Below the pieces are notes generated by a model. The model searched no databases, was not told where the DNA came from, and saw only the letters and a program-made list of their open reading frames with translations. From Winogradskyella arenosi (lineage in GTDB: Bacteria; Bacteroidota; Bacteroidia; Flavobacteriales; Flavobacteriaceae), in contig NZ_QPJO01000001.1 of the NCBI RefSeq assembly GCF_003337305.1, positions 62,001 through 126,000 of the forward strand: a stretch of DNA of 64,000 nt, written 5' to 3'. Shown here piece after piece: positions 1 to 64,000 of this stretch. A program made the position numbers and the translations under genes. Every line of letters begins with the position of its first letter. Within the stretch, counting starts at the first letter, position 1.

Positions 1-2
1 TA

Positions 3-998
3 AAATCTGACACCGCATTTGAACCTGCTAATAAAGCAAGAAACCTATTAATTCTATTAACCCTTATTATTATTGGTTGCTTCGGTTATATTTTTAGCAC
101 TTATGCCGGAGATGCTGTAGCCACAGATCAGTTAGAACATACGAGACTGCTTATTCTATTTATTGCCTTGTTTGCAGTTATTGCTACCGTTTTTGTAGCC
201 AATAGCAGTGCGGCTAAAAACCCAATAGGATGGGGTGCCATGAAATACCCACAATTGGTTTTAGGGATGCTCGCCATCTTTACCTACGTTGGGGTTGAAG
301 TAACAATAGGAAGTAATTTAGGTGAACTCTTAAAACAAAGTTTTGAAGGTACGGGTTTAAATGCCCTTGGCTTTCCCGTTTTGAACGATTCGGAATTGGG
401 AAAATACATCTCTTTATATTGGGGTGGATTGATGATTGGCCGTTGGGTAGGCGCCATTACCGTTTTTAATCCAAGTAAAGGCGTTAAGAAGGTTTTATTA
501 ATTATTGTCCCTTATGTGGCCTTTGCCGTAATCTTACTCGCTAATTTAGTGAAATACAGTTTTACCCTAAATGAAATTCTTTATTTCGGAATTTGTATTG
601 CCGTACAAATTGCAGGATTCTTATTTGCCAAAGACAATCCCGTAAAGACCTTAAAAACATTTAGTTTATTAGGAATTCTAGCCATGCTTATTGGCTTATT
701 CTCTTCAGGAAATATTGCCTTATTTGCATTTTTAAGTGGCGGCCTATGTTGTTCTATTATGTGGCCTTGTATTTTCACCTTAAGTATAGCAGGTTTAGGA
801 AAATACACCTCTCAGGGTTCTGCTTTTTTAATTATGATGATCTTAGGAGGGGCTATTATCCCTCCTGTGCAAGGGAAGTTAGCCGACGTCTTTAGCATTC
901 AATCTTCATATTGGATGGCCGTGGCTTGTTTTGCATATCTATTATTCTACGCGTTTAGAACCAAACGTGTGTTAGACAAACAAGGCGTGAGATACTAA
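3..998 (+). CDS. Sugar MFS transporter (FucP/GluP-like), 5'-truncated by window edge
   Basis: The open frame runs in from the window edge, so the true start lies upstream; 331 residues are visible. It encodes the C-terminal three quarters of a multi-helix inner-membrane permease. Hydrophobic segments alternate with short loops, and the tail holds the [19 protein letters not shown] and [14 protein letters not shown] segments recognised from the FucP/glucose-galactose branch of the major facilitator superfamily, which carries sugar with H+ or Na+. A TTG codon at 168 is only an internal codon, because the same frame continues upstream with membrane-like sequence. The next gene is convergent. The exact sugar cannot be told from what is seen. 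Confidence 0.85.
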
Positions 999-1034
999 AA
1001 CAGCAGCAACATTAACCAATTGTTGTCCTTACCC

Positions 1035-2447
1035 TTAAAACCATTTAATAGTAAAGCGCGCTAAGCGTTCTTTGATTCCGGTATACGGTGGAAATAAAAA
1101 CTCCGTCATCCCAAAGCTATATTGGGTCATTACAGATCGTGCATTACTAAAAGCTTGAAAGCCATAAAACCCATGACTTTTACCAATACCACTATGGTTT
1201 ACCCCTCCAAAGGGTAAATTATGGTTGGCATAATGCAACACACTATTATTAATGCAGGTCCCTCCTGCCCTCGTGTTTTGGATAATTTTACGGGTTGTTG
1301 TTTTATTTTCACTATAAATATATAAGGCCAAAGGTCTAGGTTTCGCATTGATATAAGCAAGGGCCATATCTAAACGCTCATAACTGACAATAGGCAAGAT
1401 GGGACCAAAAATCTCTTCCTCTAAAAGCAGCGCTTCTGGTTTTAAGTCTGAAATAAGCGTTGGTGCCATATATTTTGATGCCCTATCGGTTTCACCTCCA
1501 GTTTCAAACGTAGCGCCTAAACGTTTAGCATTGTCTAAATAGGTTTGTAAACGATCAAAATGTTTTTCTGTTACAATCCTTCCGTAAGACGACGAGGCTT
1601 TAGGTTGATTGTCATAAAAATGTTGAAGCCAGGTTTTACACGCCGCTATAAATTCTGATTTTACGGAGGCATCCACTAACACATAATCTGGAGAAACACA
1701 GATCTGACCACAATTAAGAAACTTAGCCCACATTATTTTTTTTGCGGCCCGACTAAGGTTTGCCGATTTATCTACAATTGTTGGTGATTTTCCGCCTAAC
1801 TCTAGAGTTACGGAGCTAAGGTGTTTGGCCGCTGCTTTCATCACAATTTTTCCAACTTGAGGCGAGCCCGTAAAGAAGATATGATGAAACGGTAAGGCCA
1901 GCAAAGCGGTAGAAGCCTCAACTTCACCTTGAACCACCGCCACCTCATCTTCAGGAAAAATAGACTCAATAATTTTGGCCATTAAGGCAGACGCATGAGG
2001 TGTCATTTCCGAAGGTTTAATTACAACAGTGTTCCCCGCAGCAATTGCCGATATTAAGGGCCCGAAGGTTAAATTAAACGGAAAATTCCAAGGCGATATA
2101 ATAAGACAGACGCCTTTAGGTTCATAACAAATATGCGAACGCGAGCCCAAAAGCGCAATAGGTGTGGCCACTTTCTGTTTCCGCATCCAACGGTGCAAAT
2201 ACGTTTTGGCATGTTTAATGTCTCCTATAATGGCATAAATTTCGGTTAACTCCGTTTCCAAAACTGGTTTTCCTAAATCCTTTTGCAAGGCCAATTGAAT
2301 CGCTTCTCTATAAGTTACCGCAATCGCCTTGTGTAAGGCGTCTAAAACGGCTATTCGTGCTTTATAATCACGATTTCCTATATAAAACTGATTTTCTTGC
2401 TGTTTGCAAAACAATTCAAAGTAGGGATTATCTTTAAAATCTTCCAT
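1035..2447 (-). CDS. NAD(P)-dependent aldehyde dehydrogenase, class 3 (ALDH3-like)
   Basis: This 470-residue protein is predicted to oxidise aldehydes to carboxylic acids with NAD(P)+. The family signature residues are present: Asn121 in PWNFPF, Lys144 in VIKPSE, the general base Glu216 in LELGGK and the catalytic Cys250 in NCGQICVSPDY. The length and the GQICV-PDY wording match the shorter class-3 (ALDH3/coniferyl-aldehyde type) branch, often membrane-associated and acting on medium or long-chain aldehydes. The ATG at 2447 is the natural start. A possible -7 box (TAAGTTTG, minus strand, 2472-2479) lies 24 bases upstream. It stands alone between a convergent transporter and a divergent small gene, so the substrate is not indicated by context. 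Confidence 0.92.
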   Translation of the reverse strand: MEDFKDNPYFELFCKQQENQFYIGNRDYKARIAVLDALHKAIAVTYREAIQLALQKDLGKPVLETELTEIYAIIGDIKHAKTYLHRWMRKQKVATPIALLGSRSHICYEPKGVCLIISPWNFPFNLTFGPLISAIAAGNTVVIKPSEMTPHASALMAKIIESIFPEDEVAVVQGEVEASTALLALPFHHIFFTGSPQVGKIVMKAAAKHLSSVTLELGGKSPTIVDKSANLSRAAKKIMWAKFLNCGQICVSPDYVLVDASVKSEFIAACKTWLQHFYDNQPKASSSYGRIVTEKHFDRLQTYLDNAKRLGATFETGGETDRASKYMAPTLISDLKPEALLLEEEIFGPILPIVSYERLDMALAYINAKPRPLALYIYSENKTTTRKIIQNTRAGGTCINNSVLHYANHNLPFGGVNHSGIGKSHGFYGFQAFSNARSVMTQYSFGMTEFLFPPYTGIKERLARFTIKWF

Positions 2448-2721
2448 AAATGACCACTATGTTTTGGGCTTCAAACTTAAATATTGCACTTTATCGATAT
2501 ATGGTTCAAAAAAATGTAATTCATCTAAGAAACTTAAACCTTTAACCTTATTAAAATCGTTTTTAAAGGGCTGTAGGCGGACTTTATGTATTTCATCGAT
2601 GTTTTTTACGAGCCATTTCCACTTAACCGTTTATCGATTGTTTTCATCTAAAAATTTCAACAAGGTGTGTAATGTTACGTTTCTTTGACCCGAAGTTAAA
2701 ACAATCTTGTTACTTACAATT

Positions 2722-2982
2722 ATGAAAAACGCTTTATTCATCTTTTTATTCTTAACTCTTTCTTTTGCAGGATATGCACAGCAAGAATCTATTGCTCTTA
2801 CAGAGACGGAAGTTGTTGACACTAAAAAAGCTGAAAATACCGAAGCGAAAACTATAGATATGTCTGCTGCGATTAAAGCTAAGGTTATTAAAATGAACCG
2901 TAAAAAAAGTAAGGCTATTATCAGTATTAAAGCGTACAGAAAAAGTCTTCAGATTAAAGTAAAAACAGTAAAACTTTGCTAA
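2722..2982 (+). CDS. Small secreted lysine-rich protein of unknown function
   Basis: This 86-residue protein starts at the ATG at 2722; an in-frame TTG 15 bases upstream is disfavoured because the ATG gives a clean signal peptide (MKN, hydrophobic core, cleavage near AGYAQQ). The mature part is short: an acidic/threonine-rich stretch, then a basic half with repeated K-x-K patterns ending in KTVKLC. No domain is recognised. Short secreted proteins with such tails are common in Flavobacteriaceae. A strong intrinsic terminator follows directly (3007-3037), so it is probably a single-gene transcript. The single C-terminal cysteine is unexplained. Confidence 0.7.
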   Translation: MKNALFIFLFLTLSFAGYAQQESIALTETEVVDTKKAENTEAKTIDMSAAIKAKVIKMNRKKSKAIISIKAYRKSLQIKVKTVKLC

Positions 2983-3006
2983 TCGTTTTACCTTAACATA
3001 TATCTA

Positions 3007-3037
3007 AAAGCCGAAATTTACGTTTCGGCTTTTTTTA
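3007..3037 (+). terminator. Intrinsic terminator after the small secreted protein
   Basis: A perfect 10-bp stem (AAAGCCGAAA at 3007-3016 with TTTCGGCTTT at 3023-3032) encloses a six-base loop and runs into an unbroken run of T to 3037. It lies 25 bases after the stop codon at 2982. Confidence 0.85.
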
Positions 3038-3300
3038 TGCCCTTGTTTTTATAGGAAAGTTGGAAGATGACCTCCAAAATACCTTTACGTCTCCCAAGGC
3101 TACAGCGCTTTAAAATCCCCATAGTTAAGACCTCCCCTTCTATTAGGATTAGAAAGGCCCTGTTATTTCTAAAAAACCCATGAAAACCTTATCACTCATA
3201 GAAGTGCTAAGCTTCGGAAATAAATACAGGTGAAGCCTTTAAAAGCGCCATCGGTCTGCTAACTTTTTCGTAGTTTTGAAGTCCTTTCAAAACACATATA
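3038..3300. other. Intergenic stretch before polA
   Basis: With the terminator just before it, this makes a 318-base gap between genes. I see no coding sequence longer than a 17-codon ATG frame (3180-3233) with nothing to support it. The only regulatory signal is the -7 box in front of polA near 3271. The rest shows no clear repeats. Confidence 0.6.
3271..3278 (+). promoter_or_regulatory. Predicted -7 box of polA promoter
   Basis: TAGTTTTG matches the Bacteroidota -7 element TAnnTTTG and sits 22 bases before the polA ATG. No good TTG -33 element is visible at the usual distance, so this is a partial match. Confidence 0.4.
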
Positions 3301-6150
3301 ATGTCAGATAAAAAACGCCTATTTCTAGTAGATGCCTATGCTTTAATTTTCAGAGGTTACTACGCTTTTATAAAGAACCCAAGAATAAATTCTAAAGGAG
3401 AAGACACCTCCGCCATCATGGGTTTTATGAATTCCCTTTTAGATGTCATTAAACGTGAACGTCCCGATCATTTAGCCGTTTGTTTTGATAAAGGGGGGAG
3501 TGCCGACCGTGTAGAACTCTTTGAAGCTTATAAAGCCAATAGAGACGAAACGCCTGAAGGTATAAAAACGGCCGTGCCTTATATCTATAAGATTTTAAAA
3601 GCCATGCATATTCCTATTATGGTTAAAGAAGGTTTTGAAGCCGATGATGTTATTGGAACTTTAGCTAAAAAAGCTGAAAAAGAAGGTTATCAAACCTTTA
3701 TGGTTACTCCAGATAAGGATTTTGCCCAATTGGTATCGGAGAATATTTTTATGTACCGTCCTGTTTTTGGTGGTGGTTATGAAACTTGGGGCATTCCAGA
3801 AGTACAAAAGAAATTTGAAGTTACAGACCCGCTTCAGGTTATTGATTATTTAGGGATGATGGGCGATGCCTCTGATAATATTCCCGGCTTACCAGGAGTT
3901 GGTGAAAAAACAGCGAAGAAGTTTTTAGCCGCTTATGGGACTATGGAAAACCTTTTTGCCAATACTCATGAGCTTAAAGGCAAGATGAAAGAGAAAATTG
4001 AAGCCAATAAAGAACTCGGTTTATTATCGAAACAACTGGCCACGATTATGCTGGATGTTCCGGTAGAATTTAATGCCGAAGATTTTGAAATGTCTGAACC
4101 TGATATCCCTAAAGTCACTGAGATTTTTCAAGGCTTAGAGTTTAGACGTTTAATAGATAATTTTACTAAAACCTTTACCTCAGCAACGGAGGCCACAGCA
4201 AAAACAAGCAGCACCACAACCAAGGCCTCAACTCCAGCAGCAAAAGAAAACACGAGTGCTAATGCCGGTGCAGGTCAGTTTTCATTATTTGGGGGCGGCG
4301 AGACATCTGCAACTGATGGCGCTACCACCGTAACCCGTAAAACTGCCGAGAACACCTCTCACTTTTACCAAAGTGTGGCTCCCGGAATGGCCACAACACT
4401 TTTTGTAAAGACCTTAATGCAACAAACATCGGTTTGTTTTGATACCGAAACTACTGGATTAAATCCGCTAACAGCAGAGCTTGTTGGCATTGCTTTTTCT
4501 TGGGAAACCGGAAAAGGGTTTTACGTCCCATTTCCTGAAGCTAAAGATGAAGCCCAAGAGCTTATTGAAGTTTTCAGACCTTTTTTCGAATCAAAAAGCA
4601 TTGAAAAAGTCGGTCAGAATTTAAAATACGATATCAAAGTCTTAGCCAAATATAACATTCAGGTTAAAGGCAAATTATTTGATACCATGTTGGCCCATTA
4701 TTTAATTAATGCCGATATGCGTCATAACATGGATGTGCTCGCGGAAACCTACCTCAACTACACTCCAATTTCTATTACAGAACTTATTGGTAAAAAAGGC
4801 AAGAATCAATTGTCTATGCGCGATGTTGCGTTAGAAAAGCTTACCGAATATGCCGTAGAAGATGCGGATATCACCCTTCAGCTCGCTGCTCATTTTCAGA
4901 ATGAATTAGGCGAAGCCAATACCCAAAAATTATTCGACGAGATTGAAATTCCATTGCTACGTGTTTTAGCAGCTATGGAATTGGAAGGGATTAACCTAGA
5001 TATAGACTTTTTAAACTCTCTTTCCGAAGCCTTAAATAACGACATTCAAAATTTAGAACAAGAGATTTATACGGCTGCCGGCGAAGAATTCAATATTGCC
5101 TCTCCAAAACAATTGGGGATTGTGTTGTTTGAAAAAATGAAATTGGTAGACAAGCCTAAGAAAACCAAAACCGGACAATATTCTACCGCAGAAGATGTGC
5201 TGAGCTACTTGGCTAAGGAGCACAAAATTGTTCAGAATGTCTTAAACTACCGAGGGCTTGCCAAACTAAAAAGCACCTATGTAGACGCCTTACCTTTACA
5301 AGTACAGGAGGCAACAGGACGTGTGCATACCGATTATATGCAAACTGTTGCAGCCACAGGACGTTTGAGTAGTAACAACCCGAATTTACAAAATATTCCG
5401 ATTCGTACGGAGCGTGGGCGCCAGGTGAGAAAAGCCTTTGTGCCACGCAACGAAGACTATACCTTACTCGCTGCAGATTATAGCCAAATTGAACTACGAA
5501 TCATCGCGGCTTTAAGTGAGGAAGAAACCATGATAGAAGCCTTTAAAAATGGTGAAGATATTCATGCCTCTACCGCTTCAAAAGTATTTAATGTGCCTTT
5601 AGAAGAAGTAACCCGAGAACAACGTAGCAATGCTAAAACGGTTAATTTCGGAATTATCTATGGTGTGTCTGCCTTTGGTCTAAGCAACCAAACCGATTTA
5701 TCGCGTGGGGAAGCCAAAGAACTTATTGATACCTATTACGAGACCTACCCAAAGCTTAAAGCTTATATGAGTAAGCAAGTCGATTTTGCTAGAGATCATG
5801 GTTATGTGTCTACGGTTTTAGGGCGTCGTCGTTATCTTAAGGACATCAATTCCCGTAATGCCGTAGTTAGAGGTGCCGCAGAACGAAATGCCGTGAATGC
5901 ACCTATTCAAGGCTCTGCTGCCGATATTATAAAAATCGCCATGATTAATATTTATAACAAACTGGAAGCCGGTCAATATAAATCGAAAATGCTCTTACAA
6001 GTACATGATGAACTGGTCTTTGATATCTACAAACCTGAACTTGAAGAACTCACCAGCTTAATTAAAACGGAAATGGAAAATGCCTTTAAATTAGAAGTGC
6101 CTTTGGATGTTGAAGTGGATACTGGTTTGAATTGGTTGGAGGCACATTAG
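3301..6150 (+). CDS. polA: DNA polymerase I
   Basis: This 949-residue, full-length family A polymerase fills gaps and removes RNA primers. The N-terminal third is the 5' nuclease (FRGYYAF near residue 20, helix-hairpin-helix GLPGVGEKTAKK near 200). After a low-complexity Ser/Thr/Ala linker (about 298-350) comes a 3'-5' proofreading domain whose acidic residues are intact: D381 and E383 in DTET, D444 in LKYD, and Y517/D521 in YAVED. The polymerase palm carries motif A D726-YSQIE, motif B from R775 (RSNAKTVNFG-type) and motif C VHDE with D903. Proofreading therefore looks functional, unlike in Taq-type enzymes. The gene ends 19 bases before the AT-rich accessory cassette. Confidence 0.98.
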   Translation: MSDKKRLFLVDAYALIFRGYYAFIKNPRINSKGEDTSAIMGFMNSLLDVIKRERPDHLAVCFDKGGSADRVELFEAYKANRDETPEGIKTAVPYIYKILKAMHIPIMVKEGFEADDVIGTLAKKAEKEGYQTFMVTPDKDFAQLVSENIFMYRPVFGGGYETWGIPEVQKKFEVTDPLQVIDYLGMMGDASDNIPGLPGVGEKTAKKFLAAYGTMENLFANTHELKGKMKEKIEANKELGLLSKQLATIMLDVPVEFNAEDFEMSEPDIPKVTEIFQGLEFRRLIDNFTKTFTSATEATAKTSSTTTKASTPAAKENTSANAGAGQFSLFGGGETSATDGATTVTRKTAENTSHFYQSVAPGMATTLFVKTLMQQTSVCFDTETTGLNPLTAELVGIAFSWETGKGFYVPFPEAKDEAQELIEVFRPFFESKSIEKVGQNLKYDIKVLAKYNIQVKGKLFDTMLAHYLINADMRHNMDVLAETYLNYTPISITELIGKKGKNQLSMRDVALEKLTEYAVEDADITLQLAAHFQNELGEANTQKLFDEIEIPLLRVLAAMELEGINLDIDFLNSLSEALNNDIQNLEQEIYTAAGEEFNIASPKQLGIVLFEKMKLVDKPKKTKTGQYSTAEDVLSYLAKEHKIVQNVLNYRGLAKLKSTYVDALPLQVQEATGRVHTDYMQTVAATGRLSSNNPNLQNIPIRTERGRQVRKAFVPRNEDYTLLAADYSQIELRIIAALSEEETMIEAFKNGEDIHASTASKVFNVPLEEVTREQRSNAKTVNFGIIYGVSAFGLSNQTDLSRGEAKELIDTYYETYPKLKAYMSKQVDFARDHGYVSTVLGRRRYLKDINSRNAVVRGAAERNAVNAPIQGSAADIIKIAMINIYNKLEAGQYKSKMLLQVHDELVFDIYKPELEELTSLIKTEMENAFKLEVPLDVEVDTGLNWLEAH

Positions 6151-6169
6151 AAAGTTTGAATATTTCAAA

Positions 6170-6418
6170 ATGAACGAATTCAAAACTATAAAAACAGAAT
6201 ATCTAAGAGCTTCAATAACTATAGAAACGGTTTTAGTTTCAAATAAAAATTTAAGTGACATTTTCTTTATTTATAATTATGAAGGAACTTCATTTAGAGT
6301 CTTTAAAACACATCTTGAATTGGTAAACTTTTTTTTAAATAAACATAAAAGTATGTATCATTTTGATACAGTAGAAGAGGTAGATGATTTTTTATCTGAA
6401 TTTAAATTAGTCGCATAG
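6170..6418 (+). CDS. Unknown 82-residue protein, first gene of Nudix-helicase cassette
   Basis: No family is recognised. The 82-residue product has no signal peptide and no membrane segment. It begins with a strand-rich half and ends in helices with an acidic VEEVDDFLSEF tail, like a small soluble alpha/beta protein. It starts with ATG at 6170, 19 bases after the polA stop, and ends three bases before the Nudix gene, so it is probably the first cistron of the cassette. Its sequence is visibly more AT-rich and Lys/Asn/Phe-rich than polA, matching the two genes after it and suggesting shared acquisition. It could be an accessory or regulatory partner, but that is inference. Confidence 0.6.
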   Translation: MNEFKTIKTEYLRASITIETVLVSNKNLSDIFFIYNYEGTSFRVFKTHLELVNFFLNKHKSMYHFDTVEEVDDFLSEFKLVA

Positions 6419-6421
6419 GAT

Positions 6422-6808
6422 ATGAAAATAATTCCTGTTACATGTGCTATAGTAAAATTTGATGATAAAATATTAGCTGTTCAAAGAAGTGAAACAATGA
6501 AACTTCCGTTAAAATGGGAATTTGCTGGTGGTAAAATTGAAGAAGGCGAAACAGAAATAGAATGTATAAAAAGAGAAATATCTGAAGAATTGAATATTCA
6601 TATTGAAATTAAAGAAAAATTAACTCCCGTAATACATAAATATCCTGATTTTAAAATAAAATTGATTCCATTTACTGCAGACTATGTTTCAGGAGAGTTG
6701 AAGCTTAAAGAACATTCTGATTTTGTTTTAGCAAATAAACAAGAATTGATTAATTTAGATTGGGCAGAAGCTGATTTACCTATTTTAAAAGAGTTTATCG
6801 AATTATGA
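6422..6808 (+). CDS. Nudix hydrolase (MutT-like, nucleoside triphosphate pyrophosphohydrolase)
   Basis: This 128-residue protein has a near-perfect Nudix box at residues 37-59 (G37, E43, R51-E52, E55-E56), with Asn58 replacing the usual Gly near the end. It belongs with MutT-type enzymes that hydrolyse (oxidised or modified) (d)NTPs to monophosphates with Mg2+. The length is that of a stand-alone MutT. Its stop overlaps the start of the helicase gene by four bases (ATGA at 6805-6808), which argues for translational coupling and a shared role. The true substrate (8-oxo-dGTP, another altered nucleotide or a signal nucleotide) cannot be read from sequence. Composition is AT-rich like its neighbours. 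Confidence 0.9.
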   Translation: MKIIPVTCAIVKFDDKILAVQRSETMKLPLKWEFAGGKIEEGETEIECIKREISEELNIHIEIKEKLTPVIHKYPDFKIKLIPFTADYVSGELKLKEHSDFVLANKQELINLDWAEADLPILKEFIEL

Positions 6809-9800
6809 ATCAAGGAATATACGAACAGTTGGTAACACAACTAGTGTCCGAAAAATTAAACGAACTTGATAAAAATAAATTCTTTCTAAAGAAAGACTTA
6901 ATTGATAAAGAGGAAGTATCTAATGTCCTTTCTAAACATTTATCCAATACATTAAAACAAGCATTTAGTCTTTTAGGTAAAAACAAAGTCGAACAACAAA
7001 TTCAAATTTCGAATAAAATAATCAAACTTCTAAAAGAAGAAATAGGTAAACAAGAATTTGATGATGACCTAATAAATATTAAAGGTGAAATTTTAAAAGC
7101 TGTATTCTCAAAAACTGATGCACATTTTTCAAATTTAGATTTACACCTACAAGAAATTACCCCGTACACTACTCTAACCCAAAGTGAATTATTTACTGGA
7201 GGTAATGGAGGCTTATCGCTAGAAAGCGAGTTAAAAAAAGAGATTCTTTCTTCTAATCAAATAAATTTGTTAGTCTCTTTTATAAAATTTAAAGGAATTA
7301 TAATTCTTGAAAAAGAACTAAGAGAATTCACAGAACGAGGTGGAAAGCTAAAAGTTATAACAACAACTTATATTGGAGCTACGGACTACAAAGCAATCCA
7401 ATTACTATCTAAACTACCAAATACTGAAGTTAAAATATCTTACAACACAAGCAATGAAAGATTGCACGCAAAAGCATATTTATTTTACAGAAATTCAGGT
7501 TTTCACACGGCATATATTGGTTCTTCTAATTTTTCAAGGTCAGCTTTAACAGATGGTTTAGAATGGAATTTAAAAATTACGACAAAAGAAGTAAGTCATA
7601 TAATTGATAAATTTCAGAAGACATTTGATGCTTATTGGCAGAGTGATGACTTCGAAGTATTTGACGATTCCTTACATAAGGAGAAATTACAAACCGCATT
7701 AAAGCGAAGTAAATTCAGTAAACCTTACGAAAACACAACTGCTTTTTTTGACCTTAAACCTTTTCCTTATCAAAATGAAGTTTTAGAAAAACTAGAAGTT
7801 GAAAGAACTGTACATAATAGACACAAAAACTTAATTGTTGCGGCAACTGGAACAGGAAAAACTGTGATTTCGGCTTTCGATTATAAACGTTTCAAACAAA
7901 ATAATAAATCCGCAAAACTTCTTTTTCTTGCTCACAGAAAAGAAATATTACAACAATCACTTTCTACCTTCCAAGGTGTTCTAAGAAATAATAATATTGG
8001 AGAGTTATGGGTTGATGGTTTAGTACCTGATAATTTTGAGTATGTTTTCGCTTCTGTTCAAACTGTAAACAATCAGCTTGAAACAGCCAATATACCTGCC
8101 GATTATTATGATTTTATCATAATAGATGAATGTCATCATCAAATCGCGAATAGCTACAGGTCGACAATCAATTATTTTAAACCCAAAATACTTCTTGGAC
8201 TTACAGCTACGCCTGAAAGAATGGACGGTGGAAATATTCTAGAAGATTTTGAGCACAAAATTGCTGCTGAAATTAGACTACCTGAAGCAATGAACAGAAA
8301 ATTACTTTGTCCTTTTCAATACTTCGGAATTACTGATAGTATAGATTTATCTAACATTAAATGGACCAAAGGACGATATGTTGCAAGTGAATTAACAGAT
8401 ATTTATACCGAAAACGACAGAAGAGTTGGAGAAATAATAACGTCCTTAGACAAATACACCAAAGACATCAATGACGTTAGAGCATTAGGTTACTGTGTAT
8501 CTATGGAGCATGCTAAATATATGGCTGAAAAATTTACTTTAGCAGGGTTAAAAGCCAATTATCTAACCAGTAACAATAGCCAAAATAGAGCAAAGGTTAG
8601 ACAAGAACTAGAAAAGAAAGAAATCAATTATTTATTTGTCGTTGACATGTTCAATGAAGGAGTAGATATACCCGAAATTGACACCGTTTTATTTTTAAGA
8701 CCTACAGAAAGCTTAACCGTTTTTTTACAACAATTAGGAAGAGGCTTGAGACTACATGAAGACAAAGATTGCCTAACCGTTTTAGATTTTGTTGGAAATT
8801 CTAGACCAGAATATAACTTTGAAAGTAAATTCAGAGCATTAATTGGCAAGACAAACACAACAGTTATAAAAGAAGTAGAAGACAATTTCCCGCACTTACC
8901 TTTGGGCTGTTCAATAATTCTAGAAAAAAAGACAAAAGAAACAATTCTTAAAAATATCTCAGCAGCAACGTCATTAAACAAAAAGAAACTAATTCAAAGA
9001 ATACAACAGTTCAATCACGACACAAATTTACCGTTGACTATCGGCAATTTTAGCACCTTTTATAATATTCCATTAGAGTCTATATATAAAAGAGGGAGCT
9101 GGAAGCGATCGTGTCAACTTGCCGGTAAAATAAAAGAATTTGATTCTAATAATGAAAAAGAAATTGTTTCTGCAATTTCGAAGAAATGGCTTTCAACAAA
9201 TTCATTAACTTACTTCTCCTTTCTTTTGAAAGTTGCCAAATTGAATTTTAATATCAAGATTTCAGATTATAATTCAAGTGAAAAAACTATGCTCTTAATG
9301 TTGCATTATGATGTATGGCAAAAGGAAGCAGGCTTTGATTCTTTAGAAAAAAGCATACAAGCTATTGGTTCAAATATAGTTTTAGTTGAAGAAATAATAG
9401 AAATTCTCGAGGTGTTAATTGAAAACATAGATTTTAAAGAATTACCTATTGAACTCCCTTATGAACAACCATTAAAATTACATAGTCGATACACTAGGGA
9501 TCAAATTTTAGCTGCTTTTAAGTTTAGTAGTTTTGAAAAAAAATCATCTAACAGAGAAGGTACAGCAGAAAACAAAGCGTTAAACACTGAAATATTATTC
9601 ATTAACCTAATTAAATCTGAAGAAAATTTCTCTCCAACAACAATGTACGATGATTATGCTGTGAACGAATTAATATTCCATTGGCAAACTCAAAACTCAG
9701 CAAGACCAGATTTAGGCAAAGGCTTATCATACGTAAAGCATATAAAAAACGCGAAAAGAATACTACTATTTGTTAGAGAAAAAGCAAAAAATGAATTTGG

Positions 9801-9942
9801 TAATAGTTTAGGGTATGTTTTTATTGGAGAAGGCACACTGAAAGACCATTATGGCTCTAAACCAATGAGTATTAATTGGGAACTTAGCGAACCTATGCCA
9901 CATTACTTATGGAAGGATGCTGCTAAATTATCGATTGGCTAA
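6805..9942 (+). CDS. PLD-nuclease / SF2 helicase / DUF3427 protein
   Basis: This 1045-residue multidomain protein has four parts. Residues 1-120 are helical, with no recognised domain. About 125-280 is a phospholipase-D-like nuclease module with a single HxK motif (H221, K223) and a GSSN strand (239-242). About 315-690 is a superfamily 2 helicase: Walker A GTGKT (K352), DECH box (D441-H444), TATPER motif III and the motif VI QLGRGLR (643-649). The C-terminus, clearly from Y896 on, matches DUF3427, including FHWQ at 958-961. This architecture is known in accessory DNA-processing and restriction-like proteins. One HxK per chain implies a dimeric nuclease site. It is translated in overlap with the Nudix gene. 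Likely role: ATP-driven DNA cleavage or remodelling in repair or phage defence; unproven. Confidence 0.93.
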   Translation: MNQGIYEQLVTQLVSEKLNELDKNKFFLKKDLIDKEEVSNVLSKHLSNTLKQAFSLLGKNKVEQQIQISNKIIKLLKEEIGKQEFDDDLINIKGEILKAVFSKTDAHFSNLDLHLQEITPYTTLTQSELFTGGNGGLSLESELKKEILSSNQINLLVSFIKFKGIIILEKELREFTERGGKLKVITTTYIGATDYKAIQLLSKLPNTEVKISYNTSNERLHAKAYLFYRNSGFHTAYIGSSNFSRSALTDGLEWNLKITTKEVSHIIDKFQKTFDAYWQSDDFEVFDDSLHKEKLQTALKRSKFSKPYENTTAFFDLKPFPYQNEVLEKLEVERTVHNRHKNLIVAATGTGKTVISAFDYKRFKQNNKSAKLLFLAHRKEILQQSLSTFQGVLRNNNIGELWVDGLVPDNFEYVFASVQTVNNQLETANIPADYYDFIIIDECHHQIANSYRSTINYFKPKILLGLTATPERMDGGNILEDFEHKIAAEIRLPEAMNRKLLCPFQYFGITDSIDLSNIKWTKGRYVASELTDIYTENDRRVGEIITSLDKYTKDINDVRALGYCVSMEHAKYMAEKFTLAGLKANYLTSNNSQNRAKVRQELEKKEINYLFVVDMFNEGVDIPEIDTVLFLRPTESLTVFLQQLGRGLRLHEDKDCLTVLDFVGNSRPEYNFESKFRALIGKTNTTVIKEVEDNFPHLPLGCSIILEKKTKETILKNISAATSLNKKKLIQRIQQFNHDTNLPLTIGNFSTFYNIPLESIYKRGSWKRSCQLAGKIKEFDSNNEKEIVSAISKKWLSTNSLTYFSFLLKVAKLNFNIKISDYNSSEKTMLLMLHYDVWQKEAGFDSLEKSIQAIGSNIVLVEEIIEILEVLIENIDFKELPIELPYEQPLKLHSRYTRDQILAAFKFSSFEKKSSNREGTAENKALNTEILFINLIKSEENFSPTTMYDDYAVNELIFHWQTQNSARPDLGKGLSYVKHIKNAKRILLFVREKAKNEFGNSLGYVFIGEGTLKDHYGSKPMSINWELSEPMPHYLWKDAAKLSIG

Positions 9943-10045
9943 ACCCCACCCAACCCACATAAACCCCTAAAAAACAACAACTTTAAAAATAAATGCTTAA
10001 ATTAGGTAGGTAAAGATTACAAGGCTATTAATTAATCTTCATCTC

Positions 10046-10936
10046 ATGAGCAAAAGCAATTTAAATCCCTTAGACCTCAGATCTGTTCTTTCTTTTAAAT
10101 CCCTACTCTTAAAAATCATTGGCGTCTCTTGTACGGTAATTGCCATAAAAGGCTTTATGATCCCTAACCTCTTTTTAGATGGTGGCCTCCTAGGCATTTC
10201 CATTCTTATTCATGAGTTTTATCACATCGATGTTTCTATTCCCTTAATACTTCTCAACCTACCTTTTGTCTATATCGGTTATAAAAAATTCGGAAAAAAC
10301 TTTGCGGCCCACACCTTTATATCCTTGGTATTCCTTGGCCTGCTCTTAAGTGTGTTAACCGTCCCAACGGTCACCCAAGATCATTTTTTAGTGGCTGTTT
10401 TTGGCGGGGTTTTTATAGGGCTTGGTATTGGCCTAATCATAAGAGGCGGCGGTGTTATTGATGGTTTAGAAGTTATTGCGGCTTACACCAATACCAAATT
10501 CGGACTTACCACTACCGAAATCATTATGGCCATTAACACCACCATCTTCTTAATTATTGCCTTTTTCTTAGGTCTAGAAAAAGCCATGTACTCCATTATT
10601 ACCTTTTTTACGGCTTTAAAAATTTCAGATTATGTAGTCGATGGTTTTGAAAAATTAATCTCCCTAACCATCATCTCCCCCAACGATCAACTGATTAAAG
10701 AACTTATCGTAAATCAATTCAACAAACCCATCACCATCTATAAAGGCGAACGCGGAAACCTTCCTGGAAGCTACGACATCAAACACGATTGCGAGGTTAT
10801 TGTTACTGTGGTCACCCGATTAGAGGTTCATAAAATGCGAAAAGCCATAGCCAAAGCAGACCCCAAAGCGTTTATGTTTATACAGAATATTAATGAAGTC
10901 GATGGCGGCCTGATTAGCAGAAAAACTGGACACTAA
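10046..10936 (+). CDS. YitT family membrane protein (DUF161 plus DUF2179)
   Basis: This 296-residue inner-membrane protein has about five hydrophobic segments in residues 15-205, including the glycine-rich GVFIGLGIGLIIRGGGVIDG loop typical of YitT proteins, followed by a soluble C-terminal DUF2179-type domain (about 210-290) with VTRLEVHKMRKAIAKADPKAF. Function in the family is unknown; transport or sensing is suspected. Its stop codon overlaps the ATG of the following HD gene (TAATG at 10934-10938), so the two are translationally coupled. Base composition returns here to that of the main chromosome, marking the right edge of the AT-rich cassette. Confidence 0.9.
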   Translation: MSKSNLNPLDLRSVLSFKSLLLKIIGVSCTVIAIKGFMIPNLFLDGGLLGISILIHEFYHIDVSIPLILLNLPFVYIGYKKFGKNFAAHTFISLVFLGLLLSVLTVPTVTQDHFLVAVFGGVFIGLGIGLIIRGGGVIDGLEVIAAYTNTKFGLTTTEIIMAINTTIFLIIAFFLGLEKAMYSIITFFTALKISDYVVDGFEKLISLTIISPNDQLIKELIVNQFNKPITIYKGERGNLPGSYDIKHDCEVIVTVVTRLEVHKMRKAIAKADPKAFMFIQNINEVDGGLISRKTGH

Positions 10937-11517
10937 TGAAACCGAGTCTCTCTACCATACGCCATGCTGTTATTCGTTATTTAAACGAAAACCTACCGGA
11001 GTATTACACCTACCATAACACTCAACACACCTTGTATGTATATGAAAAAGCCCAGTATATTGCTAAAAAAGAAAACGTAAACCCGGTAGACATAGACTTA
11101 TTAAAGGTAGCTGCTTTATACCATGATATTGGTTTTGCAAAATCGCATATAGACCACGAAAAGTTAGGCTGTGCCATGGCCACAAAACAATTAAAGGCCT
11201 ATGGGTTTTCAGAAGTAGAGATCAACACGATTTGCGGAATGATCATGGCTACCAAAATTCCACAAAATCCCAAAACCTTGTTAGAACAAATTTTAGCCGA
11301 TGCCGATTTAGAATATTTGGCCACCGCTAAGTACCCAAGCACAAGCCAAGCCTTATACCAAGAATTACTGCATTTTAATCCAAATCTAAGTGAAACCGAA
11401 TGGCATAATATTCAGATCGCATTTATTAAAAATCACAACTACCACACCGCCTACTGCAAACGCTATAAAACGTTCCGAAAAAATAAAAATTTAGCACGCT
11501 TAGAAGCCACACTCTAG
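10936..11517 (+). CDS. HD domain phosphohydrolase
   Basis: This 193-residue soluble protein has the HD-fold metal ligands: H31 in the HNTQHT segment, the H63-D64 doublet in LYHDIGF, and a later Asp in ILADADLEYL. HD proteins of this size hydrolyse phosphate esters of nucleotides or cyclic nucleotides; the specific substrate cannot be assigned. The start ATG overlaps the stop of the YitT gene by one base, which suggests a joint function at the membrane, for instance membrane protein plus cytosolic hydrolase. The C-terminus is basic (KRYKTFRKNKNLARLE). No terminator-like hairpin was seen in the 212 bases that follow. Confidence 0.88.
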   Translation: MKPSLSTIRHAVIRYLNENLPEYYTYHNTQHTLYVYEKAQYIAKKENVNPVDIDLLKVAALYHDIGFAKSHIDHEKLGCAMATKQLKAYGFSEVEINTICGMIMATKIPQNPKTLLEQILADADLEYLATAKYPSTSQALYQELLHFNPNLSETEWHNIQIAFIKNHNYHTAYCKRYKTFRKNKNLARLEATL

Positions 11518-11729
11518 GCATCCTCCGCGTATAATTTCAACTATTTTTACGTTAATAATCTTAATAACAGAGATTTACAACTAATTATTCACTATATTTA
11601 GTAACCTTCATTAGGCGCTTCAAAGAACAACAAACCTATTCTACTTAGAGCTGTGTACACCATACGGTTTTCAAATTAAGCCTTTAGTTTGAGTATCGTG
11701 ACTATTAATTCAATCTAACTTATTAATTC

Positions 11730-12224
11730 ATGAAAACATCGCACCGATTATTTCAAATGCTTGTTGTTGCACTGATTTTTAATGTAACCAACTTGTTTGC
11801 CCAAGACCTCTACTACATCACCATCCATGTTGAAACCGACAAGATTTCTAATCAAAATAAATTAGGAGTCTGTTATTTTACTTCGGAAGCGCCAAACGGA
11901 GACATCACCACTTCCACCGGTAATATTGAAGATTTCAATATTGAGGTCAAGCCTTCAGATATAATTATATGGAGAGGGGTGTCTAGTACCAATCCTGAGG
12001 GCGATATGGTTAATATCCGGTCTATAAACCACCAAGGCGGCCAAAACGTCTTTGATAGAAATATATTACACGGCAATGGCCAAACACCAGAAGTGGTGAT
12101 TGGCGAGGTAAACCCAGGTACTCAAGGTCGTATTCAAAAATACGCCATTAAAATCACGGTTTATAATGAAGACCGCAAACGTGGCAACTACCGTATTGAC
12201 CCCAAAATAACCGTTAAACCCTAA
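11730..12224 (+). CDS. Secreted protein of unknown function, upstream of adenylate cyclase
   Basis: This 164-residue protein has a signal peptide (MKTSHRLF, hydrophobic core, cleavage after NLFAQ). The mature part looks all-beta, with no cysteine pair; it has recurring beta-like stretches such as YYITIHVETDKIS and YAIKITVYNEDRKRG, and a central WRGVSS motif that recalls cupredoxin-like folds, though no domain can be named. The gene ends nine bases before the adenylate cyclase start, so the two are probably co-transcribed. A role as an exported sensor or ligand for the cyclase is only inference from that spacing. Confidence 0.7.
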   Translation: MKTSHRLFQMLVVALIFNVTNLFAQDLYYITIHVETDKISNQNKLGVCYFTSEAPNGDITTSTGNIEDFNIEVKPSDIIIWRGVSSTNPEGDMVNIRSINHQGGQNVFDRNILHGNGQTPEVVIGEVNPGTQGRIQKYAIKITVYNEDRKRGNYRIDPKITVKP

Positions 12225-12233
12225 TCTTCTAAA

Positions 12234-14150
12234 ATGAAATTCAAGGCCGCACGTTTGTTCTTAACGTCTTTAAAAACCTGTTTGCTTGCAGGTTTTTTTT
12301 GCCTCTCTGCCTTGGGCATCAGTCAAGAAAAATCAGAAACGCATCCTCTTGAAATTAAATACAGCAATAACAACTTTTCCAAAGAAGAAAAACTAGCGCT
12401 TCTCAATGAATTGGCACAAAACCATCCCGATCCACAAAAAAAGCTACACTACAGTATCGTATTTATAAAAAACGCCAAAGCCTTAGATTCTACACATCTA
12501 CTGTTTCAAGGTTATATGCACAAAGGCGCTGCTCTTAGATTAAAAAGCGATTTTACCCAAGCCTTAGAAAGTTATTTTAAAGCGGCCCACAGGGCTGTTA
12601 AAGACAACCACCAGCGCAATCTCGGTTTGGCCCATATTTCTATTGCCGATGTGTACTCCATTACCAGCAATCATGAAAATGCCGTAAAATATTACACCTC
12701 AGGCCTCGATTTACTAAAGCAAGAAAATGATCTTGAAAATTATGCCAACGGCCTACTAAACTTAGGCGATGCTTATTTTAATGAAAAGGACTACGATCTG
12801 GCTATGGAATGTTTTATGGAATCGGGCCTTCTATTTCGTAAAATTAATTCTTTAGAAGGGCACGCCTTTGTATTAGGCAATATGGGAATGGTCTATGCCG
12901 AACAAGGGAAGGACGATTTAGCCGAAGCCAATATCAATGAAGCCATTCACCTCTTAGAAGACCTACAATTGCACTACCCCATTTCGGTGTACCTCATTTA
13001 TATGTCCGACATCTATGCTGCTAAATCCAACAGAAGCGCAGCTTTAGCCTACGCCAACAGAAGCTTGAAATTAGCCACAAAATACGGCCTAAAAGAGCAA
13101 ATAAGTGATGCTAATTTGCAACTCTCGCTCTTATACGAACAGCAAGGCGGATACAAGAAATCTTTACAACATTTTAAAGCACACGTCACCTTTAAAGATA
13201 GTGTGGCCAATATTGAAAAAGTGCAAAAAATGGGCGATTTACGGACCGCCTTTGAAGTTTCAAAAAAACAAACTGAAGTAGACCTGCTCACCCAACAGCA
13301 AAAAGTTCAGAATATTCAAGTCGCTTTATTAAACCAACAAAATAAGAACAGACAACATCTCGCCATTGCTACCATCACTGCTTTGTTTTTAATTTTAATG
13401 ATTGCCTTTGGTTTATACAGACGTAACAAATACATCACTAAAACCAAAATTATCATTGAAGAGGAAAAGCAACGTTCAGAAAACCTATTACTCAATATTC
13501 TACCTGAAGAAACAGCCTACGAACTTAAAACCAAAGGCAAAGTCGAGGCCAAACGCTTCAATTCGGTAACCGTTTTATTTACGGATTTTAAAAGCTTTAC
13601 AAGTTATTCAGAAAAGCTCACCCCAGAGAAATTAGTAAAGAGTGTGGATTATTATTTTTCTGGATTTGATAGAATTATTGAAAAATATGAACTCGAAAAA
13701 ATAAAAACCGTAGGCGACTCTTATATGTGTGCCGGAGGCTTACCCTTTCCAACCGCAGATCATGCCATAAAAATGACTTTAGCGGCCTTTGAGATTCTTC
13801 AATTTACCGAAGCGACGAAACAGTTAAACCATCCGGCTATTGCGCATTTCGATATTCGTATTGGCATCAACACAGGTCCTGTAGTTGCCGGTGTTGTGGG
13901 CACAAAAAAGTTTGCCTATGACATTTGGGGAGATACGGTGAATGTGGCCTCGCGAATGGAATCGAATTCCATCCCCGGAAAAATTAATATTGCCGAAAAC
14001 ACCTATCAATTAATTAAAGCTGCTTTTGACTGTGAATACCGCGGAGAAATTGACGTTAAAAACAAAGGGCAATTACATATGTACTTTGTAAAAGGCATTA
14101 AAGAAAAAACCTTCTATGCGTTTATGAACGGACAGAAGGCAGGTCTATAA
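12234..14150 (+). CDS. TPR-containing membrane adenylate cyclase (class III)
   Basis: This 638-residue protein has an N-terminal export signal, TPR-type helical repeats (about 90-320) predicted outside the cytoplasm, a transmembrane helix (about 376-395), a short coiled linker (405-425) and a C-terminal class III cyclase domain (440-620). Catalytic residues are complete: metal-binding D451 (LFTDF) and D495 (VGDSY), transition-state N570 and R574 (NVASR). The base-selecting positions are K491 and D563 (YDIWG), the adenine pair rather than the Glu/Cys of guanylate cyclases, so cAMP is the predicted product. The TPR part probably senses an envelope partner. An intrinsic-terminator-like hairpin lies inside the signal peptide codons (12273-12300). 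Confidence 0.93.
   Translation: MKFKAARLFLTSLKTCLLAGFFCLSALGISQEKSETHPLEIKYSNNNFSKEEKLALLNELAQNHPDPQKKLHYSIVFIKNAKALDSTHLLFQGYMHKGAALRLKSDFTQALESYFKAAHRAVKDNHQRNLGLAHISIADVYSITSNHENAVKYYTSGLDLLKQENDLENYANGLLNLGDAYFNEKDYDLAMECFMESGLLFRKINSLEGHAFVLGNMGMVYAEQGKDDLAEANINEAIHLLEDLQLHYPISVYLIYMSDIYAAKSNRSAALAYANRSLKLATKYGLKEQISDANLQLSLLYEQQGGYKKSLQHFKAHVTFKDSVANIEKVQKMGDLRTAFEVSKKQTEVDLLTQQQKVQNIQVALLNQQNKNRQHLAIATITALFLILMIAFGLYRRNKYITKTKIIIEEEKQRSENLLLNILPEETAYELKTKGKVEAKRFNSVTVLFTDFKSFTSYSEKLTPEKLVKSVDYYFSGFDRIIEKYELEKIKTVGDSYMCAGGLPFPTADHAIKMTLAAFEILQFTEATKQLNHPAIAHFDIRIGINTGPVVAGVVGTKKFAYDIWGDTVNVASRMESNSIPGKINIAENTYQLIKAAFDCEYRGEIDVKNKGQLHMYFVKGIKEKTFYAFMNGQKAGL
12273..12300 (+). promoter_or_regulatory. 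Terminator-like hairpin inside the start of the cyclase gene
   Basis: AAAACCTG (12273-12280) and CAGGTTTT (12289-12296) form a perfect 8-bp stem with an 8-base loop, and the T run continues to 12300. It begins 40 bases into the coding sequence of the adenylate cyclase. It has the form of a Rho-independent terminator or attenuator, but it may simply reflect the hydrophobic signal-peptide codons. Confidence 0.45.
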
Positions 14151-14180
14151 AAAAGAAAGCGTCATCACTTAACGACGCTT
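14149..14180 (-). terminator. Intrinsic terminator of ygiQ (minus strand)
   Basis: On the minus strand AAGCGTC and GACGCTT form a 7-bp stem across 14157-14180, followed by a T-rich run (14149-14156). The ygiQ stop codon lies in the loop. Confidence 0.7.
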
Positions 14181-16154
14181 CTGCTTATTTCGTTTTTTGG
14201 GTTTCCCTTTCCCTTTAAAACGCACTTTATCCTCAGGCTTACGCTGATTAAAAGGTACCGCATCATTAAAGGTATTTTTAGCCTCACCTTTCGGTTTATT
14301 TTTACGCCATTTCTCTGTTTTCTCAGGGAGTAAAACATTTAGTAGATCTTGACGGCCTACTTTATTTAAGGTCTTTTTAATCCAAGCTTTATTTTCATCC
14401 TTATACCAGAAGAAAAAACGATGCTGCTCCTCTTTTTCCTTACGTGTTTTAGGCGTATTGACCTTTTTTAAGGTGTAGGGATGGTACCCACTGTAATAAA
14501 TAACTGTAGCTACCGTCATCGGTGTTGGTGTAAACCCTTGCACCTGCTCTAACTGGAAGCCCATATCTTTAGTTTCCGCAGCCAAATTAGCCATATCCTC
14601 CACCTCACAAGCCGGGTGGTTAGAGATAAAATACGGAATCAACTGCAGCTTTAAGCCTTTCTTAATATTAATTTTATCAAAGCGCTCTTTAAACTTATGG
14701 AAATACGAAAACGACGGTTTACGCATCAGCTTTAAAACCGGATCACTAGTATGTTCTGGAGCTACTTTAAGACGTCCCGAAACGTGCTTGGTCATCACCT
14801 CTTCGGTATAATCATCCAATTCCTTAGGATCGGCATTTTTATTAAATTCTGGCACCAACATATCATGGCGAATTCCAGATCCAATAAATGATTTCTTAAC
14901 CTTAGGATGTTTATCAACCGCTTGGTACAATTCTGTTAATGGCTTATGAGAGGTATCTAAATTACTACAAATCACCGGCGAAATACAACTTGGTGCCACA
15001 CACTTATCGCAAATAGACTGCACCTTTCCTTTCATCTGATACATATTGGCACTAGGCCCTCCAATATCAGATAAATACCCTTTAAAATCAGGCATATTCG
15101 CAACCGTATCGACTTCTTTTAAAATCGATTCCTGACTACGCGAGGCAATAAATTTTCCTTGGTGCGCAGAAATGGTACAGAAGCTACAGCCTCCAAAACA
15201 TCCTCTGTGAATGTTAATGGAGAACTTAATCATTTCAAAAGCCGGGATTGGGCCACGCTTATTGTATTTTGGGTGTGGTAATCGGGTGTAAGGCAGATCA
15301 AAAGACGCATCAATTTCCGCTTCCGTCATGGTCGGGTATGGCGGATTAATCATCAAGGTCTTCTCGCCTATTTTCTGAAATATACGACGTGCCGCTAATT
15401 TGTTAGACTCCTGCTCAATGACTTTAAAATTAGAAGCGTACTTCTTCTTATCCTTTAAACAGGTTTCGTGCGATGCAATTTCTACATCTTCCCAATTGCT
15501 GTTCTTTGGTATTTTATCGTTCTTATCCATTAACACAGCCGTTTGCAATACTGTATTAATGCTATTAAAAGGGACTCCTTTTTCTAATAATCTTACAATT
15601 TCTCGCAAGGGCTGTTCGCCCATACCATACACCAACATATCGGCTTTAGACGTTTCCAAAATAGAAGGCATCAGCTGATCGCTCCAAAAATCATAGTGCG
15701 TAACACGGCGTAACGAACCTTCAATACCACCAATTAAAACTGGGGTATCGGGCCATTTTTCTTTTAAAATCTTACTATAAACGGTAGAGGCGTAATCTGG
15801 TCTAAAACCAATATCACCATTTGGGGTATAGGCATCCTTATCGCGCTTCTTTTTATTCGCATTATAGTTACTAATCATAGGATCCATACAGCCACCAGTG
15901 ACACCAAAAAACAATCTTGGCTTCCCTAGTTTTACAAAATCCTGCAGATTATCATTAACGTTTGGTTGCGGTACAATAGCCACACGTAAGCCAAAACTCT
16001 CTAGGAGACGGCCAATTACGGCAGGCCCAAAAGTAGGGTGATCTACATACGCATCGCCGCTAAACAAGATGACGTCAAGCGCTTCCCATCCGCGTATTTT
16101 TACCTCTTTGTTTGTGGTAGGCAACCAATCTGAAAGTTGTAATTCATTCTTCAC
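14169..16154 (-). CDS. ygiQ: YgiQ family radical SAM protein
   Basis: This 661-residue protein belongs to the YgiQ/UPF0313 radical-SAM family. The iron-sulfur cluster cysteines are visible as C319, C323 and C326 in HRGCFGGCSFC, and the N-terminal region (LPTTNKEVKIRGWEALDVI) matches the conserved family start. The last 60 residues are very basic (repeated KKPK-type runs), suggesting nucleic-acid or ribosome contact. The reaction of this family is not established. Translation begins with GTG at 16154; a -7 box ends four bases upstream, so the message should be leaderless. It is convergent with the adenylate cyclase gene and shares only 18 bases of spacer. Confidence 0.92.
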   Translation of the reverse strand: MKNELQLSDWLPTTNKEVKIRGWEALDVILFSGDAYVDHPTFGPAVIGRLLESFGLRVAIVPQPNVNDNLQDFVKLGKPRLFFGVTGGCMDPMISNYNANKKKRDKDAYTPNGDIGFRPDYASTVYSKILKEKWPDTPVLIGGIEGSLRRVTHYDFWSDQLMPSILETSKADMLVYGMGEQPLREIVRLLEKGVPFNSINTVLQTAVLMDKNDKIPKNSNWEDVEIASHETCLKDKKKYASNFKVIEQESNKLAARRIFQKIGEKTLMINPPYPTMTEAEIDASFDLPYTRLPHPKYNKRGPIPAFEMIKFSINIHRGCFGGCSFCTISAHQGKFIASRSQESILKEVDTVANMPDFKGYLSDIGGPSANMYQMKGKVQSICDKCVAPSCISPVICSNLDTSHKPLTELYQAVDKHPKVKKSFIGSGIRHDMLVPEFNKNADPKELDDYTEEVMTKHVSGRLKVAPEHTSDPVLKLMRKPSFSYFHKFKERFDKINIKKGLKLQLIPYFISNHPACEVEDMANLAAETKDMGFQLEQVQGFTPTPMTVATVIYYSGYHPYTLKKVNTPKTRKEKEEQHRFFFWYKDENKAWIKKTLNKVGRQDLLNVLLPEKTEKWRKNKPKGEAKNTFNDAVPFNQRKPEDKVRFKGKGKPKKRNKQKRR

Positions 16155-16158
16155 CGTG

Positions 16159-16166
16159 CAAAAGTA
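16159..16166 (-). promoter_or_regulatory. Predicted -7 box of ygiQ (leaderless)
   Basis: On the minus strand TACTTTTG ends four bases before the GTG start of ygiQ, so transcription would begin at or next to the start codon. No TTG -33 element was found at the usual distance. Confidence 0.5.
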
Positions 16167-16546
16167 GTTAAAATATTGCCGCTAAGGCATTAGAAAACGT
16201 TAAGGTCATTATTTGGGACGTTACCACGCTTATACCGAAAAGGTTTCAACAGCCAAAACAAATTGGCGTTTCCGCTTTTCGTTAACGCTTAGGTCGCGCT
16301 CTCGGCCGTCGCTTTTTGTTGTGGCATATGCGCCACCACAACAAAAGAGCTTCAACAAAGGCCTCCATCACTAACGCAGTACGCTAAGAGACTTTGGGTA
16401 CAAATAATATGGACATCGAAAACGCAGGTTATAAACACTTAGCTCAAGTTGGGTTAAATATAGAAAACGCGTATTGAAAATGAAGCTTATGCCCCCTTCA
16501 ATACAAGATACTTTAAATTATAGTCTGGTTGTTAAAACGCTATAAA
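16167..16546. other. Intergenic stretch with GC-richer island and hairpin
   Basis: No gene is seen in this 380-base gap. Bases about 16265-16395 are richer in GC and CG dinucleotides than the surroundings and hold an 11-bp perfect inverted repeat (TTTTGTTGTGG with CCACAACAAAA, near 16314-16347). At 16511-16560 another imperfect inverted repeat (CTTTAAATTATAG with CTATAAGTTTAAAG) encloses the end of the ABC-F gene and may serve as its terminator. The island could be the scar of an old mobile or repeat element. Confidence 0.5.
16314..16347. repeat. Inverted repeat in ygiQ/ABC-F spacer
   Basis: TTTTGTTGTGG and its exact complement CCACAACAAAA are separated by about 11 bases containing CATATGCG. 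There is no T run, so it is not a typical terminator. Its function is unknown. Confidence 0.6.
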
Positions 16547-18178
16547 CTATAAGTTTAAAGCTTTAACACTCTCAATTCTATTGCGTTCTAAAAAGGCGTC
16601 AATAGTTTCAAAATGTTCAATAACACGTTGGTCTTTAAATTCAAAAACCTTTTTAGATAATCCTTGTAGAAAATCACGATCGTGAGACACCAAAACAAGG
16701 GTGCCGTCAAAATTCTGAAGTGCTGTTTTTAAGACGTCTTTAGATTTTAAATCCAAGTGATTTGTAGGCTCATCCAAGATCAATAAGTTCACGGGCTCTA
16801 ATAATAATTTCACCATGGCTAATCGGGTTTTTTCACCTCCAGAAAGCACACTGACTTTTTTATCAATATCATCACCTCTAAACATAAAACCTCCTAAGAT
16901 GCTTTTTATTTGCGTTCTAACATCGCCTTGCGCCACTTCATCAACGGTCTGAAAAATGGTTAAACTTTCATCTAACAAAGCCGCTTGGTTTTGGGCAAAA
17001 TACCCCACTTTTACATTATGTCCTAGACTACAAGTCCCTTCTACATCAATTTGACCTAAAATGGCTTTTATCATTGTCGATTTTCCTTCACCATTTCGTC
17101 CTACAAAGCAAACCTTCTCCCCTCTGGCAATAGACATATTCGCATTCTTAAACACCACATGATCGTCATAAGACTTAGACACCTCCTTCACCGTTACCGG
17201 ATAATCTCCAGAACGACTACTCGGTGGAAAGCGTAATTTTAAAGCCGAGGTGTCAATTTCATCTACCTCAATACGCTCTAATTTTTCTAGCATACGCTCT
17301 CGAGAGGACACTTGGTTGGTTTTAGAATAAGTGCCTTTAAACCGTTCTATAAAAGCCATATTATCTGCAATAAACTTTTGCTGCTCTTGGTAGGCTTTAA
17401 TTTGGTGTGCACGGCGCTCTTCTCGTAATTGTAAATAATGCGTGTAATTGGCTTTATAATCGTAGATTCGCCCCATAGTAACTTCAATCGTTCTATTGGT
17501 AATATTATCTACAAAAGCACGATCGTGAGAAATCACCACAACCGCTTTGGCTTTATTCACCAAAAAGTCTTCCAACCAAATCACCGATTCTATATCAATA
17601 TGGTTGGTAGGCTCATCTAATAAAATTAAATCGGGTTTTTGTAATAGAATTTTAGCCAACTCAATACGCATACGGTAGCCTCCAGAAAAAGCATTGGTTT
17701 GTTTTGTAAAATCTTCAGGCTTAAACCCAAGACCTTTTAAGGCTTTTTCTACTTCAGCATCATAATTAACATCTTCTAAGGCATAGTACTTCTCCCCCAA
17801 ATCAGACACCCTTTCAATAATTTTCATATAGGCCTCAGACTCGTAATCCGTACGGGTTTCAAGTTGCTTGTTAAGCGCTTCCATTTCGTCGCGCATTTCA
17901 AACACATGGCTAAACGCCTTAGAGGCTTCATCAAAAACTGTGGTATCGTCTTCGGTAAGCAAATGCTGTGGCAAATACGCAATTACGGCGTCTTTAGGAC
18001 ATCTTACATTACCGCGAGTAGCCTTTTGCACCCCGGCAATAATTTTCATCATGGTCGACTTTCCGGCACCATTTTTACCCATTAGGGCAATTTTATCATT
18101 TTCATTAATCGTAAAAGAGACCTCACTAAAAAGGGTGTGGCCACTAAATTCTACGGCTAAATTATCGACTGAAATCAT
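16547..18178 (-). CDS. ABC-F family ATPase (ribosome-associated)
   Basis: This 543-residue soluble protein has two ABC ATPase domains and no membrane segments, the layout of ABC-F translation factors that act at the ribosomal E site. Domain 1 shows Walker A GKNGAGKS (34-41), signature FSGGYRMRIELAK and Walker B LILLDEPTNHID. Domain 2 shows GRNGEGKS, LSGGEKTRLAM and LLILDEPTNHLD. The inter-domain linker is highly charged and helical (REERRAHQIKAYQEQQKF), as expected for the P-site-tRNA interaction motif. The length and motif spelling fit the YbiT/EttA-like housekeeping branch better than antibiotic-resistance forms, but this is a judgement by eye. A -7 box lies at 18198-18205. Confidence 0.93.
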   Translation of the reverse strand: MISVDNLAVEFSGHTLFSEVSFTINENDKIALMGKNGAGKSTMMKIIAGVQKATRGNVRCPKDAVIAYLPQHLLTEDDTTVFDEASKAFSHVFEMRDEMEALNKQLETRTDYESEAYMKIIERVSDLGEKYYALEDVNYDAEVEKALKGLGFKPEDFTKQTNAFSGGYRMRIELAKILLQKPDLILLDEPTNHIDIESVIWLEDFLVNKAKAVVVISHDRAFVDNITNRTIEVTMGRIYDYKANYTHYLQLREERRAHQIKAYQEQQKFIADNMAFIERFKGTYSKTNQVSSRERMLEKLERIEVDEIDTSALKLRFPPSSRSGDYPVTVKEVSKSYDDHVVFKNANMSIARGEKVCFVGRNGEGKSTMIKAILGQIDVEGTCSLGHNVKVGYFAQNQAALLDESLTIFQTVDEVAQGDVRTQIKSILGGFMFRGDDIDKKVSVLSGGEKTRLAMVKLLLEPVNLLILDEPTNHLDLKSKDVLKTALQNFDGTLVLVSHDRDFLQGLSKKVFEFKDQRVIEHFETIDAFLERNRIESVKALNL

Positions 18179-18197
18179 ATTCTAAATTTTAAAGCTG

Positions 18198-18205
18198 CAA
18201 AATTA
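18198..18205 (-). promoter_or_regulatory. Predicted -7 box of the ABC-F gene
   Basis: On the minus strand TAATTTTG, followed by CAGC, lies 19 bases before the ATG at 18178. It shares the extended TAnnTTTGCAGC form with four other promoters in this window. Confidence 0.5.
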
Positions 18206-18350
18206 CTAAATGGTAAGGCATTATTTTTATATGTCTTTAAAATAATATCAGAAGGCATTTCAGTTAATCCTCATCCCGATAAAGCTAAGCGCTACCACAG
18301 TAATCCTGTAATTTTAAAGTCCTTATTCATTTTATTTAAATACAAACCTT

Positions 18351-18500
18351 ATGATTATTACAAAACTATTAGGCGTAACCAGCGCATTCACAAAAAGTAA
18401 AAAAGCTAAAATGGTCATTCTTGGCGTAGAGATGGCTGTATTAGGCTATGCCCTTTACCAACAAAAACAAGAAAAGAAAAATAAGCGTCTTAAAGCATAG
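18351..18500 (+). CDS. Small 49-residue protein with one hydrophobic segment
   Basis: An ATG frame of 49 codons encodes a protein with a basic N-terminal stretch, one hydrophobic helix (about residues 21-35, MVILGVEMAVLGYAL) and a highly basic tail rich in Lys and Gln. It resembles small inner-membrane proteins with a cytoplasmic basic end. It sits between the divergent ABC-F gene and tsaC. No family is recognised. The clean start, the membrane pattern and the lack of any competing frame support it as a real gene. Confidence 0.5.
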   Translation: MIITKLLGVTSAFTKSKKAKMVILGVEMAVLGYALYQQKQEKKNKRLKA

Positions 18501-18518
18501 ACGTATGAGATTTTGAAG

Positions 18519-18526
18519 TAATTTTG
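18519..18526 (+). promoter_or_regulatory. Predicted -7 box of tsaC
   Basis: TAATTTTG followed by CAGC matches the Bacteroidota -7 element and lies 18 bases before the ATG at 18545. The TTG inside this box is in frame with tsaC and can be mistaken for a start codon. Confidence 0.5.
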
Positions 18527-18544
18527 CAGCGTATTTTTAAGATT

Positions 18545-19516
18545 ATGAGCATTATTTCAAAAGACATCGCTAAGGCGGTTCAACTATTAAATGACGAGCA
18601 TATTGTAGCTATTCCTACAGAAACCGTTTATGGTTTAGCAGGAAATATATACAGTCCTAAAGCTATTACAGCAATTTTTGAAACCAAAAAGCGCCCGTTC
18701 TTTAATCCTTTAATTGTTCATATTCCTGCCATAGAGCAGCTCACTACCATAGTGGCGCATATTCCACCAAAAGCACAGTTACTCGCCAAAGCCTTTTGGC
18801 CAGGCCCAATTACCTTAGTTTTAGAAAAACAAGATCATATCCCGGATTTAATTACTGGAGGTAAACCAACCGTAGCCGTTAGAATTCCTAACCACCCCGT
18901 TACGCTTAGCTTGCTAAACGCTTTAGATTTTCCTTTAGCGGCGCCATCGGCAAATCCGTTTAGTAGCATCAGCCCTACCACAGCACAGCATGTAGAAAAC
19001 TATTTTAAAGACCAAATCCCTATGGTTTTAGACGGTGGTCCTTGCCGTAGTGGTATAGAATCCACCATTATTGGTTTTGAAAATGACGAACCTATAATTT
19101 ATAGATTAGGTTCTACTGCCCTAGAAGATATTGAAGCCGTTGTTGGTCCAGTGACCGTAAAAAATACGGTAAAACAAAAAACGGAAGAAGCGCCGACGGC
19201 ACCTGGCATGTTAGATCGCCACTATGCGCCTAAGACCACAACCCTATTAAGCAATAATCTTTTAGAGAGCTTAGACCAGCATGCCAATAAACGTGTGGGC
19301 CTCTTAGTTTTTAAGACCCAAATCAGCCATAGTGCGGTAAAAACACAAGTTGTTTTATCTGAAAATGGCGACTTAAATGAAGCTACAGCCCATCTCTATG
19401 AGGCCTTGCATCAGTTAGATCAGGAAAATTTAGACCTTATTATAGCCGAAGAATTTCCAGATTACGGACTTGGAAAATCCATAAACGACAGGCTAACCAG
19501 AGCGACAAAAAGCTAA
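18545..19516 (+). CDS. tsaC: L-threonylcarbamoyladenylate synthase (TsaC/Sua5)
   Basis: This 323-residue enzyme makes threonylcarbamoyl-AMP from threonine, bicarbonate and ATP, the first step of the t6A37 modification of tRNAs. It has the YrdC core with PTETVYGLAG and the KKRPFFNPLIVHI segment, the GPITLVL and SANPFSSISPTTA motifs, and a C-terminal extension (about 215-323) typical of the longer Sua5 form. I start it at the ATG at 18545; a TTG seven codons upstream lies inside the -7 box of the promoter. It precedes the ribosomal protein block but is separated from rplM by 160 bases and a promoter of its own. Confidence 0.93.
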   Translation: MSIISKDIAKAVQLLNDEHIVAIPTETVYGLAGNIYSPKAITAIFETKKRPFFNPLIVHIPAIEQLTTIVAHIPPKAQLLAKAFWPGPITLVLEKQDHIPDLITGGKPTVAVRIPNHPVTLSLLNALDFPLAAPSANPFSSISPTTAQHVENYFKDQIPMVLDGGPCRSGIESTIIGFENDEPIIYRLGSTALEDIEAVVGPVTVKNTVKQKTEEAPTAPGMLDRHYAPKTTTLLSNNLLESLDQHANKRVGLLVFKTQISHSAVKTQVVLSENGDLNEATAHLYEALHQLDQENLDLIIAEEFPDYGLGKSINDRLTRATKS

Positions 19517-19576
19517 GTCCTACCCCCGTTTTCAAAACGTACTGATTCTCAGCACAAAAAAAGATTTCATTAAGAT

Positions 19577-19606
19577 TTGGTATTCCCATTCTTTATCGTA
19601 AATTTG
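19577..19606 (+). promoter_or_regulatory. rplM-rpsI promoter (TTG-N19-TAAATTTG)
   Basis: TTG at 19577-19579 and TAAATTTG at 19599-19606 are 19 bases apart, the consensus layout of Bacteroidota housekeeping promoters. The predicted leader of about 65 bases contains the hairpin at 19639-19660. Confidence 0.75.
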
Positions 19607-19638
19607 CAAACTCTTTTTTGAAGAGGAATGTTTAATCT

Positions 19639-19660
19639 ATTGTGTCATTTAAGGCACAAT
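19639..19660 (+). promoter_or_regulatory. Hairpin in rplM leader
   Basis: ATTGTGTC (19639-19646) pairs with GGCACAAT (19653-19660), eight pairs with one G-T, across a six-base loop. It ends 16 bases before the GTG start of rplM and has no T run, so it is better placed for translational control than for termination. Autoregulation by L13 or S9 is possible but unproven. Confidence 0.4.
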
Positions 19661-19676
19661 TATAAATCAAATTAGT

Positions 19677-20132
19677 GTGGATACATTAAGCTACAAAACA
19701 GTTTCAGCAAACAAAGCTACCGTTAATAAGGAGTGGGTTTTAGTTGATGCTGAAGGACAAACTTTAGGTCGCTTAGCTTCAAGAGTAGCAATACTTTTAA
19801 GAGGTAAGCACAAACCTAATTTTACGCCACACGTTGATTGCGGTGATAACGTTGTTGTTATCAATGCTGAAAAAATCAACTTAACTGGTAACAAATGGAC
19901 GGAAAAAAGTTACATCCGTCACACAGGTTATCCAGGTGGACAAAGAAGTCTGACAGCTACTGAATTGTTTGAGAAAGACCCAAGCAGATTAGTAGAAAAG
20001 TCAGTAAAAGGAATGTTGCCTAAAAACAAATTAGGAGCAACCCTTTTTAGAAATTTAACCGTTGTTACAGGTACTGCGCACTCTCACGAGGCTCAAAAAC
20101 CTAAAGCAATTAAATTAAACGAAATTAACTAA
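19677..20132 (+). CDS. rplM: 50S ribosomal protein L13
   Basis: This 151-residue protein of the large ribosomal subunit has the family wording [36 protein letters not shown] and GMLPKNKLG. It starts with GTG at 19677, the codon that gives the family-typical N-terminus MDTLSYKT; no ATG is available close by. The stop overlaps the ATG of rpsI by one base (20130-20134), so the two are translated in tandem. The pair is the usual rplM-rpsI operon, expressed from the promoter at 19577-19606. Confidence 0.98.
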
Positions 20133-20518
20133 TGGAAGTAATTCACAAAATTGGCCGTAGAAAGACGGCTGTTGCTCGTGTGTACGTTGCCGAAGGAACC
20201 GGTAAAATCACAGTGAACAAAAAAGACATGGCGGATTATTTTAGTACTGCAACATTGCAATACAAAGTAAACCAACCTTTAGCCTTGACTAACAATGATG
20301 GCAACTTTGATATTACTGTTAACGTATATGGAGGTGGTATCACCGGCCAGGCAGAAGCAATACGTTTAGGATTAAGTCGTGCAATGTGCGAACTAGATCC
20401 TGAAAACAGACTAGTATTAAAGCCAGAAGGTCTATTAACGAGAGACCCAAGAATGGTTGAGCGTAAGAAATTCGGACAGAAGAAAGCGCGTAAGAAATTC
20501 CAATTCTCGAAACGTTAA
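20132..20518 (+). CDS. rpsI: 30S ribosomal protein S9
   Basis: This 128-residue small-subunit protein reaches into the ribosomal P site with its basic tail. Typical S9 features are [13 protein letters not shown] at the start, [19 protein letters not shown] in the middle and a C-terminus of alternating Lys/Arg ending in FQFSKR, the tRNA-contacting tail. Its start overlaps the rplM stop. A hairpin with a T-rich tail follows 17 bases after the stop (20535-20575), so transcription from the rplM promoter probably ends, or is thinned, there. Confidence 0.98.
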
Positions 20519-20534
20519 TATCCAAACAACACTT

Positions 20535-20575
20535 AATTCAGAACTTGATATTTCAGGTTCTGAATTATTTTATTT
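20535..20575 (+). terminator. Terminator-like hairpin after rpsI
   Basis: AATTCAGAAC (20535-20544) pairs perfectly with GTTCTGAATT (20557-20566), a 10-bp stem with a 12-base loop, followed by a T-rich but interrupted tail. It is the first of three consecutive hairpins in the rpsI-rpsB spacer. Confidence 0.6.
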
Positions 20576-20590
20576 TATTGAATTTAAGAC

Positions 20591-20617
20591 GGTCTTGAAT
20601 GCTGTTCAAGATCTTTT
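20591..20617 (+). terminator. Second hairpin in rpsI-rpsB spacer
   Basis: GGTCTTGAA (20591-20599) pairs with TTCAAGATC (20605-20613), nine pairs with one G-T and a five-base loop, then TTTT. It could terminate transcription or form part of the rpsB leader. Confidence 0.5.
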
Positions 20618-20623
20618 AATAGT

Positions 20624-20642
20624 TCCCAAAATAATTTTGGGA
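20624..20642 (+). promoter_or_regulatory. Third hairpin in rpsI-rpsB spacer
   Basis: TCCCAAAA (20624-20631) pairs with TTTTGGGA (20635-20642) around a three-base loop. There is no T tail. It lies 98 bases before the rpsB ATG and may belong to the rpsB leader. Confidence 0.45.
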
Positions 20643-20739
20643 CATAAGTTTAGCATCTAAATGAAGCCAACGGATTATAGGTTAACCCTAAAATCTCACT
20701 GGAACATTGCTAATTTAACAGAACGTAAACGATTACAAA

Positions 20740-21516
20740 ATGGAAAAAGTAGAAGTAAAAGAATTACTTGAAGCAGGTGTACACTTCGGTCACCTTACAC
20801 GTAAGTGGAACCCAAACATGGCCCCTTACATCTATATGGAGCGTAATGGTATCCATATTATCAACCTTTACAAAACAGCAGCAAAAATTGAAGAGACTTC
20901 TGAAGCTTTAGCTAAAATAGCAGCTTCTGGAAAGAAAATCTTATTCGTTGCAACTAAAAAACAAGCTAAAGACATCGTTGCTGAAAAAGCAGGTGCCGTA
21001 AACCAACCGTACATTACTGAACGTTGGCCTGGTGGAATGTTAACAAACTTCGTAACTATTAGAAAAGCGGTTAAGAAAATGGCCTCTATTGATAGAATGA
21101 AGAAAGATGGAACATTCAACTCTTTATCTAAAAAAGAACGTTTACAAGTAAATCGTTTACGTGCAAAATTAGAAAAGAACTTAGGTTCAATTTCTGATAT
21201 GACACGTTTACCAGGTGCTTTATTTGTTGTAGATATTATGCGTGAGCATATTGCAATTAAAGAAGCTCAAAAATTAAACATTCCAATCTTCGCTATGGTA
21301 GATACAAACTCTGACCCACGTGAAGTTGATTATTTAATTCCTGCAAATGACGATGCTTCTAAATCTATTGACAAAGTTTTATCTATCGTAACTTCTGCTG
21401 TAGCAGACGGTTTAAACGAAAGAAAAGCTGAGCGTGCTGACAAAGACGCAAAATCTCAAAAAGGTGAAGCAAAAAAAGCGCCTAAAGCGGCCGTTGCTGA
21501 TCAAGAAGAAGAATAA
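20740..21516 (+). CDS. rpsB: 30S ribosomal protein S2
   Basis: This 258-residue small-subunit protein has the S2 hallmark sequences LLEAGVHFGHLTRKWNP, ERWPGGMLTNF and the C-terminal VDTNSDPREVDYLIPANDDA. The tail beyond residue 225 is a charged Lys/Ala/Glu extension typical of Bacteroidota S2. It is followed by tsf in the conserved rpsB-tsf order, with an 84-base spacer that holds a large hairpin. Codon use is strongly biased, as expected for a highly expressed gene. No clear TAnnTTTG box was found in the spacer upstream, so its promoter is unresolved. Confidence 0.98.
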   Translation: MEKVEVKELLEAGVHFGHLTRKWNPNMAPYIYMERNGIHIINLYKTAAKIEETSEALAKIAASGKKILFVATKKQAKDIVAEKAGAVNQPYITERWPGGMLTNFVTIRKAVKKMASIDRMKKDGTFNSLSKKERLQVNRLRAKLEKNLGSISDMTRLPGALFVVDIMREHIAIKEAQKLNIPIFAMVDTNSDPREVDYLIPANDDASKSIDKVLSIVTSAVADGLNERKAERADKDAKSQKGEAKKAPKAAVADQEEE

Positions 21517-21536
21517 ATAACATTTAGAATATATTC

Positions 21537-21590
21537 AAAAGTCGTTTAATTCTTTTCTTGCAAAGAAAAATAATTAATCGACTTTTTTAA
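21537..21590 (+). promoter_or_regulatory. Long hairpin with T tail between rpsB and tsf
   Basis: AAAAGTCG (21537-21544) pairs with CGACTTTT (21579-21586); inside it TTAATT pairs with AATTAA and TTTTC with GAAAA, giving a nearly continuous stem of about 20 pairs followed by more T. It looks like an attenuator or partial terminator that would lower tsf relative to rpsB. Confidence 0.65.
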
Positions 21591-21600
21591 TTTAGAAACT

Positions 21601-22575
21601 ATGGAAAATACTGTAAAAGTTACTGCAGCAGAAGTAAACAAGCTTAGACAAGCAACTGGTGCTGGTATGATGGATTGTAAAAAAGCTTTAGTTGAAGCTG
21701 GTGGAGATTTTGATAAAGCCATTGAAGTTTTACGTAAGAAAGGACAGAAAGTTGCAGAAAAAAGAGCCGATAGAGATTCTTCTGAAGGTGCTGCAATCGC
21801 AAAAATTAATGCAGATAACACTTCTGGTGTTGCTATTGTATTAGGTTGTGAAACTGACTTTGTTGGTAAAAACGAAAACTTCGTAGCCTTAGCAAATGAC
21901 TTAGCTGATATCGCTTTAAACCATGACACAAAAGAAGCTTTCTTAGCAGCTGACTTTGGTGGCATGACAGTGGCTGAAAAATTAGTAGAGCAAACAGGTG
22001 TTATTGGTGAGAAATTAGACATCACTGCATTTGAAAAATTAGAAGCTCCTTACGTTGGACAATATGTTCACATTAATAAAATTGCAGCTTTAGTAGGATT
22101 ATCTTCTAAAGTAGATAACGCTGAAACTTTAGTTAAAGACGTTGCTATGCAAGTTGCTTCTATGGGTGCTACATCATTATCTTACAAAGATTTTGATCCT
22201 GCTTATGTGGCTTCTGAAACTGAAGCGCGTATCGCAGTAATCGAAAAAGATAACATAGAATTAGGACGTTTAGGTAAAACTTTAAAGAATGTACCAAGTT
22301 ACATCTCTATGGCACAATTAACGCCAGAAGTTATCGCTGAAGCTGAAGAAGCTGCGAAAGCAGAATTAAAAGCTGAAGGGAAACCAGAACAAATCTGGGA
22401 CCGTATTTTACCTGGTAAAATGGAGCGTTTTATTTCTGATAACACAACTTTAGATCAAGAACAATGTTTATTAGATCAGAAGTTTATCAAAGATGAAAAG
22501 AAAACTGTTGCAGATTACGTTGCTTCTTACGGAGACGTTGCTGTAACTGGATTTAAACGTGCTACAGTAGGATAA
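21601..22575 (+). CDS. tsf: Elongation factor Ts
   Basis: This 324-residue guanine-nucleotide exchange factor recharges EF-Tu. The N-terminal UBA-like module carries VNKLRQATGAGMMDCKKAL, followed by the core signature ETDFVGKNENF near residue 85. The tandem core domains span about 60-300. The gene follows rpsB in the standard order; the long hairpin between them may tune the ratio of the two. A strong terminator follows at 22609-22644, closing the unit. Confidence 0.98.
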   Translation: MENTVKVTAAEVNKLRQATGAGMMDCKKALVEAGGDFDKAIEVLRKKGQKVAEKRADRDSSEGAAIAKINADNTSGVAIVLGCETDFVGKNENFVALANDLADIALNHDTKEAFLAADFGGMTVAEKLVEQTGVIGEKLDITAFEKLEAPYVGQYVHINKIAALVGLSSKVDNAETLVKDVAMQVASMGATSLSYKDFDPAYVASETEARIAVIEKDNIELGRLGKTLKNVPSYISMAQLTPEVIAEAEEAAKAELKAEGKPEQIWDRILPGKMERFISDNTTLDQEQCLLDQKFIKDEKKTVADYVASYGDVAVTGFKRATVG

Positions 22576-22608
22576 TTAATCTACCTTTAGTACCGAAATC
22601 ACATATTA

Positions 22609-22644
22609 AAAACCACTATTCTTTAAGGAATAGTGGTTTTTTTT
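22609..22644 (+). terminator. Intrinsic terminator after tsf
   Basis: AAAACCACTATTC (22609-22621) pairs perfectly with GAATAGTGGTTTT (22628-22640), 13 pairs with a six-base loop, and the T run extends to 22644. Confidence 0.95.
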
Positions 22645-22747
22645 GTACCACCTATAAACATTGAACTTCAAGCAAAACGCTTCAAAACTTTTTAGATAAA
22701 ATCTGCTTTTGTCTTTTTTTTCACTTTTACGGATGCTAATAATTACG

Positions 22748-22755
22748 TAGCTTTG
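22748..22755 (+). promoter_or_regulatory. Predicted -7 box of pyrH
   Basis: TAGCTTTG matches TAnnTTTG and is followed by C. It would give a leader of about 90 bases. No TTG at the proper distance was seen. Confidence 0.35.
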
Positions 22756-22852
22756 CTCAACTTTTAAAAGGTATAGAAAAATAGGTTCTAAAACAGTCTT
22801 ATTTCAATATACACCTTACTTAGCGCCAATTAAAAGCAATAGACACGATCTA

Positions 22853-23560
22853 ATGAAATATAAAAGAGTACTACTTAAATTATCTGGTGAAGCCTTAATG
22901 GGAGATCGCCAATACGGAATTGACCCAGAGCGTTTATCAGAATATGCCAAGGACATTAAAGAAATCACAGCATTAGGTGTGGAAGTTGCAATCGTAATCG
23001 GAGGAGGCAATATTTTTAGAGGTGTTGCTGGAGCCATGCATGGTATGGACCGCGTACAAGGGGACCATATGGGAATGTTGGCAACCGTAATTAATGGTTT
23101 AGCCTTACAAAATGCCTTGGAAGATGCCGATATTAAAACGCGTTTACAAACTGCAATAAAAATTAATGAGGTTGCTGAACCGTTTATAAGACGTAAAGCA
23201 CTAAGTCATCTTAAAAAAGGACGTGTTGTTATTTTTGGTGGTGGAACCGGAAACCCTTATTTCACCACAGATTCTGCGGCCGTTTTAAGAGCCATTGAAA
23301 TTGAAGCCGATGTTATTTTAAAAGGTACCCGTGTGGATGGGATTTATACCGCGGACCCAGAAAAGGATTTAAACGCTGTAAAGTTTGATCATATTACCTT
23401 TGATGACGTGTTACGCAAAGGCCTAAAAGTTATGGATACCACAGCTTTTACCTTAAGTCAAGAAAACAAATTGCCTATTATTGTTTTTGATATGAATAAA
23501 AAAGGAAACCTTCTTAAAGTGGTTTCCGGAGAGAACATAGGGACTACAGTAAATCTATAA
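22853..23560 (+). CDS. pyrH: UMP kinase
   Basis: This 235-residue enzyme phosphorylates UMP to UDP with ATP in pyrimidine nucleotide synthesis. It shows the amino-acid-kinase fold motifs [14 protein letters not shown] at the N-terminus, [11 protein letters not shown] for phosphate binding, [15 protein letters not shown] in the centre and [16 protein letters not shown]. The length is standard for bacterial hexameric PyrH. It is followed 42 bases later by frr, the usual bacterial pyrH-frr pairing, and both end at the terminator after frr. Confidence 0.97.
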
Positions 23561-23602
23561 TTTGGCATAAATTTTAATCAGATATCATTAAGATTTTAAA
23601 CT

Positions 23603-24157
23603 ATGAACGAAGACATTACATTTATAATTGACAGCACAAAGGAGGCTATGGATGCCGCCTTAAAACACTTAGAAAAACAATTTGTTAACATTAGAGCTGG
23701 TAAAGCTAGCCCTGCCATGTTAGGAAGTGTTATGGTAGATTACTACGGGTCTCAAACTCCGTTAAGTCAAGTGGCTAATGTGAATACTCCAGATGGAAGA
23801 ACTATTACCGTTCAACCCTGGGAAAAGAACATGTTACAAGAAATAGAACGTGGTATTATGATTGCCAATTTAGGGTTTAACCCAATGAATAATGGAGATC
23901 TTATTATCATTAACGTACCCCCATTAACAGAGGAGCGTCGTAAAGACTTAGCAAAGCAAGCGAAAGCAGAAGCGGAAGATGCTAAGATTGGAATTAGAAA
24001 TGCTCGTAAGGATGCCAACCACGAGATTAAAGATTCGGACACTTCTGAAGATTTACAAAAAAATGCAGAAATCGATGTTCAGAAATTAACAGATACTTAC
24101 GTTAAAAAAATTGACGCCCTTCTAGAGGTCAAAGAAAAAGAGATTATGACCGTGTAA
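23603..24157 (+). CDS. frr: Ribosome recycling factor
   Basis: This 184-residue factor releases the post-termination ribosome with EF-G. The family wording is clear: LEKQFVNIRAGKASPAML near residue 25, NVNTPDGRTITVQPWEKNM near 60, and VPPLTEERRKDLAKQAK near 105. The length is standard. The C-terminal helix carries LTDTYVKKIDALLEVKEKEIM. It is co-transcribed with pyrH and closed by an excellent intrinsic terminator 25 bases after its stop. Confidence 0.97.
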   Translation: MNEDITFIIDSTKEAMDAALKHLEKQFVNIRAGKASPAMLGSVMVDYYGSQTPLSQVANVNTPDGRTITVQPWEKNMLQEIERGIMIANLGFNPMNNGDLIIINVPPLTEERRKDLAKQAKAEAEDAKIGIRNARKDANHEIKDSDTSEDLQKNAEIDVQKLTDTYVKKIDALLEVKEKEIMTV

Positions 24158-24181
24158 ACGTCATCTTAAATCCACATACTG

Positions 24182-24213
24182 TATCCCAAACCCTGTGGTT
24201 TGGGATATTTTTT
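24182..24213 (+). terminator. Intrinsic terminator after frr
   Basis: TATCCCAAACC (24182-24192) pairs perfectly with GGTTTGGGATA (24197-24207), 11 pairs with a four-base loop, followed by six T. Confidence 0.95.
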
Positions 24214-24237
24214 ACTAAATAAATTTAAATATTCAAA

Positions 24238-25512
24238 ATGCTAAAGCATCTGTTTGTCGTTTTATTACTAACGCTTGCCACTTACAGTCATGCCCAACAG
24301 CAGCCTACCCCACAATCAAAAAAAGCAGAAAGAGACTCGATAAAACGTACCGAGTTTATTAAACAAATTGGTAATGGTTATTTGCCATTTAATTACTTTA
24401 ATATTGATCTGCGTTACCTTATTAAATTTAATCAATATGAAGGCTTACGAAGTGGACTAGGCGGGATCACCAATGATGCGTTTTCAGAAAAGTACCGCAT
24501 AAATGGCTATGCCGTTTATGGCTTTAAAGACAAAGCCATAAAATATAAAATTGGCGGCGGTTTTAGAATTGATGAAACCACAGACACTTGGATTAACCTC
24601 GCTTATATTGACGACTTACAAGAAACCGGAAGCTCTAAATTTTTAACCGATAAGCGTTTTTTTACATTTTTTGAACCACGTTTATTAAATATTGATTTGT
24701 TCCATAGACATATTACCAAGTCTATAGCCATTCATCATAAACTCTCTAACCACCTTCTTACTGAAACACAGGTGGCCACTTCTAAAATAAACCCCACCTA
24801 TAATTATAGCTATCTCCTAAATGGAGAAAGCTATAACAATTTCAACCTCACTACAGCGCAGATGAGTTTGCAATGGAGTCCTTTTAGTACCTATAAATTT
24901 ATTAATGATAACCTTAAAGAAACCAAAGATGGCTATCCAAAATTTACGCTTCAAGTCACGCAGGCCTTTAAATCTATTTTAGGAAGTGATTTTAATTTTT
25001 CTAAACTCGATTTTAGAACTCTACAACAATTCAACCATAAAAATAATGCTAAAACTAGCATTACCTTAGTGGCCGGTATTGCAGGTGGTAACGCACCATT
25101 AACGCACCTCTACCACGCCTACCCTAACAATATTACTAAAGAAGCCATTATGCAACGGTTTTCTGTGGCGGGATTAAATAGTTTTGAAACCATGTATTTT
25201 AATGAGTTTTTTAGTGATAAGTTTTCAACATTACAACTCAAACACGCCTTTAGTCCATTTAAGATTTCTAGCCGTTTCAAACCGCAATTGGTTCTTATTT
25301 CTCGTTATGCAGTTGGCGATATGAACAGTATTGATAAACATCAAGGTATTGACTTTAAAACCTTAGATAAGCTTTACTCCGAATCGGGCTTTGAAATTAA
25401 CAAGCTACTCTTTGGCTTCGGGCTTAGTTTTGCCTACCGCTATGGAGGCTACCACCTCCCAAATTTAGAAGATAATATTGCCTTTAAATTTACCTTTAAC
25501 ATTTCCTTATAA
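24238..25512 (+). CDS. Outer-membrane barrel protein related to the DUF5686 C-terminus
   Basis: This 424-residue protein has a signal peptide (cleavage near TYSHAQQ) and then a beta-barrel that I recognise as the C-terminal half of DUF5686 proteins: the NSFETMYFNEFFS segment, the FTLQVTQAFKSILGSDFNFSK segment, and the closing LYSESGFEINKLLFGFGLSF, YRYGGYHLPNLEDNIA and a terminal aromatic-Phe pattern. Typical family members are about 800 residues, with a carboxypeptidase-regulatory-like domain in front; here that front part is absent, leaving only the barrel. It probably sits in the outer membrane; its cargo or partner is unknown. It stands between the frr terminator and an RND exporter gene. 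Confidence 0.8.
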   Translation: MLKHLFVVLLLTLATYSHAQQQPTPQSKKAERDSIKRTEFIKQIGNGYLPFNYFNIDLRYLIKFNQYEGLRSGLGGITNDAFSEKYRINGYAVYGFKDKAIKYKIGGGFRIDETTDTWINLAYIDDLQETGSSKFLTDKRFFTFFEPRLLNIDLFHRHITKSIAIHHKLSNHLLTETQVATSKINPTYNYSYLLNGESYNNFNLTTAQMSLQWSPFSTYKFINDNLKETKDGYPKFTLQVTQAFKSILGSDFNFSKLDFRTLQQFNHKNNAKTSITLVAGIAGGNAPLTHLYHAYPNNITKEAIMQRFSVAGLNSFETMYFNEFFSDKFSTLQLKHAFSPFKISSRFKPQLVLISRYAVGDMNSIDKHQGIDFKTLDKLYSESGFEINKLLFGFGLSFAYRYGGYHLPNLEDNIAFKFTFNISL

Positions 25513-25560
25513 AGGAAATTATATTCCTGTTAATTAAGTTACAATTCCTTAGGTTTTTTC

Positions 25561-25568
25561 TACCTTTG
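25561..25568 (+). promoter_or_regulatory. Predicted -7 box of the RND exporter gene
   Basis: TACCTTTG followed by CC matches TAnnTTTG and lies 109 bases before the ATG at 25678. No clear TTG -33 box is present, so support is partial. Confidence 0.4.
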
Positions 25569-25677
25569 CCGCTCATTTCTCTCAAGGGAAGTGATTTATG
25601 AATGGGAACCATTTCATTAAAAAAATCGTTATTTCAACCCGTATCTTAAGAGCTGGCTCTGAGAAATATATTAATGC

Positions 25678-28092
25678 ATGTTTAAAATTTTAACCACAGG
25701 ATTTTGGGAAGCTATTGCAAGACTTATTCTTCGTAATAAAATTATAATACTCATTGCCATTGTTTTGGCCACGGTCTTTTTCAGTTCGCAATGGAAATAC
25801 ATGCAGTTTTCATCTACAGAGGCTAATTTATTGCCCGATGATCACGAAACCAACCTTGTTTATAACGACTTTTTAGAAATTTTTGGAGAGGAAGGAAATC
25901 TTGTGGTCCTAGGAGTTAAAGACTCTACCATCTTCACGGTAAAACAATTGAATGCTTGGAATAACCTGGCGGATTCCTTTAAAGGCTATGATGAAGTCGA
26001 TGCGGTTTTATCCATTAAAGATCTTCAAAAATTAGTTAAAAACACGGAGAAAGAACGCTTCGATTTAAAACCGTTTATTAAAGACTCCATTGCCAATAAG
26101 CAACAAATTTTAGCCCTAGAAAAGGAGCTTTTTGAGCAGTATCCTTTTTACGATAATTTCTTATTTAATGCCGAGACTAAAACCATAAGAACGGCCATCT
26201 ATCTTAAAAAAGATATTATTAATACTCCGGCAAGGAAAGTATTTATTCTTAATGTCCTTCAAGAAAAAATTGATGCTTTTGAAGCCCAATCGGGTCTCGA
26301 TGTTAGAGTGTCTGGAATGCCGTACATCCGTACCCTAAACTCTAAAAGTATTATAGACGAAATTCCTGTTTTTATTGGTGGTGCGCTTTTTGTTACCTCT
26401 CTAATCTTCTTTTTATTCTTTAGGTCTTTTAGAGCCACCTTTATTTCTTTAATTGTGGTCTGTGTTGGGGTAATGTGGACCTTTGGTATTCTAGGCATGT
26501 TAGGTTATGAGATTACTGTACTTACGGCTTTAATTCCGCCCTTAATTATTGTTATTGGAATTCCGAATTGTGTTTTCTTAATTAATAAATACCAACAAGA
26601 AGTTAAATCGCATGGTAATAAAGTAAAATCCTTACAGCGTGTTATTACTAAAGTAGGGAATGCGACTTTAATGACCAATGTTACCACGGCTTCTGGTTTT
26701 GGTACATTTATATTAACAGAAAGTACCTTATTAAAAGAATTTGGTATTGTTGCCTCCTTAAGTATTTTGGCGATTTTCATGTTGTGCTTGCTAATCATTC
26801 CTATCATGTACACGTTCTTACCTTTTCCTAAAGAACGTCATTTAGAGCACTTAAATAAGCGTTGGATTGGCGCTTTTGTACATTGGATGGAGTCTATGGT
26901 GAAGAACAAAAAAATCAGCATCTACATCACCACCCTTATTTTAATTATCACAGGAATTATTGGGGTCTATCAAATTAAAATTTCAGGAAGTCTTATTGAA
27001 GACATGCCGCAAGACACCGATTTTTTTAGCGATATCCGATTTTTCGAATCTGAGTTTAATGGAATTATGCCCTTAGAGATCATGATTGATACTAAGCGTA
27101 AAAAAGGCGTGATGAAATTATCAACCTTAAAGCGTATGGATGAATTGGAAGATCTCATTATTGAAATTCCAGAATTATCACGTCCTATTTCTGTTGTGAG
27201 TTTGGTAAAATACAGTAAACAGGCCTACTATAACGGAAATCCTAAATATTACCAATTACCGACCAGTCAAGAAAACAGCTTTATTCTGTCTTACGCTAAA
27301 AACTCTACTTCCAACACGGATATGTTAAGTGATTTTGTAGATCGTACAGGGCAATATGCTCGTATCACGACGTTTATGAAAGATATTGGTACGGATAAGA
27401 TGGAGCGTATTCAAGAGGATCTTCAAAATAAAATTGATAAATTATTTCCAGAGGAACGTTACGAAGTGACCATCACCGGAAAGGCTTTAGTCTTTTTAAA
27501 AGGGACCAAATACTTGGTTAAAAACTTATTGATTTCATTGACCTTAGCCATTGTTCTTATTGCCTTATTTATGGCTTACCTTTTCCGTTCGTTTAAGATG
27601 ATAGTGGTCTCGCTAATTCCTAATCTACTCCCGTTATTAATTACGGCCGGTATTATGGGCTTTATAGGTGTACCAATTAAGCCATCAACTATTTTAGTCT
27701 TTAGTATTGCTTTTGGGATTTCGGTAGATGATACCATTCACTTTTTAGCCAAATACAGACAAGAATTACAAGCCAATAACTGGAAAATTAGAAAATCAGT
27801 TTACGGGGCTCTGAGAGAAACTGGGGTGAGTATGATTTATACCTCTATCGTTTTATTCTTCGGGTTTTCAGTATTTACCATCTCTAGTTTTGGCGGAACC
27901 GTAGCTTTAGGAGCGTTAGTTTCTATAACATTGTTATTTGCTATGCTCTCTAACTTATTATTATTACCATCGTTATTACTATCTTTAGAACGAAATATTG
28001 CAAATAAGGAAGTCTTGAAAAAACCGTCGATAAATATTATTCCTCCAGAGGGTGACGACGAAGCTTCTAGCGATAACAAAAAGCACGATTAA
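25678..28092 (+). CDS. RND/MMPL family exporter (HAE3 type)
   Basis: This 804-residue inner-membrane protein has the duplicated MMPL layout: one helix near residue 25, a large periplasmic loop, five or six clustered helices (about 225-380), then a repeat with a helix near 410, a loop and the final helix cluster (about 615-775). Motifs such as [15 protein letters not shown] and [16 protein letters not shown] mark the paired helices that carry proton-relay Asp residues in the RND superfamily. HAE3-type proteins export lipids, hopanoids or sterol-like molecules in known cases, but the cargo here is undetermined. There is no adjacent fusion protein or TolC. The last 20 codons end just ahead of asnS. 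Confidence 0.88.
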
Positions 28093-28123
28093 ATTAAATT
28101 TTAGCATTCAAAATAATAAAAAA

Positions 28124-29557
28124 ATGACTTCAAAAACTGTAGCTGAACTACTATCTCAAGAGGTAACTTTACAAGAAGTGACCATTAAAGGTTGGGTGAG
28201 AACTTTTAGAGCCAAGCGATTTATCGCTTTAAATGATGGGTCTACCATAAACAATATCCAATGTGTCGTTGATTTTGAAAATTTTGACGAGGCTACTTTA
28301 AAACGTATCACCACAGGCGCTGCCATCCATGTTACAGGAGATTTGGTAGAAAGCCAAGGGAAAGGACAATCCGTAGAGATTGTTGTAAAAACATTAGAGA
28401 TTTTAGGTGATTCTGATCCTGAAACCTACCCTATTCAACCTAAAAAACACTCTTTTGAGTTTTTAAGAGAGAACGCACACTTACGTACAAGAACAAACAC
28501 TTTTAGTGCTGTAATGCGTTTACGTTCTTCATTGTCTTTTGCTGTTCACAAATATTTTAATGAGAATGGTTTTAACTATATGCATACACCAATTATTACC
28601 GGAAGTGATGCTGAAGGTGCAGGTGAAATGTTTAAAGTGACCAACTTAGATGCAAAAAATCCACCGTTAAATGAGGACGGTTTTGTAAATTATAAGGAAG
28701 ATTTCTTCGGAAAGGAAACCAATTTAACCGTATCTGGACAATTAGAAGCTGAGACGTATGCCATGTCTTTAGGTAAAGTCTACACGTTTGGCCCGACCTT
28801 TAGAGCAGAAAACTCGAACACCTCACGTCACTTAGCTGAATTCTGGATGATAGAACCAGAAGTTGCTTTTATGGATTTGGCCGGTAATATGGACTTAGCA
28901 GAAGATTTTATGAAATCGGTTTTAAGCTATGTTTTAGAGCACAATAAGGAAGATTTAGAGTTCTTAGATAAGCGTTTAGCAGATGAAGATAAGACCAAGC
29001 CACAAGCCGAGCGCAGTGCTATGGGCTTAGTTGAAAAAATTAAATTTGTTGTCGATAACAACTTTAAACGTGTAAGCTATACAGAAGCGATTGATATTCT
29101 TAAAAGCTCGAAACCTAATAAAAAGAAGAAATTCAACTATATTATTGAAGAATGGGGTGCTGATTTACAATCTGAACACGAGCGTTTCTTAGTTGAGAAG
29201 CACTTTAAATGTCCGGTAATTTTATTTGATTACCCTGCAAATATTAAAGCGTTTTACATGCGTTTAAACGAAGATGGTAAAACGGTAAGAGCCATGGATA
29301 TTTTATTCCCTGGCATTGGTGAAATGGTCGGCGGATCGCAACGTGAAGAACGTTTAGACGTTTTAAAAGAAAAAATGAAAGCCTTAGATATTGACGAGGA
29401 AGAATTATGGTGGTATCTAGACCTCCGTAAATACGGTTCTGCGGTCCACTCTGGCTTTGGTTTAGGATTTGAGCGTTTAGTGATGTTTGCTACCGGAATG
29501 AGTAATATTAGAGATGTTATTCCTTTCCCTAGAACGCCACAAAATGCGGAATTTTAA
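28124..29557 (+). CDS. asnS: Asparagine--tRNA ligase
   Basis: This 477-residue class IIb synthetase charges tRNA-Asn. It has an N-terminal OB-fold anticodon-binding domain (about 1-105, [19 protein letters not shown]) and a catalytic domain with motif 2 in [22 protein letters not shown] and motif 3 in [13 protein letters not shown] start it at the ATG at 28124, which gives the family N-terminus [11 protein letters not shown]; an in-frame GTG at 28052 would overlap the exporter gene and add 24 residues without homology. The presence of asnS implies direct Asn-tRNA charging. It ends at a strong terminator. Confidence 0.97.
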
Positions 29558-29571
29558 TGGATATATCATAT

Positions 29572-29608
29572 AACCTGATGGGATTTTAGAATCCTATCAG
29601 GTTTTTTT
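29572..29608 (+). terminator. Intrinsic terminator after asnS
   Basis: AACCTGATGGGAT (29572-29584) pairs with ATCCTATCAGGTT (29591-29603) with one G-T, followed by a T run to 29608. Confidence 0.9.
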
Positions 29609-29636
29609 CATTACTTTTATAAGCAACAGAAATTTT

Positions 29637-31106
29637 ATGTCTCTTAAGCAGTTTTTACAATTTAAACTCTCACAAAAGCTCTCGCCACAGCAGATTCAAC
29701 TGATGAAGTTGATACAACTGCCTACGCAAGCTTTTGAGCAACGTTTAAAACAAGAATTAGAAGAAAACCCAGCCTTAGATACGGGCAAAGAATCGGAAGC
29801 TTTAGAAGATAATTTTGACGAGTTTGATAACTCTGATACTGAATACGAAGAGGACAGCGACAATATTGATGCAGAAGATATTAATATTGACGAATATCTC
29901 AGCGATGATGAAGTCCCAGAATACCGTACACAAGCTAATAATTACAGTGCGGATGATGAGGAAAAAACCATGCCTTATGCTGCAGGAACCTCGTTTACTC
30001 AGCATCTTATTAACCAACTCAACACCTTTCGTTTAACCGAAAACCAAGAGGAAATTGCTTATTTCTTAGTGGGTAGTGTAGATGAGAGTGGTTACATTCG
30101 TCGTTCTTTAGCCGACATTACAGACGATTTAGCTTTTACCCAAAACATTTATACTACAGAAGAAGAGGTAGAAGAGGTTTTAAAAGTGGTACATCAGTTA
30201 GATCCGGCCGGGGTAGGCGCAAGAAATCTGCAAGAGTGCCTAAGCATACAATTACATAGAAAAGAGCAAAGTCCGGATGTGGCCTTAGCCACCACTATCA
30301 TTGATAAAGGTTTTGAACAATTTACTAAGAAGCATTATAAAAAATTAATGCAGAAGTTCAATATCACTGAAGAACAACTTAAGGAGGCTATTGAAGAAAT
30401 AGAGCGTTTAAACCCAAAACCAGGAGGCTCTTACGCCGGGAACAACAAGATGGTAGAACATATTGTACCCGATTTTGCCATTAAAATTGTAGATGGTGAA
30501 TTAGAACTGACGCTCAATGGTAGAAACGCACCAGAATTACACGTTTCTAGAGAATATAACAACATGCTTAAAGGGTATAAGGCTACAAAAGAAAAGTCTA
30601 AAGCCCAAAAGGATGCCGTAATGTTTATTAAGCAAAAACTAGATGCTGCTAAATGGTTTATTGAAGCGGTAAGGCAACGCCAGCAAACTTTGTTTGTAAC
30701 CATGAGCTCCATTATGCATTACCAAAAAGAATATTTCTTAACCGGTGACGAGCGCAATTTACGTCCGATGATTTTAAAGGATATTGCCGACGAAATTGAT
30801 ATGGACGTTTCTACCATATCACGTGTGGCTAATAGCAAATATGTAGACACCCCATATGGTACCAAATTGATTAAAGAATTCTTTTCAGAATCTATGACCA
30901 ATGACCAAGGTGAAGAAGTTTCTACACGAGAAATTAAGAAAATATTAGAAACGGTTATCGAGGAAGAAAGTAAAAAGAAGCCTTTAACTGATGAAGCCCT
31001 TTCAAAGATTTTAAAAGAAAAAGGATACCCTATTGCAAGACGAACGGTTGCCAAATATAGAGAACAACTCGACATTCCTGTAGCAAGACTGAGAAAAGAA
31101 CTCTAA
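29637..31106 (+). CDS. rpoN: RNA polymerase sigma-54 factor
   Basis: This 489-residue sigma-54 protein directs enhancer-dependent transcription. The N-terminal region I is glutamine/leucine-rich (LSQKLSPQQIQLMKLIQLPTQ), the acidic region II is strongly Asp/Glu-rich (about 50-115), the core-binding domain follows, and the C-terminal RpoN box appears as ARRTVAKYRE near residue 470. The HTH region shows DVSTISRVANSKYVDTPYG. A sigma-54 activator is expected elsewhere; none is in this window. It is followed after ten bases by a PAP2-like membrane protein gene, probably in the same transcript. Confidence 0.97.
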   Translation: MSLKQFLQFKLSQKLSPQQIQLMKLIQLPTQAFEQRLKQELEENPALDTGKESEALEDNFDEFDNSDTEYEEDSDNIDAEDINIDEYLSDDEVPEYRTQANNYSADDEEKTMPYAAGTSFTQHLINQLNTFRLTENQEEIAYFLVGSVDESGYIRRSLADITDDLAFTQNIYTTEEEVEEVLKVVHQLDPAGVGARNLQECLSIQLHRKEQSPDVALATTIIDKGFEQFTKKHYKKLMQKFNITEEQLKEAIEEIERLNPKPGGSYAGNNKMVEHIVPDFAIKIVDGELELTLNGRNAPELHVSREYNNMLKGYKATKEKSKAQKDAVMFIKQKLDAAKWFIEAVRQRQQTLFVTMSSIMHYQKEYFLTGDERNLRPMILKDIADEIDMDVSTISRVANSKYVDTPYGTKLIKEFFSESMTNDQGEEVSTREIKKILETVIEEESKKKPLTDEALSKILKEKGYPIARRTVAKYREQLDIPVARLRKEL

Positions 31107-31116
31107 GAACACTCCG

Positions 31117-31725
31117 ATGAAAAATTTTATTTTAAAGGGAGTATCGTTTGTATTTCATCCGTTAATCATGCCACTGTTGGGAGTGTTATTTTACTTTTCT
31201 AAAACGCCGAGATATATTCCAACGGCGGTTATGAAAGCTAAAATATTCTCTATTGTTATTTTAACTATCATTCTCCCGATCCTCTTATTTTTCTTACTTA
31301 AAACGATTAATAAGGTTCAGAGTATCTATTTAAAAAGTACCCAAGAGCGTTTAATACCGCTTTTCATCAATTGTATTATTCTTGCTTTAATTTTAATTAG
31401 AGTCCTTACCCCTAATGAGATTATAGAGCTATATTATTTCTTTTTAGGGATACTATTTTCAACCTTGATCTGCTTTATTTTAGCCGTGTTTAAATTTAAA
31501 GCGAGTATCCATATGATTGCCGCATCCGGCTTCTTTATGTTTGCCGTTGGCCTTAGTTTACATTATCATATTAACATTAACGGAACCATAGCGCTCATGA
31601 TGATTATTATGGGGGCCATAGCAACCTCTAGACTGCATTTAAAAGCGCACACCAACAAAGAACTCATTATTGGTGTTTTAACGGGCTTAGGGCCGCAATT
31701 TTTACTCTTAAATTATTGGTTATAG
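31117..31725 (+). CDS. PAP2-like integral membrane protein
   Basis: This 202-residue polytopic protein has about five or six hydrophobic segments. Two late segments resemble the phosphatase motifs of the PAP2 superfamily: the KASIHMIAASGF stretch (near 140-151) and SRLHLKAHTNKELIIGVLTG near the C-terminus, where His and Arg/Lys of motif 3 would act on lipid phosphate. The classical PSGH motif is not intact (ASIHM), so catalysis is uncertain and a lipid-transport or structural role is possible. It follows rpoN by ten bases and its stop codon overlaps the end of the convergent PorT-like gene by six bases. Confidence 0.7.
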   Translation: MKNFILKGVSFVFHPLIMPLLGVLFYFSKTPRYIPTAVMKAKIFSIVILTIILPILLFFLLKTINKVQSIYLKSTQERLIPLFINCIILALILIRVLTPNEIIELYYFFLGILFSTLICFILAVFKFKASIHMIAASGFFMFAVGLSLHYHININGTIALMMIIMGAIATSRLHLKAHTNKELIIGVLTGLGPQFLLLNYWL

Positions 31726-32418
31726 AATATAGAACATCAATCCTAATTTGATGGCTTTTGTATCTAAAGCGTTACCATTAAATGTCGATTCCTTATCAAA
31801 AATGGTATTCAAACCATAGTACATATGAAAATTCCAAGTGCCATAGCCAGCGCTTAAGGTTAAGCCATATTGTAGAGGTTCAAAACGATCGCTATTACTA
31901 ATTTTAACGTCCCCTAAATCGCTTTTAAACTTAGCGATACTCTGTACGAGGTAACCAACTTTAAAACCGGTATAAATACGCCAAAAGTTGTAATCTGTAG
32001 CGGTAGAGGTTCGCCAACGGATCTCAAAAGGAACTTCAATAAGATAGGTTTCAAATTTATTTTTAGACACGTTATAGTCATCTTCATCAATAGCTGTAAA
32101 AACAACCTCATTATCGACCTCTTGAATTAAAATATTTTTCTGATTATAACTATTTCCAGAAATTCCCAAACCAATACCTATAGCCACGTTACGGCGTTTA
32201 TTAATCGGCATATCTCTGATAACGCCAAAATGGAATCCCGCAGAAAACCCGTTTTGAGAAATTCCTGAAGGTTTATCATTAAGTAAGTCATAGGTTACAG
32301 ATGCATAAAACTGATCTTCTCTATAATCCTTATAACGTTCTGTTAAATCGGTATTACCATTCTGAGAAAACCCCATAACACCTATAAACCCAAGTAAAAG
32401 TAAAACATGCCTTTTCAT
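31720..32418 (-). CDS. Outer-membrane beta-barrel protein (PorT-like)
   Basis: This 232-residue protein has a signal peptide (MKRHVLLLLGFIGVMGFSQ) and an eight-strand type barrel pattern with alternating aromatic residues, ending in LGLMFYIL, a good outer-membrane signal. It is similar in build to the PorT family of Bacteroidota envelope proteins. It lies downstream of the ExbB/ExbD operon on the same strand, but a terminator (32454-32484) separates it from exbD, so co-regulation is only partial. I do not claim it is the type IX secretion PorT itself, because the usual neighbours of that gene are missing. Confidence 0.75.
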   Translation of the reverse strand: MKRHVLLLLGFIGVMGFSQNGNTDLTERYKDYREDQFYASVTYDLLNDKPSGISQNGFSAGFHFGVIRDMPINKRRNVAIGIGLGISGNSYNQKNILIQEVDNEVVFTAIDEDDYNVSKNKFETYLIEVPFEIRWRTSTATDYNFWRIYTGFKVGYLVQSIAKFKSDLGDVKISNSDRFEPLQYGLTLSAGYGTWNFHMYYGLNTIFDKESTFNGNALDTKAIKLGLMFYIL

Positions 32419-32453
32419 GTTGATAAAGCTACAAAATCTTTAAAAGTAAATAA

Positions 32454-32484
32454 ACAAAAAAACGTCCTGATTGCTCAGGACGTT
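32454..32484 (-). terminator. Intrinsic terminator of the ExbB/ExbD operon (minus strand)
   Basis: AACGTCCTGA and TCAGGACGTT (32461-32484) form a perfect 10-bp stem with a four-base loop. On the minus strand the stem is followed by a run of T (32456-32462), fitting termination after the second exbD. Confidence 0.9.
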
Positions 32485-32512
32485 TTCTATATAAAATTAA
32501 GAAATTTTACAT

Positions 32513-32977
32513 TTATTGTGGCGCTTTTGTATTTGCAATGTACATTACTTTTAATGCATTTGCTTTACGTAGCTCTTGTTTAATATCGGATACCAAACCT
32601 GCATTTGTCTCTTTGTCTACTTTAAGACCGATAACAACTTTACTTTGCAGTTCTTCATTCATTTCGCTGATCCCTTGGTACACTGAAGACTGAACATCTT
32701 CAACGGTAATAAAAGCATCATTAAACTGAATTCTTGGCTCTTCACCAAATTGCTTATACTGACTACTTGGTTTCCCTGCATAAATAAAGATTGTTCTATC
32801 TTTCTTAAGCTTTTCAACCTGATCTGCACTAGGCAATCTGTTTTCAATCATTAGCGAACTGTCTCTCATTACAGTAGCAACCATAAAAAAGAAAAGCAAC
32901 ATAAATACAATATCTGGAAGTGATGCCGTTGAAATCGCTGGCAATTCACCTTTCTCCTTTTTTCTAAATTTAGACAT
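32513..32977 (-). CDS. exbD: ExbD/TolR family biopolymer transporter (second copy)
   Basis: This 154-residue protein has one transmembrane helix near the N-terminus (about 21-38) with the conserved proton-binding aspartate D22 in ASLPDIVFMLLFFFMV, then a periplasmic domain. With ExbB it forms a motor that turns the proton gradient into movement for TonB-type import or similar processes. It is the fourth gene of a minus-strand operon, 12 bases after the first exbD. Two ExbD copies in a row are common in Bacteroidota, and they presumably form a hetero-oligomeric stator. Confidence 0.92.
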   Translation of the reverse strand: MSKFRKKEKGELPAISTASLPDIVFMLLFFFMVATVMRDSSLMIENRLPSADQVEKLKKDRTIFIYAGKPSSQYKQFGEEPRIQFNDAFITVEDVQSSVYQGISEMNEELQSKVVIGLKVDKETNAGLVSDIKQELRKANALKVMYIANTKAPQ

Positions 32978-32989
32978 ACTTATTTGTTT

Positions 32990-33625
32990 TTAACTTTTAT
33001 CTGGTTCTGCTTCAGACAATTTCATTGGGAAAAGTTTCTTAATGGTCTCAATACGCTCATTAAGGACTTCATCCTTACTAAATTGATTCTTCTCTTTCTC
33101 TTCTAACATTGCAGCGTAAACATTGTCTGCATTAGGATAATACTTCTTGTATAATCTTTCTGCCTCACGTTCTCTTAAGAAGTTGTAGGCTGCGACCAAT
33201 TCATTCTGTACATCCATGTACTTCTCGTAAGAAGTCTCTCTGTCATGCTTCATTGAGATAATTGCTTTATCGGGGTGATCAGAAGACTCTTCTAATCGTT
33301 TCCCTTTACAATAATCACAAGATTCACCTGCTGGGTTAGTACCACCACCATTATCTAAAAAGTCAATTGCTGCTTGTCTTAATTCACTAATAGGCATTTC
33401 CTCTTCTTCTACTAAGAGTTGGTTATTCCTGTTAATGTTTACAGTAAATAGATTTTTTTGTCTAATGATAGGAGGCTCTACTTGAGTATCGTCAATAGGT
33501 GGCAAACTTCTTAATAATCCTTTATCCTTTTCAATAGTAGTTGTTACTAAGAAAAATATAAGTAATAAGAAGGCAATGTCAGCCATTGATCCTGCATTTA
33601 CTTCGGGTGCTGCTCTTTTTGCCAT
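32990..33625 (-). CDS. exbD: ExbD/TolR family biopolymer transporter (first copy, with CxxC insert)
   Basis: This 211-residue protein has a single N-terminal membrane helix bearing the proton-binding aspartate D16 (SMADIAFLLLIFFLV). It is longer than the usual ExbD (about 140-150 residues): the periplasmic part carries an extra segment with a CDYC motif (C103 and C106) next to charged helices and a C-terminal tail of about 60 residues. The CxxC could bind a metal or form a disulfide in the periplasm. It lies eight bases after the 145-residue membrane protein and before the second exbD. Confidence 0.9.
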   Translation of the reverse strand: MAKRAAPEVNAGSMADIAFLLLIFFLVTTTIEKDKGLLRSLPPIDDTQVEPPIIRQKNLFTVNINRNNQLLVEEEEMPISELRQAAIDFLDNGGGTNPAGESCDYCKGKRLEESSDHPDKAIISMKHDRETSYEKYMDVQNELVAAYNFLREREAERLYKKYYPNADNVYAAMLEEKEKNQFSKDEVLNERIETIKKLFPMKLSEAEPDKS

Positions 33626-33633
33626 ACTATTAA

Positions 33634-34071
33634 TTATTTACTTATTACTTTTTTAACACCTGAGAAAGTCATTGTAACAGCCGCAATTGCTAATAGAATA
33701 TAAAATGCTATTAAACCTGCGCCTACCATATGAGACTCTCCTTCTGTAGCCATTACGTCTCCGTTTTTATAACCCATTGGGTCACCACCAGAAACGACAT
33801 AAGAAATAATTAATACTACTGCAAAAGCACCAATACCAATTAAAGTACTCTTAAGAGAACCTGTGTTTGTAAATAGATTTTTTAAAACAAAAACTACTAC
33901 AAATAGCACAGCTAATCCTAATATAACGTAAGCAGTGTAAGCCATAGGCTCAAACAACCCTGCTTTTTCGCCTGTCTCCATAGCTTCATCACCAGCAGCC
34001 AAAACTCTTATTAGAGAAATGATACCGAACAAGCTAAGAACAGCGACTAATATTTTTAATATTTTGTGCAT
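33634..34071 (-). CDS. Membrane protein of ExbB/ExbD operon, function unknown
   Basis: This 145-residue protein has four likely transmembrane helices: an N-terminal one (ILVAVLSLFGIISLIRVLA), two central ones and a last near the C-terminus. A short acidic loop (GDEAMETGEKAGLFEP) lies after helix 1. No known domain is recognised. It is cistron two of the operon, between ExbB and the first ExbD, with spacers of eight and nine bases, so it is probably a component of the same proton-driven machine. The place between ExbB and ExbD is conserved in Flavobacteriaceae, as far as I recall. Confidence 0.72.
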   Translation of the reverse strand: MHKILKILVAVLSLFGIISLIRVLAAGDEAMETGEKAGLFEPMAYTAYVILGLAVLFVVVFVLKNLFTNTGSLKSTLIGIGAFAVVLIISYVVSGGDPMGYKNGDVMATEGESHMVGAGLIAFYILLAIAAVTMTFSGVKKVISK

Positions 34072-34080
34072 AATTAATTT

Positions 34081-34845
34081 TTATTTTTTGTGTCTTACTA
34101 ATAAATCCATCAATGTGATAGATGCATCTTCCATATCATTTACAATACTATCAATCTTAGCGATGATGTAATTATAAAAGATCTGAAGAATAATCGCTAC
34201 GATAAGACCAAATACAGTTGTTAAAAGTGCTACTTTAATACCACCTGCTACTAAAGAAGGTTGCATATCACCTGCAGCTTCAATTTTATCGAAGGCTTGA
34301 ATCATACCGATTACCGTACCCATGAAACCAAGCATTGGTGCCAAAGCGATAAATAAAGAAATCCAAGACACATTCTTTTCTAATTGACCCATTTGTACTC
34401 CACCGTAAGCGACAACAGCTTTTTCAGCAGCATCGATACCTTCATCGGTTCTGTCTAAACCTTGATAGAAAATAGAAGCAACAGGTCCTTTTGTATTTCT
34501 ACAAACTTCCTTAGCAGCCTCAACACCACCTGAATTAAGGGCATCTTCTACATTTTGGGTTAATTTCTTTGTGTTTGTTGTGGAAAGGTTTAAGAAGATA
34601 ATTCTCTCAATAGCAATCGCTAATCCAAGAATTAAACATAGTAGTACAATACCCATAAAGCCTGGACCACCTTCAATAAAACGCTTTTTTAATTCTTGAT
34701 GGAAACTTACATCCTCAGAAGCAGGCTCTTCTTGAGCTAAAGTTGTTACAGTTGCTGTTGTAGTTGCCAATGTTGTTGCATTCGCATTAACAGTTCCGAT
34801 CGCCATTAAACATGTTATGGCAAGGATAGAAAATAATCTTTTCAT
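34081..34845 (-). CDS. exbB: MotA/TolQ/ExbB proton channel family protein
   Basis: This 254-residue protein is the channel partner of the two ExbD proteins. It has an N-terminal signal-like segment with a Thr/Ala-rich stretch, a membrane helix (about 60-80), a cytoplasmic domain, and the characteristic TolQ/ExbB tail with two helices containing GFMGTVIGMIQAF and LLTTVFGLIVAIILQIF. It is the first gene of a minus-strand operon with the 145-residue membrane protein and two exbD genes, spaced 8-12 bases. A promoter with TTG-N18-TATCTTTA lies upstream. No TonB gene is in the window. Confidence 0.92.
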   Translation of the reverse strand: MKRLFSILAITCLMAIGTVNANATTLATTTATVTTLAQEEPASEDVSFHQELKKRFIEGGPGFMGIVLLCLILGLAIAIERIIFLNLSTTNTKKLTQNVEDALNSGGVEAAKEVCRNTKGPVASIFYQGLDRTDEGIDAAEKAVVAYGGVQMGQLEKNVSWISLFIALAPMLGFMGTVIGMIQAFDKIEAAGDMQPSLVAGGIKVALLTTVFGLIVAIILQIFYNYIIAKIDSIVNDMEDASITLMDLLVRHKK

Positions 34846-34877
34846 TGTCTAAATCTTAATTTTATTAGTTAAAGTGT

Positions 34878-34906
34878 TAAAGATAAAAAAAAATATGCAA
34901 TTACAA
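34878..34906 (-). promoter_or_regulatory. Predicted promoter of the ExbB/ExbD operon
   Basis: On the minus strand a TTG (34904-34906) and TATCTTTA (34878-34885) are 18 bases apart, close to the Bacteroidota consensus with A in place of the final G. It lies 32 bases before the exbB ATG. Confidence 0.4.
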
Positions 34907-34918
34907 CCTAAATATCAG

Positions 34919-35006
34919 CAGAGAGGAAGGGATTCGAACCCTCGATACCCTTTTGGAGTATACACACTTTCCAGGCGTGCGCCTTCGACCACTCGGCCAC
35001 CTCTCT
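34919..35006 (-). tRNA. tRNA-Ser (anticodon GGA)
   Basis: On the minus strand an 88-base sequence folds as a class II tRNA: 7-bp acceptor stem (AGAGAGG with CCTCTCT), GCCGAGTGG D-arm, anticodon loop CTGGAAA with anticodon GGA (34972-34970), an extended variable arm and the TTCGAATC T-loop, with discriminator G73. The GGA anticodon reads UCC/UCU serine codons. The CCA end is not encoded. A TAATTTTG box (35019-35026) lies upstream on the same strand and may be its promoter. It sits between ansA and the exbB operon. Confidence 0.97.
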
Positions 35007-35018
35007 CTAAATTTATTT

Positions 35019-35026
35019 CAAAATTA
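35019..35026 (-). promoter_or_regulatory. Predicted -7 box of tRNA-Ser
   Basis: TAATTTTG on the minus strand lies 12 bases before the tRNA 5' end. No clear TTG at normal spacing was seen. Confidence 0.4.
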
Positions 35027-35080
35027 CATTGTGCCAAATAACGAAAAAATCTTCAAACACTAAAATTTATACTGTTATTT

Positions 35081-36109
35081 TTAGGACATTTCTCCGCGTA
35101 ATGACGTTTCAAAAATAGTTTTAAATTCTTTATGATTTACATTTTCTCCTAAAAGATACATCAATTTTGTAACGGCTGCTTCCGTAGTGATGTCTCTTCC
35201 AGATATTACGCCCAATAATTTAAGATCGGAGCTGGTTTCATACTGTCCCATATTCACACTTCCACCAGCACATTGGGTCACATTCACAATGTGTAGTCCG
35301 TTTCTTATCGCATTTGCAATTAGCGTTAAAAACCAAGGTTCGGTCGTGGCATTTCCGGAGCCATAAGTTTCAAGAACAAGCCCTTTAATGAGCTTGCTTG
35401 TAAGAATAGCCTCGCAAATAGGTTGCGAGATTCCTGGAAAGAGTTTTAAGACTCCAATTCTGGTGTCCATTGCCGTTCTTAAAACCAGTTTACTATTAGG
35501 TTTCGGTCGCCATAAGGAGTCTGTATTTACCTTTAAATGCACGCCCGATTCTGCTAAATTGGGGTAGTTAAACGATTCAAAAGCTTCAAAATGTTCGGCG
35601 TTTAATTTTATGGTGCGGTTACCACGGTATAATTTGTATTCAAAATACAATCCGACTTCTCGAATTACAGGTTTCCCTTCTATTTGAAGAGACGCCATTT
35701 GAATAGAGGTAATCAGATTTTCTTTGGCATCGGTTCTTAAGTCGCCAATAGGCAATTGCGACCCGGTTAAAATTACAGGCTTGGCTAGATTTTCTAACAT
35801 AAAACTTAAGGCTGATGCCGTGTAGCTCATGGTATCGCTGCCGTGCAAGACTACAAATCCGTCAAAATCTGAATAATGCGTTCCTATTATTGTGGCGATA
35901 TCGGCCCAATATTTAGGATGCATATTAGAGGAATCTATAGGCTCTTCAAAAGAAATGGTTTCTATACTACAATCTAAGAGTCTTAGTTCGGGAATTTTTA
36001 CCAGCAAACTATTAAAATCGAACGCTTTTAAAAACCCGGTATCAACATCTTTGATCATACCAATGGTTCCCCCAGTATATATTAATAAAATATGCGGTTG
36101 TTTTCCCAT
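35081..36109 (-). CDS. ansA: Type I asparaginase
   Basis: This 342-residue cytoplasmic-type enzyme hydrolyses L-asparagine to aspartate and ammonia. The two catalytic threonine regions are visible: YTGGTIGMI near residue 12 and VLHGSDTMSYTASALSFML near 90, with the family segment TGSQLPIGDLRTDAKENL after it. There is no signal peptide. The gene follows tatD on the minus strand with a one-base gap, and the two are probably one transcript. The length fits type I asparaginases. Confidence 0.93.
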   Translation of the reverse strand: MGKQPHILLIYTGGTIGMIKDVDTGFLKAFDFNSLLVKIPELRLLDCSIETISFEEPIDSSNMHPKYWADIATIIGTHYSDFDGFVVLHGSDTMSYTASALSFMLENLAKPVILTGSQLPIGDLRTDAKENLITSIQMASLQIEGKPVIREVGLYFEYKLYRGNRTIKLNAEHFEAFESFNYPNLAESGVHLKVNTDSLWRPKPNSKLVLRTAMDTRIGVLKLFPGISQPICEAILTSKLIKGLVLETYGSGNATTEPWFLTLIANAIRNGLHIVNVTQCAGGSVNMGQYETSSDLKLLGVISGRDITTEAAVTKLMYLLGENVNHKEFKTIFETSLRGEMS

Positions 36110-36110
36110 T

Positions 36111-36878
36111 TTAGATTCCGAATACGGCTTTTGAATTTTCTGTAGTTACTTTAGCGATCTCTTCTACAGAGACGTCATAAAGTTCTGATAATTTCTCTGC
36201 CACTTTATAGATGTAGGCACTCTCATTTCGTTTTCCACGGTAGGGTTTTGGTGCTAAATACGGCGCATCTGTCTCTAAAACAATATATTGAAGGTCAATT
36301 TGATTTATAAACTGATCGATCTTCCCATTCTTAAAGGTCACCACACCACCAATACCAAGTTTCATTTGATACGATATAGCTTGCTGTGCTTGCGCTAAAG
36401 TACCGGTAAAACAATGGAAAATTCCGAATAAATCATCCGACTTTTCCTCCTCTAACACCTGAAAAACTTCATCGAAAGCCGCTCTACAGTGAATTACAAT
36501 CGGTAACTTGTACTGTTTTGCCCATTGTATTTGTTGTCTAAAGGCTTCAATCTGAATTTCTAAAGTAGACTGATCCCAATACAAATCAATTCCTATTTCT
36601 CCGATGGCCACAAACGAACGTGTTGCCAATTGAGTTTCTACATGACGGAGCTCTTCTTTATAATTCTCCTTAACAGAAGTGGGGTGTAAACCGGCCATTA
36701 AAAAGACATGTTCAGGAAAATCAGCTTCGAGTTGCAGCATAGATGCGGTATGTGAAGCATCGATGGCAGGAATAAAAAATCGAGACACGCCAGCCTCTAA
36801 AGCTCTTTGCATCATCGCAGCGCGATCTTCATTAAAAGCATCGCTATATAAGTGGGTATGGGTATCGGTAATTATCAT
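36111..36878 (-). CDS. TatD family metal-dependent hydrolase
   Basis: This 255-residue TIM-barrel amidohydrolase has the family metal-binding residues H7 and H9 in DTHTHLYS, EIGIDLYWD near residue 95, HCRAAFDEV near 130, HCFTGT near 155 and LETDAPYLAP near 200. TatD-type enzymes are magnesium-dependent 3'-5' exonucleases/DNases in some cases. It precedes ansA with a one-base gap. The start at 36878 is only four bases after a TATTTTTG box, so its message is predicted leaderless. Confidence 0.93.
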   Translation of the reverse strand: MIITDTHTHLYSDAFNEDRAAMMQRALEAGVSRFFIPAIDASHTASMLQLEADFPEHVFLMAGLHPTSVKENYKEELRHVETQLATRSFVAIGEIGIDLYWDQSTLEIQIEAFRQQIQWAKQYKLPIVIHCRAAFDEVFQVLEEEKSDDLFGIFHCFTGTLAQAQQAISYQMKLGIGGVVTFKNGKIDQFINQIDLQYIVLETDAPYLAPKPYRGKRNESAYIYKVAEKLSELYDVSVEEIAKVTTENSKAVFGI

Positions 36879-36882
36879 GCTG

Positions 36883-36890
36883 CAAAAATA
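36883..36890 (-). promoter_or_regulatory. Predicted -7 box of tatD-ansA (leaderless)
   Basis: TATTTTTG followed by CAGC and then directly the ATG. It has the extended TAnnTTTGCAGC form. The start codon lies four bases after the box, so transcription would begin at or beside it. Confidence 0.5.
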
Positions 36891-36998
36891 AAAAAGTCAA
36901 CGTGGATAGGCCTACTTTCATAAGAGTATTTGCTCCATTATCCTTTGGTCTGTCAAACCTATATACACCTCCTCACCTACACCGCATTGCAACTTGTT

Positions 36999-38294
36999 TT
37001 ATTCTAAACGCTTGAGCAATTGCTGCGCCTTCATATAGGTATTTGCGTCTTGAGGTATACTTTGTAAAACGTCAATGCAAGCCGCAATATTATCTTGCTT
37101 TAAATGGCTTAAGGCTAAAATCCACTTTGCCTTAGCCCTATATGCCGAACTGCCCTCTATAATTTTTAAAAGTAAATGATTAGCCTCTTCAAACTGGTTG
37201 GTTTCTACCAAGGCTATACTTTTATACATTTGAATCTCTAAATTGGCAAAATCGGCCTCTAGGATTTCATTAAACGCCTCCAAAGCTCCCGCATAGTCTT
37301 GCGTATTAAAACGTTCTTCTGCTAATTTGGTGGTGATATCATCCGGACTTCGCTGCATTAAACTAATGCTTTTAAAATCGTTATAATCTTCATAGCTAGG
37401 ATTTGCAAAAATAGAGAACACCAGCACGACACCTATTAAAAAAACAACCACCACAACAGCAATTGTTAAGGTTTTAGATTTTTTTGATGGTTTGGGTTGA
37501 AGCGCTTCAGCCTCTAAAGCATTAAAATATTGATTAGAAATAACATCGAGGTTGGCCTTAAAGTCTCCAATTTCTTGTTCGTGTTTTAGACCATCTTCCA
37601 AATAAGCTTGAAGGCTGCTATAGATTTGAAAGGCTTCTTTAAGATTGCCATCGCCATTTAACTCGGCTTCAAAATTCAAACGGACATCCGAGGACATGGT
37701 TTTGGCTTGGTACTTTTGAAACATATCGAAACCCTCCGTATTTAACTTCACATGGTTACTCGCGTCTGACTGCTGCAAAACCAAAGTGGTCCATTCTGCT
37801 AAACAAGTGGTTTTGTTATTCTCTTCCGCTGAGGGATTCTTCAATAAAGAAAGGTCTTCTTCAGAAGTTAGCAACACGTCTTTACATGCGTTAGACAATT
37901 GCTGAAAACCGGTTTCATACCTACGGTTTTCATTTTCGTGAGCGATGGTTTTAGAAACCCACATTTCTACTACGGCTTCTGAAGGAGCTAACGCATTAAG
38001 ATCAACTTGCCGGTTTGTATCGCGCCGCTGTAATTCTAACCCCCAACGGTGTTGACAAAGGGATAAAAAGTAGGTGCCAAATGCACAAGGAAGCACAACA
38101 TTATGCTGCCTAAAATAATGGTAGATGACAATGACCGTTTCTTGAATGATATCTTGAGCATCGTAAACATCACCGTGCTGTTGCTTAATAAAGTTAATGA
38201 CGCTTGGTGCCCACTGCTTATAAATAGCGTGAACAATCGCGGTATCGTTAGCAACTAATCTATTACAATAATTTTGATCCTTATGGTTTTGCAT
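36999..38294 (-). CDS. Sigma-70-like domain fused to anti-sigma-like, membrane and TPR parts
   Basis: This 431-residue protein joins modules usually found in separate genes. Residues about 14-95 match ECF/sigma-70 region 2 (YDAQDIIQETVIVIYHYF and a basic tail). About 128-172 is a region-4-like segment with LSNACKDVLL and a conserved CLAEW pattern, but its HTH turn is eroded. About 188-240 has the pattern of Bacteroidota anti-sigma N-termini (Fx3Yx4MSx4LxFExELxxDxxL). A transmembrane helix lies at 275-296, followed by TPR-type helices (about 320-430). Topology would put the sigma part in the cytoplasm and the repeats in the periplasm. It could be a membrane-tethered sigma factor released by proteolysis, or a degenerate regulator. 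Downstream of it on the same strand is tatD. Confidence 0.7.
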   Translation of the reverse strand: MQNHKDQNYCNRLVANDTAIVHAIYKQWAPSVINFIKQQHGDVYDAQDIIQETVIVIYHYFRQHNVVLPCAFGTYFLSLCQHRWGLELQRRDTNRQVDLNALAPSEAVVEMWVSKTIAHENENRRYETGFQQLSNACKDVLLTSEEDLSLLKNPSAEENNKTTCLAEWTTLVLQQSDASNHVKLNTEGFDMFQKYQAKTMSSDVRLNFEAELNGDGNLKEAFQIYSSLQAYLEDGLKHEQEIGDFKANLDVISNQYFNALEAEALQPKPSKKSKTLTIAVVVVVFLIGVVLVFSIFANPSYEDYNDFKSISLMQRSPDDITTKLAEERFNTQDYAGALEAFNEILEADFANLEIQMYKSIALVETNQFEEANHLLLKIIEGSSAYRAKAKWILALSHLKQDNIAACIDVLQSIPQDANTYMKAQQLLKRLE

Positions 38295-38538
38295 TTAGGC
38301 ATGTATTTATAAACGAATTTAAAACATTTTCATGTAACACTAGGTCATAAACCCTAAGCTTCATTGAAGTAAAATAAGAAATACATTATAGCTTCATTGG
38401 TGAATTTAAAACATTACAATTTAAAAAGAATAATGCCCACTTGATTCTTAAAAAGCGAAACCTTTACTGATTCAATCAAATGGCAGATTTATATGGCTCT
38501 ATTTTACACATTTCGTCATTATTCATCCTAACGGCTTG

Positions 38539-38558
38539 ATAATTGCATTAGCAATTAT
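38539..38558. promoter_or_regulatory. Perfect inverted repeat upstream of aspartic protease gene
   Basis: ATAATTGC (38539-38546) and GCAATTAT (38551-38558) form a perfect 8-bp inverted repeat with a four-base centre, 24 bases before the protease ATG. It may be an operator or a 5'-leader hairpin. It has no T tail. Confidence 0.45.
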
Positions 38559-38581
38559 TCGATAAAAACGATATAAACCAC

Positions 38582-39022
38582 ATGGAAACGCTAAAAGATT
38601 TTCTCTTAACCAAAGGGTATTCTAAAATAAAATTAAAATACACCAAAACCAATCACTTTGAAATTAAAGCCACTGTCAATGGCGTAAAAGGCCGCTTTAT
38701 TTTAGATACTGGAGCCTCTAATAGTTGTGTAGGTTTTGAAGCCATAGAACGTTTTAACCTTAAAGTGAAGGATTCTGAAATTAAAGCCGTGGGCGCAGGT
38801 GCTTCTGACATGATGACACAGATTTCTACCTCTAATGCCATTAAAGTGGGGAAATGGAAAAAGAAACGCGTCTCCCTGATCCTCTTTAATCTGTCTCATG
38901 TGAATAACGGTCTTATTAGCCATGATGCAGATCCGGTAGACGGGATTTTAGGCGCTGATATTTTAAAGAAAGGGAAAGCCGTGATTGATTATGAGAAAAA
39001 GTACTTGTATTTAAAATTGTAA
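38582..39022 (+). CDS. Retroviral-like aspartic protease (clan AA)
   Basis: This 146-residue protein carries the single-copy active-site signature FILDTGASNS with D42-T43-G44-A45, followed by the flap-like and hydrophobic segments typical of clan AA proteases (AVGAGASDMM, DGILGADILKKGKAVIDY). One D-T-G per chain implies a homodimer, as in retropepsins. There is no signal peptide or membrane segment, so a cytoplasmic role is expected; the substrate is unknown. It is followed after 152 bases by the orphan response regulator gene. A perfect inverted repeat lies just upstream. Confidence 0.88.
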   Translation: METLKDFLLTKGYSKIKLKYTKTNHFEIKATVNGVKGRFILDTGASNSCVGFEAIERFNLKVKDSEIKAVGAGASDMMTQISTSNAIKVGKWKKKRVSLILFNLSHVNNGLISHDADPVDGILGADILKKGKAVIDYEKKYLYLKL

Positions 39023-39174
39023 TGGAAATAACAGCGTTGCCCTCCTTGGCAAAACAACCTTTCAATTATTCTAACCTCAACTAAACCTTTTTTTCAAAGG
39101 AAACAATTGTAAGAAATTCCATATACCATAGATTATTTTTATCTTTAGAATCTATTTCTTGAATTAATAGCAAT

Positions 39175-39804
39175 ATGAATCCTACTATTATAATTGCCGA
39201 TGATCATCCATTGGTCTTAAAAGGCCTGCATGACTTTTTAATTGAAAAAGAATTTAATGTTATCGCTAGTGCAAAAAATGGCAAGGAAGCCTTAGCCTTG
39301 CTTAAAGCCCATAAACCAGATATTGCTATTTTAGATATAAAAATGCCTTTTTACACAGGTTTAGAGATTGCTGAACAATGTAAATCTGAAGAAATCCCCA
39401 CCAAAATTGTTTTAATAACATTTGAAAAGGACGAACAAACCTACAACAATGCCAAAGCTTTAGGGATTTACGGATATGTCTTAAAAGAGTTTGCCTTAGT
39501 TGAAATTGAAAATTGCATCCTCTCTATCCTAGATAACAAGCCGTATTTTAGTCCGGAGTTGCTCAACTTTCTAGAACTTCAAGAGCTTCCTAAATATTTT
39601 GATACGCTTACCAATCATGAAAAGGGCATCGTAAAACTTATTTCGGAAAATAAAACTGGAGTGGAGATTGCAGATCACCTAAACATATCTCCTAGAACTG
39701 TAGAAAAACACAAGAGTAATATTATTAAGAAACTTAATTTAGAACCTAAACAAAACAGTTTATTGATTTGGGCCAAAGAACACTCTAAATTTTTAACATC
39801 TTAA
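39175..39804 (+). CDS. Orphan NarL/FixJ-type response regulator
   Basis: This 209-residue protein has a receiver domain (1-120) and a C-terminal LuxR-type HTH (about 142-205). Phosphorylation features are complete: D9-D10 acid pair, phospho-acceptor D54 (ILDIKMP), T82 and K104 (YVLKEF). The HTH reads NKTGVEIADHLNISPRTVEKHKSNIIKKL, a good DNA-binding signature. No histidine kinase lies next to it. Two identical perfect inverted repeats (39825-39842 and 40015-40030) lie in the non-coding DNA just downstream and could be its own operators. A TATCTTTA box at 39140-39147 may be its -7 element. Confidence 0.92.
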   Translation: MNPTIIIADDHPLVLKGLHDFLIEKEFNVIASAKNGKEALALLKAHKPDIAILDIKMPFYTGLEIAEQCKSEEIPTKIVLITFEKDEQTYNNAKALGIYGYVLKEFALVEIENCILSILDNKPYFSPELLNFLELQELPKYFDTLTNHEKGIVKLISENKTGVEIADHLNISPRTVEKHKSNIIKKLNLEPKQNSLLIWAKEHSKFLTS

Positions 39805-39824
39805 CACGACCTCTACCTTAGAAA

Positions 39825-39842
39825 ATACGTAAAGTTACGTAT
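39825..39842. promoter_or_regulatory. Perfect palindromic operator, copy 1
   Basis: ATACGTAAAGTTACGTAT is a perfect inverted repeat: 8-bp arms around a two-base centre AG. It lies 21 bases after the response regulator stop. The same 16-bp core recurs at 40015-40030. A dimeric NarL-type regulator is a plausible binder, by analogy with inverted-repeat sites of that family. Confidence 0.55.
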
Positions 39843-39995
39843 AGTATGCCATTTTATTTTTTATGACCTTTACTCTATGTTACAAATGTAGGGGTTGTAG
39901 CATGAATTTTGTTATTAGTTAATTCTAAAACAATTGGATTAATTAATTCTTAGGGATTATTATGGGCCTCGAACATCCGTTCGAGGCCTTTTTTT
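39843..39995 (+). ncRNA. Candidate small RNA unit 1 after the regulator gene
   Basis: This 153-base non-coding stretch begins right after palindrome copy 1 and ends in a perfect 10-bp GC-rich terminator (39965-39995). It holds no reading frame longer than a few codons. The layout operator, short transcript, strong terminator is that of a small regulatory RNA. A promoter box could not be recognised, so it may instead be the read-through tail of the regulator mRNA. Confidence 0.35.
39965..39995 (+). terminator. Strong intrinsic terminator in the non-coding stretch
   Basis: GGCCTCGAAC (39965-39974) pairs perfectly with GTTCGAGGCC (39979-39988), 10 pairs with a four-base loop, then seven T. Confidence 0.95.
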
Positions 39996-40014
39996 GATTT
40001 AACCTTTAAAAATT

Positions 40015-40030
40015 TACGTAAAGTTACGTA
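40015..40030. promoter_or_regulatory. Perfect palindromic operator, copy 2
   Basis: TACGTAAAGTTACGTA is identical to the core of copy 1: 7-bp perfect arms around AG. A TTG follows at once (40031-40033), with a CAATTTTA segment 19 bases further on, a weak promoter match. The two copies are 190 bases apart. Confidence 0.55.
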
Positions 40031-40134
40031 TTGCACTGTAAACTAATTATTTGCAATTTTACATCAGCTATTAATTCTAACTTAGGTTAAATCCTAAAAA
40101 AGCTCTGGATAGCATTATTTATTCAGAGCTTTTT
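40031..40134 (+). ncRNA. Candidate small RNA or leader unit 2
   Basis: After palindrome copy 2 comes about 66 bases without a reading frame, then a hairpin at 40097-40134 with a T tail, 17 bases before the ATG of the 39-residue gene. It may be a second small RNA or an attenuated leader of that gene. It shares the short motif ATTAATTCT with unit 1. Support is structural only. Confidence 0.35.
40097..40134 (+). terminator. Terminator or attenuator before the 39-residue gene
   Basis: AAAAAGCTCTG (40097-40107) pairs with CAGAGCTTTTT (40124-40134), 11 pairs plus three more inside the loop, with the T run forming the 3' arm end. Placed before the small ORF, it may attenuate it. Confidence 0.7.
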
Positions 40135-40150
40135 AAAACGTATTAAGACT

Positions 40151-40270
40151 ATGGAAACAATGAAAAATCATTCAACAACAAAAAGGGACAGAGTATTTAT
40201 CATCTTGTTAATTGTGAGTTCAGTCATAGTAATCTCAGCAAATCTAGCTGTTAATTTTTATAGTTCATAA
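40151..40270 (+). CDS. 39-residue single-helix membrane protein
   Basis: An ATG frame of 39 codons encodes a basic, polar N-terminus (NHSTTKRDR), one strongly hydrophobic helix (about residues 16-35, VFIILLIVSSVIVISANLAV) and a short tail. It is preceded by an attenuator-like hairpin and followed by a strong terminator (40291-40322). Such short membrane proteins often act as stress peptides, toxins or regulators of larger complexes. No family is recognised. Confidence 0.5.
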   Translation: METMKNHSTTKRDRVFIILLIVSSVIVISANLAVNFYSS

Positions 40271-40290
40271 ACATTTTAATAAGGGGAAAA

Positions 40291-40322
40291 AAAAGCGCCA
40301 TCTCTAAGGAGATGGCGCTTTT
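40291..40322. terminator. Bidirectional intrinsic terminator
   Basis: AAAAGCGCCATCTC and GAGATGGCGCTTTT form a perfect 14-bp stem around a four-base loop. A-rich and T-rich flanks on both sides let it serve the small gene on the plus strand and odhB on the minus strand. Confidence 0.95.
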
Positions 40323-40342
40323 GATATATCTATAAGTACGGC

Positions 40343-41557
40343 TTATAATTCTAAAGCCTTAGTTATATTATTATCCATTAATAATTCTTGTGGATTTTCT
40401 AATGCTTCTTTTACCGCAACTAGGAATCCAACAGATTCTTTACCATCAATAATTCTATGGTCATAAGATAATGCCACATACATCATTGGGTGAATTTCAA
40501 CTTTACCATCTACAGCGATAGGACGCTCTATAATGTTGTGCATTCCTAAAATACCACTCTGAGGAGGGTTAATAATAGGTGTAGACAACATACTTCCAAA
40601 GACACCACCGTTAGTAATTGTAAAGGTACCACCAGTCATTTCATCCACAGTAATTTGTCCGTCTCTAGCTCTAAGTGCTAAACGTTTTACTTCAGACTCA
40701 ACACCTCTAAACGATAGGTTTTCTGCATTTCTAATTACAGGAACCATTAAACCTTTAGGTCCTGAGACAGCAATACTGATGTCTACAAAATCATAGGTTA
40801 ACATCTCCTTACCATCAATCATAGAATTTACAGCAGGATACATTTTTAATGCTCTTACAACCGCTAAAGAAAAGAAACTCATAAACCCTAAGCTTACACC
40901 GTGCTTGGCCTTGAATTCTTCTTTGTATTGCTTACGTAATTCAAAAATAGGCGTCATATTAACCTCATTAAAGGTGGTTAACATAGCCGTCGTATTTTTA
41001 GCTTCCACTAAACGTTCTGCAACTTTACGACGTAACATAGACATTTTACTATGCGTCGTTCCTCTATTTCCTCCGGTTGGTGTTCCCATGGAAGGCACAG
41101 CTTTTACAGCATCTTCTTTAGTTACTCTCCCATCTTTACCGGTACCAGAAACAGCACTTGCATCCATACCTTTTTCAGCTAAAACTTTCTTTGCAGCCGG
41201 ACTTGCAGTCCCCGTCGCATAGGTTTTAGATTCTGAAGCTGCTGGTTTTGGCGCTTCTGCTTTAGGCGCTTCTTCCTTAGTTTCTGTAGTCGCTGACGCT
41301 TCTCCACCTTCTGGCTTTTCGGCACTTGTATCAATTAAACAAACTACCGCACCAACGGCAACCGCATCACCTTCTTCAGCTTTAAGTGTAATTGTTCCAC
41401 TCACTTCCGCTGGCAACTCTAATGTTGCTTTGTCACTGTCTACCTCAGCAATGGCCTGATCTTTTTCTACATAATCTCCATCTTGCACTAACCACTCTGC
41501 AATTTCCACCTCAGTAATTGACTCGCCTGGTGAAGGCACTTTCATTTCTAAAATCAT
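40343..41557 (-). CDS. odhB: 2-oxoglutarate dehydrogenase E2, dihydrolipoyllysine succinyltransferase
   Basis: This 404-residue subunit of the 2-oxoglutarate dehydrogenase complex moves the succinyl group to CoA. It has an N-terminal lipoyl domain with the lipoyl lysine K43 in [10 protein letters not shown], an Ala/Glu/Lys/Pro linker (about 80-120), an E3/E1-binding domain ([32 protein letters not shown]-type segment near 125-150) and the catalytic domain with H367 and D371 in [10 protein letters not shown]. It follows sucA on the minus strand with 78 bases between and ends at the bidirectional terminator. Confidence 0.97.
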
Positions 41558-41635
41558 ATTGTAATATTTATAACCTATGGTTTTAAGTTGTTCTTGTTTG
41601 ACGGTATCTTCTCTAAAGAAAAGATCCTTAATTTA

Positions 41636-44395
41636 TTATCGCTGATTATTTTTAGTTTTATCAAAAACAAAATCAATCACTTCTTTGTGTCTTATTTTTG
41701 AACGTACAGAACTACCTGCAGCAGGAGCCCCATAAGGTCTTCTACTTGCCACTCTAAAGTTCTTAGACTCTTCGAAGTTCATTAACATATGTGCATAAGC
41801 TCCCATGTTTCTTGGTTCTTCTTGAGCCCAAACAATATCATCTGCATTCTTGTACTTCTCCAATACCGCTCTCATATCTTGAGTTGGTAGTGGGAATAAC
41901 TGTTCTATTCTAACTAAAGCAACATCATCTCTTTCAAGTTTTTCTTGCTCTTCTAATAAATCGTAATAAAATTTACCCGTTACAAACACTAAAGTTTTTA
42001 TCTGCTCTACATTTGCTCTAGCATCATCAATTAACATCTGGAAACTACCGTTAGCAAATTCGTCTACCGTAGACACCACTTTTGGATGACGTAATAAACT
42101 TTTTGGTGTAAAAACGATTAATGGTTTTCTATAAGCCGCTTTTACTTGTCGTCTTAATAAGTGGAACATGTTGGCTGGCGTTGTACAATCTGCAATAAAC
42201 ATATTGTCCTTTGCACAAAGCTGTAAATAACGCTCCATACGACCCGATGAATGTTCTGCACCTTGACCTTCATAACCATGAGGCAATAGCATAACCAATC
42301 CATTCTGTAATTTCCATTTATCTTCAGCCGCAGAAATATATTGGTCTAACATAATCTGTGCTCCATTACTGAAATCTCCAAACTGTGCTTCCCAAATGGT
42401 TAAGGTTTTAGGACTTGCCATAGCATAACCATAATCAAAACCTACAACACCATATTCTGATAATAAGGAATTATAAATATAGAATTTACCTTGGTCATCA
42501 CTTAGGTTATTCTGAAGTACAATTTCTTCTTCACTGTCTTCCACTTTAACAACGGCATGACGGTGCGAGAAGGTTCCACGTTCTACATCTTGTCCAGAAA
42601 TACGAACATCGCTACCTTCTAATAATATAGAACCGTAAGCTAAATGCTCTGCCATAGCCCAATCTAATCGATCTTCATCAAACATCGCTTGTCTCGACTC
42701 GATTAAACGTTGAATTTTTCTAATGAATTTCTTGTCTTTAGGAAGATTTGAAATGGTCTTAGTAATTTTCTTAAGCGCTTCTATAGGGTAAGTTGTATCT
42801 ACCGGCTTCATCATTTTATCTTCTTCAACAGAAGTAAAATCTACCCATTCATTTTGCATAAATGGTGTAATCTCTGTCTTTTCGACCTTACGAGAATCAA
42901 CCAGCTTTTCTTCAAGCTTATCTTTATATTCTTTTTCTATTTTAGAAACAAAACCTTTATCAATAACGCCTTCAGACATTAAGCGCTCCGCATAAATATC
43001 TCTTGGATTTTTATGTTTCGCAATTGCTTTATAAAGTAAGGGTTGTGTAAACTTAGGCTCGTCACCTTCATTATGCCCGTATTTTCTATACCCTAACATA
43101 TCGATAAAGACATCCCGCTTAAATTTCATTCTGAAATGCAGCGCAAATAATGTGGCATGTACTACGGCTTCTACATCATCCGCATTGACGTGTAATACAG
43201 GAGATAAGGTCACCTTACCAACATCTGTACAATACGTACTAGAACGTGCATCTAAATAATTGGTGGTAAACCCAATTTGGTTATTTACCACAATATGTAT
43301 AGTTCCTCCTGTTTTATAACCATCTAATTGTGCCATTTGCACTAGCTCATAAACTAAGCCTTGTCCTGCTATAGCAGCATCACCATGTACAATAATAGGT
43401 AATACTTGCGATGGATTATCAGGATATTTATCATCTTGTTTAGCTCTGGCTATACCTTCTACGACTGCACCAACCGTTTCTAAATGTGAAGGGTTAGGAG
43501 CAATATTCAGGTTAATTCTTTTACCAGAATCGGTAACACGATCACTCGTCCAACCTAAGTGGTATTTTACATCCCCATCAAAAATAGCTTGCTCATAATC
43601 TTTACCATCAAATTCGCTAAAGATATCTTTGGCTGATTTTCCGAAGATGTTTGTTAATGTACTTAAACGCCCTCTGTGCGCCATACCCATAACGAATTCT
43701 TTTACATCGTAACCTGAAGCTTGCTCAATTAAAGCGTCTAAAGCAGGTATTAAGGCCTCACCTCCCTCTAAAGAGAATCGTTTTTGACCGACATATTTAG
43801 TATGTAAAAAGTTTTCGAAAGAAACCGCTTCATTAAGCTTTCTAAGAATAGTTTTCTTTTGATCTGGAGAAAACTGTGGGTTGTTATCGTTGACATTAAG
43901 CTTTTGCTGAATCCATTTAATTTCTTCAGGCTTTCTTATGTACATATATTCCACACCGATAGAATCGCAATACACTTTTTCTAAATGATCTATAATCATC
44001 TGTAAGGTTGCCGAAGATCCTAAACCTAAAACTTCACCTGCAGAGAACACTGTTTGTAAATCGCTCTGAGATAAGCCAAAGTTTTCAACTTCTAAGGTAG
44101 GGGCATATTTTCGTCTAGCACGTACTGGATTTGTTTTGGTAAACAAATGGCCTCGACTTCTATAGCCTTCGATAAGTTTTAAAACTTGGAATTCTTTTTG
44201 AATTTGTTCTGGTATTTGCGTAGAAACACCTTCAATAATTTCACCCTCTACACCATAATTTTCGGATCCAAAGTCGTAACCTTGAAAAAAGGCCCGCCAG
44301 CTTGGCTCTACAGAATCTGGGTTTTTGAGGTATTGGTCATATAAATCAGCAAAATATGCTGTATGTGCCGCGTTGAGAAAGGAATATTTATCCAT
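41636..44395 (-). CDS. sucA: 2-oxoglutarate dehydrogenase E1 component
   Basis: This 919-residue thiamine-diphosphate enzyme decarboxylates 2-oxoglutarate in the TCA cycle and passes succinyl to the E2 lipoyl arm. E1 features are clear: FVMGMAHRGRLSTL near residue 240, HGDAAIAGQGLVYE near 340, VVNNQIGFTTN near 375 and the C-terminal dehydrogenase part with HGYEGQGAEHSSGRMERYLQL. The N-terminal DLYDQYLKNPDSVEPSW is the usual E2-contact helix. It is followed by odhB in the same orientation. A TATTTTTG -7 box (44435-44442) lies upstream on the minus strand. Confidence 0.97.
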   Translation of the reverse strand: MDKYSFLNAAHTAYFADLYDQYLKNPDSVEPSWRAFFQGYDFGSENYGVEGEIIEGVSTQIPEQIQKEFQVLKLIEGYRSRGHLFTKTNPVRARRKYAPTLEVENFGLSQSDLQTVFSAGEVLGLGSSATLQMIIDHLEKVYCDSIGVEYMYIRKPEEIKWIQQKLNVNDNNPQFSPDQKKTILRKLNEAVSFENFLHTKYVGQKRFSLEGGEALIPALDALIEQASGYDVKEFVMGMAHRGRLSTLTNIFGKSAKDIFSEFDGKDYEQAIFDGDVKYHLGWTSDRVTDSGKRINLNIAPNPSHLETVGAVVEGIARAKQDDKYPDNPSQVLPIIVHGDAAIAGQGLVYELVQMAQLDGYKTGGTIHIVVNNQIGFTTNYLDARSSTYCTDVGKVTLSPVLHVNADDVEAVVHATLFALHFRMKFKRDVFIDMLGYRKYGHNEGDEPKFTQPLLYKAIAKHKNPRDIYAERLMSEGVIDKGFVSKIEKEYKDKLEEKLVDSRKVEKTEITPFMQNEWVDFTSVEEDKMMKPVDTTYPIEALKKITKTISNLPKDKKFIRKIQRLIESRQAMFDEDRLDWAMAEHLAYGSILLEGSDVRISGQDVERGTFSHRHAVVKVEDSEEEIVLQNNLSDDQGKFYIYNSLLSEYGVVGFDYGYAMASPKTLTIWEAQFGDFSNGAQIMLDQYISAAEDKWKLQNGLVMLLPHGYEGQGAEHSSGRMERYLQLCAKDNMFIADCTTPANMFHLLRRQVKAAYRKPLIVFTPKSLLRHPKVVSTVDEFANGSFQMLIDDARANVEQIKTLVFVTGKFYYDLLEEQEKLERDDVALVRIEQLFPLPTQDMRAVLEKYKNADDIVWAQEEPRNMGAYAHMLMNFEESKNFRVASRRPYGAPAAGSSVRSKIRHKEVIDFVFDKTKNNQR

Positions 44396-44434
44396 TTTAC
44401 TTTTTGAGACGTTGTCGTTTCAACATAATTTAGT

Positions 44435-44442
44435 CAAAAATA
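44435..44442 (-). promoter_or_regulatory. Predicted -7 box of sucA-odhB
   Basis: TATTTTTG on the minus strand lies 39 bases before the sucA ATG at 44395. No TTG is found at the standard spacing, so it is a partial match. Confidence 0.35.
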
Positions 44443-44518
44443 CAACTTTTAACAAATATAGATAAGGATTTATTATATTTATAACATATTGATTTGAACT
44501 TCTAAAAACAGACCCAAC

Positions 44519-45055
44519 GTGAAACCTCATTTTACCTTTAAAATACTTATTGCGAGCCTTCTTTACTTTTTGTTTACAAACCTCTCTTTTGCGCAAAACT
44601 CGAAATCTTACCCCAGTGATTTTTGGAGTCATATGGAATATGGTGGCGGGATAGGACTTAATTTTAGTGATGGTTATTTTAGCGCCTTTGTAGCCCCAAA
44701 CGCCTTGTATCGTTTTAATCCTTATGTGGCGACAGGAATTGGTTTAAACTACTCATACAGCAGCCAAAAAGACATTTATAAATCGACTGTTTTGGGTGGA
44801 AGCCTTATCGCTTTAGTTAATCCTATTAAGGAGATACAGCTTTCTGCGGAATTTGAGCAATTACACGTCAGTCGTAATTACGACAATCGATATGTAGGAA
44901 ATGCGGATGAAGACTATTGGTATCCGGCCTTATTTTTAGGAGCAGGTTACAGCAGTGGCAATGTGACCATTGGAATTAGATACGATGTCCTTTACGACAA
45001 AGATAAAAGTATTTACACGGAAGCTTGGATGCCTTTTGTACGCTTTAGGTTTTAA
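44519..45055 (+). CDS. Small outer-membrane beta-barrel protein
   Basis: This 178-residue protein starts with GTG at 44519, which gives a good signal peptide (MKPHFTFKILIASLLYFLF, cleavage near SFAQNS); no ATG could. The mature part has barrel-like alternating pattern with glycine and aromatic residues (YGGGIGLNFSDGYF, TGIGLNYSYSSQ), and ends in WMPFVRFRF, a C-terminal Phe typical of outer-membrane proteins. The function is unknown. Its end overlaps the convergent PPOX gene by four bases. Confidence 0.72.
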   Translation: MKPHFTFKILIASLLYFLFTNLSFAQNSKSYPSDFWSHMEYGGGIGLNFSDGYFSAFVAPNALYRFNPYVATGIGLNYSYSSQKDIYKSTVLGGSLIALVNPIKEIQLSAEFEQLHVSRNYDNRYVGNADEDYWYPALFLGAGYSSGNVTIGIRYDVLYDKDKSIYTEAWMPFVRFRF

Positions 45056-45513
45056 GAAGTGCCTTCATATTGTCTCATTTTCCCTGTAAATTCTTCAATA
45101 TGAATTACAAATATAACGGCAACCTCATCCTTATTTATTTTAGCGGAGAACTCACTGATATAATCGAGATCGCGCCTCTCGGTGCGCATCACCACCTCTT
45201 TTACGCCAAGTGAAAATTCGTGCAGTAATGCTTTGGCATCGCAGCCATCGAGTTCCTCATAAACCCCATGAGCGACCACCGACCTCCAGCTATTGATGTT
45301 TTTTATTTCTGCGACCTCCAAGGCTACTTTTCCGTGCAACCGTAAGGCATTAATCTTATGCCCTTCATTAGAGTAACATATAATACGGTTATTCTTATAA
45401 AAGTAAGTAATAGGTACAATAAACGGTTCATTATGATAAATGTATGCTAAATGACCTACGTAATGTTGACTTAATAGCAACATGCAGTCTTCTTGTTGTA
45501 ATGATTTTATCAT
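45052..45513 (-). CDS. Pyridoxamine 5'-phosphate oxidase family flavoprotein
   Basis: This 153-residue protein has the split-barrel FMN-binding layout of small PNPOx-like proteins: LLSQHYVGHLAYIYHNEPFIVPITYFYKNNRIICYSNEGHK in the N-terminal half and WRSVVAHGVYEEL later, with AVIFVIHIEEFTGK near the end. Such proteins bind flavin and can reduce small molecules, including nitroimidazoles in the Nim branch; the reaction here is not known. It is separated by only 21 bases from the upstream USP gene on the same strand, which suggests co-expression under stress. Confidence 0.82.
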   Translation of the reverse strand: MIKSLQQEDCMLLLSQHYVGHLAYIYHNEPFIVPITYFYKNNRIICYSNEGHKINALRLHGKVALEVAEIKNINSWRSVVAHGVYEELDGCDAKALLHEFSLGVKEVVMRTERRDLDYISEFSAKINKDEVAVIFVIHIEEFTGKMRQYEGTS

Positions 45514-45534
45514 AATATTTCGGTTTAAATTATA

Positions 45535-46359
45535 CTATTGGCTATGTAATACTAGCAAGGGTAGGTTCATTCTCGATTTTATTTCTTTATTGGGTGAGGC
45601 ACTAAATAGACGTTCTACAAAGGATTTATCTTGGGCAACATATGTGGTTATATCTATAGGATGAGTTTCCAAGTACTTAGCCACAGCCTTATCAACGTCA
45701 TCGGCCTCAACCCTTTGGTAACGCGCCCCTAAATAGGCTAAATTATCCAGGTCATTAACCACCACAGTGGTATCTACTATATTTTTAACCAAACGCAGCA
45801 CATGCAATTTCAGCTTAAATCGTGTTATAAACGCAATAATGATATCCATTAAATATTGGTCTAAAAGCGTTGTTGGATTTAAAACCACCAAAAACTCATG
45901 AGGCAACTTAAAACGATAGCCACTAGGTACAACTAAAGTTTTACAACTTACTTTTTCAATGACATTAATGGTGTTGCTCCCCATAAGTACTTCTTTTACA
46001 TTAGAAGCACCATTACTCCCCATCACAATATAGTCTAGAGAAAATTTACGTACGGCCTGCTTAATCGCATCGGTAAATACATCATAGTCAATCACGGTTT
46101 TAAACTCGTAATGTTCATGAGCGTAATCTTTTATTAATGTTGCTTTTAAAGACTTTAATTTCGCTTTTGGTTTTTCAGCAATGGCTTCATACACACTATC
46201 TTTAGAATTCTCCAATAAATCATCAGAAATATAGCTTTCAACCTTATGCACATACATTAAATAAAAGGTACAAGGGTTGCCACTAAAAAACTGCAAAGCA
46301 TACAAAATAGCATTGGTTGCATTCTTAGAAAAATCCGTAAGTAATAGTATCTTTTTCAT
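45535..46359 (-). CDS. Universal stress protein (tandem-domain)
   Basis: This 274-residue protein has two USP-like halves. The first has MKKILLLTDFSKNATNAILYAL at the start and the ATP-binding motif GSNGASNVKEVLMGSNT near 125-141, with TLVVPSGY after it; the second half is more degenerate. USP proteins of this size are cytoplasmic, ATP-binding stress regulators. I start at the ATG at 46359; 27 more codons to 46440 add a hydrophobic but non-conserved segment. It is followed by the PPOX gene after 21 bases on the same strand. Confidence 0.85.
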   Translation of the reverse strand: MKKILLLTDFSKNATNAILYALQFFSGNPCTFYLMYVHKVESYISDDLLENSKDSVYEAIAEKPKAKLKSLKATLIKDYAHEHYEFKTVIDYDVFTDAIKQAVRKFSLDYIVMGSNGASNVKEVLMGSNTINVIEKVSCKTLVVPSGYRFKLPHEFLVVLNPTTLLDQYLMDIIIAFITRFKLKLHVLRLVKNIVDTTVVVNDLDNLAYLGARYQRVEADDVDKAVAKYLETHPIDITTYVAQDKSFVERLFSASPNKEIKSRMNLPLLVLHSQ

Positions 46360-46538
46360 AACTTTAAGACTTGTCACTAAAGCTAATAGAACCTTCTCAA
46401 AAAAACTATGACAAGAATCAGTTCCATTAAAAAGAGACAAAAAAGCGACTTATCTTAGCCACTTCTATACCAGCCCTTTAAAGATACATATAAATAAATT
46501 TAAAATTGAAATAAAACTTAGGTTTACCAAGTTCGTTT

Positions 46539-46889
46539 TTAAGAATATTGGGCTTTATACCACACTTTTTGCCACTCGCGCTGCAGAATGATGAAAGCCA
46601 CTTGTTGGGAGAGTACATAAACGTCACTGCCATCGAGGCTTTTAATGGTAGCCTCGGGAACGTCTACTATATATAATAGATTGAGATAGTCTGAAAACTT
46701 GGAATTGATAAGATGCAAGATGGTTTCGTGAAGCAGCATATTTAGACTCGTTGGCAAAATATCGTCTTTAAACTCAAGATCTATATTGGCATATAAGAGA
46801 TCCTTATTGAGTTGTGCCACCAGTTTATGATAAAGCTCTAAGCCTTCGGCCTCTTGGATTAAATCATCAAAATTAGAAGGCAATTTCAT
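46539..46889 (-). CDS. Conserved-looking 116-residue protein coupled to polyprenyl synthetase
   Basis: No domain is recognised in this 116-residue soluble, mostly helical protein. Its ATG overlaps the stop codon of the upstream polyprenyl synthetase by one base (46889), so translation is coupled. The protein is leucine-rich with a central LHETILHLINSKFSDYLNLL helix and an aromatic C-terminal (REWQKVWYKAQYS). It may assist or regulate the prenyl synthetase, but that comes only from the coupling. Confidence 0.68.
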   Translation of the reverse strand: MKLPSNFDDLIQEAEGLELYHKLVAQLNKDLLYANIDLEFKDDILPTSLNMLLHETILHLINSKFSDYLNLLYIVDVPEATIKSLDGSDVYVLSQQVAFIILQREWQKVWYKAQYS

Positions 46890-47863
46890 TACACACGTCT
46901 ATTCATTAACTGTTCACCAAATAAAAGTAAACCTTGTTTTTTAGCGGCATCAACATTTAAGGTCTCTAGGACTTTAAATGCTTTTTCCGTATAGGTTTTA
47001 ACAGCATTTTGCGTTGCTTCAGCCGCACCAGATTTTAAGAATAAAGCTTTTACGCTAACCACCTTATCCTCATGAGAGAGCTCCGCATTATTCATCGCCG
47101 TTTTTAAACTTACGGTATCAGCTTCTGTCCCCAATTCTAAGGTTTTAAGGTAGAGGTAGGTTTTTTTGTTCTCAATAATATCACCACCTACTTGTTTTCC
47201 AAAGGTTTCAGGATTTCCAAAGGCATCTAAATAATCGTCTTGCAACTGAAATGCAATCCCTAATAAACGACCAAACTCGTAAATGGCGTTCTGATCTGCA
47301 TCGGAGGCTTTGGCAACAATAGCTCCCATTTTCATAGCAGCTCCTACTAAAACTGCTGTTTTATACTCAATCATTTTCAGGTATTCTTCAATAGTGACAT
47401 CATTACGCGTTTCAAAATCGATATCGTACTGCTGGCCTTCACAAACCTCTAAAGCCGTTTTACTAAATAGTTTTGCTAAGTCTTGGAAGGTTGAAGAATC
47501 ATAGTTTTCAAACAACTGGTACGCCATTATTAACATGGCATCTCCAGATAAGATTCCGGTATTAAGATTCCATTTTTCATGTACCGTTTCTTTCCCTCTA
47601 CGTAAAGGCGCATCATCCATAATATCATCATGGACCAATGAAAAGTTATGAAACACTTCTATAGAAAGTGCCGCATCCATAGCTTTTTCTGCTGTAGCCC
47701 CAAAAACCTCAGCGGTCATTAAGGTTAATATTGGTCGTAAACGCTTCCCTCCTAACTGAAGAATGTAGTTTATAGGTTGATATAAATTTTGAGGTTCTTT
47801 ATGTACAGTAAAACGTTCTAAATATTTTAGAAATGGTTTTTGGTATTGTTCAATGTGTTGCAT
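46889..47863 (-). CDS. Polyprenyl (trans-isoprenyl) diphosphate synthase
   Basis: This 324-residue enzyme builds longer isoprenoid diphosphates (such as geranylgeranyl or octaprenyl) from IPP and an allylic primer. The two aspartate-rich motifs are DDIMD (D79-D83) and DDYLD in LQDDYLDAFG, with GGKRLRP near residue 39. The product length cannot be fixed by sight; the residues before the first motif (FSLVH) allow a longer chain. I start at the ATG at 47863; an upstream TTG is in the promoter region. Its -7 box TATTTTTG ends four bases before the ATG, so the message is predicted leaderless. Dxs of this window feeds the same pathway. Confidence 0.93.
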   Translation of the reverse strand: MQHIEQYQKPFLKYLERFTVHKEPQNLYQPINYILQLGGKRLRPILTLMTAEVFGATAEKAMDAALSIEVFHNFSLVHDDIMDDAPLRRGKETVHEKWNLNTGILSGDAMLIMAYQLFENYDSSTFQDLAKLFSKTALEVCEGQQYDIDFETRNDVTIEEYLKMIEYKTAVLVGAAMKMGAIVAKASDADQNAIYEFGRLLGIAFQLQDDYLDAFGNPETFGKQVGGDIIENKKTYLYLKTLELGTEADTVSLKTAMNNAELSHEDKVVSVKALFLKSGAAEATQNAVKTYTEKAFKVLETLNVDAAKKQGLLLFGEQLMNRRV

Positions 47864-47867
47864 AGGG

Positions 47868-47875
47868 CAAAAATA
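47868..47875 (-). promoter_or_regulatory. Predicted -7 box of polyprenyl synthetase (leaderless)
   Basis: TATTTTTG on the minus strand is followed by CCCT and then the ATG at 47863. The start codon lies four bases after the box. No standard -33 TTG was found. Confidence 0.45.
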
Positions 47876-47961
47876 AATCAATTGTTTTAATAATAAAGAC
47901 TGTCTAGTTTTAAAAAAACAGAAGGCTTCAAGGTCGACCTAAAAAAAGATTTTTAAACTAT

Positions 47962-48002
47962 GGAAACTATTTTGGTTTTTAAAGTTTCCTGCCGTAGTTT
48001 TG
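47962..48002 (+). promoter_or_regulatory. tetR promoter with overlapping inverted repeat
   Basis: TTG (47972-47974) and TAGTTTTG (47995-48002) are 20 bases apart, a good Bacteroidota promoter. Flanking the TTG, GGAAACT (47962-47968) and AGTTTCC (47983-47989) form an inverted repeat; a TetR dimer bound there would block the -33 region, so autoregulation is likely. Confidence 0.65.
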
Positions 48003-48047
48003 CAGCCTGATAAAAAAAGCTTTCCACAATTGCTGGAGAACCAAATT

Positions 48048-48650
48048 ATGAAAGACAAAATAATACTTAAATCTGTTGATCTCTTCTTAAACTTAGGGTT
48101 TAAAAGTGTTACTATGGATGATATTGCCAATGAGATGGGCATTTCAAAAAAAACCATTTATCAACATTTTCAAAACAAAACCAAATTAGTTGAAGCGACT
48201 GCCATGAATGTTTTTAGTAACATTTCTCAAGGTATTGACTGTATTTGCGCGTTGGATAAGAACCCCATTGAAGAACTTTACGAAATTAAGAAGTTTGTGA
48301 TGCATCATTTAAAAAATGAAAAGTCATCACCGCAATATCAACTTCAAAAATATTACCCTAAAATATTTTCAAATTTAAAGCGTAAGCAATTTGACAAAAT
48401 GATGACCTGCGTTACCCATAACTTAGAACGTGGTGTAGCCCAAGGCATTTATAGAGACTCTATTAATATTGATTTTGTAGCACGCCTCTATTTTAACAAT
48501 ATGCTCTCTTTAAAAGACCCTTATATTTTCCCGAGAGAACAATTCTCCATGACCTTATTAATGAACAACTATTTAGAATATCATATTAGAGGTATTTGCT
48601 CAGAACAAGGTTTAAAAACACTAACTCAATTACATATCAAAGAAAACTAA
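48048..48650 (+). CDS. TetR/AcrR family regulator of the efflux operon
   Basis: This 200-residue protein has an N-terminal TetR HTH (about 12-50; MDDIANEMGISKKTIYQHFQ is the recognition part) and a helical ligand domain. It is the first gene of an efflux operon, only three bases before the TolC gene, so it probably represses the operon until a drug or metabolite binds. I start at the ATG at 48048; the TTG at 48000 belongs to the -7 box. The ligand is unknown. The inverted repeat overlapping the promoter is the likely operator. Confidence 0.92.
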   Translation: MKDKIILKSVDLFLNLGFKSVTMDDIANEMGISKKTIYQHFQNKTKLVEATAMNVFSNISQGIDCICALDKNPIEELYEIKKFVMHHLKNEKSSPQYQLQKYYPKIFSNLKRKQFDKMMTCVTHNLERGVAQGIYRDSINIDFVARLYFNNMLSLKDPYIFPREQFSMTLLMNNYLEYHIRGICSEQGLKTLTQLHIKEN

Positions 48651-48653
48651 GCA

Positions 48654-50000
48654 ATGAAAAAAATACGCTTTATTTTAATCGCTTTTATTCTTTTTCAAAT
48701 GGGCTATGCGCAGCAGGAGCCTACAAGTCTTTCGCTTCAAGAAGCTATTGACTATGCTTTGAAAAACAATAGATCTTCCCTTAACGCCTCTCAAGATATT
48801 GAAGCTGCCAAACGCCAAAAGTGGGAGACCACCGCTTCGGGTTTACCGCAATTAAGTGGAAGCGTTAACTACCAAAACAATTTAAAACAGCAAGTTTCTG
48901 TTATTCCTGCTGAATTTTTTGGTGGTCAACCTGGAGAATTTACGGAAGTTATTTTCAGTACCAAACAAAGCATGACGGCTTTTGCAACTTTAAATCAGAA
49001 AATATTTGATGGTTCTTATATTGTAGGACTACAATCTGCTAAGGTTTACCTTAAAATATCAGAAAATGCCAAAGTTAAAACCGACCTAGAAGTTAGACAG
49101 GCCGTTATTGAAGCTTATGGTAATGTGCTTTTAGCCGAAGAGAGTATCGCTATTTTAGAACGTAACATTAGTGTGCTTGAGAAAAACCTTTACGAAACCA
49201 ACAAGATTTTTGAAAACGGTTTGGAAGAAGAAGAAAGTGTAGAGCAACTAAAAATTACACTCTCTAGTGTAAAAAGCAATTTAAACAACACCAATAGACT
49301 CAAAACTTTAGCCTACCAGATGTTGAATATTACCTTAGGTCTAGATGTTTATAAACCTATTGAACTCACGGATAACTTAGAAGCCTTAACCACGCAGAAT
49401 ATGGCTCTAGACATCTTAGATTCTGACGTTAACCCAGAGAACACTATAGATTATCTTATTGCACAAAACGATGCCGAATCTAAAGCGCTTTTATTAAAGT
49501 TAGAAAAAAGTAAAGCCTTACCAACATTAAACGCTTTTATTAATGGTGGGTATTCGGGATATAGTGATGAATTCACTTTTAATAAAAAGAGTCAAGACTG
49601 GTTTGGATCGTCTTTATTCGGTGTTAGCTTAGACATTCCTATTTTTAGTTCCGGAATGCGTACGGCCTCTACCCAAAGAGCACAAATCAACTTAGAAAAA
49701 GCAGAAACGGAATTAACAGAAACCGAGCAACGCATTAAATTAGAAATTGCATCGGCTAAAAGTGATTACCAATTTGCTATTGAAGATTATCAAAATAAAA
49801 AAGAAAACTTAGCTCTTGCAGAACGCATTGAAACTAAAAACCAAACTAAATTTTTTGAAGGTATAGGCTCTAGTTTTGAACTTAGACAAGCCCAAACCCA
49901 ATTATACGCTGCCCAACAAGAACTGCTTCAAGCTATGCTCGATGTTGTAAACTCTAAAGCAGACCTAGAAACCGTCTTAAACACTCCAATCCAAAATTAA
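48654..50000 (+). CDS. TolC family outer-membrane efflux protein
   Basis: This 448-residue protein has a signal peptide (cleavage near GYAQQEP) and a long coiled-coil pattern in two repeats of the OEP/TolC fold, with LSLQEAIDYALKNNRS at the start and FFEGIGSSFELRQAQTQL in the second repeat. It forms the outer-membrane tunnel for the RND pump encoded after it. It is cistron two of tetR-tolC-MFP-RND, with 14 bases to the next gene. Confidence 0.93.
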   Translation: MKKIRFILIAFILFQMGYAQQEPTSLSLQEAIDYALKNNRSSLNASQDIEAAKRQKWETTASGLPQLSGSVNYQNNLKQQVSVIPAEFFGGQPGEFTEVIFSTKQSMTAFATLNQKIFDGSYIVGLQSAKVYLKISENAKVKTDLEVRQAVIEAYGNVLLAEESIAILERNISVLEKNLYETNKIFENGLEEEESVEQLKITLSSVKSNLNNTNRLKTLAYQMLNITLGLDVYKPIELTDNLEALTTQNMALDILDSDVNPENTIDYLIAQNDAESKALLLKLEKSKALPTLNAFINGGYSGYSDEFTFNKKSQDWFGSSLFGVSLDIPIFSSGMRTASTQRAQINLEKAETELTETEQRIKLEIASAKSDYQFAIEDYQNKKENLALAERIETKNQTKFFEGIGSSFELRQAQTQLYAAQQELLQAMLDVVNSKADLETVLNTPIQN

Positions 50001-50014
50001 AAATAACGACTCCG

Positions 50015-51196
50015 ATGAAATATATCTCTCTATTAATAATTGTTGCTGCGTTAACAGCATCATGCACAGGAAAAAAGAAAAATTCCGTAGAATATGTCTT
50101 AGAGCAGGGCAATCTAGAAACCATAAGAACTAAACGAAGTGAACTTGTGGCAGACCAGCAAGCCATAAACGATAAAATTAAACTTTTAGATCAGAAAATA
50201 AAAAGCTTAGACACCACTAAAAACGTTCCTTTAATTACAACGTTTAAAGCTGAAGGCCAAGTTTTTAATCACGTTTTAGAATTACAAGGTAACGTGACCA
50301 CTAAAAACCTTTTAACCATTACCCCAGAGTTTAATGGGATCTTAACTAAGGTTTATGTTAAGGAAGGACAAAAAGTAACAAAAGGACAGACCTTAGCAAA
50401 AATTGACGATGGCGGACTTAGCCAGCAATTGGCACAATTAAAAATTCAGGCCGAACTAGCAAAAACCACCTATGAGCGTCAACAACGTTTATGGAAACAA
50501 AACATTGGTAGTGAAATTCAGTACCTGCAAGCGAAATCGACTTACGAGTCCCAACAAGAAGCGGTAAACCAACTTAATCAACAAATTGCAAAGGCGACCG
50601 TTAAAGCACCTTTTACAGGAACAATTGACGATATTATTACAGAGCAAGGTAGTGTTGTGGCTGCAGGCCAAACGCCATTAATGCGTATTGTAAATTTAGA
50701 AGATATGTATATTGAAACTGAAGTACCAGAACGTTATGTTTCTGATGTAACTAAAGGGAAAAGTGTTCATGTTAGCATTCCTGTTTTAGGAAAAACAATT
50801 GAAACTAACATTCGTCAAGCCGGTGATTTTATCAATCCTGCTAACCGTACTTTTAAGATTGAAGTTGAAATCCCAAATAAAGACAAAACAATTAAACCTA
50901 ATTTATCGGCACGTTTAAAAATTAACGATTACACGAGTGAAAATGCAGTATTAATTCCACAAAGTGTTGTTTCAGAAAACTCAGATGGCGAGCAGTATGT
51001 TTATGTGGTTTCAGATAAAAATGCAAAAGGTATTGGCACGGCTAACCGTGTTATTATTACCACCGGAAAAACACAAGACGACGTTATTGAAGTTTTAGAA
51101 GGTTTAGAACCTGGTGCAGAAATTATAAAAGAAGGTGCTCGTAGCGTTAGAGACGGGCAAGCTGTAGAAGTGATTAATTACGAAATTAAAAACTAA
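50015..51196 (+). CDS. RND efflux periplasmic adaptor (membrane fusion protein), lipoprotein
   Basis: This 393-residue adaptor has a lipoprotein signal with the lipobox TASC (Cys near residue 17), a coiled-coil (about 25-60 and 125-170), a lipoyl-like hairpin pair (GILTKVYVKEGQKVTKGQTLAKIDDG and KATVKAPFTGTIDDI) and beta-barrel parts typical of AcrA/MexA type MFPs. It links the TolC protein to the inner-membrane RND pump. Its stop TAA overlaps the ATG of the pump by one base (51194-51198), so translation of the two is coupled. Confidence 0.94.
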   Translation: MKYISLLIIVAALTASCTGKKKNSVEYVLEQGNLETIRTKRSELVADQQAINDKIKLLDQKIKSLDTTKNVPLITTFKAEGQVFNHVLELQGNVTTKNLLTITPEFNGILTKVYVKEGQKVTKGQTLAKIDDGGLSQQLAQLKIQAELAKTTYERQQRLWKQNIGSEIQYLQAKSTYESQQEAVNQLNQQIAKATVKAPFTGTIDDIITEQGSVVAAGQTPLMRIVNLEDMYIETEVPERYVSDVTKGKSVHVSIPVLGKTIETNIRQAGDFINPANRTFKIEVEIPNKDKTIKPNLSARLKINDYTSENAVLIPQSVVSENSDGEQYVYVVSDKNAKGIGTANRVIITTGKTQDDVIEVLEGLEPGAEIIKEGARSVRDGQAVEVINYEIKN

Positions 51197-54100
51197 TGAC
51201 TGAAAACAAAAAAAATACCGAAAAGGAATTTGGTTGGTCATCTTGGGCCATCAACAATAAGACCACAATGTATGTGCTTATTGCTGTATTTTTCTACTTA
51301 GGAATTTCAGCATTTTTCGACATGCCTAGAGAGGCTTTTCCGGAGGTTAACGAAACCAAGATTTACGTAAGTACCATCTACCCTGGGAATACCGCGGAAG
51401 ATATTGAAAAGTTAATTACAAATCCGGTTGAAGATCAGCTTAAAACCGTAAGTAATGTTGTAGAAATTACCTCAACCTCACAAGAAGATTATTCTATGGT
51501 GGTTGTAGAATTTGATGAGCATATTACGGTAGAGCAAGCCAAACAAAAGGTTAAAGATGAAATTGACTCGGAAACGGCAAGTGAAGATTGGCCAACTTTT
51601 AATGGCGCCAAGGTAGAGCCTGATGTTTTTGAATTAAGCCTTTCCGAAGAAATGCCAATTCTTAACATTAATATCTCTGGAGACTACCCTATTGAAAAAT
51701 TAAAGGATTATGCCGAATACCTTCAAGAAGAAATTGAAGATTTACAAGAAATTAAAAAGGCAGATATCCGTGGAGCTCAAGAGAAAGAAGTTGAAGTCGC
51801 TGTAGACATCTATAAAATGATGGCTGCAAAAGTGACCTTCAATGATATTATTGGTGCTATTAGCAGCGGAAACGTTACCCAATCTGCAGGAAACCTGAAA
51901 GCGAGCGGTCAACGCCGTACCATTAGAATTATTGGAGAGATTGAAACGCCTTCAGAACTTGAAAACTTTGTGGTTAAAGCCGAAAATGGTAATCCAATTT
52001 ATTTAAAAGACGTGGCTACAGTTTCTTTTCATGAAGAAGACAAAACCACCTTTGCCCGTAAATCTGGAAAACCCGTTGTAATGCTAGACGTTAAAAAACG
52101 TGCTGGTAAAAACATGGTGGCCGCTGCAGAACAAACCCAATCGATTGTTCAGAACGCTATAGATAATGAATTCCCTAAAGACCTTGAGGTGACCATTACT
52201 AATGATCAATCTCCTGTAACCATAGGTAAGGTTGACGATTTGGTAAACAACATCATCTTTGGTGTTATCTTAGTCGTTACCGTCCTTATGTTCTTCTTAG
52301 GGTTTAAAAATGCCCTATTCGTTGGTTTTGCAATCCCAATGTCTATGTTTATGTCCTTAATGATCTTGGGGCTTATTGGCTATAGTTTAAATACCATGGT
52401 TTTATTCGGACTTATCATGGGACTCGGAATGTTGGTGGATAACGGAATTGTGGTTGTAGAAAACGTGTACCGTCTTATGGAAGATGAAGGCATGAACCGT
52501 ATTGAAGCTGCAAAAAAAGGAATTGGTGAAATTGCTTACCCTATTATTATTTCTACCGCAACAACAGTTGCCGCCTTTGTCCCTATTGGGTTATGGCCTG
52601 GAATTATGGGTGAGTTTATGAAAATCTTACCAATTACCCTATCCATTGTATTAGGCTCCTCGTTAATTGTAGCCATCTTCTTTAACTCTGTATTGGTCTC
52701 ACGTTATATGACCACAGAAGATAAGGATATGCCGCTAAAGCAAATTATTAAAATCACGGTAATTATTGCCGCTTTCGGCATCTTAATCTTAGTATTTGGT
52801 GGGACCTACCGAGGCTTAGGAACCATTATGGTCTTTACCGCTATTATGCTTTGGGCTTACCGCTATTTTATTAGAGGCTGGGCCAATAGTTTTCAGAATA
52901 AAGCCCTTGTAAGTCTAGAGAATTGGTACGAAGTTCGCTTAAGAAAAGCGCTTTCTAAAAGGCAACCTTACGTATTAACTATCGTAACCTTCGTTCTTTT
53001 ATTTGCGGCATTTATCGCCTTTGGTTTATCTTTAAAAAGTCAGCGTACTAAAGTCGAGTTCTTCCCAGATAATAAGCCCAACCAAATTATTGTCTATATA
53101 GAATATCCACAAGGAACGGCTATTGAAAAAACCAATGCCATTACAGCACAGATTGAAAAACGTGTAGAAGCCGTTATTAACGACGGGCAATACATGGATG
53201 GGGATCGTAACTTTTTAGTAGAAAGTGCCGTTTCTCAAGTTGGTGAAGGAGCCGGAAACCCTCAAACCGATATGGGATCTGGAGCAGAAATGCCCCATAA
53301 AGCTAAGATTACAGCCTCTATGCGGGAGTACAAATATAGACGTGGTGAAGACAGTGAGCTGTTACGTCAAAAAGTACAAGAAGCCTTAGTGGGGATCTTT
53401 CCTGGGGTTTTAATTTCTGTTGAAAAAGACACCAACGGTCCACCTGCCGGACCACCAATTAATATTGAAATTGAAGGCAGTGACTATGACCAACTCATAG
53501 GACTAGCAGAGCAAATGCGAAGCTTTATTAACTCTAAAAACATTCAGGGTATCGATGAACTTAAAATCGACGTCAATAAAGACAAACCCTCAATGCTTGT
53601 TGAAATTGATAGAAAAAAAGCCGGAGAATTAGGGATTTCTGCCAGACAAATAGGCGATCAATTACGAAACTCTATTTTCGGTTCTAAAGCAGGAATTTTC
53701 AAAGAAGACGGCGATGATTTTGATATCTATGTCCGCTTTAATGAAGACAACCGTTACGATAAAAGTGCCTTATTTAACCAAAATATCACTTTTAGAGACA
53801 ACACAGGTCAGATTAAAGAAATTCCATTGTCTACAGTTGCCAAGCAGAAAAACAATTCGGGCTTTAGTGCCATTAAGCACAAAGACACCAAACGTGTGGT
53901 TACCGTATACTCTGCCTTATCCCCTGGATTTACTGATGCCGGAGCAATTGTAACGCAGATTCAGAATGAAATGAAAAGTTTTGAAGGTTTACCAGAAGAC
54001 GTGCACATTGATTATACGGGTCAGATTGAAGAACAGAATAAACAAATGGCCTTTTTAGTGGGCGCTTTTTTCACCGGATTAGGTTTAATTTTCTTCATTT

Positions 54101-54687
54101 TAATTTTCCAATTCAACTCAGTATCTAAGCCAACCATTATTATGATTGCTATTTTCTTGAGTTTCATTGGGGTCTTTGGCGGCATTGTAATCTCTGGAAG
54201 TGCCTTCGTGATTATGATGACTATGGTAGGGATAATTTCCCTTGCAGGAATCGTAGTAAACAATGGGGTGGTACTTCTAGATTACGCGCAACTCTTAATT
54301 GATCGAAAGAAAAATGAATTAGATCTTATTGAAACCGATTACCTTACAACTGAAGATTTATTTGAAAGTATCGTTAGAGCCGGAAAAGCCCGTTTAAGAC
54401 CTGTTTTATTAACGGCTATTACCACGATTTTAGGTTTAATTCCGCTTGCCATAGGACTAAACATTAACTTCTTTACCCTATTTGCAGATTTCGATGCTAA
54501 TATTTATATGGGTGGAGACAATGTGGTGTTTTGGGGACCATTAGCCTGGACCGTTATTTACGGTTTATTAGTGGCCACCTTCTTAACCTTAATTGTGGTT
54601 CCTATTTTATTCTTTTTAAGTATTAAACTTAAAATGTGGATGCGCTTAAAGTTTACTTCAGAACCTTTAAGAGCTGAAAAAAAGTAA
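51196..54687 (+). CDS. RND multidrug/metabolite efflux permease (HAE1-like, two extra TM segments)
   Basis: This 1163-residue pump is longer than typical HAE1 pumps (about 1030-1050). It shows the family layout: helix near residue 25, periplasmic porter domain, six-helix cluster with GFAIPMSMFMSLMILGLIG and LFGLIMGLGMLVDNGIVVVENVYRL (the latter helix 4, with the Asp of the proton relay), then the repeat with a second cluster. Between the halves (about 513-562) there is an extra pair of hydrophobic segments (IIKITVIIAAFGILILVF and GLGTIMVFTAIMLWAYRYF), giving about 14 helices. The ligand is unknown. Overlaps the adaptor stop. Confidence 0.94.
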   Translation: MTENKKNTEKEFGWSSWAINNKTTMYVLIAVFFYLGISAFFDMPREAFPEVNETKIYVSTIYPGNTAEDIEKLITNPVEDQLKTVSNVVEITSTSQEDYSMVVVEFDEHITVEQAKQKVKDEIDSETASEDWPTFNGAKVEPDVFELSLSEEMPILNINISGDYPIEKLKDYAEYLQEEIEDLQEIKKADIRGAQEKEVEVAVDIYKMMAAKVTFNDIIGAISSGNVTQSAGNLKASGQRRTIRIIGEIETPSELENFVVKAENGNPIYLKDVATVSFHEEDKTTFARKSGKPVVMLDVKKRAGKNMVAAAEQTQSIVQNAIDNEFPKDLEVTITNDQSPVTIGKVDDLVNNIIFGVILVVTVLMFFLGFKNALFVGFAIPMSMFMSLMILGLIGYSLNTMVLFGLIMGLGMLVDNGIVVVENVYRLMEDEGMNRIEAAKKGIGEIAYPIIISTATTVAAFVPIGLWPGIMGEFMKILPITLSIVLGSSLIVAIFFNSVLVSRYMTTEDKDMPLKQIIKITVIIAAFGILILVFGGTYRGLGTIMVFTAIMLWAYRYFIRGWANSFQNKALVSLENWYEVRLRKALSKRQPYVLTIVTFVLLFAAFIAFGLSLKSQRTKVEFFPDNKPNQIIVYIEYPQGTAIEKTNAITAQIEKRVEAVINDGQYMDGDRNFLVESAVSQVGEGAGNPQTDMGSGAEMPHKAKITASMREYKYRRGEDSELLRQKVQEALVGIFPGVLISVEKDTNGPPAGPPINIEIEGSDYDQLIGLAEQMRSFINSKNIQGIDELKIDVNKDKPSMLVEIDRKKAGELGISARQIGDQLRNSIFGSKAGIFKEDGDDFDIYVRFNEDNRYDKSALFNQNITFRDNTGQIKEIPLSTVAKQKNNSGFSAIKHKDTKRVVTVYSALSPGFTDAGAIVTQIQNEMKSFEGLPEDVHIDYTGQIEEQNKQMAFLVGAFFTGLGLIFFILIFQFNSVSKPTIIMIAIFLSFIGVFGGIVISGSAFVIMMTMVGIISLAGIVVNNGVVLLDYAQLLIDRKKNELDLIETDYLTTEDLFESIVRAGKARLRPVLLTAITTILGLIPLAIGLNINFFTLFADFDANIYMGGDNVVFWGPLAWTVIYGLLVATFLTLIVVPILFFLSIKLKMWMRLKFTSEPLRAEKK

Positions 54688-54724
54688 GGCTTTTATAACT
54701 TTATTTATAAAGTCTTTCCTTTAA

Positions 54725-54772
54725 AAAACACGTTATATAAAAGTCCTTTTCGGCTTTTGTATAACGTGTTTT
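54725..54772 (+). terminator. Terminator hairpin after the efflux operon
   Basis: AAAACACGTTATA (54725-54737) pairs with TATAACGTGTTTT (54760-54772), 13 pairs, with an inner AAAAG/CTTTT helix. The T tail is short and interrupted (TTTTAGGTTTTA). Confidence 0.65.
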
Positions 54773-54925
54773 AGGTTTTACTCGGTTTTCAAAATGCACT
54801 TTTAGTACTGCGTTGTAAACGGATTGTGTTTGGGATCTGTAGAACGGGGCCTTCAAACTGTAAAATATTCCACCTTCTAAGGATGAAAAATCCCAATTCA
54901 TTATCCGATAATAATTAAACTTACT

Positions 54926-54933
54926 TAAATTTG
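54926..54933 (+). promoter_or_regulatory. Predicted -7 box of aspS
   Basis: TAAATTTG followed by C lies 52 bases before the aspS ATG. No TTG at normal spacing upstream was seen. Confidence 0.45.
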
Positions 54934-54985
54934 CACCCGCATTCATCATAGCATTAGCAGCGATGAACAAAATTTAAATTTCATT

Positions 54986-56740
54986 ATGTACAGAAGTCAC
55001 AATTGTGGTGAATTAAGAGCATCACACAGCAATACAGAAGTTACACTCTCAGGATGGGTTCAAGGTGTTAGAGATAAAGGGTTTATGATCTATTTAGATC
55101 TTCGCGATCGTTATGGCATCACCCAACTTTATTTTGATGAAGAAAGCACTCCAAAAGAGATCATGGAAAAGGCTTCAAAATTGGGACGTGAATTTGTAAT
55201 TCAAGTAACAGGTAAAGTTGTAGAACGTGCTTCTAAAAATCCAAATATTCCTACAGGAGATATTGAAGTTTTAGTATCAGAACTTAATGTGCTTAACAGT
55301 TCATTAGTACCTCCATTTACTATTGAGGACAAAACCGATGGTGGTGATGATGTCCGTATGAAATACAGATATATTGATATCCGCCGTAATCCGGTAAAAA
55401 ATAAACTGATCTTTAGACATAAAGTTTCTCAAGCAGTGCGTAATTATTTATCGCAACAAGACTTTATAGAAGTTGAAACACCATATTTAATTAAATCTAC
55501 ACCAGAAGGAGCACGTGATTTTGTGGTACCTTCTCGTATGAATGAAGGCCAATTTTACGCTTTACCACAATCGCCACAAACCTTTAAACAATTGTTGATG
55601 GTTGGTGGAATGGATAAATATTTCCAGATTGTAAAATGTTTTAGAGATGAAGATTTACGTGCCGACAGACAACCCGAGTTTACACAAATAGATTGTGAAA
55701 TGGCTTTTGTTGAGCAAGAAGACATCTTAAATATGTTTGAAGGCTTAACGCGTCACTTATTAAAAGAAGTGAATGGTGTAGACATCGAAAAGTTTCCAAG
55801 AATGCTTTACGATGATGCCATGCGTTTATACGGAAATGACAAACCAGACATTAGATTTGGAATGGAATTTGGCGAGCTTAACGCCGTAGCACAACATAAA
55901 GATTTTGGTGTTTTTAACAATGCCGAATTAGTGGTCGGAATTGCCGTACCAGGCGGAAACGCTTTTACGAGAAAAGAAATCGACAACTTAATTAAGTGGG
56001 TAAAACGTCCACAAGTGGGAGCCTTAGGTATGGTATACTCACGTTGTAATGACGATGGTAGCTTTAAATCTTCAGTAGATAAATTCTATGACCAAGAGGA
56101 TTTAGCAAAGTGGGCCGAGGTTACTGGCGCTAAAGCTGGTGATTTAATCTGTATCTTATCAGGAGACAAAAATAAAGTAAGAGCACAATTAAGTGCGTTA
56201 CGTATGGAACTTGCTGAGCGTTTAGGTCTAAGAGATCCTAAAGTATTTGCGCCATTATGGGTTATTGACTTCCCATTATTAGAGCTTGATGAAGAAACAG
56301 GAAATTACCACGCCATGCACCACCCGTTTACCTCACCAAAACCAGGACAAATAGAATTGTTAGATACCAATCCAGGCGAAGTAAAAGCCAATGCTTACGA
56401 TTTGGTATTAAATGGTAATGAAATCGGAGGTGGTTCTATTAGAATTTACGATAAGAAAACTCAAGCCATTATGCTAAAACATTTAGGCTTTACTGAGGAA
56501 GAAGCAAAAGCGCAATTTGGATTCTTAATGGATGCTTTTGAATATGGTGCACCTCCACACGGTGGACTCGCTTTTGGTTTAGATCGATTGGTTGCCATTT
56601 TAGGAGGTCAGGAAAGTATTCGAGATTTTATTGCCTTCCCAAAAAACAATTCAGGTCGTGATGTAATGATTGATGCGCCTGCACCAATTGACGATCAGCA
56701 ACTTGAAGAACTCAGCTTAAAACTAAATTTAAAATCTTAA
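54986..56740 (+). CDS. aspS: Aspartate--tRNA ligase
   Basis: This 584-residue class IIb synthetase charges tRNA-Asp. It begins with [16 protein letters not shown] and the OB-fold domain (about 1-105), followed by the catalytic core with [35 protein letters not shown]-type motif 2 near 210-235, and the bacterial-type insertion (about 290-420). Motif 3 is [16 protein letters not shown] near residue 525. The length is that of bacterial AspRS. asnS elsewhere in the window suggests that AspRS here is the discriminating form, but this is not proven by sequence. An intrinsic terminator follows after eight bases. Confidence 0.97.
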
Positions 56741-56748
56741 AAATATTT

Positions 56749-56774
56749 AATCCTGCTTTATGCAGGATTTTTTT
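56749..56774 (+). terminator. Intrinsic terminator after aspS
   Basis: AATCCTGC (56749-56756) pairs with GCAGGATT (56762-56769) with a five-base loop, then T to 56774. It covers an ATG at 56760, which is therefore unlikely to be the start of the ClC gene. Confidence 0.8.
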
Positions 56775-56789
56775 ATTAGATTTAAGACC

Positions 56790-58580
56790 ATGCCAAGAAA
56801 ACATCCCATACTAAAAAAGATCCTAATATGGAGAACGAAGCACATCTCTGATAAACAGTTTGTGTTTTTTCTTAGTGTACTTGTTGGTATTACCTCTGGA
56901 ATTGGAGCCGTAATCCTAAAAAACTTAACACACTTTATTCAACATTTATTAGAAGGCAATTTAGTGCGGTATTACCACCATGCTTTTTACTTTTTATTCC
57001 CTTTAATAGGTTTCATTCTGGTGTATTTAATTATAAAATACATTATCAGATCTAAGGTAAGTCATGGAATTCCTTCTACCTTATACGCTATAGCTAAACG
57101 TAAAGGCGTTATTAAACGCTACCAAATGTTTGGCTCTATATTAACCGCTCCCATCACCGTTGGTTTTGGTGGTTCTGTAGGTCTCGAGGGGCCTTCAGTG
57201 GCTACAGGGGCTGCAATAAGCTCTAATATTTCGAGGTTGTTTAGGATGAACCAGAAGACCAAAATGCTACTTATTGGCTGTGCTGCAGCGGGGGCCTTGT
57301 CTTCTATTTTTAAAGCGCCGATTGCTGCCATCATTTTTGCAATTGAAGTGTTTAGTTTAGATTTAACCATGGTGTCTATGATGCCGTTGTTATTAGCCTC
57401 ACTCTCGGCAATTATCACCTCGTACTTTTTCTTTGGAGACGATGTTTTACTTCCCTTTAGAATTGAAGATCACTTTACCATATCTGATGTTCCTTTTTAT
57501 GCCTTTTTAGGGGTTTGCGCCGCTTTTACCTCTATATACTTTAATCAGGTGTATGAGAAGGTGCAAGATTTTTTTGATCGCCTAGACTCCCCTATTAAGA
57601 AATTATTGGTTGGTGGTGTGGCCATTGGAGTATTGGTCTTTTTTATTCCACCACTCTATGGGGAAGGGTTTGAAACCATGAACAACCTTATTGCCGGAAA
57701 CCCTCAAAAAGCCCTTGAAGCTAATTTTTTCAATTTAGATCTTTCAAATATTTGGGTCGTAATTGCGCTGTTAGCCGGATTGGTGTTTTTTAAAGTCTTT
57801 GCTAGTGCCATAACCTTTGGCGCAGGAGGTGTTGGTGGTATTTTTGCTCCAACTTTATTTATGGGAAGTTTAATGGGGAATTGTGTGGCCAAAATCATTA
57901 ACAACTGTGGTTTGTTCAGCGCTCCCGTTTCCGAAAGTAATTTCACCCTGGTAGGGATGGCTGGTATATTGGCAGGCGTATTACAAGCGCCATTAACCGC
58001 GATTTTCTTAATTGCTGAATTAACCGGTGGCTATGATTTATTTATACCGCTAATGATCACAGCAGCCATTTCCTTCGGGATTACCCGTATTTTTTCTCCA
58101 CATTCTGTTTATACGATGGAATTGGGTAGAAAAGGTGACCTTATTACACACGATAAAGACCATGCGATTCTCACCCTTATGGACATTCATAAGGTCATTG
58201 AAACCAATTTTATTAGTGTCACAACTAAAATGAATTTAGGTGAAATTATTAATACGGCCGTGGTCAAATCTAACCGTAATATTTTCCCTGTCCTAGATGA
58301 AACGAAGCAACAATTAAAGGGCGTCATCTTATTAGACGACATCCGCTCTATAATGTTTGATCAAAAGCTTTATAAGGAGGTTTTAGCCATGGAAGTTATG
58401 CAGAAACCACCAGCGATCATTAACCTTGATAAGGATAAAATGACGGTGATTATGAAAAAATTTCAGGAGAGTAATGCTTGGAATCTCCCTGTAGTGAAAA
58501 ACGGGAAGTATGTTGGTTTTATTTCTAAATCTAAATTACTAACCGCTTACCGACGAGAATTGATAAACATCACCTCTTAA
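56790..58580 (+). CDS. ClC-type chloride channel/transporter with CBS domains
   Basis: This 596-residue membrane protein has the ClC core (about 30-440) and a C-terminal tandem CBS domain pair (about 455-590). Family signatures are GSVGLEGPSVATG (gating glutamate in GLEGP) and GAGGVGGIFAPTLFMG (GxFxP). The tyrosine near the selectivity filter is seen in SVYTMELG. Two positions differ from classical exchangers: the inner proton glutamate position appears as Val (FAIEVF), and the centre-serine motif reads SHGIP rather than GSGIP. These changes are known from channel-like members, so it may not exchange protons. I start at ATG 56790, because the ATG at 56760 lies in the aspS terminator. Confidence 0.9.
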   Translation: MPRKHPILKKILIWRTKHISDKQFVFFLSVLVGITSGIGAVILKNLTHFIQHLLEGNLVRYYHHAFYFLFPLIGFILVYLIIKYIIRSKVSHGIPSTLYAIAKRKGVIKRYQMFGSILTAPITVGFGGSVGLEGPSVATGAAISSNISRLFRMNQKTKMLLIGCAAAGALSSIFKAPIAAIIFAIEVFSLDLTMVSMMPLLLASLSAIITSYFFFGDDVLLPFRIEDHFTISDVPFYAFLGVCAAFTSIYFNQVYEKVQDFFDRLDSPIKKLLVGGVAIGVLVFFIPPLYGEGFETMNNLIAGNPQKALEANFFNLDLSNIWVVIALLAGLVFFKVFASAITFGAGGVGGIFAPTLFMGSLMGNCVAKIINNCGLFSAPVSESNFTLVGMAGILAGVLQAPLTAIFLIAELTGGYDLFIPLMITAAISFGITRIFSPHSVYTMELGRKGDLITHDKDHAILTLMDIHKVIETNFISVTTKMNLGEIINTAVVKSNRNIFPVLDETKQQLKGVILLDDIRSIMFDQKLYKEVLAMEVMQKPPAIINLDKDKMTVIMKKFQESNAWNLPVVKNGKYVGFISKSKLLTAYRRELINITS

Positions 58581-58662
58581 ACGTTAAAACCGAACGGCAT
58601 TAACAGCCTCCTAAGCGGGTATTAAAATATTAATTATTAACAGCATACCGTTTATAATTCCT

Positions 58663-58670
58663 TAATTTTG
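58663..58670 (+). promoter_or_regulatory. Predicted -7 box of the 80-residue membrane protein gene
   Basis: TAATTTTG followed by CAGC lies 48 bases before the ATG at 58719 and shares the extended TAnnTTTGCAGC form. An in-frame TTG in the box can be mistaken for a start codon. Confidence 0.5.
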
Positions 58671-58718
58671 CAGCGAATAACAGGGGCGTTATCACATTTT
58701 TTAAGCCTATTTACTCTT

Positions 58719-58961
58719 ATGAAACCTATAAAAATCATCACCTTTATTGCTTTTTTAGCCGCATTATCTAGTATTATTTGCGGTTTAATCCTCGATATTC
58801 CCTCCAAACAAAAATTAATTGGCTTTGGTGTTACCGGTTTATTTTTGGTGGTTTTCCCACTATTTTCTTACTACCGATGGAAAGACAAAAACGTGCAGGA
58901 CTACATGCTCACAAAGGAAAACCTAGATAAAATGAGAGAAAATCAGCGCCGTTCTAAATGA
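58719..58961 (+). CDS. Small two-helix membrane protein
   Basis: This 80-residue protein has two hydrophobic helices (about 5-25, ITFIAFLAALSSIICGLIL, and 33-51, IGFGVTGLFLVVFPLFSYY) and a charged C-terminal tail (RWKDKNVQDYML, then KENLDKMRENQRRSK). No family is recognised, though proteins of this size and layout are common in Flavobacteriaceae. It starts at the ATG at 58719. It is followed by the cold-shock gene after 116 bases, which has its own promoter. Confidence 0.7.
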   Translation: MKPIKIITFIAFLAALSSIICGLILDIPSKQKLIGFGVTGLFLVVFPLFSYYRWKDKNVQDYMLTKENLDKMRENQRRSK

Positions 58962-59025
58962 TAATTTTGGAAGATATTTTTTAAAGGATTTTCGATTTAA
59001 TTTAAAATTAAACAATTTAATAACA

Positions 59026-59052
59026 TTGCGTTTTAATTTTATAGTATCTTTG
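59026..59052 (+). promoter_or_regulatory. Promoter of cold-shock gene (TTG-N16-TATCTTTG)
   Basis: TTG (59026-59028) and TATCTTTG (59045-59052) are 16 bases apart, close to the Bacteroidota consensus. A short T-rich leader of about 25 bases precedes the ATG at 59078, shorter than in E. coli cspA. Confidence 0.65.
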
Positions 59053-59077
59053 TCCTTTAATTTTTATTTATATTATA

Positions 59078-59269
59078 ATGACTGGAACAGTTAAATTTTT
59101 TAATGATTCAAAAGGATTTGGATTCATTACCAACGAAGAAACAGGAAAAGACATCTTTGTACACGTATCAAACCTTAACGGCGTAGAATTACGCGAAGGT
59201 GATAACGTAGAGTACGATGAAGAAGAAGGAAGAAAAGGTTTAGTAGCTGCAAACGTGCAGGTATTATAA
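59078..59269 (+). CDS. Cold-shock protein (CspA family)
   Basis: This 63-residue single-domain OB-fold protein binds single-stranded RNA or DNA. Both RNA-binding motifs are intact: RNP1 KGFGFIT (near residues 12-18) and RNP2 DIFVHVS (near 25-31). It is an RNA chaperone of the CspA type; whether this copy is cold-induced or constitutive cannot be told. It has its own promoter and a strong terminator (59289-59320), so it is a single-gene unit. Confidence 0.96.
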
Positions 59270-59288
59270 GTATATATCTTAAAGTTTC

Positions 59289-59320
59289 AACGCTCAACCT
59301 TTGGTTGGGCGTTTTTTTTT
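59289..59320 (+). terminator. Intrinsic terminator of the cold-shock gene
   Basis: AACGCTCAACC (59289-59299) pairs with GGTTGGGCGTT (59303-59313) around a three-base loop, 11 pairs with one G-T, followed by a T run to 59320. Confidence 0.95.
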
Positions 59321-59447
59321 GCGCCATACTCAAGCGATTAATCCTTTTCATTATTAAAATTATAGCGTCCACCCTAGTAAAGACAAGACCTTAAATGGTA
59401 GTTATAAGGCTTCAGTTGAGAATCCTAAAGCCTTTCTAACCCCTCTT

Positions 59448-59900
59448 TTATTCAAAAATAACTGGTAAAGTAGTCTTAGGAATTTTCACAATACAATACG
59501 GCTGAGTTATAACACTCGTAGCGATACCTTCAGGAGATTTCTGCTTAACCTTAACCACGGTATGCTCAGAGGTATTATGCACTTCTAGATCTATACGATA
59601 GCCGCCACTCCCTTTAACATCACTAAACACGGCAATAATATCATAGTCTGAAAAATTAATATCCGTTTCAGTAAATTGTTCAGAAACCGTATTCACACGA
59701 TTCATCTGCATAATTAAAGCCTGCCAATCTTTTGCATTGGTAATCACTAGGTTTTGTTTGCTTATCCCCTCTTCACCTGAGCCATGTAAATTTCCTTTCG
59801 CAATCTGTTGTGTTGTTATCATGCCGGTCTCATTATTTTTAAAACTGGTTTTGCAACTTAGAATCACAAGCGCAAAACAAAGGAGTAATTTCGTTTTCAT
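59448..59900 (-). CDS. Lipoprotein with PrcB-like C-terminal domain
   Basis: This 150-residue protein has a lipoprotein signal peptide with the lipobox ILSC (Cys near residue 16) and a C-terminal part resembling the PrcB C-terminal domain (GSGGYRIDLEVHNTSEH and VITQPYCIVKIPKTT), known from the protease-associated PrcB protein. It is predicted to be an envelope lipoprotein. The role in this organism is unknown. It follows tadA on the same strand after 20 bases, and no protease gene is next to it. Confidence 0.75.
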   Translation of the reverse strand: MKTKLLLCFALVILSCKTSFKNNETGMITTQQIAKGNLHGSGEEGISKQNLVITNAKDWQALIMQMNRVNTVSEQFTETDINFSDYDIIAVFSDVKGSGGYRIDLEVHNTSEHTVVKVKQKSPEGIATSVITQPYCIVKIPKTTLPVIFE

Positions 59901-59920
59901 AATTGTTTTTTTTAATCTTC

Positions 59921-60370
59921 TTAATTCAAATTTCGTTTTTCAATAAAAAAGCGTTTCATCAATGCGGATGCTTCTTCAGCTAAAACCCCACCGACCACTT
60001 CTGTTTTAGGATGCAGTTGCGTACCCATGGTGTTAAAACCTCGCTGCACATCAGAGGCCCCATAAACCACTTTAGATATTTGACTCCAATACAAGGCCCC
60101 AGCACACATTTGGCAAGGCTCTAGTGTTACGTATAAGGTGCAATTCAGCAAATACTTTCCGCCTAAAAAATTGGCTGCCGAGGTAATGGCTTGCATTTCG
60201 GCATGCGCGGTAACATCATTTAATAATTCCGTAAGGTTATGCGTACGGGCTATAACCCGATCTTTAACTACAATTATGGCGCCAACAGGAATTTCCCCTT
60301 TTTCATAAGCCAGCTCCGCTTCTTGAAGTGCTTTTTTCATAAAATAAGTATCGTCAAATGGATTAATCAT
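59921..60370 (-). CDS. tadA: tRNA adenosine(34) deaminase
   Basis: This 149-residue zinc deaminase converts A34 to inosine in tRNA-Arg(ACG), widening its codon reading. The catalytic residues are visible: H56-A57-E58 in HAEMQAI, and the zinc ligands C86 and C89 in PCQMCAGAL. The length and GEIPVGAIIV N-terminal segment are as in TadA. I start at the ATG at 60370 (MINPFDDTYFM); an 18-codon extension to 60424 has no homology. It is followed by the lipoprotein gene on the same strand. Confidence 0.93.
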   Translation of the reverse strand: MINPFDDTYFMKKALQEAELAYEKGEIPVGAIIVVKDRVIARTHNLTELLNDVTAHAEMQAITSAANFLGGKYLLNCTLYVTLEPCQMCAGALYWSQISKVVYGASDVQRGFNTMGTQLHPKTEVVGGVLAEEASALMKRFFIEKRNLN

Positions 60371-60547
60371 GCTTGTATGGCTTAGGTTTTTGTTAGATTG
60401 AATGGTCTCACATTTCAACCTCAACGCTGTAGGACTTTAAATTTATACGTTTCATAATTCCTGAAACCTTATCGGTATAAAATCGGAATCATGAATATAT
60501 TGTAAAAATACGATTCTAATTGAATTAAAAAATACAATTGCATATAG

Positions 60548-60555
60548 TACATTTG
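60548..60555 (+). promoter_or_regulatory. Predicted -7 box of dxs (near-leaderless)
   Basis: TACATTTG lies seven bases before the dxs ATG at 60563, so the leader would be almost absent. A TTG at 60520-60522 is 25 bases upstream of the box, slightly long for a -33 element. Confidence 0.4.
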
Positions 60556-60562
60556 TAAACGG

Positions 60563-62344
60563 ATGAAAAAACTTTTAGACCATATTAATCTTCCCGAAGA
60601 TTTACGCCAACTCCCTGCAGAAGACTTAAGGCAACTTGCCCAAGAGTTACGCCAATTTATAATTCATATTGTAGCCACTAAAGAAGGCCATTTAGGTGCA
60701 AGTTTAGGTGTTGTAGAACTTACTATTGCCCTACACTATGTTTTTAATACGCCTGAAGATTTGTTAATTTGGGATGTTGGGCACCAAGCTTATGGTCATA
60801 AAATATTAACAGGACGAAGAGATACTTTTGAAACCAATAGGCAATTTAAAGGCTTAAGCGGATTTCCTAAACGCAGTGAAAGTCCATTTGATGCTTTTGG
60901 TGTTGGTCACTCTTCAACTTCAATCTCTGCTGCCTTAGGAATGGCGATCGCTTCAAAAATTAAAGGCGAAGACAAACAACACATTGCGGTTATTGGTGAT
61001 GCCTCTATTGCAAGTGGTATGGCCTTTGAAGGACTGAACCACGCCGGAGTTACAGATGCCAATTTACTGGTTATTTTAAACGATAATGCTATTGGTATAG
61101 ATCCCAGTGTAGGCGCGCTGAAACAATATCTTACCAATGTTAAAAAAGGTACTGAGAGGCAAGATAATATCTTTGAAGCCTTAAACTTCAATTATTCCGG
61201 ACCTATTGATGGTCATGATTTACCCTTATTAATTAAGGAGTTAAAACGTTTAAAAACCGTAAAAGGACCAAAATTTTTACACGTTATCACCACTAAAGGG
61301 AAAGGCTTAAGACAAGCCGAACTCGATCAGATAAAGTACCATGCTCCCGGAAAGTTTGATGCCTTAACCGGCGATCTTCCCATTAAATCAAAGAAAAAAA
61401 TTCCACCTAAATTTCAGGATGTCTTTGGTGAAACCATCGTGGAATTGGCAGAAAACAATAAAAAAATTGTGGGGATTACTCCAGCAATGCCAACAGGAAG
61501 CTCTTTAAAATACATGATGGAAGCCCTTCCAGAACGTGCTTTTGATGTGGGCATCGCAGAGCAACATGCCGTAACTTTAGCTGCAGGTATGGCTACCCAA
61601 GGCTTAATTCCGTTTTGTAATATCTATTCAACGTTTTTACAACGGGCTTATGATCAAATTATTCATGATGTTGCCTTGCAAAACCTACCGGTTGTATTCT
61701 GTTTAGATCGTGCTGGATTAGTGGGAGAAGATGGTGCCACACATCATGGTGTGTTTGATTTGGCCTATCTAAATTGTATTCCTAATCTCGTAATTTTCGC
61801 ACCAAGAGACGCCATTGCACTTAGAAACATAATGTATACGGTACAGTTAGGTATTGATTTCCCAATCGCCATTCGCTACCCGAGAGGTCGTGGACATTTA
61901 CTAGATTGGAAAAAACCATTTGAACCTATTGAAATAGGTCGTGCTGTTCCGCTTAAAACAGGAGATAAAATTGCCATACTTTCTATAGGAACTATGGCCA
62001 AGACCGTTGAAGAGGCTATTATAAACCATCCCGACGAGGCCGCAATTAGTCATTACGACATGCAATTTGTTAAGCCTTTAGATCAGACCTTATTGCATGA
62101 TGTCTTTACAAACCATAAAGCCGTTATTACAATTGAAGAAGGCACACTTAACGGTGGTTTGGGGAGTTCTATTCTCACTTTTGCCAATACTCATCATTAC
62201 AAGCTTCCTATTAAAACCTTGGGAATTGAGGATGCCTTTATTGAGCATGGCACCGTGAGCCAATTGTTGGCCTTACAAGAATTAGATGTTACTGCAGTTC
62301 AGAAAACAATAAATGACCTAATGTTGAAATTGAACAACGGCTAA
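60563..62344 (+). CDS. dxs: 1-deoxy-D-xylulose-5-phosphate synthase
   Basis: This 593-residue thiamine-diphosphate enzyme joins pyruvate and glyceraldehyde 3-phosphate in the first step of the MEP isoprenoid pathway. Family motifs are seen: GHLGASLGVVELTIALHYVF near residue 42, DVGHQAYGHKILTGR near 72, GVGHSSTSISAALGMA near 113, and the transketolase part with DVGIAEQHAVTLAAGMA and AGLVGEDGATHHGVFDL. The length is slightly below the usual 620-640. The isoprenoid product connects it to the polyprenyl synthetase in this window. A -7 box lies very near its start, so translation may be leaderless. Confidence 0.97.
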   Translation: MKKLLDHINLPEDLRQLPAEDLRQLAQELRQFIIHIVATKEGHLGASLGVVELTIALHYVFNTPEDLLIWDVGHQAYGHKILTGRRDTFETNRQFKGLSGFPKRSESPFDAFGVGHSSTSISAALGMAIASKIKGEDKQHIAVIGDASIASGMAFEGLNHAGVTDANLLVILNDNAIGIDPSVGALKQYLTNVKKGTERQDNIFEALNFNYSGPIDGHDLPLLIKELKRLKTVKGPKFLHVITTKGKGLRQAELDQIKYHAPGKFDALTGDLPIKSKKKIPPKFQDVFGETIVELAENNKKIVGITPAMPTGSSLKYMMEALPERAFDVGIAEQHAVTLAAGMATQGLIPFCNIYSTFLQRAYDQIIHDVALQNLPVVFCLDRAGLVGEDGATHHGVFDLAYLNCIPNLVIFAPRDAIALRNIMYTVQLGIDFPIAIRYPRGRGHLLDWKKPFEPIEIGRAVPLKTGDKIAILSIGTMAKTVEEAIINHPDEAAISHYDMQFVKPLDQTLLHDVFTNHKAVITIEEGTLNGGLGSSILTFANTHHYKLPIKTLGIEDAFIEHGTVSQLLALQELDVTAVQKTINDLMLKLNNG

Positions 62345-62488
62345 GTCTGCATCGTTTTCTACATGTTGTAATTCTGTACCCTCATAATGAGGCACTGTTT
62401 CTTTTGGCGTAGAAATGTCGTCTAATAAGAGCAAACAGGTAATGACAACAACAAAGATTACCAGTCCTCCGAGTATATTATTTTCCAT
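62318..62488 (-). CDS. Small 56-residue membrane protein, antisense to dxs end
   Basis: A minus-strand ATG frame of 56 codons encodes a protein with a hydrophobic helix (about 5-22, ILGGLVIFVVVITCLLLL) and a polar acidic tail. Its last 27 bases overlap the dxs coding end on the opposite strand. No family is recognised. The start at 62488, the membrane pattern and an unbroken frame in an otherwise empty spacer support it, but no homology was tested. Confidence 0.42.
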   Translation of the reverse strand: MENNILGGLVIFVVVITCLLLLDDISTPKETVPHYEGTELQHVENDADLAVVQFQH

Positions 62489-62584
62489 CTGTAATAAGTT
62501 AAATGATTGATTTTGTAGTAAAAGAAAACAATATCTCGTTAAAAAACAAAATTATTCGATGAAATACACCACACTAAATCCCTT

Positions 62585-62610
62585 AAGGTCAGATTATAAA
62601 ATCTGACCTT
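62585..62610. repeat. Perfect inverted repeat across dgt stop codon
   Basis: AAGGTCAGATT (62585-62595) and AATCTGACCTT (62600-62610) form a perfect 11-bp hairpin with a four-base loop. The dgt stop codon (minus strand, 62594-62596) lies in it. There is no T run on the minus strand, so it may be an mRNA-end stabiliser or weak terminator. Confidence 0.6.
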
Positions 62611-63934
62611 GTAACTTTTTATGCAATAACATGGCGTTTGTATCCGAAAGTTTTGAGATGTAGAGACATACCGCTAATAGGTTGTCATAAAGAGAATCGG
62701 TATTAAGCTGCACAATCTCTGGCAATGTACTGAGCAATAGCTTATCGTAATTAGAGAGCTTTCCGAGGTAATAGTGATAAGCCATTTTACCAAATGCTTC
62801 TAATAATTGATTGAGAATCTTATAGCCTGCAATCTCCTTATTAATAACGTCTTTAGAGCGGTAAACATTATTTATACTAATATTAATGATATCCTTAATT
62901 TGGGCTTTATACTGACTCACATCAAGCAAAGCGGTTTCAAACTTTCCTTCTAAAATCGCTTCTTCATGGGCCATAAATAAGGTTGCCGCTTCATCAATAA
63001 GGCGTCCAATCGCTAAGGCCCGTAAATAACTTATACGGTCTTGCGTAGTTTTAAGGGTGTTATAATTCTCCGTTTTTATACTGCCACGCACCAAATTAAT
63101 AAGGTACTCTAAGGCGTATTCTTCTTGAATTAATCCAAGGTTAATACCATCTTCAAAATCAATAATCGTATAACAGATATCATCTGCAGCCTCTACCAAG
63201 AAGGCTAAAGGGTGTCTTTGAAAACTTAAATAATCGTCATGTCGTTTAATTAAGCCTAGGTCCGTAGCAATATCATTAAACATGTGTTTTTCACTTTGAA
63301 AAAAGCCATATTTCTTATCCACAATATGGTTACTCGGTTTTTTAGGCAAAGATTCTTTAGGGTACTTCATAAAAGCGCCCAATGTGGCATAGCTTAATCT
63401 AAGACCGCCTTCTCTCCCAACTCTACTCTCGGTTAAGATCTTAAATCCGTTAGCATTACCTTCAAAATCACAGAGGTCTTGATATTCTTTTGCCGTTAGT
63501 TGCGCTTTAAACTCAGCGCCATGACCTTCTCTAAAATAGGCGCCAATAGCTTTTTCTCCAGAATGTCCAAAAGGAGGGTTCCCAATATCATGAGCCAAAG
63601 CTGCTGCGGCTACAATAGCCCCAAAGTCATTCATTTTATAACCATGAACACTTTCTAGATGCGGATGTTTTTGTAAAAGCAATTGCCCTACGCGTCTTCC
63701 TAGAGAGCGCCCTACGACACTCACTTCTAAACTGTGGGTTAAACGGGTGTGGACAAAATCGGTTTTAGACAAGGGTACCACCTGGGTTTTGTCTTGTAAA
63801 CCTCTAAATTCAGAAGAAAATATAATCCGATCATAATCCACTTCAAACCCCAAGCGGGTCTCATCTTGTTCCTTTCTTAATCTCTTATTCGTATCGCCAA
63901 AGCGCTTTAAGGATAGTAATTGTTCCCAGTTCAT
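62594..63934 (-). CDS. dgt: dGTP triphosphohydrolase (dGTPase-like HD protein)
   Basis: This 446-residue HD-fold enzyme removes the triphosphate of dGTP or other dNTPs. Metal ligands are visible: H67 in TRLTHSLEV, H115-D116 in LAHDIGNPPFGHSGEKA, and a downstream AADDICY aspartate. The length fits the Dgt-type 2 family. These enzymes set dNTP pools, and some protect cells from phage. The stop codon lies inside a perfect hairpin (62585-62610). It is on the minus strand, facing the end of dxs. Confidence 0.93.
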   Translation of the reverse strand: MNWEQLLSLKRFGDTNKRLRKEQDETRLGFEVDYDRIIFSSEFRGLQDKTQVVPLSKTDFVHTRLTHSLEVSVVGRSLGRRVGQLLLQKHPHLESVHGYKMNDFGAIVAAAALAHDIGNPPFGHSGEKAIGAYFREGHGAEFKAQLTAKEYQDLCDFEGNANGFKILTESRVGREGGLRLSYATLGAFMKYPKESLPKKPSNHIVDKKYGFFQSEKHMFNDIATDLGLIKRHDDYLSFQRHPLAFLVEAADDICYTIIDFEDGINLGLIQEEYALEYLINLVRGSIKTENYNTLKTTQDRISYLRALAIGRLIDEAATLFMAHEEAILEGKFETALLDVSQYKAQIKDIINISINNVYRSKDVINKEIAGYKILNQLLEAFGKMAYHYYLGKLSNYDKLLLSTLPEIVQLNTDSLYDNLLAVCLYISKLSDTNAMLLHKKLQGQIL

Positions 63935-64000
63935 ACCTATATATTAAAGAAGGCAAGATAGCATTTTCAATGTTAAATTAATGTTTCCTAAATGATAAAA

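Follow-up and report, generated by a model that had tools for sequence, protein, structure and literature searches.

What does a small Nudix hydrolase do beside a large nuclease-helicase gene next to polA of Winogradskyella arenosi, and why are the two paired? The window analyzed, i.e., the whole stretch of 64,000 nucleotides, carries after polA a cassette of three intact, AT-rich open reading frames, arranged head to tail on the plus strand. A spacer of three bases separates the 82-aa gene from the Nudix gene, and the Nudix and nuclease genes overlap by four bases (ATGA); coordinates and the layout described in the first-pass annotation agree. The following features were assigned:

6170..6418, plus strand: 82-aa open reading frame w/o family match above cut-off, apparently a lineage-specific passenger, shared among the loci searched only with W. 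wichelsiae (dN/dS 0.19)
6422..6808, plus strand: Nudix hydrolase of the PDC-S07 family, 128 aa, predicted 5-methyl/5-hydroxymethyl-dCTP pyrophosphatase (profile, PDB and residue comparison)
6805..6808, plus strand: four-base overlap ATGA, shared by the Nudix stop codon and the nuclease start codon (open reading frame coordinates)
6805..9942, plus strand: predicted SauUSI-type Type IV restriction enzyme, 1045 aa (PADLOC mREase_IV, 740 bits)
7237..7638, plus strand: PLD nuclease domain, aa 145-278, with the HxK motif H221-x-K223 (PLDc_2, alignment)
7753..8754, plus strand: SF2 helicase-like ATPase core with ResIII (aa 317-472) and Helicase_C (aa 554-650), Walker A K352, DECH 441-444 (domain match, alignment)
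9412..9939, plus strand: C-terminal domain for target recognition, aa 870-1045, modelled with an SRA fold, inside DUF3427 (model, profile)

GC contents of 0.233 (82-aa gene), 0.269 (Nudix) and 0.310 (nuclease) compare with a mean of 0.374 (sd 0.022, minimum 0.308) for the other genes of the window that encode 150 aa or more (n = 42). The flanking genes polA and YitT showed 0.400 and 0.389, so the cassette is indeed richer in AT than both, as had been claimed. Compared with Winogradskyella wichelsiae, dN/dS values were well below 1 for all three genes (0.09 for the Nudix and 0.05 for the nuclease gene). The 82-aa gene had been counted as a component of the cassette. It was rejected as such and placed outside the conserved unit, because among the loci searched it was present only in this genome and in W. 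wichelsiae. In profile searches no family model was matched above its curated cut-off, and the gene looks like a local passenger.

The domain searches of the 1045-aa protein bore out the proposed PLD, SF2 helicase and DUF3427 architecture, with matches to PLDc_2, ResIII, Helicase_C and DUF3427. A search of the PDB returned SauUSI (7clg, E 3.5e-81). The PLD and SF2 motifs are intact: H221 and K223 of the HxK motif were invariant in 22/22 aligned homologues, as were the ATPase residues K352, D441-E442, Q642, R646 and R649. H221 and K352 had been correctly picked before. With a profile built from the C-terminal 176 aa, SauUSI was the sole PDB match up to E 1 (E 6.5e-7). The AF2 model of the C-terminal domain reached a pLDDT of 83.8; in the fold comparison 7clg scored Z 13.1, followed by 47 SRA entries at Z 9.0-5.8 and then by 4.8. 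D950 and W960 align with the cytosine-pocket residues D858 and W868 of SauUSI, and these positions were invariant in 32/32 sequences and, in a wider set, in 21/22 and 22/22, respectively. Tyr831 of SauUSI found no clear counterpart in the comparison of the C-terminal ends. The DUF3427 end thus models as an SRA fold with a cytosine pocket, and the protein is predicted to be a SauUSI-type restriction enzyme that would cleave DNA depending on modified cytosine.

The smaller partner matches the NUDIX domain, and its catalytic box is intact (R51 E52 x x E55 E56), with the previously named E55 inside. The box GX5EX7REXXEE was present in 71/71 Nudix rows, including 49/49 nuclease-linked ones. The PADLOC model PDLC04899 (PDC-S07), for which no curated cut-off is given, matched residues 1-126 with 156.7 bits. 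The closest PDB relative was 3GWY (E 4.8e-25, 43% identity), for which PMC5158307 gives kcat/Km values of 4.8e6 (5-Me-dCTP) and 4.4e6 M-1s-1 (5-hydroxymethyl-dCTP). Both substrates match the targets of SauUSI. The ten Nudix rows closest to 3GWY among the 71 were all nuclease-linked, and in the tree 3GWY groups with SauUSI-linked Nudix proteins and with L057, at a support of only 72. A 3GWY search that reached a family of 86 genomes yielded 15 matches (best 52% identity, no close orthologue), the six best of which all adjoin SauUSI-like nucleases.

With 85 bits for the NudG and 64 bits for the MutT model, the window Nudix is nearer to NudG. At 85.4 bits it lies below the cut-off of 156 bits of NCBIfam PRK10546 (NudG equivalog) and is not filed as NudG. 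It also carries Asp, as in NudG, where MutT has Asn 119; this Asp was found in 41/42 collected Nudix proteins, and the single exception is not nuclease-linked. A MutT-type 8-oxo-dGTPase was rejected as first choice, based on this residue and on the missed cut-off of TIGR00586 (MutT 8-oxo-dGTP diphosphatase; 64.5 versus 97.9 bits). Given 43% identity to 3GWY and a NudG score below cut-off, the substrate is only inferred, and we predict a 5-substituted-dCTP pyrophosphatase.

A full-length nuclease was found in 3 of 60 genomes searched, own genome included, of which 37 belong to the genus, and congeners carry different cargo at the same site. A cassette occupying the same place in all relatives, named before, together with normal codon use and unchanged phage or damage sensitivity, as what would speak against a special module, was looked for in these genomes and not seen; uniform vertical inheritance was rejected. 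The site is an insertion hotspot between polA and a radical SAM gene, in which other defence genes are found too. In Psychroserpens the conserved unit in this interval consists of two genes. In another genome (G002) the Nudix gene was retained and the nuclease not found; PDC-S41 of G002 had no relative in the PDB.

The proposed search for Nudix neighbours of DUF3427 proteins was fruitful: of the 72 named DUF3427 loci that could be evaluated, 27 have a Nudix gene next to the nuclease. The upstream cases are from Bacteroidota, the downstream ones mainly from Bacillota. The ATGA overlap recurs in 11/18 upstream-linked named loci. All nine SauUSI-like loci in the phylum sample and in the sample of relatives had a Nudix gene. 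Of the Type I R control loci, 0/20 had one (p=5e-4; R identity confirmed in 10/10 scanned). In the enzyme tree linkage changed at least 17 times, and the linked Nudix proteins come from more than one lineage. Furthermore, in one genome (G138) the same Nudix family abuts an unrelated SRA-HNH nuclease, while a Nudix gene accompanied only 1/8 SRA loci of the phylum sample.

The partner is not obligatory for the nuclease. At 43/72 evaluable named loci, among them 20/20 of Gammaproteobacteria, a distance of 3 kb, or as much flank as was available, contained no such Nudix. L300 and L304, SauUSI-like genes of Fusobacterium and Spiroplasma records, had none in flanks of 4 kb. Of five Nudix-less Bacillota hosts tested, four (L098, L104, L107, L126) had no PDC-S07 match above 85 bits genome-wide, and the host of L128 encodes a PDC-S07-like protein of 173 bits on a different contig. 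With regard to a chromosomal NudG that might stand in for the absent partner, such a protein was present somewhere in 15/15 Gammaproteobacterial hosts searched (of 20), at 98-147 bits, none above the NudG cut-off. The plasmid collection held 11 records related to the nuclease, and the 4 inspected (Peptoclostridium, Hymenobacter, Fusobacterium, Spiroplasma) lacked the Nudix. Viral contigs held 36 related loci; two match nearly the whole protein, one with a Nudix downstream (L264), the other without. Relatives of the SRA-HNH nuclease were found on one plasmid record (Janthinobacterium, Nudix absent from the stretch) and on none of the viral contigs.

These data bear on a housecleaning explanation, by which a MutT/NudG-like enzyme clears oxidised nucleotides and is a passenger carried as useful anywhere. 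PDC-S07-like proteins in 392/395 genomes (E 0.001), high-scoring ones also beside ordinary genes, and the solitary Nudix of G002 would fit. We consider it improbable, as the pairing is repeated in both gene orders, was absent from the 20 Type I R control loci and extends to a second SRA nuclease, and the distinguishing residue and the missed 8-oxo-dGTPase model argue in the same direction.

The activities of SauUSI and 3GWY were demonstrated elsewhere. Ordinary restriction enzymes leave the protection of the host to a methyltransferase, while Type IV enzymes are regarded as nucleases that act alone, the host being safe since its own DNA is without the mark. In our opinion the unit is probably a Type IV restriction system that brings along its own guard of the nucleotide pool. 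The nuclease would dimerise via its PLD domain and, with its SRA-type end, read 5-methyl- or 5-hydroxymethyl-cytosine after flipping the base out; using ATP, it would then translocate along the DNA and shred it, like SauUSI. The Nudix would destroy modified dCTP, which could otherwise mark the host chromosome and thereby expose it. We infer that the main benefit, and the reason for the pairing, would be a chromosome free of the mark attacked by the nuclease; as a second effect modified phages may be deprived of precursor.

The weight of both effects could also be reversed, with the Nudix mainly destroying phage-made 5-hydroxymethyl- or 5-methyl-dCTP, which starves replication or forces unmodified DNA, and the nuclease killing what is modified. 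The equal speed of 3GWY on both nucleotides, the insertion hotspot among defence genes and a patchy linkage, as suits a dispensable helper, are in favor of such an offensive role. We consider it possible, though rather unlikely, reasoning that even a small number of molecules that evade hydrolysis would leave the DNA marked and that removal of the mark would blunt the nuclease. Much less probable still is that the Nudix makes or removes a nucleotide signal switching the nuclease on or off. The gene overlap is compatible with a regulatory partner; however, the two-gene unit of Psychroserpens contains no nucleotide-signal synthase, SauUSI works as a single polypeptide with ATP or dATP according to PMC3874153, and the closest assayed relatives of the Nudix are modified-dNTP hydrolases. 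Of the suggestions made in the first-pass annotation, there is good support for a module against phage or other foreign DNA in which a pool enzyme is coupled to a nuclease-helicase, and removal of a modified nucleotide fits best, whereas a DNA-damage module and a signal maker or remover gained no positive support.

With respect to the guard reading, m5C methyltransferases (PF00145) were of interest. No match was found in the own genome (99.97% complete), including the cassette. In the 37 genomes of the genus, PF00145 was present in 0/3 carriers of the full-length nuclease versus 25/34 others (p=0.028), a small carrier set of three with G022 78% complete. In the phylum sample the methyltransferase was not significantly rarer with these enzymes (14/39 versus 165/356 genomes, p=0.24), and one genome (G028) has a SauUSI-like gene with Nudix, yet an m5C methyltransferase gene as well.

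More generally, modification-dependent enzymes may face an autoimmunity hazard, as shredded methylated DNA feeds modified nucleotides to the own dNTP pool, and more than one kind of SRA nuclease may have recruited a Nudix against the precursor of the attacked base; we see an even chance for this. If true, nucleotide-pool guarding would be a new principle replacing methyltransferase protection: a dedicated enzyme excluding the precursor of the mark from the dNTP pool would form a second, unrecognised route of self-protection. PDC-S07 would gain a substrate, a partner and a role, and a reason for the speed of 3GWY on 5-methyl- and 5-hydroxymethyl-dCTP would be suggested. SauUSI-type enzymes and the PADLOC candidate PDC-S07 are already known, each separately. 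Among the matches listed for the open-access PMC literature no paper linked the two, and in the one paper that mentions both DUF3427 and Nudix they stand in separate places.

Compared to known systems, the nuclease is closest to SauUSI, the Staphylococcus aureus Type IV enzyme, which likewise joins PLD, SF2 ATPase and a C-terminal SRA domain in one chain and has the cytosine-pocket Asp and Trp in common with it. In contrast to SauUSI, the window nuclease has an N-terminus longer by about 100 aa (aa 146 aligns with 7clg 47), a DUF3427-type end and a co-encoded Nudix gene. SRA-HNH endonucleases of the TagI/ScoA3IV kind share the SRA reader and, in G138, the PDC-S07-family partner, but carry an HNH nuclease with no helicase domain matched. 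On the Nudix side, 3GWY (Q5LBB1_BACFN, Bacteroides fragilis) has fold and box in common with the window protein, and its activity was assayed. E. coli NudG (Orf135), for which 5-Me-dCTP is described as a good substrate in PMC5158307 and PMC3744803, shares Asp at 118 and Glu33, and is encoded by a free-standing chromosomal gene, unlike the paired window Nudix. Finally, the PDC-S systems of PADLOC are, according to PMC12988326, defence candidates of single genes, and the descriptions of PDC-S07 consulted give no partner or mechanism, while here PDC-S07 is tied to modified-cytosine-dependent nucleases.

The Nudix protein and the 1045-aa protein encoded next to polA are read here as a pair, composed of a putative nuclease for 5mC/5hmC DNA and a Nudix enzyme predicted to remove 5-Me- and 5-hm-dCTP, a reading which we hold with somewhat more confidence than doubt. 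The first-pass annotation had described three head-to-tail genes with a short spacer and an ATGA overlap, and re-reading of the open frames bore out all of it:

6170-6418, forward strand, 82-aa gene
6422-6808, forward strand, Nudix gene
6805-9942, forward strand, 1045-aa PLD/SF2 helicase/DUF3427 protein

Its claim of AT-richness also held, with a GC content of 0.23-0.31 versus 0.374 (sd 0.022) in 42 other genes of the window. The closest named relative of the 1045-aa protein among the best 80 loci from an 84,980-species genome collection was found in Winogradskyella wichelsiae (89%). In W. wichelsiae and Psychroserpens the cassettes likewise lie beside polA and are AT-rich to the same degree (GC 0.28-0.31), with polA and radical SAM genes at 0.38-0.41.

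PADLOC assigned the 1045-aa protein to the Type IV methyl-directed restriction enzymes (740 bits), and SauUSI (7clg) matched it in the PDB over aa 146-762 (E 3.5e-81). The PLD HxK, Walker A, DE(C)H and motif VI residues were invariant across 22 homologues. The DUF3427 end was searched on its own. Using a profile of aa 870-1045 built from 32 sequences, a single PDB match was obtained at E up to 1, the recognition domain of SauUSI (E 6.5e-7). An AF2 model of this end (pLDDT 83.8, pTM 0.82) had SauUSI and SUVH6 as top Foldseek matches. By VIA it matched 7clg with Z 13.1 (rmsd 3.4, 141 aligned), followed among the 50 matches listed by 47 entries at Z 9.0-5.8, which we take to be SRA domains by title, by aligned range or as known SRA structures, and then by one at 4.8. 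In the SauUSI model described in PMC7913695, Asp858 is placed for reading the flipped cytosine and Trp868 for stacking against it. In a profile alignment with checked numbering, D950 and W960 of the window protein align with these residues; both were invariant in 32 of 32 sequences, and in the wider set D950 was kept in 21/22 and W960 in 22/22. For SauUSI Tyr831 no clear counterpart was found in the alignment of the window protein. As cleavage targets of SauUSI, 5mC and 5hmC DNA are reported (PMC7913695; PMC3874153).

The Nudix protein was assigned by PADLOC to the candidate defence family PDC-S07 (157 bits); its NCBIfam scores of 85 bits for NudG and 64 for MutT did not reach the cut-offs. 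Its top PDB relative was 3GWY (E 4.8e-25, 43% identity), the Bacteroides fragilis Nudix Q5LBB1_BACFN, for which PMC5158307 gives kcat/Km values of 4.8e6 (5-Me-dCTP), 4.4e6 (5-hydroxymethyl-dCTP) and 8.5e4 M-1s-1 (5-OH-dCTP) and much lower activity with canonical NTPs. The Nudix catalytic box was kept in all 49 rows linked to, i.e. adjoining, such an enzyme. The residue at the position of E. coli NudG D118 / MutT N119 counts for specificity; Asp was found there in 41 of 42 collected Nudix proteins, the sole exception being unlinked and 4 kb from the enzyme of locus L093.

In order to see how often the pair recurs, the enzyme alignment was scanned against the 84,980-species collection, and the best 80 loci of at least 593 stretches were used. 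Eight ended within 450 bases of the enzyme and were set aside, leaving 72. Nudix neighbours of DUF3427 proteins, a search for which the first-pass annotation had proposed, were indeed present: a same-strand PDC-S07-like gene directly adjoined the enzyme in 27/72 (18 upstream, 9 downstream), 2/72 had a Nudix gene within 3 kb, and 43/72 had none within that distance or as far as the available sequence reached. In Bacteroidota the Nudix gene usually preceded the enzyme gene and in Bacillota it usually followed, with loci that break the pattern on both sides (L109; L096, L099). A further sample, which overlapped the first in part, comprised 395 genomes from the phylum of the window, and two candidates were scored in each. 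Here the DUF3427 type (>500 bits) was found in 32 genomes, with an adjoining Nudix gene in 12 and some of the others cut by contig ends. For the SauUSI-like type (PLD and helicase covered, 31-37% identity) all eight phylum rows carried the Nudix gene upstream (gene maps for five), or 9/9 including genome G028; two such genes of other phyla, from Fusobacterium and Spiroplasma, showed no Nudix within their 4 kb flanks. Viewed in reverse, 14 of the best 20 PDC-S07 rows adjoined these enzymes, one abutted an SRA-HNH gene and five did neither. As a control, 20 Type I R-like loci of the phylum sample (10/10 scanned were EcoAI-family R subunits above cut-off) had no such Nudix within 1.6-2.5 kb on each side, one being cut on one side (27/72 versus 0/20, Fisher p=5e-4), and 15 further loci with other SF2 helicases had none. 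As many enzymes of this type have no Nudix nearby, the Nudix protein is at most a helper of the nuclease. In genome G280 (C17:165511-183721) a DUF3427-type enzyme without Nudix lies about 18 kb or less from a SauUSI-like enzyme with one, and at L035 (G148 C26) the enzyme match falls inside a reported 4425-aa open frame, which may be a fusion or an artefact.

The interval between polA and a radical SAM gene (window 6150-14169) is a variable insertion site in the genus (L166-L174). It is empty in G009, where 10 bp separate polA from the homologue of the radical SAM gene at window 14169-16154. Psychroserpens holds only Nudix and nuclease there, and W. wichelsiae the 82-aa gene, Nudix, nuclease and a 308-aa gene. 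The pair also follows polA in G255 and sits elsewhere in G011. The cargo of five congeners was scanned; contents differ, with mostly defence or restriction matches:

G016: m5C methyltransferase and a weak Type II REase match
G006: m5C methyltransferase and PDC-M26A
G019: Mza genes and m5C methyltransferases
G014: AAA_5 gene, read as McrB-like (Pfam only)
G002: orphan Nudix adjoining, and convergent to, PDC-S41 (L170:707-3102)

Downstream of the cassette (window 10046-14150) lie genes for YitT, an HD-domain protein, a 164-aa protein and a 638-aa protein, by eye TPR-adenylate cyclase-like. YitT and HD were absent from the polA site in the congeners read, and G012 and G017 carry distant relatives (21-23%) of the 638-aa protein close to polA. 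In G011 (L172) the 3' end of polA recurs as two broken copies, roughly 9 and 12 kb downstream of the gene (C1:3843972-3844112 and 3846730-3846939), possibly leftovers of element insertion at the polA end.

In G019 the nuclease is reduced to its last 95 codons beside the radical SAM gene, and the genome's four matches to the m5C methyltransferase family PF00145 represent fragments of just two genes, each of them located at this site. Such a remnant, seen in this one genome, is what would be expected if an m5C methyltransferase had come into conflict with a nuclease dependent on m5C. Among 37 genus genomes searched, PF00145 occurred in 0/3 full-length nuclease carriers (G000, G011, G022) versus 25/34 others (p=0.028). 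G028 has both a SauUSI-like gene and PF00145, and in the phylum sample the trend was not significant (14/39 versus 165/356, p=0.24).

Hitchhiking of the Nudix gene is unlikely. The 116-row enzyme tree (FastTree, "near" scored absent) required at least 17 linkage changes, and linked Nudix proteins formed no single clade in a short alignment with many unresolved forks. The L057 enzyme grouped with those of L022-L024, L053, L054 and L056 (support 99), its Nudix with a 14-row, mostly SauUSI-linked set (support 98); as they fall in different groups, a partner swap is indicated. The ten rows closest to 3GWY among 71 Nudix rows were all enzyme-linked, nine of them to SauUSI-like enzymes. In G187 (L216:625-2997, reverse strand) a PDC-S07 Nudix is fused to the N-terminus of PDC-S41, a Schlafen group 3 helicase (790 aa); PDC-S41 may likewise cut or recognise modified DNA.

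5-Methyl-dCTP is described as an excellent dCTP analogue which DNA polymerases, including those of E. coli, incorporate, and which in cells may come primarily from the breakdown of methylated DNA (PMC10742078); a nuclease shredding methylated DNA could therefore yield the very substrate by which the DNA of its host becomes marked. A co-encoded Nudix removing 5-Me- and 5-hm-dCTP would close this self-marking loop, and would also withhold precursor from modified-cytosine phages. Self-protection and offence are compatible and do not exclude each other. We favour self-protection, as the predicted Nudix substrate range mirrors the nuclease targets and as a second kind of SRA nuclease is also found paired in this way. 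The latter is an endonuclease with SAD_SRA and HNH_2 domains in G138, whose gene (L219:1792-3052) abuts or overlaps that of a PDC-S07 protein; seven other SRA loci of the phylum sample had no Nudix in 1.5-kb flanks. Since the type of reader domain is all that this partner has in common with the window enzyme, the one case suggests that what unites these pairings is the modified base rather than the nuclease.
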